A stretch of DNA of 34,474 nucleotides from Psittacicella gerlachiana (GTDB lineage: Bacteria; Pseudomonadota; Gammaproteobacteria; Enterobacterales; Psittacicellaceae). Below the pieces are notes generated by a model that had not been told where the DNA came from, searched no databases, and saw only the letters and a program-made list of their open reading frames with translations. This document shows, one piece after another, positions 1 through 34,474 of this stretch. The stretch spans positions 1 to 34,474 of the forward strand of contig NZ_NRJF01000023.1 in NCBI RefSeq assembly GCF_003585965.1, read 5' to 3'. Positions within the stretch are counted from its first letter, which is position 1. The number at the start of each line of letters is the position of its first letter. The translations under genes were made by a program, and so were the position numbers.

Positions 1-17
1 AAGTAACAAGGTTTTAT

Positions 18-77
18 ATGAAGAATAACTTAGTAAAAAGATGTTTTTTAGTCCTTTTTTTAGTTGGTTCTTCTTAA
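18..77 (+). CDS. 19-codon signal-peptide-like ORF, possible gene remnant
   Basis: An ATG at 18 follows an AAGG ribosome site (8-11) at 6 nt. It opens a 19-codon frame that reads like a Sec signal peptide: Lys/Arg in the first eight residues, then a Cys/Phe/Leu/Val-rich core ending Gly-Ser-Ser, then TAA at 75-77. A signal peptide with nothing behind it suggests the 5' end of a decayed secreted-protein gene, or a tiny membrane peptide. The stretch 78-246 behind it has no usable frame. Chance occurrence cannot be excluded. Confidence 0.25.
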   Translation: MKNNLVKRCFLVLFLVGSS

Positions 78-211
78 AATTTCGGAAAATTTTATCTATA
101 AATTTTCTGTCTGTATATCCTTAAAAAATAAAACTTGTCTTAACAGGTTTTTTAACCTCACATTTTTGTTTTCCTAATATAACAAACAACGAAATTCATA
201 TTTTTTTTAGA

Positions 212-277
212 TCTTAACTTTCTGCCGAAACCAAGTTAAGACCCTAGGAGATGCCTTAAACCCGCATCTCCTTTTTT
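212..277 (+). terminator. Two tandem hairpins ending in a U-tract
   Basis: The first hairpin has 9-bp arms at 212-220 and 233-241 with a 12-nt loop. The second has arms GGAGATGC (247-254) and GCATCTCC (264-271) and is followed by six T (272-277), a Rho-independent terminator for plus-strand transcripts entering from the left. It abuts the stop codon of the minus-strand gene at 278; read on the minus strand it has no U-tract after the stem. Confidence 0.75.
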
Positions 278-901
278 CTATTTGCTCACATATTTGCCTA
301 CACGAGTGGCGAGTAAATCACGACTTTGTAACAACTGAAACTTAAAACCATATTGCCCACGTTGGAGGTTACGCCATTGTTGGTTATTAAAAAACTTTCT
401 ACTTGCTCTCGCATTTAAAGAGTGAACTTTATCACGATTAAAGTCAGCGACAAACAGTCCATGATAAAAAGTAGTATATTCACAAAATTTCTTGGCTACA
501 AAGTTACTTTTTTCAAGGCGTGCCATTTGCTTAGCATTACTCATGGCAATGCGACAAACATTATTGACATACTCAAAATCACTAAAAGCTGGAAAAGTAT
601 AACGATTCTTTACTAACACTGGACGCTTATTGGCATTAATCTTTTGATAAAAATTTAAAATAATATCATTTATCATCTGATTGGCACTAGCAAGAGGCTT
701 TGCTCCCACCCCAGGAGAGATATTTTTGAGCAGTAATGACTTATAAGTTGCGAGCCAAGTTTGCCCGTAACTTTTATAAATTTGATTAAATTTGGTAATT
801 TGACTTTGCTGTAAGCTTTGACTCGTATTTGCCCAACTATGCGAAGCATAGAGGCAAGCGGTCAAGCTTACTAGTCCTAATACTATCTTCTTTGCCATCA
901 T
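278..901 (-). CDS. Small secreted protein with two conserved cysteines, paralogue of the protein at 12069-12713
   Basis: This is a 207-residue protein of unknown function. The N-terminus is a Sec signal peptide (Met-Met-Ala-Lys-Lys, hydrophobic core, probable cleavage after Ser-Trp-Ala near residue 24), so the mature form is periplasmic or secreted. It shares a pattern with the 214-residue protein at 12069-12713: Ile-Asn-Ala-Asn at 88-91, Phe-Pro-x-Phe at 103-106, cysteines at 116 and 140, and a Gly-Lys-Tyr-Val end at 202-205. The Phe-Pro to Cys distance (12) and the Cys-Cys distance (24) are identical in both, which suggests a disulfide. The gene lies just beyond the capsule export operon terminator, so it is probably transcribed separately; I see no strong ribosome site. 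No known family recognised. Confidence 0.75.
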   Translation of the reverse strand: MMAKKIVLGLVSLTACLYASHSWANTSQSLQQSQITKFNQIYKSYGQTWLATYKSLLLKNISPGVGAKPLASANQMINDIILNFYQKINANKRPVLVKNRYTFPAFSDFEYVNNVCRIAMSNAKQMARLEKSNFVAKKFCEYTTFYHGLFVADFNRDKVHSLNARASRKFFNNQQWRNLQRGQYGFKFQLLQSRDLLATRVGKYVSK

Positions 902-957
902 CTAATTATTTTCTATAAGGTTGAATTTACAATTGTAACAGAAATCTTAGCTAAGAC

Positions 958-989
958 AAAAAAATACCTCTGATTTTTTTTCAGAGGTA
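958..989 (-). terminator. Terminator of the capsule export operon
   Basis: A 9-bp stem (TACCTCTGA at 965-973, TCAGAGGTA at 981-989) with a 7-nt loop is followed on the minus strand by seven U (958-964). It starts a few bases after the bexA stop codon. Confidence 0.9.
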
Positions 990-993
990 AAAT

Positions 994-1707
994 TTATTTT
1001 TTCTTGCCTTGCATAATTTCATTGTAATAAGCATAAGCTTGATCTATATCTGGGAAAGCTAAAAGTTCCCCTTTATCGAGAACTAGTGCATTATCACAAT
1101 ACTGCTTAATTGCTGACGAACTATGCGAGACTAAAATTAACGAACGATCTTTACGGCGTTCAAAGAGTTCATATTTACATTTTTTGGCAAAGTTAGAATC
1201 ACCTACGGCAATTACTTCGTCAATTAAGTAACAATCAAATTCAATCGACAGAGAAAGAGCAAAAGCTAAACGTGCTTTCATCCCTGAAGAATAGGATTTT
1301 ACCGGTTCATATAAGTATTCGCCAAGTTCAGCAAATTCTTCAGTAAATTTCTTTACATACTCGATATCTTTACCATAGATGCGACAAATAAAGCGTAAAT
1401 TATCCATCCCCGTCAAGCTACCTTGGAAAGCTCCACTAAAAGCTAAGGGCCAAGAAACACTCATAGTCTGCTCTATCTCGCCGGTAGTCGGAGCTTCTAC
1501 ACCTGAAAGTAAACGAATTAAGGTTGACTTCCCTGTACCATTACGTCCCAAGATCCCAATTTTTTCACCTTTTTTTAAAGTAAAACTTACATCTTTGAGA
1601 ATTTGTTTCCACCCACTACGAGTTTTATAGCTTTTACTTACATGAGTAACTTTGAGCATGGGTTCAGGGGTGACCGTAAGATCAGGTTGCTCGACTTCTC
1701 TACTCAT
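994..1707 (-). CDS. bexA: Capsule polysaccharide ABC exporter, ATP-binding subunit (BexA/CtrD/KpsT family)
   Basis: This is the ATPase that powers capsule export across the inner membrane with the BexB permease. Counting from the start chosen here (237 residues), Walker A is Gly-Arg-Asn-Gly-Thr-Gly-Lys-Ser (54-61), the signature is Ser-Ser-Gly-Met-Lys (140-144), Walker B is Tyr-Leu-Ile-Asp-Glu-Val (160-165), and a Val-Ser-His-Ser switch follows. The frame extends upstream to an ATG at 1734 inside bexB, but I chose 1707 because a purine-rich ribosome site (AAGAGGGA) lies just upstream of it and no such site precedes 1734. That leaves 13 nt between the bexB stop and this start. It is last in a four-gene operon and is followed by a terminator. 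Length and motifs are normal for the family. Confidence 0.93.
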
Positions 1708-1720
1708 TTTTTTCCCTCTT

Positions 1721-2515
1721 CTAAGGATTAACATTACGACTAATTAAGCGAACTAGCATTAACCCCAAGGTTAATAGTACCAAATCACAAAATAGTAAAT
1801 AGTAAGGATCTTCCAGAGTTACTACTTGTGTCCCGAAATAACCATGACGAAACATTTCTGTACCATGGATCATAGGTAACCATTCAAGGTAATGACGATA
1901 ACGCTCAGGAATAGTATTGAGAAAAAAGAACACCCCCGATAAAGGCATTAAAAGAAAACTAAAAGTACTCCAAATTTTCCCAAAAGCTTCAAATTTATTA
2001 GCAATTGCGGTAATCACTAGTCCCAAACCTATAGCAAAAAATGCCATAGCAATCCATGCTAAGAGCATATAGAAAATATCTACAGGCATAGGAATAATCC
2101 CAATAAAGACAAAAATTACCATAATCGCAATTTGAGCAATTGTAGCTCCCGCGATCTCCAAAATCATTCGTGCTAAGATCGTATCTAAAACTCGCACATT
2201 GCGGTGATAGAGTAAACTAATATTAGCATCGATTGAACCTACAGCTCGATTGGCAGCGTTACGCCACATCATCATTAAGGGATAACCGGTAATGGTAAAA
2301 GCGACAATATTCAAGGTTGAGATATGAGCTCCTCGAAACTCTCCCCATAACACCGCAATGAGCAGGGTCATGAGTAGAGGTTCGACAAAGAGCCACATAA
2401 AACCAATATTTTTCCGTCCATAACGGGTAATGATTTCACGTAAAATTAACGCTTTTAATACTCGACCTTGAATAATAAAACTCTGCCCTAAAGTAGTTTT
2501 ATTACCATATTGCAT
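1721..2515 (-). CDS. bexB: Capsule polysaccharide ABC exporter, permease subunit (BexB/CtrC/KpsM family)
   Basis: This 264-residue integral membrane protein is the transmembrane subunit of an ABC-2 type polysaccharide exporter. After a cytoplasmic amphipathic N-terminus (with Leu-Arg-Glu-Ile-Ile-Thr-Arg-Tyr-Gly, typical of KpsM-like permeases) it has about six hydrophobic segments, at roughly 35-57, 65-85, 115-140, 147-170, 180-200 and 235-255. It would dimerise, pair with BexA and pass the polymer to BexC and BexD. Its ATG overlaps the bexC stop in a TAATG arrangement, a sign of translational coupling. Length is normal and nothing appears disrupted. Confidence 0.93.
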
Positions 2516-3636
2516 TAGTTTTTATGTTCCCTTACACTTGCTAAAATTAGACTAATTAATCCATATAATAGTAACCCTATAATAAAGGTAGCAAAAATAT
2601 TATAGAGACGATTAGGTAATTCCGCTAAATCAGGTTTACTTGCTGGAGAAATTACTTCTAAATACAGTTGCTTACGACTAGCTTCGTCTTGAGCAGCTTG
2701 TAACGAGGTAATTGCACTTGTTAATTGCTGTAACGCCATGGTATTTTCAAGATTCAGGCGTTGATATTCTACACTTTGTCCAACTAAAGACTCATTATCA
2801 CCTACAACTTTTTTCATTTGTTCGGCAATTTCTGCCTCAAGAGATTTTTGTTTAATCTCTAAAGTACGAATTTGTGGACTTTGTGGTGCACTCGCTTTTA
2901 ACTGCGCAATTTGCGTTTGAATGGTAACTACTTGAGCTTGTAAGCTTTCAATTACTTGTAATAACGCCTGAGTTTGACTATTTACATCAAAGAGTCCATT
3001 TTTTATGCGGAACTCCATGAGTTCTTGAGCAGTTTTTATTGAATAATCTCGTGCTCGGTTTACATTTTCTTGAGCAAACTTAATTGCATCTCCATGAGCA
3101 CGATTATTAAGTTCGTTAATACGATTTTCGGCTAAAGCAATGAGTTTACGATTGATTTCATAGCCGTGTTCGGCAACAAATGCTTTAACTCTTAGAGTCG
3201 CAATTCCCGAAACCGAATCTATATTCATGCTCACTTGCTCACGAAAATATTGATAAAAAGCTTCATTACTCCCATTAAACCCTAGCGGATTAAATCGACT
3301 AAACCAGTCGCCACGATGACTATAATAAGCTTTTACTGGTAAATCTTGCTCTAATTCTTGTAAAGCAGCTCGTGAGGAGATAAAAGTTTGCACATTATAG
3401 GCATCATCAACTGACTTGCCTACGCCTACACTTGAGAGTAGACTCCCCATAGCACTCATGGTCGACTGACTATTAGCTGAACGTACCACAAAGGTAGACT
3501 CAGAAACATAAACCCGAGAAGCAATAATACCAAAGTAAAGAATTGAGATTAAAGTTGGGGCAACTACGAACAAGTAAAATAAAGGACTGAGCTTTTTTAA
3601 ACGCATTTTAACTTGTTCGCGCCAGTTTTTACTCAT
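2515..3636 (-). CDS. bexC: Capsule export inner-membrane/periplasmic adaptor (BexC/CtrB/KpsE family)
   Basis: This 373-residue polysaccharide co-polymerase-like protein links the inner-membrane ABC transporter to the outer-membrane channel. A basic N-terminus leads into a transmembrane helix at about 18-40, followed by a large periplasmic part with long predicted coiled coils (about 185-335, rich in Gln, Glu, Ala, Leu heptads), and a second transmembrane helix near the C-terminus (about 344-365) ending in Arg-Glu-His-Lys-Asn. This two-helix topology with a periplasmic coiled coil is the family layout. It starts 14 nt after bexD and overlaps bexB by one base. Confidence 0.92.
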   Translation of the reverse strand: MSKNWREQVKMRLKKLSPLFYLFVVAPTLISILYFGIIASRVYVSESTFVVRSANSQSTMSAMGSLLSSVGVGKSVDDAYNVQTFISSRAALQELEQDLPVKAYYSHRGDWFSRFNPLGFNGSNEAFYQYFREQVSMNIDSVSGIATLRVKAFVAEHGYEINRKLIALAENRINELNNRAHGDAIKFAQENVNRARDYSIKTAQELMEFRIKNGLFDVNSQTQALLQVIESLQAQVVTIQTQIAQLKASAPQSPQIRTLEIKQKSLEAEIAEQMKKVVGDNESLVGQSVEYQRLNLENTMALQQLTSAITSLQAAQDEASRKQLYLEVISPASKPDLAELPNRLYNIFATFIIGLLLYGLISLILASVREHKN

Positions 3637-3650
3637 AAACTATCTCTCTG

Positions 3651-4823
3651 TTAATTATCAATTGCACGTACTGTATTAATTGCAGGACTTGCTAAATAAT
3701 ATACACTACGAACAAATTTTGTAAATTCTGCAAATGGTGCATTTGAAATATATACTACATCTTGATCTTTAATCGGGAATTTTTGTAACCAAAAGAAAGC
3801 TTGAGGATCTTTAAGATTAATCCGGTAAATAGTTGGCACTTGATTGCTAAGGTTATAACCTTGAGCTAGCCAAGTTTGTTGTTCTTTTGCTGGTAAACTT
3901 CCCAGTTCGGTATAACGGAAGATAAACACCCCTTTAGGATCTGCTCGCGAGTCATCTAAGCCCTCAACTCTGCCTAGAGCCTGAGCTAAAGATAAACCTT
4001 GAGCTGAGAAATATACCTCTTGATTTTTCCCTACCGCTCCCATTGCCGTGAAACTTAAAGGATTGGTCATTAAATATACCACATCCCCAGCTTGCAGAGG
4101 AATATTTTGCTCAGGATTGGTAACTAGACTAGCTAAAGAAATAGTTTTTACTTCATGATTACGCGTCAATTGCACCGAAATATTTTGTACTTGGGTATCT
4201 ACCCCACCTACAGCTGCTACCGCATCAAGAATACGTTCTCCATGTGCAGTTAAAGGTAAGCGTACACTATTTCCTTGGCGTAAAACCGTGACATTCTCTG
4301 AGTTATTGGTTTTTACTTGCACTAAGACTTGTGGTTGATTCGCCATGCCTTTAAGACGAGCTCGTAAGTAGTTTTGTACTTGCACTGGAGTTTGTTGTGC
4401 AACCTTAAAAGTACCAACAAAAGGTACAGTAATATTGCCGTTTTTATCTACCATTTGCTCAGGGAGACTAATCATATTAGCTCCACTTGCAGTCACATTA
4501 CTATTAGGAAAAAGTAATGCTGGCGAAGCTTCCCATAAAGTAATTTGCAAAATATCTCCAGCTCCAATCGTTCCTACTACCCCTTTACTGGTAGTAAAGG
4601 TCGTAAAGGATTGCTGTTGCTGAGCATTAAATAAAGCTTGTACAACTTGATTATCTACTTCAATTACACTAATCGGCAAGCTATCACTACTCTGTTCACC
4701 ATCGCTCGCAATCACTGCTGAAGTAGTTGGACCTGACTTAGGGGTTATGGCACAAGAAGCAAGAAACAGAGGTAAACAACTAATCACCCCTAAACGCAAC
4801 CATAAACTATGTTTTTGTCTCAT
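3651..4823 (-). CDS. bexD: Outer-membrane capsule export lipoprotein (BexD/CtrA family, Wza-like)
   Basis: This 390-residue protein is the predicted outer-membrane channel of the capsule exporter. The N-terminus is a lipoprotein signal with lipobox Leu-Ala-Ser-Cys, giving acylated Cys24. A polysaccharide export domain follows: the Gly-Asp-Ile-Leu-Gln-Ile-Thr-Leu-Trp-Glu motif near residue 90, then a stretch with Val-Pro-Phe-Val-Gly-Thr near 140, and SLBB-like repeats in the C-terminal half. Gene order D-C-B-A matches Haemophilus bex and Actinobacillus cpx. It is first in its operon, with a promoter directly upstream. KpsD of Escherichia coli is much longer, so BexD/CtrA is the better label. 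Confidence 0.92.
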   Translation of the reverse strand: MRQKHSLWLRLGVISCLPLFLASCAITPKSGPTTSAVIASDGEQSSDSLPISVIEVDNQVVQALFNAQQQQSFTTFTTSKGVVGTIGAGDILQITLWEASPALLFPNSNVTASGANMISLPEQMVDKNGNITVPFVGTFKVAQQTPVQVQNYLRARLKGMANQPQVLVQVKTNNSENVTVLRQGNSVRLPLTAHGERILDAVAAVGGVDTQVQNISVQLTRNHEVKTISLASLVTNPEQNIPLQAGDVVYLMTNPLSFTAMGAVGKNQEVYFSAQGLSLAQALGRVEGLDDSRADPKGVFIFRYTELGSLPAKEQQTWLAQGYNLSNQVPTIYRINLKDPQAFFWLQKFPIKDQDVVYISNAPFAEFTKFVRSVYYLASPAINTVRAIDN

Positions 4824-4904
4824 TATCCATCCTAATTTAAAATTCTTATCAGCATACTTAGCTAAGAATTAAAAAATCTGTATTTTAACTGTTTAAGCCT
4901 CTAT

Positions 4905-4933
4905 ATTATACGGGTAATTATTTACCGCAAGAA
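4905..4933 (-). promoter_or_regulatory. Promoter of bexDCBA with a short palindrome in the spacer
   Basis: On the minus strand a perfect TATAAT (4910-4905) has a poor -35 candidate, TTCTTG (4933-4928), exactly 17 nt upstream. The spacer holds a short inverted repeat, GGTAA (4913-4917) and TTACC (4922-4926), which could be an operator. The -10 is about 80 nt before the bexD start. Confidence 0.5.
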
Positions 4934-4934
4934 G

Positions 4935-4971
4935 AAAAAATTTAGCAAGAAACCTAATCATTTCTTGCTAA
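4935..4971 (-). terminator. Terminator of the capsule biosynthesis block
   Basis: An 11-bp stem (TTAGCAAGAAA at 4942-4952, TTTCTTGCTAA at 4961-4971) with an 8-nt loop is followed on the minus strand by a U-rich tract. It lies immediately after the propeller gene and separates the synthesis genes from the exporter operon. Confidence 0.9.
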
Positions 4972-4975
4972 CAAA

Positions 4976-6103
4976 TTATTGATTATTATCTTCATTAATG
5001 TGATCTAGAGGAGGTTCAGCCTCTACTTTAGTTTCCATTTGACGAGCAGCTAATCCCGCTAAATGGGCTTGCAGATCACGACTATAAATAAGACTAATTC
5101 TCTTGCCAGGATCTCCAGTGACTATAGTAATTAATAATTGTCCATCTACCACATTTATTCCCTCTGCTTCCCAGTGGTGCAGAGTACTAAGTTTTAAGGC
5201 CATCTCTCGACCTACTTGTAAAAACTCTCGTCCAATTAGCTTACCCTCTAAAGTATAAGTTAGTAAAAGTTTAGGAGAGTTAATCAAGTAGTAGCCAAGA
5301 AACACATAAATAAAATTACCATCACTAGCTATCCCTTGGAGAGGATAGTCCTGCGTTAGGGAAATAGGATCTAAAGCAAATTGATATAAAAATTTTTGGC
5401 TCAAATCATGTTCGCTTGTTAAATCTATTTGATTTAAATCCCAAACCCGAATAATCGATTTATAACTATGACGTTGATAGCCTCGAGCAATTAAATAACG
5501 ATTATCACTTGAGATTGCCGGGGTCGGACTTCCAGTCCCATTAAAACTCGGACTAAACAACTCATAGACTTGCGGTTCTTGAGGTTGAGCATTCGCTTGA
5601 TAATCAAAACTCACTATATAACGTCCGTAGTTTTTATAATGAGTTCCAGCTGAAGCCCAAAGCTTTACTCCTGTTGACGTTGGTTGCCAAGTTAGACCTT
5701 GGTGTCCAAGATAAGCACTAGGAATACTCGAATCCATGGCGACAAGCTGATATTGATCAGCAGTATAGGCAAAACGACTCACACACGAGAGCTTAACTCC
5801 ACATACCCTTTGACTATAGGCTAAACCTTGCTCAGGCAAAATCACAAAAGCTTGGGTAACATTACCAGCAAGAGGTCCGGTGGATATTAACTGATGTTTT
5901 AGTAACCAATTGTCTTGAGCTATAGTTATCTCTCGGTTTGCAAGAGCAGGTAACTCTTGAGCTTGAGCTCTTTGCTCTTGAGAGGCTTGTTGCTCTTGCT
6001 CTACTTTTTCTTGACTTATAAGCTCATTGGTCACCGAAGTTAAAGCTTGCCCATGCAAAGAATAACTCAATAATAAACCTAAGCTAAAAATTGATTTCCA
6101 CAT
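4976..6103 (-). CDS. Secreted beta-propeller, probable TagC/P68-RBP-like protein of the capsule locus
   Basis: This 375-residue protein has an N-terminal signal peptide (Met-Trp-Lys, hydrophobic core, cleavage probably after Gly-Gln-Ala near residue 20) and a Gln/Glu-rich stretch (30-50). The rest reads as repeated beta-strand blades: His-Gln-Gly-Leu-Thr-Trp then Lys-Leu-Trp-Ala-Ser, Ser-Pro-Thr-Pro-Ala-Ile-Ser, Leu-Gln-Gly-Ile-Ala-Ser-Asp-Gly-Asn and Glu-Ala-Glu-Gly-Ile-Asn, then Val-Thr-Gly-Asp-Pro-Gly. These resemble the propeller of Bacillus TagC and phage P68 receptor-binding protein, which I recall as acting on or binding teichoic acid; this is pattern recognition, not a search result. 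It starts 2 nt after the transferase gene, so it belongs to the synthesis operon. A periplasmic or surface role on the phosphate polymer is inferred. It could instead be an unrelated propeller. Confidence 0.6.
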   Translation of the reverse strand: MWKSIFSLGLLLSYSLHGQALTSVTNELISQEKVEQEQQASQEQRAQAQELPALANREITIAQDNWLLKHQLISTGPLAGNVTQAFVILPEQGLAYSQRVCGVKLSCVSRFAYTADQYQLVAMDSSIPSAYLGHQGLTWQPTSTGVKLWASAGTHYKNYGRYIVSFDYQANAQPQEPQVYELFSPSFNGTGSPTPAISSDNRYLIARGYQRHSYKSIIRVWDLNQIDLTSEHDLSQKFLYQFALDPISLTQDYPLQGIASDGNFIYVFLGYYLINSPKLLLTYTLEGKLIGREFLQVGREMALKLSTLHHWEAEGINVVDGQLLITIVTGDPGKRISLIYSRDLQAHLAGLAARQMETKVEAEPPLDHINEDNNQ

Positions 6104-6105
6104 GG

Positions 6106-7221
6106 CTAAGATTTTAAATGTTGTAACTTAACTAAGAGATACTCAACTCTTTGCGATAAAGGAATCTCTGCTAAATCAGGTGCAATTAAATAATTTTTTA
6201 ATTGCTTTAAGTAAGCGAGTTCTCGCTCTCCTAACTTAGCTAATTCCTTATTTTGCTCTAAAAAGATCAAATGCTGTTGATAGAGTTGGACATCAATTTC
6301 AGGGGGTAAACTCGCAAGGTTTTGGGCTTTAAAAAAGAGATAATGGGGAATTTCTTCATTAAGAAATTGGGTTTCCATTGCTGAAAGATCACAAAAACCT
6401 ATACGAGCTTGATAGCAAGAGAGGTCATGAATAAACTTCACACCATAACGTCCTAAACGCCATAGTTGCCACCAAGAAAAAGTTAAGCTACGTGCATAAA
6501 CCTCAAGAGCAATACCTTGATCTTGAGCTAAAGGAGCAAAGTAATATAAGAAATCAGTAAGGATTTTTTTCTTTCTTTGCCCTGAATTAGGATGAGGTTT
6601 AAGGACGATTTTTTTGACTTGATACAAACGACAAGCAGCCAATAAATTTGTCGCTACCACTTGAGGATAGGCTAAACTGGTATAGTTTTCACTTTCAATC
6701 CCCCCCTCCCAAGTCGGAGCATAGAAGCATACAGCCTCTACTGCTTGCTCCTTTAAACCAGTTCTCCCGACAAAGGTGTCGCCAAAGGTTAAAATTCTTT
6801 GGGCTTCTACATCTGCGGGCGTAAAAATTTTGGCTTGTAAAAATCTATCAATACCTGCCTGACCTGCAGTAATCACATAATCATAAATTCGAATTATGGG
6901 TTTAATTGAAGCTACTTTATTACTTTCTCCATGGGTAATAAACACATGTAACAAATTACGGTTAGCTACGGCTCGACAATTAGATTGTGCATTAAATGGA
7001 TAAAAGATTACCCCTTGTGTCAAGCTATCGAGATCAGCGTAAGTGACAAAACGAAATTTTACCTTTCCTTTAGTAAACACCTTTGCAATACGCTCACTAC
7101 TTTTGTGTTTATAGCGTTTAACTAGCACTTCTACCGAGGAACTAAAAATTCCTTGCTCAAAGTAACTAACAATTTGTTTGGCAGCTCCAACAATTTTGGT
7201 ATCTAAGTACAGGTATAACAT
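6106..7221 (-). CDS. CDP-glycerol/CDP-ribitol polyol-phosphotransferase-like protein (TagF-like GT-B), second copy
   Basis: This 371-residue cytoplasmic protein resembles teichoic-acid-type polyol-phosphate transferases. Motifs shared with its neighbour at 8680-9933 are Thr-His-Gly-Glu-Ser-Asn-Lys (96-102), Ala-Gly-Gln-Ala-Gly-Ile-Asp-Arg-Phe (119-127), Ala-Pro-Thr-Trp-Glu-Gly-Gly (168-174) and Lys-Pro-His-Pro (208-211). The His-Gly and His-Pro motifs correspond to conserved histidines of TagF. The expected Cys-Asp-x-Ser motif appears as Phe-Cys-Asp-Leu-Ser. It begins 9 nt after acs1 and ends 2 nt before the propeller gene. Probably it adds ribitol-phosphate or glycerol-phosphate to the capsule polymer; which substrate it uses cannot be told. 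It lacks the long N-terminal region of the other copy. Confidence 0.72.
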   Translation of the reverse strand: MLYLYLDTKIVGAAKQIVSYFEQGIFSSSVEVLVKRYKHKSSERIAKVFTKGKVKFRFVTYADLDSLTQGVIFYPFNAQSNCRAVANRNLLHVFITHGESNKVASIKPIIRIYDYVITAGQAGIDRFLQAKIFTPADVEAQRILTFGDTFVGRTGLKEQAVEAVCFYAPTWEGGIESENYTSLAYPQVVATNLLAACRLYQVKKIVLKPHPNSGQRKKKILTDFLYYFAPLAQDQGIALEVYARSLTFSWWQLWRLGRYGVKFIHDLSCYQARIGFCDLSAMETQFLNEEIPHYLFFKAQNLASLPPEIDVQLYQQHLIFLEQNKELAKLGERELAYLKQLKNYLIAPDLAEIPLSQRVEYLLVKLQHLKS

Positions 7222-7230
7222 AATTGCGAT

Positions 7231-8655
7231 TTAACCGAGTTGTGCTAAAGCTTTACTTATATACTCTTCGTCTGCACGTACTACATCGACAATATTCCCT
7301 GATTCTTTACTTGCAAGCACAAAAAGCGAAGCTAAGGCAACACTTTCTGGGTTAAGTAAACTTCCTTCAGGTTCGATCCCAAACGCTTGTACTCGCATCG
7401 GGGTTTTGGTGCGTTCAGGATTTATACAGTTAATACTAATTTGATCTTGTGCCCATTCATCAGCAATCGCTTGGGTAAAGTTCACAATTGCAGCTTTAGT
7501 TGCTGAATAAATCGAATAAAAAGCACGACCACGGGTATAAGAACTCGAAGTATAATTGAGTAAACTTCCTGCAGATTCTTTTAAGTAAGGGTAAGCAACA
7601 GTTGCTACATTTACTACCCCCGTAAAATTCACATTAATACTTTGGGCTACCTCTTGGGCATCCATATGAGCGAGAGGCTTATGCACTAAAGTCGCAGCTG
7701 TATTTACCACACAATCAATTCTGCCCTCTTGAGCATAAATTTGAGCAAAAGCTTCACTTAAGGCTTGATGATCGGCAACATCTACACCCGAAGAACGACT
7801 TAAAGCATAGGTTTTAATCCCCAAATTAAGTTTTTGGGCAAGATTAACTATGTCACTACCAATTCCATAGCTTCCTCCAACCACAACAATCACCGCATCT
7901 TTTAAGTTTTGTAAATAAGCCAGATCAGCTATATTTTTTAACGAAAACTGACTTCTACTTTGGAAAAGCTTATCGGCAATAAATAAATCTACCGGACGGG
8001 TTAATTTAATATTAGTCTCCGAGCCTAAAACTACGTACACTTTTTCTTGTGGTAGAGTTTTCATGACAATACCACAATCACAAGTTGCTACCATTCCAGG
8101 GGTGTTCTTGTAAATTTCATAAGCTTGCACTATAGTTTTTAACTTAAATGCTTGTGGCGTTTGCCCTTGGTAGTATTCACTACGTTTAGGAATTTCAATA
8201 ATGGTTTGGGTTTGCGGATCTACTTTAACAATTGTATCGGTTGCAGGAATACATACGTCTACAGCATTGTAAGTATCTAAAGCCTGAATACAATTGCTAA
8301 TTACTTCAGCGGCAAGTAAAGGACGTACAGCGTCATGAATAATTACTTTACTCTCACCATCTTCTTTTTCTAATGATTTAATCGCTGATAGGGTAGAATC
8401 TGTTCTTTCTTTACCACCGTAGACAATACGATTTACTTTGGTGTAATTATTTTGCTGAATAATCTCTGTAATTTTGGTGTAATGATTAGGTTCAGCTACG
8501 ATCACTATCTCATCGATTTGTTCATGCTCTTGGAAAATATCGATGGTGTGCTCTAAAGCAGTTTTTCCGGCAATCTTTGAAAATTGTTTAGGATAATTTA
8601 ATTTCATCCTACTGCCAACACCACCAGCAAGGATTACACCTATATTTTTACTCAT
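7231..8655 (-). CDS. acs1: Bifunctional CDP-ribitol synthase: ribitol-5-phosphate cytidylyltransferase / ribulose-5-phosphate reductase (Acs1/Bcs1)
   Basis: This 474-residue fusion makes CDP-ribitol, the donor for ribitol-phosphate polymers. Residues 1-230 are an IspD/TarI-type cytidylyltransferase, with Leu-Ala-Gly-Gly-Val-Gly-Ser-Arg-Met (9-17), Pro-Lys-Gln-Phe (22-25) and His-Asp-Ala-Val-Arg-Pro (107-112). Residues 250-474 are a short-chain dehydrogenase, with Gly-Gly-Ser-Tyr-Gly-Ile-Gly (260-266), the Asn-Thr-Ala motif near 318-320, and catalytic Tyr383 and Lys387 in the Tyr-Ser-Ala-Thr-Lys segment. The fusion and length match the Haemophilus influenzae type a/b capsule enzymes. An AGGA ribosome site precedes the ATG by 6 nt. 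Its presence is the strongest clue that the capsule contains ribitol phosphate. Confidence 0.93.
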
Positions 8656-8679
8656 ACTCTTTCCTAATAATTTAGTATC

Positions 8680-9933
8680 CTATATTTGCTCAACCTCTTG
8701 GTTATGCATTGAAATCTGTTGTAATTGAGCAACAAATTCATGATTAATCGTTTGCTGACAGCCAATTAAATATTCACGAGCTTGAGCTCTTTGCTCTGCT
8801 TTATAGTCATTACCATTTAACACTTGCTCAAGCTGTTGATATAACTCTTCAAGACTACTAAAAGTGTAAGCATAGTAGTCATAATCCATATCACTTTTAG
8901 CAACTTTGATTTCTTTGTCTTGAGGAATGTAGACAAAAATTGGTCCATTAGCAGCTATACATTCAGAAACTACCGCTGAAATATCGCAAATAAAGATATT
9001 AGCATTAACTAACAGATCAGCTACAGGGGTAAGCTTGTCAGCAATAGTAAAGTTAATCCCCTGGTGCTCTAAAGCTTCACTTACTTTATCTTCGATTTTC
9101 GCTAATAATTTATTACGTGAGCCGGTAACTGGATGAAACTTAGCACTTACTGGTATTTGGTAAGTTTTATTGATATGCATTAAAATCTCTTTGGCAAACA
9201 TGATTGAAGAATAATTTCCTTCTTCATATACCCCTTCCCAAGTTGGAAGATAGAGTAGACGCATATTTCTTTGTTGCCAAGGTTTTACTGTAGCTTCAAT
9301 TACTTTATTTAAAGTGGGACGTCCTACTTTAATAAACTCAATATTAGCTACAGAAAAACCAGCATTTTTAAATCTATCTATATGAGCTTGCCCCGCAACC
9401 CAAATTTGATCATAGACCCGAAAAAACTTATGGGCACTTGCTGTTTTATCACTATCACCATGACCAAGGAAAATATGTTGATACTGATTAAAACGAATAC
9501 TATGAATTAAATTTCCGGTATTTGAGAGATAAAAGATGGCTTTTAAATAGGGTAAACCAGAAAGAGTATTTTCAATATCCTGAGGAGTTTTAGCGTAGAT
9601 TACATTAACGTATGGATAGTTTTGTAGCACCCATTTATAAATTTCAGGGAAACGCACGATAACTACAAAATCTACTTTGGCTTGTAAAAAATAAGGAATC
9701 CACATACTAAGATGAGAAGGACCATGGGTCATATTCTCACCGGTGTGAATCGCTAACTCTATATCCAAAAACGGATTTACATGATTTAAATCTAGAGTTA
9801 GGGCAGGTTTTTTCCCCGTACTGCTAGTATTAGTAGCAGAACTTGGGTTATGGGAATTCTTATTAACCAAATTAATTAGGGCATCTTTAAAAAACAATCT
9901 TGGTGATTTAACAAATTTAGTTAATTTACTCAT
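8680..9933 (-). CDS. CDP-glycerol/CDP-ribitol polyol-phosphotransferase (TagF-like GT-B), first gene of the synthesis block
   Basis: From the ATG at 9933 this is 417 residues. The frame extends to a GTG at 9966, but I prefer 9933 because the protein then starts Met-Ser-Lys-Leu-Thr-Lys followed by Ser-Pro-Arg-Leu-Phe-Phe-Lys-Asp, a beginning common in capsule phosphotransferases; neither start has a good ribosome site. A Ser/Thr/Asn linker (26-42) leads to a GT-B CDP-glycerol glycerophosphotransferase domain with Gly-His-Gly-Asp-Ser-Asp-Lys (157-163), Leu-Pro-Thr-Trp-Glu-Gly (229-234), Phe-His-Pro (266-268) and Cys-Asp-Ile-Ser-Ala near 320. These are the conserved motifs of TagF/TarL-type polymerases. 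It is 24 nt upstream of acs1. Likely a polymerase or primase of the phosphate-linked capsule. Confidence 0.82.
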   Translation of the reverse strand: MSKLTKFVKSPRLFFKDALINLVNKNSHNPSSATNTSSTGKKPALTLDLNHVNPFLDIELAIHTGENMTHGPSHLSMWIPYFLQAKVDFVVIVRFPEIYKWVLQNYPYVNVIYAKTPQDIENTLSGLPYLKAIFYLSNTGNLIHSIRFNQYQHIFLGHGDSDKTASAHKFFRVYDQIWVAGQAHIDRFKNAGFSVANIEFIKVGRPTLNKVIEATVKPWQQRNMRLLYLPTWEGVYEEGNYSSIMFAKEILMHINKTYQIPVSAKFHPVTGSRNKLLAKIEDKVSEALEHQGINFTIADKLTPVADLLVNANIFICDISAVVSECIAANGPIFVYIPQDKEIKVAKSDMDYDYYAYTFSSLEELYQQLEQVLNGNDYKAEQRAQAREYLIGCQQTINHEFVAQLQQISMHNQEVEQI

Positions 9934-10013
9934 CTTTAATAAACTATAATTTTTTAAATGTCTCACCCTAATTTAAAGTGGAGTCTTAAATATGAATAAT
10001 ATTTTGTCTCTAA

Positions 10014-10093
10014 TCTAGACTCTAGCACTGAGGGTATTGCAGGTCAATTTATATTCTGCGGTAAATCAACTTGACCTTTACCTAGGGTCTAGA
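10014..10093 (+). other. Nested inverted repeat, candidate structured RNA or operator
   Basis: Outer arms at 10014-10025 and 10082-10093 pair over 12 positions. The one non-Watson-Crick pair (10021 with 10086) is U-G in plus-strand RNA but C-A in minus-strand RNA, so the plus strand folds better. Inner arms AGGTCAA (10041-10047) and TTGACCT (10071-10077) pair perfectly. The element sits 80-160 nt upstream of the first capsule gene and could be a regulator site, part of the minus-strand leader, or an antisense RNA. No U-tract follows on either strand. Confidence 0.45.
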
Positions 10094-10191
10094 AACCAAC
10101 TTAGCTCTATGTAAATTTATCCTTAAAGCTTGACTTACAGTTTCATTTTGAGATAAAAATAAAATGACAAAAAATTTTTCCACAGCTAAAA

Positions 10192-10218
10192 GGGAGTGAT
10201 TTATTTCAAATCACTCCC
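10192..10218 (-). other. 11-bp hairpin in the capsule leader
   Basis: Perfect arms at 10192-10202 and 10208-10218 enclose a 5-nt loop. On the minus strand only four U follow, so it is at most a weak terminator or attenuator. If transcription starts just downstream of the G tract, this hairpin would lie at the very 5' end of the capsule mRNA. Confidence 0.5.
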
Positions 10219-10232
10219 CCTACTTAGAGACT

Positions 10233-10244
10233 ATAATAATGATA
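10233..10244 (-). promoter_or_regulatory. Candidate -10 elements adjoining the G tract
   Basis: Reading the minus strand, the G tract is directly followed by TATCAT (10244-10239) and TATTAT (10238-10233). With TATCAT as -10, a 17-nt spacer would be the 12 G plus 5 bases, and the -35 region would be poor. The distance to the first capsule gene is about 300 nt. No transcript data are available. Confidence 0.4.
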
Positions 10245-10256
10245 CCCCCCCCCCCC
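10245..10256. repeat. C12/G12 homopolymer tract upstream of the capsule synthesis genes
   Basis: Twelve consecutive C on the plus strand (G on the minus strand) in an otherwise AT-rich intergenic region. Tracts of this kind slip during replication. It is outside any convincing reading frame. Confidence 0.95.
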
Positions 10257-10259
10257 ACA

Positions 10260-11180
10260 GCATTTTCTACATTCAATCTAAAATATCAATAATTTAAGAG
10301 ATTAATATAGAAAAGTAAAAAGCAAACGTCTAATGTGGAGGGGGTTAATAATTATTCGCTATTATTGACTTGTTAAAACCCGAAGTTTTAACTCTTGGCA
10401 AATAACCACTCTCTTAGGGGTATAGACAATTTTAAGATATTCTTGAGACAATATGTCGTAGTAAAATACGCAGAAAAACTTTCTTTCCTAAATTATCTCA
10501 TATTATATCGAATAATTTTATAATATCTAAATTGCTAAAGTTATATTTTTAAAAAAGAATATTAAAAAATATAATTCTAGAACTATCTAATTTATATATG
10601 CAAATACAAAGTTAATGATAATAAAGCTAATTAACTTTGTCTAATATATATGAGCATTTTTTCTAATTTAAAGGATTAGCAACAAATAAATTTAAATTAG
10701 ATTCTTTAGATAAAAATACTTTTCAAATCTTTACGAAATATTCGCTCTATAAGCTCTAAGCAATGCCTTATATACCTGAGTAACTTTAGGGGTCTTCTTA
10801 AACCCAAGAAAATAATCTCAGCATAATTTTTACTTTAGAGCTTGAACTCTTAGATTTGACAAAAATAAACTCTAAAACTCTTATTTCGATAATAAAAAAT
10901 CTAATTTGTCTTTAAAGTAGGCTAGCTCTTATAGCTTTACTTGTTCTTAACTCTGTTTTTTTAGTAAAAGTACTTTGCTCATATAGTTTTATTTTTTCAT
11001 TCTCCTTTGCTTTTGCTTTCTTATTTTACTCCTCTACTTTTGTTCCTCGCTTTTGCGATTTAGGTCGCTTTTTCCTTTCTCTAATTTCTCTGCCCTTAAT
11101 TTAACTACTCGCATGCTCTATTTGTAATTTATTTTTTCAAGAGAATCTATTTATTTATCCCTTAAAATCATAAATATATA
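10260..11180. other. AT-rich non-coding stretch with several AT-rich inverted repeats
   Basis: No frame of useful length with a ribosome site is seen on either strand. The visible structure is a set of short hairpins: 10372-10392 (8 bp), 10541-10574 (10 bp), 10607-10639 (9 bp) and 10662-10701 (11 bp). None is followed by a clean U-tract. The last 150 bases are pyrimidine-rich on the plus strand. I found no tRNA, no mobile-element ends and no recognisable gene remnant. Confidence 0.5.
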
Positions 11181-11199
11181 TTTTTATCTTGCAAAAAGG

Positions 11200-11208
11200 T
11201 GCTACAAT
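11200..11208 (+). promoter_or_regulatory. Extended -10 promoter for the basic protein gene
   Basis: TGCTACAAT forms an extended -10 (TGn then TACAAT). The same TGCTAxAAT form recurs before lpxH and before giant B. Transcription would begin near 11215, giving a leader of about 85 nt with a 7-bp hairpin (11217-11223 with 11241-11247). Confidence 0.5.
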
Positions 11209-11298
11209 ATACTTAAGACTTCAGCACTATAAATATTTTATGAAGTCACTAAATTTTAAGGTTCTACTATTAGTTCATTCACTACTTTTTTCTATCTT

Positions 11299-11970
11299 AT
11301 GACCAATAAACTTGCACAATTACTTTTAAAATTAGAATTACAATACATAGGTGCTTATATTCAAACCATGGAACAAAAGCATCTCGATACCTATGGTTCT
11401 CCCGTAACCATTAATGAATACAACTATAAAAGATATCTTAACCTCAGCGAAATGCATCGAGGCTTAAATAACTTTGTCTCTAAGCTCAATGAGGAAAAAG
11501 GATTAAATTTAAAGTGTTCTTCAAATAAAACCATGACTTATCGAGTGCAAGCTATGTTACGTAACCAACGCAATATCAATGCTTGTCTTGAAGAAATGCA
11601 AGAAAATCTCTCTCGTCGTGGACGTCGTCCAATTCGAGTGTATCGAGAGCTAGTTGATGATTTTGAACAAATGCAAGAACAAAACCTAACTTTTGCTCGT
11701 GGAGCTTTGCTCTTACGCTTGTGTACTCGGCATCAGCTCTCTTTTCCAACACTTGAACGCCTTTATCATCAATGGCTCGAAAACCCGCAAGCTAAGTACC
11801 CTCGACGTCCAACGCGTAATGCTCGTTCTCCTGAAGTACAAAAGGAACGTAAACGCTTAGCTCGCAAAAAAGAATTACAACGACAAAAAGACCGTGAAGC
11901 CCGAGAGGCCAAAAAACGTCGCATGGAACTTATGCGTCAATTTTTAAAGCAAGGACGTGAAAAAAGTTAA
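11299..11970 (+). CDS. Basic protein of unknown function, probable nucleic-acid binder
   Basis: This 223-residue protein begins Met-Thr-Asn-Lys-Leu-Ala. The N-terminal 110 residues look helical with mixed charge. A segment at about 130-165 (Phe-Ala-Arg-Gly-Ala-Leu-Leu-Leu-Arg-Leu, then His-Gln-Leu-Ser-Phe-Pro-Thr-Leu-Glu-Arg-Leu-Tyr) could be a helix-turn-helix. The last 60 residues are a continuous Lys/Arg/Glu-rich helix with little hydrophobicity. There is no signal peptide or membrane segment, so it should be cytoplasmic and may bind DNA or RNA. No ribosome site is visible ahead of the ATG, although the frame is clearly coding. It is followed 98 nt later by the small membrane protein gene. 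No family recognised; a plasmid- or phage-type replication or packaging role cannot be excluded. Confidence 0.75.
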   Translation: MTNKLAQLLLKLELQYIGAYIQTMEQKHLDTYGSPVTINEYNYKRYLNLSEMHRGLNNFVSKLNEEKGLNLKCSSNKTMTYRVQAMLRNQRNINACLEEMQENLSRRGRRPIRVYRELVDDFEQMQEQNLTFARGALLLRLCTRHQLSFPTLERLYHQWLENPQAKYPRRPTRNARSPEVQKERKRLARKKELQRQKDREAREAKKRRMELMRQFLKQGREKS

Positions 11971-12068
11971 ATAAATCCTACAATTTCAAAAATATTTGTA
12001 CTAAAATAGAAATAATTCACGACTCTACTTTATTTATTTTTTAGATGCAGGTCTTAAGGAGACTTGTT

Positions 12069-12713
12069 ATGGCAAGATTCAAATCAACCAATCTTCGTGT
12101 CTTTGTCTTACTCTTTATTATTATCGTTGCCTGTGTATATTACTTTTTTGATAAAAGTGATCGCAACCAACTTACCTCTAACCAAGTTGAACAATTTGCT
12201 AAGGTCGCAGGACAAGGAGATCTCTATTATCAAGCAATTGACTCTGCTTTAAATAGTTCTTATGTAAATCTCCAAAATCCTAAGCCTCAACGTTATTTAG
12301 CCAAAACTCAGGTTGAATCTATCTATAAACTAGTCTTTACTAATATCAATGCCAACCAAGCTCCAATTATCGAAGATCATCAAACCCTTCTGTTCCCAGG
12401 CTTTGTCGGCTTTAAGTTTTTAGTGAGTACTTGTGAACAAGCTCGTCCTCATGTAGCTCAACTGAAACAACTAACTAATGCTTATGCAGATGCTAGTAGT
12501 CTATGTGATCTCGCTACCGCTATAGATAGAGTATTTCTTACAGGTCTAACTGATGAGCAAATTAATAGTCTCAATACCTGGGCATTAGAAGATTTAATTC
12601 CCGAACAAGTATTTACGCAAGCTCAAGATAATAAATTAGGTTTTACTTATCGACTTCCAAGTCTTGCTGACTACTTAAAATTACCTGTTTTTGGTAAATA
12701 TGTAATTCAATAA
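12069..12713 (+). CDS. Membrane-anchored small protein with two conserved cysteines, paralogue of the protein at 278-901
   Basis: I place the start at 12069, not at the upstream in-frame ATG (12045), because AAGGAG at 12056-12061 stands 7 nt before it; this gives 214 residues. Basic residues 3-10 precede a hydrophobic segment (11-27) that could be a signal anchor, with the rest in the periplasm. It shares with the 207-residue protein at 278-901 the Ile-Asn-Ala-Asn motif (93-96), Phe-Pro-Gly-Phe (109-112), cysteines at 122 and 146, and Gly-Lys-Tyr-Val (209-212), with identical Phe-Pro to Cys and Cys to Cys spacing. The function is unknown. The two paralogues differ in export signal: cleavable in one, anchor-like here. 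Confidence 0.8.
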   Translation: MARFKSTNLRVFVLLFIIIVACVYYFFDKSDRNQLTSNQVEQFAKVAGQGDLYYQAIDSALNSSYVNLQNPKPQRYLAKTQVESIYKLVFTNINANQAPIIEDHQTLLFPGFVGFKFLVSTCEQARPHVAQLKQLTNAYADASSLCDLATAIDRVFLTGLTDEQINSLNTWALEDLIPEQVFTQAQDNKLGFTYRLPSLADYLKLPVFGKYVIQ

Positions 12714-12715
12714 TG

Positions 12716-12750
12716 ATTAAGTCCTAGTTAGTTTCTAACTAGGACTTAAT
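12716..12750 (+). terminator. Long hairpin after the small membrane protein gene
   Basis: A perfect 16-bp stem (12716-12731 with 12735-12750) has a 3-nt loop and begins two bases after the stop codon. Only two T follow directly, so it may be an inefficient terminator or a 3' stabilising hairpin. Confidence 0.65.
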
Positions 12751-13104
12751 TTGACTGTAAACTTGCTCGCCTTGTTATTCAAACTCAAAACAGAACAGTT
12801 ATTGAGTCTTAAATGCAAAAGCTCTTGTCTCCATAATTTTAGTTTTTTTCTTCCTTTGCCTTCCTAACTCTCACTTAATTTCTTCAAGTTTTTTTGTACT
12901 ATTTCTGAAAGAGTAAGCAATAAAATTATAGATTTTTCTTAAATTATCCTTATAAAGCTATTAGCAAAACAATGCACAACTGAGGAAGAGGTTAAAATTT
13001 TTATACTGCTTTAACTTCTCAACCTCATCTGAGCAACTAAGTAACAACATTTTATTTTCATATGAACCTCGTGAAGAGGAAAACCTAGCTATATTCTTAT
13101 ACTT
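12751..13104. other. Non-coding stretch ahead of a structured element
   Basis: No convincing frame. An imperfect hairpin joins 12983-12997 with 13010-13026, and a small CCTC/GAGG hairpin lies near 13067-13079. Nothing else is recognised. Confidence 0.4.
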
Positions 13105-13192
13105 AAGTGAATGCCCTATTTGAGCTAGCATTTAAAGTTCTTTTTTAAGCACAATTACTGATCTTTTAAATGCTAGTTTAATTCACTTTTTT
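13105..13192 (+). ncRNA. Nested long-arm hairpin with terminal U-tract, possible small RNA 3' part
   Basis: Outer arms AAGTGAAT (13105-13112) and ATTCACTT (13181-13188) enclose perfect 12-bp arms CTAGCATTTAAA (13125-13136) and TTTAAATGCTAG (13165-13176). A run of T (13187-13192) follows directly, so in plus-strand RNA this is a large terminator-like fold. There is no coding gene immediately upstream; a candidate TATACT lies at 13098-13103, too close to be its promoter. It ends 20 nt before the beta-barrel gene promoter and may shield that promoter from read-through. Confidence 0.4.
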
Positions 13193-13212
13193 TAAGAAAA
13201 ATTAAAAAAGTC

Positions 13213-13241
13213 TTTACATTTGTTATTTCAGGGTCTATAAT
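13213..13241 (+). promoter_or_regulatory. Strong sigma-70 promoter of the outer-membrane barrel gene
   Basis: TTTACA (13213-13218), a 17-nt spacer and a perfect TATAAT (13236-13241). The start point would be near 13248, leaving an unusually long leader of about 190 nt. Confidence 0.8.
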
Positions 13242-13308
13242 AAGCGAGTGTTTACTCAATTAAACTTTGCAAATTCCAACGAGCAAGGATAAGATCAAAA
13301 ATAAAAAG

Positions 13309-13357
13309 AGAATGCTTAATTAAACTAACTTCACAAGTTACTTTAATTAAACATTCT
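13309..13357 (+). other. Long 5'-leader stem-loop of the barrel mRNA
   Basis: Arms pair as 6 bp, one mismatch, 9 bp, one mismatch, 6 bp around a 3-nt loop. In the plus-strand leader there is no U-tract behind it. The position in the leader of a highly expressed outer-membrane protein recalls the stabilising stem-loop of ompA mRNA. Read on the minus strand it is followed by a T-rich stretch and could also stop antisense transcripts. Confidence 0.65.
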
Positions 13358-13436
13358 ACAACACAACACCAAAAGCTTTTTAACTAAAAACATATATAAC
13401 ACAATCCAAAAACAAAACAAATTAAGGAACATAATT

Positions 13437-13967
13437 ATGAAAAAACTATTAGCAGTAGCTATAACTTCAGCTAGTTTATTAGTACCTACATTTGCAAATG
13501 CAACTCCATTAAGCCAACAGTACTTCACAGTTGATGGTGTAATCGGTGGTCAACGTGTTTTAGGTAACAACGTACAATCTTACGGGATCAAAGGTGACTA
13601 CAACTACCGTCTTTTAAGTAACTACGGTTGGTATGCAGGTGCTGAAGGTTTCTTTAACTACGGTCGTCAAAGTTCAGTAAACTACTACAACTTTGGTGTA
13701 GGTGCTCAAACTAAATACTTATGGGAAACTGAAACTAAGTTTACTCCATATGCAGGTTTATCTTTAGGTTATCAACAAACTCGTACTTCTAATGACTTAA
13801 GCAAACACACTGGTGGTGTGTACGGTGCTTTACAAGTAGGTTCACTATATGGTGACAACTTCGACTTTGGTGTACGTGTACAAGCAGCTTCATTATCAAA
13901 AGACTTTGCAAGCAGTGAAGCTCGTGGTCAATATACTTACTCAGTATACGCTGGGGTTAAATTCTAA
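13437..13967 (+). CDS. Small outer-membrane beta-barrel protein, highly expressed
   Basis: This 176-residue protein has a classical signal peptide (Met-Lys-Lys, hydrophobic core, cleavage after Ala-Asn-Ala at 20-22). The mature part alternates aromatic and polar residues in beta strands, with Gly-rich turns and a C-terminal Phe, the signature of an eight-stranded OmpX/OmpA/Opa-type barrel. AAGGA (13424-13428) stands 8 nt before the ATG. Codon choice is sharply biased (AAC, TAC, GGT, CGT, GTA) compared with the neighbours, indicating strong translational selection rather than transfer. A strong promoter, a long leader and a perfect terminator make it a monocistronic, abundant surface protein. 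Porin, adhesin or structural roles cannot be separated. Confidence 0.88.
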   Translation: MKKLLAVAITSASLLVPTFANATPLSQQYFTVDGVIGGQRVLGNNVQSYGIKGDYNYRLLSNYGWYAGAEGFFNYGRQSSVNYYNFGVGAQTKYLWETETKFTPYAGLSLGYQQTRTSNDLSKHTGGVYGALQVGSLYGDNFDFGVRVQAASLSKDFASSEARGQYTYSVYAGVKF

Positions 13968-13997
13968 TCAGGTTATCTCAGGCATACTTCTATATGC

Positions 13998-14039
13998 AAA
14001 CCCAAAAGAGCCATCTTCGGATGGTTCTTTTGGGTTTTT
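13998..14039 (+). terminator. Terminator of the barrel gene
   Basis: An 18-bp stem (13998-14015 with 14020-14037, one G-U pair) closed by a UUCG tetraloop and running into a T tract. Among the strongest terminators in the window. Confidence 0.95.
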
Positions 14040-14214
14040 GTGTATCTAAAATTTAAAATCCACAGCAAAAAACTTATTACAGTCAACTCTATCTTACCTC
14101 CTAAAATAAGCTTGACCCCCTACCGAACAACAAATTAACCAACTTTCCTAACTCTTTCTTATTAAACTCTCTCTTTCTTATAAGAACTCATACCTAATAA
14201 ATAAATTGCTCAAA

Positions 14215-14251
14215 TAAAAAAACCTCCGAACTTTTTATTTAAGTTCGGAGG
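14215..14251 (-). terminator. Terminator of the thiI-rsmE-giant A operon
   Basis: An 11-bp stem (CCTCCGAACTT at 14223-14233, AAGTTCGGAGG at 14241-14251), followed on the minus strand by a U tract, lies 21 nt after the giant A stop. Confidence 0.93.
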
Positions 14252-14272
14252 ACTATATCTATTGACCAAGGA

Positions 14273-17200
14273 TTACTCCTTGTCCTTTCTTTGTTGAGTA
14301 TCAAAAAATCTTGCAAAACGATAACCAAGATTTTCTAATTCTGCTTTATTACTATTTAAGTAGGTTTGCATTCCTAAATAGTTTGCTTGGAGTTTAGCAA
14401 AACCATTTGGAGCTAAGACTAGATTAGTTAAATCATGACCATTCCAATAGTAAGGTGATTTATACAGCAATGAACAATTTTGCGGTACGCTTACAAAGTC
14501 ACGGTTTTGATTAAAACTATCATAGCCCAGTTTTTCTTTTAGTAATACCCAAGGAGCGAGTTTACCAAAAGCTTTACTTCTCCAATAGTTTTGTTGCACA
14601 TGCAGAGAAAAATCTAAGAACAATAAGAACTCTTTCTTCGCTTGACTTCCAAAATACTTCGTAAAGTTCTGCAATAATTGCTGTTGCAGAGTACGTTTAT
14701 GCTCTTTATACTCAAGATCATTTTTGAGAATAAAGAGAGCAAAGGCATTAGTACGAAGATTTTTTGGTAATAAAGCAAATTCTTGCGGACTAAACTTAGT
14801 CACAGGGGTTCCTAAAGGATTTTGTAACGCTTGTTGTGAACTTACCATAGGTAGTTTTAAGGCTTTAGGTCGTTTTCTCCTTACGCCTTTTTCATTTACC
14901 GGAATAAAGTTCTCAACTTGAGCAAGTAATTTTGCATGTTTTCTTAATGCCTGATCTAAAGCAAAGAAATGCGTATAGTACTCAAGGAACTTAGGGTGAC
15001 TAAGTACTTGTTCTACTAAAGATAACTCAATATTGGTCGTTACCGCAATTACCCAAGCCATAAGTTTTACTTTGGTTTTGCGTTCGAGATCTGGCAGAGC
15101 CACTAATAAAGTAAGCAGATCTTCAAGATCTATAGCCTCTACCCCTTGAGTAATGTTATTGAACACTTGCACGACAAGTTCATATTGCTCAGGTTTGATT
15201 TTTGCGAGATGTTCAAGTTTGCCCTCTTGAGTTGCGGGAACAGGTTCAATTTTAGTTTCGGTCGCAATTACTACCGGAGGAGCAATATAGAGAGGTTTGC
15301 TTTCCTTAACTTCGACTTCGGTTACAGTCGTAAAGCGATTAATAAACTGATAAAAACGTTTACTTTGTAACTCTTGACGTTCATTAATGCGACGGTTAAT
15401 TAACCCCGTAAACTTGCTTAACGCAAAGATAGTATTGAGATTTAATTCCGAACGCCCCATTAAATCATTTACTTGCTTACCACGTTTGGTAACGATAAAG
15501 ACATATTTAAGAGCTGCTACATTAAGCAGTTTATACTGCTCTACAAAGTAATCTAAGGCTAACTTGAGTTCGAGATTACTATAATTATATTTTTGTAATC
15601 CTTGAGCTAGTCTTACTTTTAAGTAGTTGACACTTTTTGGCGTCATCTCTAAAGTAATATGCCCTTGCTTATGAAGTACAAACTCATTTTGCATTTGCTC
15701 AAAATGAGCAGCTCGTACTTTACGCTCACCTTCTCCGTAATAGTTCGCTATTTTTGCTAGGGTTGGTTGATCTCGATTGAGTTCTATAATCCCCATCTCT
15801 TTATTATAAAGCTCATCGAACTTCTCATTGAGTACTCTCATCCCGTTTATCGCTCCCGCTGGGGTAGAGCCACGGAGATATAACACGCGATAAGATTCTA
15901 TGAGATCTTCATAAAGCTCATTTACATAACGTCCGACACGATCGGTAGCTAATTGCGGATCAGTAATAAATTTGCGTAAGCGATTAAAACGAATAATGCG
16001 ACGGAACTTAAAGTGTTGACGTACCACTTGAGCACTAAAGAGTTCGACCATTACCGGATTAGCAATGCCAGGGAAACGAGCAATAATGCGGTTATACACC
16101 TCAGGATCTTTAAATTGCTCACGAATTTGTGCCACACTTAAATTCTCGAAATCCTCTTCCTTAAACTCTATATCATAGTATTTCACACTGAGTTCACGCA
16201 TTACAAAGGTCTTTAAGCACTCATCGAGTTCATTAAAGGTCTCATTAAACACGCGTTTAAAGACACGATCAGCAGTTTGTGGGAAAAAGTCATCTTCAAG
16301 TCTTTGACGATAAGTCATCTTCACTTGTTCACGACGTTTTAACTTGAACTCCGGAGTTGAGGCATAAGCAGACTCATCGTATACCGGTTCAGGTTTGCTA
16401 CTTGGAACTCCCGCTGCCTTAAAGTTCTCAAAGTTAAGATTTAAAGCCTCAAGCTTATCTTGCTCTTGAGCTTTTTTCCCTTTACGTTTGCCCTTACGAG
16501 ATTTTTGTTGATAAGCCTCAATTAACTCTACGGCAGTAATAAAGTCTTTTTCTTTAGCTTTATCATTTACCACTTCATCAACTTGAGCTACAACAATTGG
16601 ACGTAAACCTGCGGCTATTGCTTTGTCTGAAGTTTCACGGAGGAGTTTTTTATCTGCCCCTGCACTTAAGAGACGAGCAACTAAACGACACCATTCTACT
16701 TCAAGTTTCCACAGATCTTGCTCTACAGTTTTTACAATTTTTGCTTGAGCTTGTGGATCATTTTTTAAGCGTTGATACTCTTTGCTAATCATGCGAGCGC
16801 GTAGGTATAGACGCTCAAGACTGTTAAGACAAAGCTCAATCAAATCCTTAGCTTTATCACCCACTAGTTCACGAGCAAATTCTTGATCCTGCTTGTCAGC
16901 TTCCGAGACCAGCTCTTGGGGTTTTGAGCTTGCCATAATCCCATCAGCAAGATAACGTTCATTTAAAGTTAAAAGTTCTTCTACCTGGTTATTTAAAGCT
17001 TCTAACTCGGCTAAGAGACGTTGAGTAATCTGCTCTTGTAAACTACGTTCATGGGCACTGAGATTTTGTGGAAGTTGCTCTTGAACCTGCTCGTGTTTTT
17101 GTTTACCTTTATTAACGACATTGTTAATCAGGTCTTGAGTTTTACTCGCAAGATCCTCTTCTTGCGCTACCGCTTTGTAGGTAGCGGCTCCACCGAGCAT

Positions 17201-20200
17201 TTTTATTTGCTCAGCCAGTCCTTTTAATCTTGCCCCCGCTCGATTTAAAGTTGCTCTAAGGATATTACGATCAATCCCTCGTTCTTGCGTAACCGCAAAA
17301 AGATTACGGACTAATTCAAGGAGATCAATTTGCTCTTTTTGTAACCATTTACGGTAAGTGGTAATATTTTGGGTTACTTCACGCAGATTATCAATAATTG
17401 GGCTACGCTCATACTCATTAATTACCGCTCGCTCCATATTAAAGGTCATACTATAGGCAAGATTACCCATATCCCCATAAGCAGCTTTGAACTCACTCTC
17501 GTATTTTTTGAGAATTTCTTCATAAATTTGCATAGAGGCTGTAAAATCAGGGGCACTTACTTTGGTTCCTAGTTTACGTAACTCAGGATAAACCACTTCA
17601 GCAAAAGCTCCCATGAGTTTAGCAATCTCTTGCTCTCCTGGAATTTGCGTTGTCTGTGCCTTTAAGCCTTGGTTTTGGGCAAAACGAGCGATTGCTCCTG
17701 CTAGAGTTTGTTTAAAACTTGGTAACTCATGGCTCTTACGGACACGATATTTCAAGCTCGTTCTTTCAATACCACGCAGAGCTTTAGGTAGTTTTGCATA
17801 CTCAGGTTGAGTTGGTAAAAAATGATGCCCAAGAATCGAGTAAGCTTGTTCAAGGTTACCACAATTGTAAACTATTTGTGGCCAACGTCTTGGATCTTCA
17901 GTTCGAGGTAAACTCATTCTTGGCTTAAGCTCAAACTCAGGGTTTACCGGCAGGCGTAAAAGTTCTTCGCGATCACTAAAGTGATAGAGACGATTTCTCA
18001 TCCCCGCATCTCCCACGACCCAATTAGCAAAATTATATTTGAGATTATGCATCATACTCATAATTTGCCCATCAGGATTTTGGGTATAGCTTTGCTCTAA
18101 ATAACCTAGGTCATTATCAAAGAGAGCTCGCTCATAAGGCGGAATTACTAGTAGTTTAGGTTTAATGCGGGTATAAGAGAAGTTACTATCAGCTCGTTGG
18201 ATTTTACCTTCGCTCGTACGTGACTGCCCACGATAGAAGATTACATCTAAGCCCACATATAACTTAAACTCTAAACGTTTTAAGTCGACAAAGTTAATCA
18301 GACTTTGGAGGTTATAGTGACTTGCTACTAGTGGTAAACCTAGTTTCTCTTCTTGTAAGAAAATGGTCGCTTCATTCGGACGTACTGCACTATCACTATA
18401 CTTAAAGAGACTGCTATAAGCTAAAGTATTGGCAAACTCTACTTGAGCTTTAAGTTTAAGTAAACTCTTATAGTTTTTCTTAATAAAGTTCAGATCAATA
18501 ATTTGCTTACTATAGCGTCCGCGAGTTTGGGTCTTAGCTACTTCCCCAGTTGCCTCAAGCTCTCGAACTTGAACTCTAGGCATGTTTTTGCTTAGAGGCA
18601 CGCCAAGGTCATCTCTTGCTATTTCCTCAGTTTGAGTTCTCGTAAGAGTACTAGTTACAACCTCTTGCTCACCACGTAATTTCGCTAAAGCTTGAGCTAC
18701 CGTGAGTCCAAAAATTCCCGCCTGCTTAAAGCTATGTACTACTTTTGCCACAAGAGGACTTGCCACTTGATCTAAATAATCTTGCGCTAAGTTATCAATT
18801 AGTTGCTCACTAAATGGATTAGCCACCTCTAATGCAGATTCTGGGACTAAGACCTCACTTAGTCTTGGTAGGTCGCCCGCTTCAATTTGATTTCTTACTT
18901 CGCTCGTAACTCTGAGGATGACATGAGCTAATTCTATTCCTCGTAAACGTTTGAGGTAGTATTCCTCTAAAGTAATATGCCCAAGAGCAAATTGCACGGT
19001 TAAGAACTCAGTAAAGAAAGTAAATTCATGGTACTTATAGAGAATCTGATCCTCTACCCCAAAAATATAGTTAAAGCCGAGTTCATTTGCCTGCTCAGAG
19101 TTTTGTAAGAGGTCATTGTAAATTTCATGGAACACACTATGTTCAACTAAGACATCCCAAGCAAATTCTGATTCGGGATAATCTTTGAGTTCAGCAAGGA
19201 AGCGAGCTAAAGAAACTCCGACCTTCTCTTCATAGCTTTTTCCGGTAGCCATCTCTAAAGCATTAGCATTAAAGCCCTGCTTCGCAGTAAAGGTATCTGC
19301 CCCTAAGTTGTCTACCAGTTGACGCTTAAAGTTTAGTTTACGAGCAAAGATTTTGGCTAGGGCGTGATCTAGTTCTTTAAAGTTATGTTTATAGCGAGCG
19401 ATTACGCTTTCCGGTGTGTTACTCGGGAAAATCCGCTCAATAAAACTTAACTCCGAAAAATAATAGATCTCAGCTAAACCTATGTATTCAACAAAAGTTT
19501 GTCTAATTATCCCAGGTAAGCAAAGATCTATATCTTTGGCTTCAGATAATTGCTTAGCCACTTTAACAAACAAGTTATCTTCTTGGACAAGATTGTGATT
19601 AATCGCACTTAAGTAGTCTAACGCAGTTAAGCTTGGGACTTGTTTAAAGCTCTCAACATATCTCTCACAATTTATTGGCGTTGCCAATTCGCGGTCTTCG
19701 AGGCAATCGATTTCTCGCTCTATCAGTTGCCTCGCTTGCTCGGCTTCTTGCCCGCTCATAAATACCGCAAGAATTTCATCAATCGCATGGAGCAGTTGAA
19801 TAATAATATCTTGAGCTCGAGCTACTAGTTCCTCTACTTCAAGATCATCAGTACTTTGTTTAAGAACCTTAGCTCCTAACTCATGTAAAGGACGACTTAA
19901 AAGTCTAAAGCCCATAAACTGATTAATTGGTTCAAGGACACTGAGAATATCAGCGGTTAATACCATCCCTGCTTCATACCCACCTACAGGCGAGAGATAA
20001 CTCCCACGTTTGAGTTGCATATCACCAAAGGCTTGAGCATAAAGTTGCTTGTAGTTTAACTCAAAAACCTCTAAAGCAAGATCTTCTAAAGTCTGAGGAT
20101 ACTCACCCTTTTGAGCTAGTTTGAGATAATTTTTTTCTTTAACCTCTTCTACGTACGCCTCTCGCTCCTCAAAATATTCAAACAATTGCTCATGGAAACT

Positions 20201-21547
20201 ATCCGGCACAGGGGGATCATTAACATCTAGAGGTTCAAGGAAAAAAGCATTGCCATCGAGCATCCCTAAAGGCATGCTCTTACTAATGGTATCTTCTTCA
20301 ACTTGAGCTCGTTCTTCACCACGGATAATCAGTAACCCTAAACGTCTTTCAAGGGTTAAGAAAGCATAGTAAGGATAGGTTTTAGCGATATAAGGTAGTT
20401 CTAAACTAAAGAACTCTCCAACTTTTTCATCCCAAGCAGCAGGAGTGGTACCTCCCACGATTTCATGACTACTTGGAGTAAAGTATTTGTCGATTTCGCC
20501 AACAAACTCATAGCCATTCTTTTTCTTGCGTTCGCCCTGACTTTGCTCCTGCTCAAGACGCCATTGCTCGATTTCTTGCTTAAACTTATCTCTTTCGGCA
20601 AGAGCTATTGGTGATTCAGTATAGAGGGTATAACCTTGTTTAGAGTTAATGCTCTTAGGCAAAGCTTGCATTGAAGTTAGAGCCTGTGCCTCTCCACTTG
20701 GAGTTGAAATTTCTTTGCTAGTTTTGCGAGTCGAACTTTTTCTTGATTTAGCTTTAACCTTGAGCTTTTGCTCAATCTCATCAAGATAGTCCTCGAGATT
20801 AACTAAAGGATACTTTTCTTCATACGCAAAAATTAAATTATCAAGGACGTGATGCTCACGCAGTCCCTCAATCCCCATTTCTACAAAGGGAGTAAGGTTT
20901 TTTACCACTTGAGCCGGCTCTTGTTGCCAAGAAGTACGTAACTGACCGTGGAGCTGTTCTAAACGCTCTTTTACTCCTTGGTAATAAGCATGATAAGACG
21001 CTTCTTCGAGCTTGAGCTTTTTGAGATCCACAAAATTATTAGTTTGTGGTTTTATCTCTTTACGTAACTCAATAGTTTGACGTAAAGCTTGAGCAGCTTT
21101 GTCTATCTCTTGTAAATCTTGTTCATGTTCTTTAACAAATTTACCAATTGAAGTTAAAAAGAGTTCAGTATGCTTTTGCTCTAAATAATATGTATTTTGC
21201 GTTGCTTGATCATAAACTAAGAGTCCAATATCCGGAGACTGTCCTCCGATATATACCGGAATATGGTTTAAGTCCGTACCCGCTTGTTGAGCTAACTGCG
21301 GATCGAGATTTAAACTAAACTCTTGTTGTGCTTTTTCTCCTAAACGTAAGCCCGTATAGGTAGAACGATTATCAAAGAAACTATGATAATCAAAAGTATT
21401 TGCTCCAACAAAGTCTTTAAGGTTAGTATGCTTACCTTTAATTACACTTGGAGCAGAATCTAAAATTAAATAGTGCTTGGCTTTTTTCATGCCAAAAGTT
21501 TTGGCATCATAATGAAAAACAAAGTACTTATTTAAAATATTTTGCAT
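14273..21547 (-). CDS. Giant protein A, 2424 residues, family not recognised
   Basis: A single uninterrupted frame of 7.3 kb. There is no signal peptide and no convincing transmembrane segment, so it is predicted to be cytoplasmic. It is rich in Lys and Glu and looks mostly helical with coiled-coil-like parts (for example about 1500-1560). Low-complexity Lys/Ser/Thr linkers at about 260-300, 1670-1700 and 2080-2120 divide it into at least four blocks. I see no Walker, protease, nuclease or toxin motif and no tandem repeat. It starts 12 nt after rsmE with only a weak AGG site, so it is the last gene of thiI-rsmE-giant A. It shows no clear similarity to giant B despite near-equal length. A structural scaffold or a lineage-specific effector are guesses only. 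The intact length argues that it is under selection. Confidence 0.85.
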   Translation of the reverse strand: MQNILNKYFVFHYDAKTFGMKKAKHYLILDSAPSVIKGKHTNLKDFVGANTFDYHSFFDNRSTYTGLRLGEKAQQEFSLNLDPQLAQQAGTDLNHIPVYIGGQSPDIGLLVYDQATQNTYYLEQKHTELFLTSIGKFVKEHEQDLQEIDKAAQALRQTIELRKEIKPQTNNFVDLKKLKLEEASYHAYYQGVKERLEQLHGQLRTSWQQEPAQVVKNLTPFVEMGIEGLREHHVLDNLIFAYEEKYPLVNLEDYLDEIEQKLKVKAKSRKSSTRKTSKEISTPSGEAQALTSMQALPKSINSKQGYTLYTESPIALAERDKFKQEIEQWRLEQEQSQGERKKKNGYEFVGEIDKYFTPSSHEIVGGTTPAAWDEKVGEFFSLELPYIAKTYPYYAFLTLERRLGLLIIRGEERAQVEEDTISKSMPLGMLDGNAFFLEPLDVNDPPVPDSFHEQLFEYFEEREAYVEEVKEKNYLKLAQKGEYPQTLEDLALEVFELNYKQLYAQAFGDMQLKRGSYLSPVGGYEAGMVLTADILSVLEPINQFMGFRLLSRPLHELGAKVLKQSTDDLEVEELVARAQDIIIQLLHAIDEILAVFMSGQEAEQARQLIEREIDCLEDRELATPINCERYVESFKQVPSLTALDYLSAINHNLVQEDNLFVKVAKQLSEAKDIDLCLPGIIRQTFVEYIGLAEIYYFSELSFIERIFPSNTPESVIARYKHNFKELDHALAKIFARKLNFKRQLVDNLGADTFTAKQGFNANALEMATGKSYEEKVGVSLARFLAELKDYPESEFAWDVLVEHSVFHEIYNDLLQNSEQANELGFNYIFGVEDQILYKYHEFTFFTEFLTVQFALGHITLEEYYLKRLRGIELAHVILRVTSEVRNQIEAGDLPRLSEVLVPESALEVANPFSEQLIDNLAQDYLDQVASPLVAKVVHSFKQAGIFGLTVAQALAKLRGEQEVVTSTLTRTQTEEIARDDLGVPLSKNMPRVQVRELEATGEVAKTQTRGRYSKQIIDLNFIKKNYKSLLKLKAQVEFANTLAYSSLFKYSDSAVRPNEATIFLQEEKLGLPLVASHYNLQSLINFVDLKRLEFKLYVGLDVIFYRGQSRTSEGKIQRADSNFSYTRIKPKLLVIPPYERALFDNDLGYLEQSYTQNPDGQIMSMMHNLKYNFANWVVGDAGMRNRLYHFSDREELLRLPVNPEFELKPRMSLPRTEDPRRWPQIVYNCGNLEQAYSILGHHFLPTQPEYAKLPKALRGIERTSLKYRVRKSHELPSFKQTLAGAIARFAQNQGLKAQTTQIPGEQEIAKLMGAFAEVVYPELRKLGTKVSAPDFTASMQIYEEILKKYESEFKAAYGDMGNLAYSMTFNMERAVINEYERSPIIDNLREVTQNITTYRKWLQKEQIDLLELVRNLFAVTQERGIDRNILRATLNRAGARLKGLAEQIKMLGGAATYKAVAQEEDLASKTQDLINNVVNKGKQKHEQVQEQLPQNLSAHERSLQEQITQRLLAELEALNNQVEELLTLNERYLADGIMASSKPQELVSEADKQDQEFARELVGDKAKDLIELCLNSLERLYLRARMISKEYQRLKNDPQAQAKIVKTVEQDLWKLEVEWCRLVARLLSAGADKKLLRETSDKAIAAGLRPIVVAQVDEVVNDKAKEKDFITAVELIEAYQQKSRKGKRKGKKAQEQDKLEALNLNFENFKAAGVPSSKPEPVYDESAYASTPEFKLKRREQVKMTYRQRLEDDFFPQTADRVFKRVFNETFNELDECLKTFVMRELSVKYYDIEFKEEDFENLSVAQIREQFKDPEVYNRIIARFPGIANPVMVELFSAQVVRQHFKFRRIIRFNRLRKFITDPQLATDRVGRYVNELYEDLIESYRVLYLRGSTPAGAINGMRVLNEKFDELYNKEMGIIELNRDQPTLAKIANYYGEGERKVRAAHFEQMQNEFVLHKQGHITLEMTPKSVNYLKVRLAQGLQKYNYSNLELKLALDYFVEQYKLLNVAALKYVFIVTKRGKQVNDLMGRSELNLNTIFALSKFTGLINRRINERQELQSKRFYQFINRFTTVTEVEVKESKPLYIAPPVVIATETKIEPVPATQEGKLEHLAKIKPEQYELVVQVFNNITQGVEAIDLEDLLTLLVALPDLERKTKVKLMAWVIAVTTNIELSLVEQVLSHPKFLEYYTHFFALDQALRKHAKLLAQVENFIPVNEKGVRRKRPKALKLPMVSSQQALQNPLGTPVTKFSPQEFALLPKNLRTNAFALFILKNDLEYKEHKRTLQQQLLQNFTKYFGSQAKKEFLLFLDFSLHVQQNYWRSKAFGKLAPWVLLKEKLGYDSFNQNRDFVSVPQNCSLLYKSPYYWNGHDLTNLVLAPNGFAKLQANYLGMQTYLNSNKAELENLGYRFARFFDTQQRKDKE

Positions 21548-21559
21548 AAAATACCTAAA

Positions 21560-22315
21560 TTAAAGATCGCCTAACAAGGCTTGTAAAATCGCTAACGCTG
21601 TTAGACCTGTGGTTTCGGTACGTAAAACTCGTGGACCTAGATTAAAATCACTAAAGCCAACTTCAGCCGCTTGAGCAATCTCAGCGTCGGATAAACCACC
21701 TTCTGAACCTATGAGCAGATGTACCTTCTCATAAGTATCTTGAGGAATGGTACGTAGACGCTGACCTGCAAAAGGATTAAGATTTACATAAAGTTGTTTT
21801 GCTGAGTTTTCTTGGCTTGCGACGAGCTTAAAATAATCTTTTAAGTCAATTGCAGGATTAAGACGAGGAATAGTATCACGATAACTCTGTAAGCAAGCTG
21901 AAACAATAATTGCTTGCCAATGCGCCATTTTCTTTTCTAAGCGCTCGCCACTTAAGCTTACTCCACAGCGTTCGGTAAACACGGGAGTAATTTCGCTCAC
22001 TCCTAATTCAACTGCTTTTTGAATAGTTAAATCCATGCGATCACCACGAGAGATGCCCTGAATCAAGTGCAAATCTAGTGGTGACTCATTATCAGCTTGG
22101 ACATACGCTGTCAGTTCGACTTGGGCACGTTTTTTTTCGACATTAACCAGTTGCCCTACATAATGTCCTCCCGAGCCGTCAACCACATGAATTTCTTGCC
22201 CTACACCTAAACGTAATACCTTACACAAATGCTGAAATGAAGCCTCTTCCAGTTCGAGGGTATAAGGCAAGTCTACCTCTAAAACTTGCGAATGATAAGT
22301 TCGATATAAACGCAT
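21560..22315 (-). CDS. rsmE: 16S rRNA (uracil(1498)-N3)-methyltransferase RsmE
   Basis: This SPOUT-class enzyme methylates N3 of U1498 in 16S rRNA using S-adenosylmethionine. The 251-residue length is normal. An N-terminal PUA-like domain (1-75) precedes the methyltransferase domain with Arg-Gly-Asp-Arg-Met-Asp-Leu (about 90-96), Lys-Ala-Val-Glu-Leu-Gly-Val, Leu-Ile-Gly-Ser-Glu-Gly-Gly-Leu (about 201-208) and Leu-Gly-Pro-Arg-Val-Leu-Arg-Thr-Glu-Thr (about 227-236), the knot motifs of the family. It starts 7 nt after thiI and ends 12 nt before giant A, so the three are co-transcribed. Confidence 0.96.
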   Translation of the reverse strand: MRLYRTYHSQVLEVDLPYTLELEEASFQHLCKVLRLGVGQEIHVVDGSGGHYVGQLVNVEKKRAQVELTAYVQADNESPLDLHLIQGISRGDRMDLTIQKAVELGVSEITPVFTERCGVSLSGERLEKKMAHWQAIIVSACLQSYRDTIPRLNPAIDLKDYFKLVASQENSAKQLYVNLNPFAGQRLRTIPQDTYEKVHLLIGSEGGLSDAEIAQAAEVGFSDFNLGPRVLRTETTGLTALAILQALLGDL

Positions 22316-22322
22316 AAATTAC

Positions 22323-23852
22323 CTACTTAGTTAAAGACGTAATTTGATCATCGTTCTCTGCCCCTTGTTGCGTCGGCTCGGCAAAAGAAAATTCTTTGGA
22401 TAATACCGCTACATTTTTATAGCCGTTTTCAATTAAGTTTACCGCTTGAATGCGACTTAAGAGCCCTTTAGTACAGTAAAGCACATAACGTTTACTTGCA
22501 TCTAAATCCGCAAATTTGCTAGCAAGATTAAAGAATGGAATATTTAAAGCCTCTACAGGCCATGGATTTTGGGCTTGCTCAAAAGTCTCAGCATCACGGA
22601 CATCAATAACTACGTCAGTTTCAGGATTTAAGTGCTTAACAAAGGTTAATTGCGTTGATTCTATATGAGCTAAATCTTGTTGAGCAATATCACGGAGGTT
22701 TTCTACCTTCGCTGTGCTCAGAGCTTGCTCGACTAAAGCTTCAATATCCAGTTTTGCTTCTTCTTGAGCTAAAACTTGCTCATCAGCGGCTATGGTTGGT
22801 TTTTTCCCCATAATCCCACAAAACTCTTGTACTCGTGCCGAAATTTCTGCAGTTTGAATTTCTTTAGCTAGATGAATAATTTCTTCTTTATCCATAGCTA
22901 TAAGCGGACGTAACACGGGAATCTTACTTACCTGTTCAATTACCGCAAGGTTTTTTAAAGTTTGTGAACTAACTTGCCCTAAAGCTTCTCCAGTAACTAG
23001 ACCATCAATATGTAAACGACGAGCGACTGCATTAGCGACACGATAGAACATACGTTTTAAGCATACCCCAGTATAACCATCACTTACGGAGTTAGCGATA
23101 TTAAGCATAATGTCATAAAAGTCTACAGTGACAAATTTCACATTATGCGAAGCTCCATAGCCTTGCCAAATTTTACGAGCAATGCGTTTAACATAATACT
23201 CGTGTTCTTGTCCGCCAAGATTAAAGAACACATAATGGAGTTTACAACCACGACGTAGCATTTGCCATGAAGATACTGCAGAGTCATAGCCCCCAGAAAT
23301 CATCGAAAGAACGGCATCTTGAGTTCCAATAGGGAAACCTCCAAGCCCACTAAACACATGTTCAATTAAGTAAGCTTGATCATTTTCAATTTCAATGCGT
23401 ACAGTTTCTTGAGGATTGGTGAGCTGAACCTTAGTTCCTTCAATGTGTTGACGTAAACCGCCTCCCACATAACGTTCTATATCTATAGATCTTACTTCAT
23501 GCTTCCCTTTACGTTTTACACGTACACAAAAGCTTTTATGAGCCAAGCGTTCACGATTTAATTCTAGCACTTCCTCAAAGAGTTGATGCATATCCGTAAA
23601 AGGCACGATTTTAATTTTGAGGATTTTTTGAATACCTGGAATTTGACGGAGAATTTGGACAAATACCGGATATAATGCGGGATCGCATTTAGCACGAACA
23701 AGAATATTGTCCCAATTTGGTTGGAGTGAACAATCTAGCTTATAGGTTTTTAAGCTTTGACGAATATTCGATGAGAGAATTTTAATAAAACGTTTACGTA
23801 CTGAGTCAGACTTAGTTACTATCTCAGGATGAAGTTTAATACGCAAATGCAT
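22323..23852 (-). CDS. thiI: tRNA 4-thiouridine sulfurtransferase ThiI
   Basis: ThiI makes 4-thiouridine at position 8 of tRNA and relays sulfur for the thiamine thiazole. In its 509 residues a ferredoxin-like/THUMP region (1-165) precedes the PP-loop Ser-Gly-Gly-Tyr-Asp-Ser (186-191), then Thr-Gly-Glu-Ala-Leu-Gly-Gln-Val-Ser-Ser-Gln (287-297), a conserved Cys345 in Glu-Phe-Cys-Gly, and a C-terminal rhodanese domain with catalytic Cys460 in Tyr-Cys-Thr-Lys-Gly. Both cysteines expected for sulfur transfer are present. The C-terminus runs about 25 residues past the Escherichia coli enzyme with an acidic, Gln-rich tail. AAGGAA lies about 11 nt ahead of the ATG. First gene of its operon. Confidence 0.96.
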   Translation of the reverse strand: MHLRIKLHPEIVTKSDSVRKRFIKILSSNIRQSLKTYKLDCSLQPNWDNILVRAKCDPALYPVFVQILRQIPGIQKILKIKIVPFTDMHQLFEEVLELNRERLAHKSFCVRVKRKGKHEVRSIDIERYVGGGLRQHIEGTKVQLTNPQETVRIEIENDQAYLIEHVFSGLGGFPIGTQDAVLSMISGGYDSAVSSWQMLRRGCKLHYVFFNLGGQEHEYYVKRIARKIWQGYGASHNVKFVTVDFYDIMLNIANSVSDGYTGVCLKRMFYRVANAVARRLHIDGLVTGEALGQVSSQTLKNLAVIEQVSKIPVLRPLIAMDKEEIIHLAKEIQTAEISARVQEFCGIMGKKPTIAADEQVLAQEEAKLDIEALVEQALSTAKVENLRDIAQQDLAHIESTQLTFVKHLNPETDVVIDVRDAETFEQAQNPWPVEALNIPFFNLASKFADLDASKRYVLYCTKGLLSRIQAVNLIENGYKNVAVLSKEFSFAEPTQQGAENDDQITSLTK

Positions 23853-23880
23853 AAAAAATGAGTTTCCTTGCTGGTAACAA

Positions 23881-23907
23881 AAAATTAGGTAAAATTTACC
23901 TAATTTT
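23881..23907. promoter_or_regulatory. 13-bp palindrome in the thiI leader
   Basis: Arms at 23881-23893 and 23895-23907 are perfect inverted repeats around one base. As minus-strand RNA the hairpin is followed by a U-rich stretch, so it may act as an attenuator between the thiI promoter and its start; as DNA it could be an operator. Confidence 0.5.
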
Positions 23908-23937
23908 CTGTGACATAAATAAAAAATTGTATCTGAG

Positions 23938-23989
23938 TTAGAGAGAAATAATCTTCGCTCTCTAAGCGGTTATATTATACCGCTTTTTT
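23938..23989. promoter_or_regulatory. Two adjacent hairpins overlapping the likely thiI promoter
   Basis: TTAGAGAG (23938-23945) pairs with CTCTCTAA (23958-23965). AAGCGGT (23964-23970) pairs with ACCGCTT (23979-23985) and is followed on the plus strand by T, so it can terminate plus-strand RNA antisense to thiI. On the minus strand the loop region reads TATAAT (23979-23974), a good -10 for thiI with only a weak -35. Confidence 0.5.
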
Positions 23990-24415
23990 CCTCTTAAAAC
24001 TCTAAAAAATACCTAATTACAAAGCAAAACAAGAATGTTACTCCAAGAGTAAATTATCTTTACATCCAGCTCATCCTCACCACCAACAAACACTACCCAA
24101 CTCATTCCCACTCAGAACTCAGAATTAAACTCTCCCCAATCATAGTTAACTTATTATTAAATCCTCACTACTCCTAGTTAAACTCTAACCCTAAAAACTC
24201 TACTCATTACTCCAGTAAGTCACTATTCCCTCGTGCAATTCTTATCTAAGAGATAAATTTCTCTGCTTTTTCATTTTACCTTTTTCATTTTGATAAAATT
24301 TTGTTCAAAATCATTGCTTAAACTTTTTGTTTATTAACAAAAATCAACAAATGACATATTTTTATTCAAGTTAGCAACTCATTTGTAAGTTTAGAAGCAA
24401 CGAATGCAAAAAAAG
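23990..24415. other. Non-coding region, C-rich and G-poor on the plus strand
   Basis: No gene seen. Between about 24055 and 24230 the plus strand is rich in C and A with very few G, giving an unstructured bubble of the type Rho binds. A 6-bp hairpin lies at 24038-24052. The remaining part up to 24415 is AT-rich. Confidence 0.4.
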
Positions 24416-24431
24416 TGTGATCTAGATCACA
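24416..24431. promoter_or_regulatory. CRP-cAMP binding site, perfect palindrome
   Basis: TGTGATCTAGATCACA is the consensus CRP core with perfect symmetry, flanked by A-rich sequence on the left and GTTT on the right. Its centre is about 70 bp upstream of the start predicted for the TATAAT at 24482-24487, a class I activation distance. Confidence 0.92.
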
Positions 24432-24481
24432 GTTTGGAACTTTTAGGTAAAATTTTTTTAAATTCCTTAATTTTTAAAGCT

Positions 24482-24487
24482 TATAAT
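24482..24487 (+). promoter_or_regulatory. -10 element of the CRP-dependent promoter
   Basis: Perfect TATAAT. The -35 position 17 nt upstream (24459-24464) is poor, as expected of an activator-dependent promoter. The start should be near 24494. Confidence 0.7.
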
Positions 24488-24493
24488 ATAAAT

Positions 24494-24599
24494 AACATAC
24501 ATCTCTCATATATAAATGTCTCTGTTTGCTCTGACAAAACACTTGTTAGAGTACTTGTAATCTAAAAAGGTTAACTTGGTTAACCTTTGTAGATTTTTT
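24494..24599 (+). ncRNA. Candidate CRP-activated small RNA, about 106 nt
   Basis: Between the predicted start and a strong terminator lies a short RNA with no significant frame. A 9-bp hairpin (24529-24537 with 24543-24551) contains one G-U pair in plus-strand RNA that would be a C-A mismatch on the other strand, supporting this orientation. The terminator (24559-24575 with 24579-24595, one mismatch, 3-nt loop) ends in a U tract up to 24599. About 35 nt of single-stranded 5' region remain for target pairing. It does not look like Spot 42 or CyaR. Alternatively it is an attenuated leader, but no plus-strand gene follows for over 700 nt. Confidence 0.65.
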
Positions 24600-24600
24600 C

Positions 24601-24699
24601 TTATTTGGCTTTCTGATGCACAACTTTATGACTTAGAGTTAGCCTTAATTTATCCTTAATAATATCCCGTAAAGAACCTCCTCTTAGGGATTTAGCCAT
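24601..24699 (-). CDS. Possible 32-residue small protein within a stem element
   Basis: The ATG at 24699 lies just inside the 5' arm of the stem element 24628-24711. The peptide starts Met-Ala-Lys-Ser-Leu-Arg-Gly-Gly and is basic. Its centre resembles the 30-residue frame at 24906-24998 (both have Leu-Arg-Gly, Gly, Leu, Ile-Ile, Leu-Arg-Leu and His-Lys in the same order). There is no ribosome site directly ahead of the ATG. A chance frame is quite possible. Confidence 0.2.
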   Translation of the reverse strand: MAKSLRGGSLRDIIKDKLRLTLSHKVVHQKAK

Positions 24700-24711
24700 G
24701 TTCTAAGTCAT
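24628..24711. other. Stem element 1 of the intergenic array
   Basis: ATGACTTAGA (24628-24637) and TCTAAGTCAT (24702-24711) are perfect 10-bp arms. Inside, ATCCC (24664-24668) pairs with GGGAT (24687-24691) and a further short stem exposes a 6-base loop: ACCUCC in plus RNA (anti-Shine-Dalgarno-like) or GGAGGU in minus RNA (ribosome site or CsrA-type GGA loop). A T run follows on the plus strand (24711-24715). Confidence 0.5.
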
Positions 24712-24750
24712 TTTTATATTATTAGGTTGTTCATAGCCTAGTATTACTAA

Positions 24751-24807
24751 TTTGTTAAAGCTAACTTTAACTACAGAGCAACTTTTATTAAAGCTGACTT
24801 TAACAAA
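24751..24807. repeat. Stem element 2: two near-identical palindromes 33 bp apart
   Basis: A 17-nt sequence of the form TTAAAGCTRACTTTAAC occurs at 24755-24771 and 24788-24804, differing by one base. Each copy is itself palindromic, and the spacing of 33 bp puts both on one DNA face. The outer flanks (TTTG, CAAA) extend pairing between the two copies into a 10-bp stem. This is typical of a double operator for a dimeric regulator, or a foldable RNA. Confidence 0.6.
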
Positions 24808-24877
24808 CCTCTTGTATCGCTTTTGAGGTATTTGGAACCTCCTTGAGTTCTTCCAATCGAGAGATTCGGTTACACAT
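24800..24877 (-). CDS. Possible 25-residue small protein within a stem element
   Basis: The ATG at 24877 is preceded by AAGGG at about 8 nt and lies inside stem element 3. The peptide begins Met-Cys-Asn-Arg-Ile-Ser and ends Glu-Val-Cys, helical in character. An internal AGGAGG on the minus strand is part of a small hairpin. Confidence is low because short frames are common in such sequence. Confidence 0.2.
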   Translation of the reverse strand: MCNRISRLEELKEVPNTSKAIQEVC

Positions 24878-24903
24878 ACTGTCTACCCTTGAAAGCGATA
24901 CAA
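24812..24903. other. Stem element 3 of the intergenic array
   Basis: Perfect 12-bp arms TTGTATCGCTTT (24812-24823) and AAAGCGATACAA (24892-24903). Inside are a 5-bp hairpin GAGGT/ACCTC (24825-24829 with 24837-24841) and a 6-bp hairpin (24853-24858 with 24863-24869, one bulge) capped by GAGA, a GNRA tetraloop in plus-strand RNA. It shares the nonamer GAACCTCCT with element 1. Confidence 0.55.
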
Positions 24904-24905
24904 CC

Positions 24906-24998
24906 TTACTTATGTAATCTTAAAGGTATTATCTTAGTTAGCTCGCCTCCTAAACCCCGTAGCAAGATTAACATTAAATCTAGTGCTAAATCTAACAT
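24906..24998 (-). CDS. Possible 30-residue hydrophobic small protein within a stem element
   Basis: The ATG at 24998 lies in the loop of stem element 4. The peptide starts Met-Leu-Asp-Leu-Ala-Leu, has a hydrophobic first half and a basic end (Leu-Arg-Leu-His-Lys). It could be a small membrane peptide, but no ribosome site precedes it. It resembles the frame at 24601-24699 in its second half. Confidence 0.2.
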   Translation of the reverse strand: MLDLALDLMLILLRGLGGELTKIIPLRLHK

Positions 24999-25042
24999 TA
25001 AAACAACTAGGTTAAACCCTCGAGGTTTAAGAGGCGAGCCAA
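24938..25042 (-). other. Stem element 4 of the intergenic array, folds best as minus-strand RNA
   Basis: Nineteen-base arms at 24938-24956 and 25024-25042 match at 17 positions. In minus-strand RNA both exceptions are G-U pairs, giving a continuous 19-bp stem; in plus-strand RNA both are A-C mismatches. This points to the minus strand as the functional RNA. An 11-codon frame (25062-25027) with an AGGGA site ends inside the 5' arm and could be a leader peptide. Confidence 0.6.
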
Positions 25043-25250
25043 CCGAAAATACATAGAGGCATGATTTTTTCCCTAGAAAATCAATAGAAAATTCAATAGA
25101 AAATAAAAACTAACTAGTAAAAAACTAGCTACATAAATAAAAAACTAATTAAGCAACAACTATAAAATATAACCTCAGTCGTAAAGTTTTTTCTTAAAAA
25201 TCTTTACCATGACATAATTTTTTTCGAATCCTTTCATATAGAGTCATCCT
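25043..25250. other. AT-rich stretch without visible gene
   Basis: It contains a short repeat of the type CAATAGAAAATT (about 25081-25105) and an ACTAGT-centred hairpin near 25112-25128. Nothing else is recognised. Confidence 0.35.
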
Positions 25251-25251
25251 C

Positions 25252-25333
25252 TATAATACATAAGTGTAGTGTAAATTTACTTTTATACTAACCGAGCCTA
25301 CCAGAATCTTATCCGTAAGATTCTGGTTTTTTT
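25252..25333 (+). ncRNA. Second short promoter-terminator unit, possible 70-nt RNA
   Basis: A TATAAT at 25252-25257 predicts a start near 25264. A perfect 11-bp hairpin (25301-25311 with 25316-25326, UCCG loop) followed by seven T (25327-25333) ends the unit. No frame of note lies between. The -35 is weak. It could be a small RNA or the 3' end of a longer plus-strand transcript. Confidence 0.5.
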
Positions 25334-25336
25334 ATA

Positions 25337-25345
25337 TGCTAAAAT
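25337..25345 (+). promoter_or_regulatory. Extended -10 promoter of lpxH
   Basis: TGCTAAAAT, overlapping the end of the upstream terminator tract. The predicted start near 25352 leaves a leader of about 22 nt. Confidence 0.55.
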
Positions 25346-25373
25346 AGAAATTAGCTCGATTTTGGTGTTTATT

Positions 25374-26819
25374 ATGACGAACAAACTTCCTTTTACTACG
25401 CAGGTAAGCAGTGACCAAGCTAACCTTAGCGTCTATAATTTTTTTATTAGTGACTTACATCTAGCTCCGCAAGCTGAAGAACTCTTAGCTAAGTTTAGTA
25501 ACTTTTGCCAAGAGTTAGCTACATTTGCTCGTGAGTCTAGTCCTCAACATCAACGTCACTTACGTTTATACATTCTCGGAGACTTTTTAGCTCTTGGGAT
25601 CGGAGACTTTGTCCCTGAATGGTTTATTCCTTACCAAAAACAACTTTTAGCTTTACAGCAGCAAGGGGTAGAAATTTTCTTTATGGGAGGCAATCGAGAT
25701 TTTCTCCTCAAGAAAAAATTTGCTCAGTCTTTTGGAGCAACTTATTTACCCGAGAACACTCTTGTTGACTTTAGTGCCAATGCACAAGGAGCCCAAGCGA
25801 GCTATAGTTTACTCAATCTTGAGTTTAGTAAAATCGATGCCAGCGAACCTCATTATCAAACCAATCAGGAGCTACGCCAAGAGTTACAAACTCGCCTCAG
25901 CTTAGCTTCAGATTTCTATAAGCTCAATCCCCAAGCGAGCAAACCTCTGGCAAGTTTACGCTTATGTCTCTGTCATGGAGATAATTTATGCCTTGGAGAT
26001 CAAGCTTACCAAAAATATCGTCGCTTTATTCGTTCTACTCTGATGCAAGTAGTAGAAAAATTAATTCCGACTTTTGTGGTTAAGGCGATTGCCAAAAAGA
26101 TTTCTCAAAAATCTAAAGCTAAACGTCAAGAACAAGAACAAATTTTGCAACGCCAAGCAGAAATAGATGCTACTTGGGGACAGGCAACTAAACTCGATCT
26201 CGCAGATATCGAACTTAACTATACTTCTTACCTTGGACAGGTAAGTCAAGCTAATCTCATGGTTTATGGGCATATTCATCGTCAACGCTTTCTTGGTTGG
26301 CAACAAGATACAGTTACCGCTTATGGGCAACAGTTTATTCCTATCACCTTTGGTAACTTAGATTCAACCTCTACTCAAACCTCAGAAGTATTTTGTGAAG
26401 TTGATCATCTCTACCCTTTACCCGTAGGCAAAATTCGAACTTTTACCGGTAACCAAGCTCTGCAAACTTTAAGTTGGGAGGCTTTAGATCAGCTCACGAA
26501 CCAAGGCTTTAAGCTTAACCCTGAAGATCCAAACTTTTATGCAGCTTCCATGGCAGATTGGCTCAGTACTGCTGATCTTACCCAGCAACAAGAGCACGAA
26601 CGTTCCCAAGTACAACTATGGCAGGCACAAATTCCTCAAGCTCAAGCTAAAGCTCAGCTTCAACCTGAAAAGGAAAACGAACGTCAACGTTTAGCTTGGG
26701 CCACCGAACTCTGTCAGCAACCACAAACCTCAACTTCGGTAGGCTTATTAGTACAACATGCCCGCAAAAATGGACAAACTTGTCAAGAATTTTCTTTTAC
26801 TTTTATAGAGTTACCTTAG
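25374..26819 (+). CDS. lpxH: Enlarged UDP-2,3-diacylglucosamine diphosphatase LpxH
   Basis: LpxH cleaves UDP-2,3-diacylglucosamine to lipid X in lipid A synthesis at the inner face of the inner membrane. I start at the ATG at 25374 (481 residues); a TTG four codons earlier is unlikely. All metal-site motifs are present: Ser-Asp-Leu-His (26-29), Gly-Asp (69-70), Gly-Asn-Arg-Asp-Phe (106-110), Cys-His-Gly-Asp (200-203) and Gly-His-Ile-His-Arg (299-303). The segment Leu-Cys-Leu-Gly-Asp-Gln-Ala-Tyr-Gln and the following helical cap match LpxH. It is twice the usual length of about 240: some 60 extra residues lie between the Asn and His motifs (about 126-190) and about 140 are added at the C-terminus (Gln/Ala-rich, 400-450). 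No second domain recognised. Confidence 0.88.
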   Translation: MTNKLPFTTQVSSDQANLSVYNFFISDLHLAPQAEELLAKFSNFCQELATFARESSPQHQRHLRLYILGDFLALGIGDFVPEWFIPYQKQLLALQQQGVEIFFMGGNRDFLLKKKFAQSFGATYLPENTLVDFSANAQGAQASYSLLNLEFSKIDASEPHYQTNQELRQELQTRLSLASDFYKLNPQASKPLASLRLCLCHGDNLCLGDQAYQKYRRFIRSTLMQVVEKLIPTFVVKAIAKKISQKSKAKRQEQEQILQRQAEIDATWGQATKLDLADIELNYTSYLGQVSQANLMVYGHIHRQRFLGWQQDTVTAYGQQFIPITFGNLDSTSTQTSEVFCEVDHLYPLPVGKIRTFTGNQALQTLSWEALDQLTNQGFKLNPEDPNFYAASMADWLSTADLTQQQEHERSQVQLWQAQIPQAQAKAQLQPEKENERQRLAWATELCQQPQTSTSVGLLVQHARKNGQTCQEFSFTFIELP

Positions 26820-26834
26820 GTAGCTCTATTTTTT
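26805..26834 (+). terminator. Terminator overlapping the lpxH stop codon
   Basis: An 11-bp stem (26805-26815 with 26819-26829, one G-U pair) followed by six T (26829-26834). The stem begins inside the last codons of lpxH, so terminating and finishing translation are coupled in space. Confidence 0.8.
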
Positions 26835-26854
26835 GTGCTTTAACTGCACAAAAA
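26830..26854. other. Second inverted repeat behind lpxH
   Basis: TTTTTGTGC (26830-26838) and GCACAAAAA (26846-26854) form a 9-bp stem directly after the lpxH terminator, just before the giant B promoter. Its first arm shares the T tract of the terminator. Confidence 0.5.
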
Positions 26855-26865
26855 GAGCTGATTAT

Positions 26866-26874
26866 TGCTAAAAT
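26866..26874 (+). promoter_or_regulatory. Extended -10 promoter of giant B
   Basis: TGCTAAAAT, identical to the element before lpxH. The predicted start is near 26881, about 65 nt before the giant B ATG. No good -35. Confidence 0.5.
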
Positions 26875-26946
26875 ATAGGGTAGGTTTAGAAATTAGGTTT
26901 CTCTAACCTAAACAACTATTAATCATTAATTTTCTGAGACAGCTAT

Positions 26947-29900
26947 ATGCAAACCAATCTGCCATATCGCTTACCAGTTTTTGCCTTTCATGGAAGTAAT
27001 TCGCTACTTGAACTCGCAAGTCAACTCCACGCTCAAGTTGAGCTTTATGACTTTGCTCAAGCCTATACTTACCGTGGCATTGCTAACTGGAAGTTTCATA
27101 GTTTACCGTTTCTCAGTGAACTAGCTCTTGACGGCTATCGTCAAAATACCGAACTTAACTATGTAGAGACCCCGCTTTTCCCTGAAAAAGTTTTTCAGTA
27201 TAAACTTATAGGTCGCCAAAGTTTACTAGCGGCGGCCGTACGCAAAACCATTCCTTTTGCTCAATTAGATAAGTCCCTATACAATCTCAACGTATATCGC
27301 TTAGCTTATGCTAATCTTTATCAAAACTTCCCTGCAGTACTGAGCCTTGAACCTAATCAACTCCAACCTCAATATTTAGGTTATCTACCGGCGACGCCAG
27401 CTCAGTCTTCAGAGATAGTTTATCCTTATCCGGTACTCGATGTAGATCGTTCTTACTTCCGCCGGATTATGCACTTTTATTATGGCAATGCTTACAATGT
27501 TGAGGATATGCAAGCACTCAACTACTTTGCGAGTTTAGGGCCAAAAGCTTCCCTCTACTTAAAAGACTATAACCAGCAACTTGCCAATTTTGATTTAATT
27601 TACCCCTTTAAACAAGGAGGTAATGAACTGGTAGTTAAATATTTCCAAGAGCAAATAGTTCCGCTCTCGCTAACTTCGCTAGAGAAATTTACTACCTACT
27701 ATCCACAACGCAAAGTAGCGGTGGGGTTACAATATCCGACTCCTCAGCAAACGAGTACTTTAAGTCCAAGTCTTGCCTTACCAGCAGAGATTCAAGAGCA
27801 TCTCCACCAGCTTGCTCCTTATGTAGGAGCAACCAAGGAACGTGAACCAGCAGGCTTTAAAGCCTTAGGGAGTTACCTCTACTTCCTCGAGTTAGCAGCT
27901 CTTGAACAGGAACAAACAAGAAACAATCAAGCAAGCAACAAAAAGCAAAGCAAAGCAACTAGCAAAAAGCAAAAACCAGCATTGATTTTGCAAGAGGTAT
28001 TTCCTCACTCTTACTTAGCTAGCACTTATCTTACCCAAGGGGTAATGGCACAAACCTATGGTCAACTAGCAAGCCAAAGTGCAAAAATTTGGCAAGCAAA
28101 TGAGAGCCAAAGCCTTGCAACCAAACTGCAAAAGCTAGCAACTTTTAATAAAAAAGCAGCCGGTAAAGCTCCGAAGAGCAAACAAATTGCTCAATTACTC
28201 GAGCAAGCTTTAGAGCAACGCCAAACCTTTGCTCATGCAGATTGGTTAAGACGCGAAAACCAATATCACCACTATGTAAGCTGGGCGAATCAATTTGGTA
28301 AACTTGCAGATATCAATCAGCTCGGTGAAGATCATGATTTTGATGATCGTCGAAGTAAAGAGTTTACTATTTCTCCCATGCTTGCAAGTAGCTATGACAC
28401 GAGTCTAAGTACTCCAAGTGCTTTAGATAAGGACTTCTATTTACTCAATAGTTATACCTTTGCTACCACCTCACGTCTGTTTGCCGAGTACAATCACTTT
28501 GGTTTAACTAACCCTTGGCATTTTGTGAATCCTCAAGCTCCTGTAGCTTTAACGGTGAGTGCTAACCAGCGTCTTACCCTAGCTCGTTATGAGGTGATCC
28601 ATCAGGATCTGCGCGTAACTCCATTAAATGCTCCAAGATATTTAGAAGATCCTTTAGCCTTAGCTTTTGAGCAGATTATCTATCGCACTCTATTAGTTAA
28701 TGCTCAACTTCGCAAAGACTTCTATACCGCATTATCTCCGTTTAGTGTGGCTAATGCTCAAGCTCTAGGCTCACTGCTTCCAACCGAGGAAGAACAAGAT
28801 AAGCAAGCAAATAGTAGTGTTCAAGAGCAAGCAAACAGCAGTGCTACAGAACAAACAAACTCTAGAGTTGTAGAACAAGCAAACTGCAATACTGATCTAA
28901 GCAAGGGATATCCGGTACAAAAACTCTTGTCGCCAGTGGCTGAAAAACTCTTAAATCAGCAAAGCTCTCAAGGTTTTGAGCTAGCATTAGAGTATCCTTT
29001 ATCGACTTGGTTACAAATGTTCCCTCAGCACCTCTGGCATTTCCGTAAAGCCAAAGAGGAGTTTCTTGGGGGCAAAACTCAAGGGCAAACTTTTGCAAGT
29101 TACCGCTTCTTAGGTGCAGTTTTCTATCAAGTTTCGGTCGAGCAATTACCTCGCGTGAGCTATCCTTATCTCCAACATCCGGATACAGCTCTCTATTTTG
29201 CCAAGACTTTATACTTACAAATGTGTGAAATTAGCAAAACTCTTCCTAAACGTAAGAGCTATGATAATTTACTCATGAAGTCTTTATATAACCGTAGTGC
29301 TTATCTTGCTCTGTTGGCGAACCATAGTTTTGCGAGCTTTAATGCGGGTACTAATACCGAGCCCCCAAGTTACTACTTACGTTTAACTTTAGATAACCTT
29401 GCTTATCCCATTGCCGAGGCAGAAGCTTCTCCTTTAGGAGCTGATTTTGACTATAGTTTAACGCCACTATATCTTGATGTATTTGCTCAAGAAGTAAAGT
29501 TAGCCCAAGAAAGTAGCTATCAAGCAAAAAATGCTCAAGCTCGTAAACAGGCACAACTACAGCCAGAACCTTTTGCGAACTATAAATCACCGCAAGAGTT
29601 ACTCACAAGCTACAACTTGCCAACGACAAGATGGCAAAATATTGCCAGTGCGACTCTAGATCCGCAGGTCTACACTTATGATGCTGATCCGTTTATAAAT
29701 CAGCTCCAATTTAGAAACAATCTTGATCCGTTTAACTACAGCGAAGCTCCTTTAATGCGTAATGCTTCGGATCTGTTTAATAACTATCCCCACTTTGCTG
29801 AGTTCTATGAACGTTTACATCTAGATTTAACTCTAACTAATAGTGTGTTCTTAGCGAGTAAAGAAGCAGTAGATGGGTACTTTACTACTCTAGGACAAGA

Positions 29901-32900
29901 ACTCAATGATAAGCTCACCTTTGTCAGTGAACAAATTCGTAAAGCTTTTGTGATCCCTAGCTTAAGTGAGCGTCAGCAGAGCTATCAGCAAAGAGATGCT
30001 CAACTAATTCTTGTTCCTCTACCCCTAAAAACCAAGGCTTCGCCTCTAGAGGCAGATCTCGAAGTTAAACTCCAAAAATGGCAAGTACATCTCACAGCTC
30101 AAGACTATGAGCAGGCTCTTACTAACTGGCAAAGTCAGCAACAGCTGTTAGCTTATCCGGTAGCTACCGATACTTTAGAACTGTGGTTTATTTACCAGCT
30201 CCTTGGAGCCGAGAACTTGCCTTTTGTGCAAACGGGATTAGATCAAATTAACTTAGCGTTATTCCTCAAAAGTCTTGAACCGGTAGTGCAACAGGCTTAT
30301 GAACTAAGTCCACGTGATCTCGAGCGTTATAAAACTTCATTTGCTCAAATGTTTGCTCGCTTAGGTCTAGAGTTAACCCCAGAGCAGATGCACGAGCATC
30401 TCCAAAGTTTAACTCCAGCCCAACTAGCAGAGTTTATTCACGCTGCTCGCATGAGTGCTCCTTTAGCCCCAAGGGCTAAAACTATCAACTTACCTAGGTC
30501 TTTAGCTTGGTTAAAGGATTTAGAGCATCAAGGTACTCCTAGTAACCTTGCTGAACTCGTCCAAGCTCTGACTGTTGAAGAAGTAGAACTGGCTATTGCT
30601 TATATTGCTCAACTAGATGGAATAACTCTGTGGCAAGCTAACTGGCAAGCCCAACAACAGGTGCAACAACAAGCCCAACTAGCAAGTAAAACTTTAGTTG
30701 CTCCCCATAATCCACAAGCTTTACAGACTCAAGCACAACTGGTAGTGAACCAAGTAGACACCTTTAGTGCTTACTTAAGTCCGGGCTTACGCTTAGCTCC
30801 AAGTACCAGCTACCCGCTTCTAAGCATGCAAGAGGTAATTAAACAAGAGTTACCTTTTGCCACGCAAATGGCTTTTTGTGATCTCCAATATGCAACTTTA
30901 GAGATGCCTAGTTTAGAGCAGTTTGCTCAAAGCCAACAAGCTTATCTCTGGCAAACTATCCTCCCATGGATGAGTCAAGAGCAACAACAAATACTTACTG
31001 CAAGTAAGTACCAGTTAGAGCAGGCTTTAACTCAAACTCTCTTTACCCCAGGACAAGGAACAAGACTATATCTTACTACTTGGAAAGAACAGTTAATAAA
31101 ACTCCTCAATATTAAAGGGGAAACAGCCTTAGCTTTACGTTGCTTAAGCCAACATCCAAGTAGAGTTTTTGCGGATAGCCTCGGGATTCTCTATCCACAA
31201 CAAGGATATAGAGCCAGCGATGCTCTTGTTGATGGTCTCTTTAGTCGTTTCCATATTTTTAGTGAGCAAGATCACGAACACACCAAGGTCGCAACTCTTA
31301 CTGGAGAACTAGAACTAGGTAAACTCAGCGCTCCGCTGTTAAATCTGTGGCAACAATCTGGGTTAACCTCGCAACAACTGGCACAGGTATTAGCTACCTC
31401 ACCAGAAACCGCTGGTTTACTCGAGAAGCAACGTCTTGCGCCAGGATTTGCTAACTACTTCCGTGCTTACCTTTACTTTGGGGTATTACCACAGCTCTTA
31501 GCCACTCCAGTATTCAACTTAGAGCAAATGCAACAACAGCTAGATAAGGCTGTAGAGTTTGCTCTCAAAGATCAACAGCAAGCTGCTTGGCTCAAACTAG
31601 AAATGACTACTCCTGAGTTAGTACACCAAGCTTATGCTTATACTTTTAACACGCTAAGTGAGTTAGCGGCTAAGCCTCAAGAGGGAAGTAAAATTCTCGC
31701 TCAAAGCATCGGCTCGCAGTTCTATCTGCTCAATGAACAAAATAAAATTGAGCCTTTAAAAGCTCAAACTATTGCAGAACTTGAAGGTTACTTTAAAAAT
31801 GTTTATTACCCTTTAAACTATGATTATCCACATACAAGCGTGAAGCAAATGTCAGCAAGATCCTTAACCTTAACCATGGATCCTAAGTACTTGCTCTTTA
31901 AAGGGTATTTAACCGGTAATCGTTACCTCTTTACCGTAGATGCTTGTCAAAAAGATCAGCTCCAAAAGTATACCTCTCGTAACTCTTTTGATTTCTCTTT
32001 TGAGTTAGAAACTGATAAACCACAGCCACCACTCCCAAAAATCTTTGACCTCATGTTTGAGGACTTTAATAAGTTTGTTAAAGATCAGGGAGAGGCATGG
32101 CAAAGCGAAAATCAATTATTGCAAGAGCCAAGAAAAGTTGGTACTCGCCACTATTATCAAAATAGCTCGAGTTACCAACTGCATCAAGTTCTCTCTAGTA
32201 ATTTACACCAGCAAGTTTTAAGATACTATCAACTGGGAAATCTCAATGTCCAAGATAACCCTCTTGCCAAACAAGAACTCTATTTTGTTCGCGACTATAC
32301 TAATCTTGGACTCTACAATAACCTGTGGTTAGAAATAGATAAAATTAATTTTATCTTTAACTCAGGAATCAAAGAAGCAAGCGTAAGATATAGCTTACCT
32401 CTATATATGCCTCTTGCCGATAATCCTGAAGTAGTTCTTCCTAACCCAGCTTATGTGAAGAGTTTAACCCCGACCCATATTGCACAGTTCCAGCAATTGT
32501 GGCAATTTAATCGTCAGTTCTTAAATCTTGACTACTACAAGACTTTAAATAAACAGGTTGCTAGTGACTATGCTCAGTTAATTGAGTTAATCCAAGCCCA
32601 AGACTTAAATCTTGCTCATTTCTACTTCTCGCAAGCAGGAGAAAAACTTTATCAACTATTCTTAAGTCAGACTTTTGCTGAACGTGAAGTAGCAAGAAAT
32701 CTTGTGTACCTTGAAGGACTTAACCAAGTACCTCAAGCTCTCTACTTACCAGCTCGTCCACTGCATTTACTCTATGCAACTAGTGAAGAAAGTGGCTACC
32801 ATGGTGAGCAAAGCCAAGAGATTATTGCCACCTTTAAGGCACATGCCCAAATTCTGCAACAAAAACTCTTTAATGCTTTACTGCGTCAATATGATTGGGT

Positions 32901-34350
32901 ACACAAGTACCAAAATCTGCCACGAGCAGTGAGTTCTTTAGTTACCTTGCCTTTTGAGTCTTTAACCCATTGGCGGGTAACTATAACTAAGGCTCCGTTT
33001 TACTCAGCAACGCTAAATCAACAAGCCTTACATGAGTTTGTTGCTCATAAACTCTTGGGACATCAACTCCAAACCCAAAATGCAGAGCATTTAACTTGGA
33101 CAGGAGTAGCTCCAGTTAACTATAAAGATCCAGGATTACTCGAGCAAGCATTAATCTATCATCAGCTCAAAGGCGAGCAGTTCTTTAAGACAACTTCGCA
33201 TTCTCAACTACAAGCCTTTAAAGATAAGTTACAACAAGCTTATCTATATTTACAAAGCCAAGCTCCGGACTTTGTGTATAAACTCAACTTCCATGCTTGT
33301 GGGATAGATGCTAATCGCTTTAATGAAGAACAAGCGTTAATCCAACAAACGCTAAGTACTTGGGCTTATGAAGATCTGCAAGCTAAATACTACAATGAAA
33401 CTAAAGCTTACTTTAGTACCCTCAATGAAGTATTTAATATGCAAGATCTCCAACAAGAAGAAACCTCTCCGAGTCCAGCGGTAAATACCCCTATAGTCTC
33501 GCTCGATGATGAGGAACAAGAACTTGCGCAAATGCTTGAGAGCGTAGACTTTGCTCGGATTGCTCGAGAACAAGACGACTTTATTCAAGAGCCAAATTAT
33601 ACCTATGAAGAATATGCCTTTACTTGTCCACAAACCTTAGCTCCTACTTTAGGATGGGAACAAGAGCCGACAAGCAAAGATGCTATGCAAGTAGAACTCG
33701 CTCTTCTTAATTTCCAAAAAGCGAGTCAGGTAGTCACTCCTGAGCAAGTACAACCTAAGGAATCTAAGTTAACTACAACAAGTACTAGCATAAATTTACG
33801 TGAACTTTATCAACTCTATCTCCAAGGAAAAGAACCTAGTCTAGAACAAATCTACCAAACCATTAATCTTTTCCCTTACTGGAGTTTTAAAGATAAAGAG
33901 ATCAACGCCCAAAGCTTTAAGCAACGTTGTCACTTAATTGCTAAGGTTCTTCTCCATCAATTAAGTAAGTTAAACAATAAAACTAAAGCTTTGAGTTTAG
34001 AAGAGCTAAACATCTTATTTAAGGCTCTGTATCGTCAATTTATGCAAATAAAAGTAATGTTGGTTGCTGATTATCGTTTACTAGAAGAAATTAGCAATCT
34101 CGATCTAGAGTTAAGATCTTTACCTTATCTCTACTTTTTACCAGCAAAAGATAAATACTTGGCTTGGGTCAAAGCCAACCAACAAGAGGTTAGCTTCCCA
34201 GCTGCCGTACTCTATCATCACCAAAGCAAAGCTAGCTTCTTTGCCCAGCTTTGTAATGAGTTGGCACAAGCTCAAGCTCAAAGTCTTGAAATTGTCGAAA
34301 CTACAAATTGGTATCCATATCTTGGACGCCTACGTAAGTTCTATGCTTAA
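26947..34350 (+). CDS. Giant protein B, 2467 residues, family not recognised
   Basis: One uninterrupted 7.4-kb frame. No signal peptide or clear membrane helix, so probably cytoplasmic. Composition is dominated by Gln, Leu, Ala, Tyr and Ser, unlike the Lys/Glu-rich giant A. Low-complexity linkers lie at about 319-345 (Asn/Gln/Lys/Ser) and 620-651 (an 8-residue repeat, four copies), and an acidic one at about 2170-2215. The N-terminus is rich in Tyr, Pro and Phe. Helical segments with Gln-rich surfaces (about 1220-1260, 1340-1380) could be coiled coils. I see no catalytic motif of a known enzyme. It has its own promoter behind the lpxH terminator and ends in its own terminator. The ATG lacks a strong ribosome site. 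Function unknown. Confidence 0.85.
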   Translation: MQTNLPYRLPVFAFHGSNSLLELASQLHAQVELYDFAQAYTYRGIANWKFHSLPFLSELALDGYRQNTELNYVETPLFPEKVFQYKLIGRQSLLAAAVRKTIPFAQLDKSLYNLNVYRLAYANLYQNFPAVLSLEPNQLQPQYLGYLPATPAQSSEIVYPYPVLDVDRSYFRRIMHFYYGNAYNVEDMQALNYFASLGPKASLYLKDYNQQLANFDLIYPFKQGGNELVVKYFQEQIVPLSLTSLEKFTTYYPQRKVAVGLQYPTPQQTSTLSPSLALPAEIQEHLHQLAPYVGATKEREPAGFKALGSYLYFLELAALEQEQTRNNQASNKKQSKATSKKQKPALILQEVFPHSYLASTYLTQGVMAQTYGQLASQSAKIWQANESQSLATKLQKLATFNKKAAGKAPKSKQIAQLLEQALEQRQTFAHADWLRRENQYHHYVSWANQFGKLADINQLGEDHDFDDRRSKEFTISPMLASSYDTSLSTPSALDKDFYLLNSYTFATTSRLFAEYNHFGLTNPWHFVNPQAPVALTVSANQRLTLARYEVIHQDLRVTPLNAPRYLEDPLALAFEQIIYRTLLVNAQLRKDFYTALSPFSVANAQALGSLLPTEEEQDKQANSSVQEQANSSATEQTNSRVVEQANCNTDLSKGYPVQKLLSPVAEKLLNQQSSQGFELALEYPLSTWLQMFPQHLWHFRKAKEEFLGGKTQGQTFASYRFLGAVFYQVSVEQLPRVSYPYLQHPDTALYFAKTLYLQMCEISKTLPKRKSYDNLLMKSLYNRSAYLALLANHSFASFNAGTNTEPPSYYLRLTLDNLAYPIAEAEASPLGADFDYSLTPLYLDVFAQEVKLAQESSYQAKNAQARKQAQLQPEPFANYKSPQELLTSYNLPTTRWQNIASATLDPQVYTYDADPFINQLQFRNNLDPFNYSEAPLMRNASDLFNNYPHFAEFYERLHLDLTLTNSVFLASKEAVDGYFTTLGQELNDKLTFVSEQIRKAFVIPSLSERQQSYQQRDAQLILVPLPLKTKASPLEADLEVKLQKWQVHLTAQDYEQALTNWQSQQQLLAYPVATDTLELWFIYQLLGAENLPFVQTGLDQINLALFLKSLEPVVQQAYELSPRDLERYKTSFAQMFARLGLELTPEQMHEHLQSLTPAQLAEFIHAARMSAPLAPRAKTINLPRSLAWLKDLEHQGTPSNLAELVQALTVEEVELAIAYIAQLDGITLWQANWQAQQQVQQQAQLASKTLVAPHNPQALQTQAQLVVNQVDTFSAYLSPGLRLAPSTSYPLLSMQEVIKQELPFATQMAFCDLQYATLEMPSLEQFAQSQQAYLWQTILPWMSQEQQQILTASKYQLEQALTQTLFTPGQGTRLYLTTWKEQLIKLLNIKGETALALRCLSQHPSRVFADSLGILYPQQGYRASDALVDGLFSRFHIFSEQDHEHTKVATLTGELELGKLSAPLLNLWQQSGLTSQQLAQVLATSPETAGLLEKQRLAPGFANYFRAYLYFGVLPQLLATPVFNLEQMQQQLDKAVEFALKDQQQAAWLKLEMTTPELVHQAYAYTFNTLSELAAKPQEGSKILAQSIGSQFYLLNEQNKIEPLKAQTIAELEGYFKNVYYPLNYDYPHTSVKQMSARSLTLTMDPKYLLFKGYLTGNRYLFTVDACQKDQLQKYTSRNSFDFSFELETDKPQPPLPKIFDLMFEDFNKFVKDQGEAWQSENQLLQEPRKVGTRHYYQNSSSYQLHQVLSSNLHQQVLRYYQLGNLNVQDNPLAKQELYFVRDYTNLGLYNNLWLEIDKINFIFNSGIKEASVRYSLPLYMPLADNPEVVLPNPAYVKSLTPTHIAQFQQLWQFNRQFLNLDYYKTLNKQVASDYAQLIELIQAQDLNLAHFYFSQAGEKLYQLFLSQTFAEREVARNLVYLEGLNQVPQALYLPARPLHLLYATSEESGYHGEQSQEIIATFKAHAQILQQKLFNALLRQYDWVHKYQNLPRAVSSLVTLPFESLTHWRVTITKAPFYSATLNQQALHEFVAHKLLGHQLQTQNAEHLTWTGVAPVNYKDPGLLEQALIYHQLKGEQFFKTTSHSQLQAFKDKLQQAYLYLQSQAPDFVYKLNFHACGIDANRFNEEQALIQQTLSTWAYEDLQAKYYNETKAYFSTLNEVFNMQDLQQEETSPSPAVNTPIVSLDDEEQELAQMLESVDFARIAREQDDFIQEPNYTYEEYAFTCPQTLAPTLGWEQEPTSKDAMQVELALLNFQKASQVVTPEQVQPKESKLTTTSTSINLRELYQLYLQGKEPSLEQIYQTINLFPYWSFKDKEINAQSFKQRCHLIAKVLLHQLSKLNNKTKALSLEELNILFKALYRQFMQIKVMLVADYRLLEEISNLDLELRSLPYLYFLPAKDKYLAWVKANQQEVSFPAAVLYHHQSKASFFAQLCNELAQAQAQSLEIVETTNWYPYLGRLRKFYA
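28804..28899 (+). repeat. 24-bp tandem repeat inside giant B, four degenerate copies
   Basis: It encodes four 8-residue units at residues 620-651: Gln-Ala-Asn-Ser-Ser-Val-Gln-Glu, Gln-Ala-Asn-Ser-Ser-Ala-Thr-Glu, Gln-Thr-Asn-Ser-Arg-Val-Val-Glu and Gln-Ala-Asn-Cys-Asn-Thr-Asp-Leu. The period of a multiple of three preserves the frame, so copy-number change would alter only linker length. Confidence 0.85.
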
Positions 34351-34354
34351 GAAT

Positions 34355-34386
34355 TTAGCCTCCACTGCGTGTGGAGGCTAATTTTT
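34355..34386 (+). terminator. Terminator of giant B
   Basis: An 11-bp stem (34355-34365 with 34371-34381), 5-nt loop, then five T (34382-34386), four bases after the stop codon. Confidence 0.92.
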
Positions 34387-34474
34387 GCATCATCGAAAAT
34401 AAAAAGTTTAGGATCAAAACAAATTCATAAAAGTAACATTTTTTTGTACAGTATATTTTTATAAAATTTTACAT

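Follow-up and report, generated by a model that had tools for sequence, protein, structure and literature searches.

The thiI-lpxH intergenic region

The window (the whole stretch of DNA that was analyzed, 34,474 nucleotides in length) features a 1.5-kb intergenic stretch between thiI and an lpxH-like gene. The product of the latter matched NCBIfam NF003743 with a score over the cut-off, and its matches among solved structures were also LpxH-like; a Pfam search with this protein yielded no match. The order of the two genes was the same in three congeners, which marks the window as part of a genome of Psittacicella, a parrot-associated genus. The relatives used for comparison were P. melopsittaci B96_4 (hereafter M), P. 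hinzii B96_3 (H3), and P. hinzii 111 (H111). No ORF or small protein between thiI and lpxH was conserved across the four genomes. H111 has an additional protein-coding gene between thiI and the CRP site described below (L054, reverse strand, about 1830-2395), whose sequence suggests a YagU-like product.

Two very large proteins of 2424 and 2467 amino acids, encoded at 14273-21547 (- strand) and 26947-34350 (+ strand), flank the thiI-lpxH region; neither had a match in Pfam. An IspD-like cytidylyltransferase fused with an SDR-type reductase is encoded at 7231-8655 (- strand) and adjoins polysaccharide-export genes.

The features assigned to the intergenic stretch were as follows:

24416-24431, no strand assigned: perfect CRP palindrome TGTGATCTAGATCACA, the only zero-mismatch TGTGAN6TCACA within the window
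24482-24487, + strand: perfect -10 hexamer TATAAT
24494-24599, + strand: predicted 106-nt transcript, with the putative start placed seven bases past the -10
24527-24553, + strand: 11-bp hairpin with two G-U pairs (24527-24537 with 24543-24553), from folding of this strand
24559-24599, + strand: intrinsic terminator, a long A/T-rich stem of 16 bp followed by a T run (dG -14.7)
24810-24906, + strand (as suggested by the downstream terminators): structured element with a 10-bp outer stem (24814-24823 with 24892-24901)
24859-24882, + strand: invariant core of the element, GAGAGATTCGG..CACATACTGT
25300-25334, + strand: intrinsic terminator directly upstream of the lpxH-like gene (dG -13.1), the predicted end of a longer transcript

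The CRP site and its promoter

CRP is a sugar-starvation regulator. The pattern TGTGAN6TCACA occurred at seven sites in this genome vs. one for a reversed control pattern, and at 14-17 sites per genome in the relatives vs. 2-3 for the control; perfect CRP sites thus exceed the number expected by chance. The syntenic thiI-lpxH regions of M, H3, and H111 carry the sites TGTGATCTAGGTCACA, TGTGATCTACTTCACA, and TGTGATCTAGTTCACA, respectively, with one or two changes each, such that 14-15 of the 16 bases are kept. Four-fold sites in thiI were 38-51% identical among Psittacicella vs. 28-31% at saturation. Because synonymous sites are therefore nearly saturated, the matches between the CRP sites were taken to reflect selection.

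A perfect TATAAT lies downstream of the CRP site in all four genomes. In the window it begins 50 bp past the site, and a good -35 is absent; the corresponding gaps in M, H3, and H111 are 39, 60, and 50 bp. If transcription starts seven bases past the -10 (position 24494 in the window), the CRP sites would be centered at about -70.5 in the window, -59.5 in M, -80.5 in H3, and -70.5 in H111, i.e. one helical turn apart. When sites were placed at random, a TATAAT at a gap of 30-70 bp in all four genomes was obtained once in 200,000 trials, and helical phasing in addition was obtained in none of 200,000. At class I promoters of E. coli, CRP activates from -60.5 to -62.5, from -71.5/-72.5, and from -81.5/-82.5, most clearly around -61.5, -71.5, and -81.5/-82.5, where activation is strong, and it is inactive at -66.5 and -76.5 (PMC6301791). 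The Psittacicella centers fall within 1-2 bp of these active positions, with the proviso that -59.5 was not measured in that study (PMC6301791). Like class I promoters such as lac, the putative promoter combines a consensus-type palindrome some 60, 70, or 80 bp upstream, on a single helical face and at a phased distance from the -35 region (given the assumed start), with a weak -35; unlike them, it would drive a non-coding stretch from a start that is itself predicted.

The organism also encodes the proteins that such a promoter would use. A CRP was detected in each of the four genomes, scoring below the strict NCBIfam cut-off for the E. coli-type equivalog; the CSRETVGR helix is kept in all four predicted proteins, and the CRP of the window genome could be aligned over 200 residues with its E. 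coli counterpart, with both CSRETVGR and DAMTH kept. Adenylate cyclase (CyaA) was likewise detected in the four genomes, as partial matches. These cyclase matches (L094-L097) sit within very long open frames of 1834-3487 amino acids.

Conservation in four genomes, helical phasing, and the presence of genes for CRP and adenylate cyclase together make a conserved CRP-dependent promoter between thiI and lpxH in Psittacicella a well-supported prediction, at which CRP would act as an activator, not a repressor. An earlier note on this DNA had described a perfect CRP palindrome about 70 bp upstream of a predicted start, a perfect -10, and a poor -35. These were borne out (24416-24431, centered at -70.5 for a start at 24494, and TATAAT at 24482-24487), and the link to CRP gained strong support from the four-genome conservation and the phasing.

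Predicted transcripts and the structured element

The RNA from 24494 to 24599 was predicted to fold at -27.8 kcal/mol (z -4.66), a value equalled by none of 200 shuffles. Its hairpin at 24527-24553 did not form when the minus strand was folded, in keeping with the strand preference proposed in the earlier note; the stem comprises the nine base pairs noted there plus two. The strong terminator, expected about 106 nt downstream of the start, was located at 24559-24599; the positions given in the note agreed to within one base. This terminator has no counterpart at that place in the relatives. When 59 genomes were searched with this region by BLAST, the 106-nt body was found nowhere else, the relatives matched at the CRP site only, and the other matches were dismissed as short, A/T-rich chance matches. 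The intergenic regions of the four Psittacicella genomes, BLASTed together, also shared little beyond the CRP site. The near-saturation of synonymous sites renders this failure compatible with a diverged RNA. No Rfam family matched the region at the gathering threshold, and a permissive search gave no credible or relevant family, which agrees with the prior judgment that this is not a known CRP-linked RNA. A 14-aa ORF (ATG at 24516) might conceivably be translated, although no ribosome-binding site is evident for it and it lacks a counterpart.

The designation of this stretch as a complete small-RNA gene thus held in part: it is supported only by this genome's own sequence, and neither the body nor the early terminator was found in the relatives, for which longer transcripts are predicted. 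With a body that is not conserved and an early stop confined to this genome, the 106-nt RNA may be incidental.

Transcript ends were predicted from intrinsic terminators by folding. The first good terminator in the relatives lies about 0.75-1.9 kb downstream of the promoter: a strong hairpin followed by a long T run first occurs at 1454-1482 in M and at 3023-3047 in H3, and candidates in H111 begin at about 3881. Folding gave no support to an early candidate in H3 that had been spotted by eye (AGATTA...TAATCT, then a T run). Since an early terminator was found in this genome alone, the short RNA appears to be peculiar to it, with longer transcripts predicted in the relatives.

Further downstream of the CRP promoter, at 24810-24906, is the structured element, which was placed on the strand carrying the terminators that precede lpxH. 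The element was found in three of the four genomes, one copy each (the others at L052, 1333-1430, and L053, 541-644, - strand). Its stem shows four double compensatory changes, and the core, which occurs once per genome in these three and is absent from H111, has 21 bases that are invariant among them. A covariance model of the element returned one match in each of the three Psittacicella genomes and none in H111; outside these three, no convincing match was encountered among the 119 genomes searched. The core pattern was not found in viral contigs, and the element had no Rfam match. It may be a more constrained product than the 106-nt RNA. A seven-base match between AUCUCUC in the small RNA and GAGAGAU in the element was set aside, because inspection of M by eye revealed no equivalent. 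Between the element and the last terminator, at 24937-25043, lies a long imperfect inverted repeat with 23-nt arms spaced 61 nt apart, for which the relatives showed no equivalent.

Hfq is the usual small-RNA chaperone. The four draft Psittacicella genomes (86-92% complete) yielded no match to it, and a control search recovered E. coli Hfq. At two inspected loci (L098 and L099), the gene after miaA is rdgB-like and not hfq. A literature search on loss of Hfq found nothing. ProQ was detected in two of the four genomes and was not found in the window assembly; CsrA-like proteins are present in Psittacicella. Because Hfq was not found in four genomes, themselves 86-92% complete, an Hfq-dependent, CyaR-like mechanism is unlikely, and assignment to the class of Hfq-dependent trans-acting small RNAs, which calls for an encoded Hfq, was not made; for the same reason, the Hfq pull-down that had been proposed as a check is of doubtful use in this genus.

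Known RNAs offer partial parallels. CyaR (RyeE), an enterobacterial small RNA, is activated by Crp (PMC9002310); the Psittacicella RNA resembles it as a short, predicted CRP-cAMP-activated RNA that ends at an intrinsic terminator, and differs in that the 106 nt match neither its sequence nor the RF00112 covariance model and in the apparent lack of Hfq. Spot 42 (spf) is also a CRP-controlled RNA of about 100 nt, but it is repressed by CRP-cAMP (PMC5991649), whereas the Psittacicella geometry predicts activation, and its covariance model (RF00021) was unmatched. CsrB and CsrC are similarly non-coding RNAs with multiple hairpins; a CsrA sponge of this type was rejected, as GGA motifs were not enriched in the predicted transcripts.

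Interpretation of the locus

The explanation that we favor, and consider probable, is a genus-specific, non-coding transcription unit that lies between thiI and lpxH, is activated by cAMP-CRP, and has a short form in this strain. CRP-cAMP would bind at 24416-24431 and, in class I fashion, use the alpha C-terminal domain of RNA polymerase to bring the enzyme to a -10 that lacks a good -35, so that, at high cAMP levels, transcription would begin near 24494. Most transcripts of this genome would stop at 24599, yielding a 106-nt RNA whose 5' third is single-stranded and is followed by a hairpin and the terminator stem. In the relatives, which lack the early stop, transcripts would run on toward the terminator before lpxH, and those of two relatives would contain the conserved structured element. 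The RNA would most likely act as a regulator, either by Hfq-free base pairing through its unstructured 5' region or through the downstream structured element.

It is conceivable, if doubtful, that the main product is instead a longer CRP-activated, Hfq-independent non-coding RNA of about 0.75-2.3 kb, ending before lpxH and having the new, genus-specific element at 24810-24906 as its working part; the hairpin at 24559-24599 would then be a leaky or regulated, lineage-specific attenuator that yields the short RNA here. M, H3, and H111 have no comparable terminator near the promoter (M has only weak candidates before the element), and an intrinsic terminator sits right before lpxH in all four genomes with no conserved ORF upstream. 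The compensatory pairs and invariant core of the element point in the same direction, as does the fold of the predicted 842-nt RNA of the window genome (z -7.76, from only 20 shuffles). Against this, the terminator at 24599 appears strong in this genome, H111 lacks the element and has several further terminator candidates inside the stretch, and the element may be served by a promoter of its own.

That the promoter is real yet a remnant, or drives unimportant transcription, with an RNA devoid of function, seems unlikely. The RNA body could not be aligned between genomes and the predicted transcript lengths differ widely, as such a remnant would have it, but the site, the -10, and the helical phase have been kept despite near-saturated synonymous sites, which would be unexpected of a remnant. 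Control of thiI or lpxH, the neighbors on each side, by the CRP site as a distant regulatory site or through a long leader is highly improbable, given that the distances are large and vary among the four genomes (about 0.5-2.9 kb to thiI and 0.9-2.5 kb to lpxH), terminators precede lpxH in all of them, and the thiI side has no TATAAT within 120 bp.

On sequence grounds, we thus regard the conserved CRP-dependent promoter of this non-coding locus as real and the short RNA in this genome as plausible. To our knowledge, examples of small RNAs under CRP control come chiefly from Hfq-using enterobacteria and vibrios. In Psittacicella, where Hfq was not found, a conserved CRP promoter that serves a non-coding locus would show how carbon status is signaled by RNA without this chaperone, and the locus also points to a new structured RNA element.
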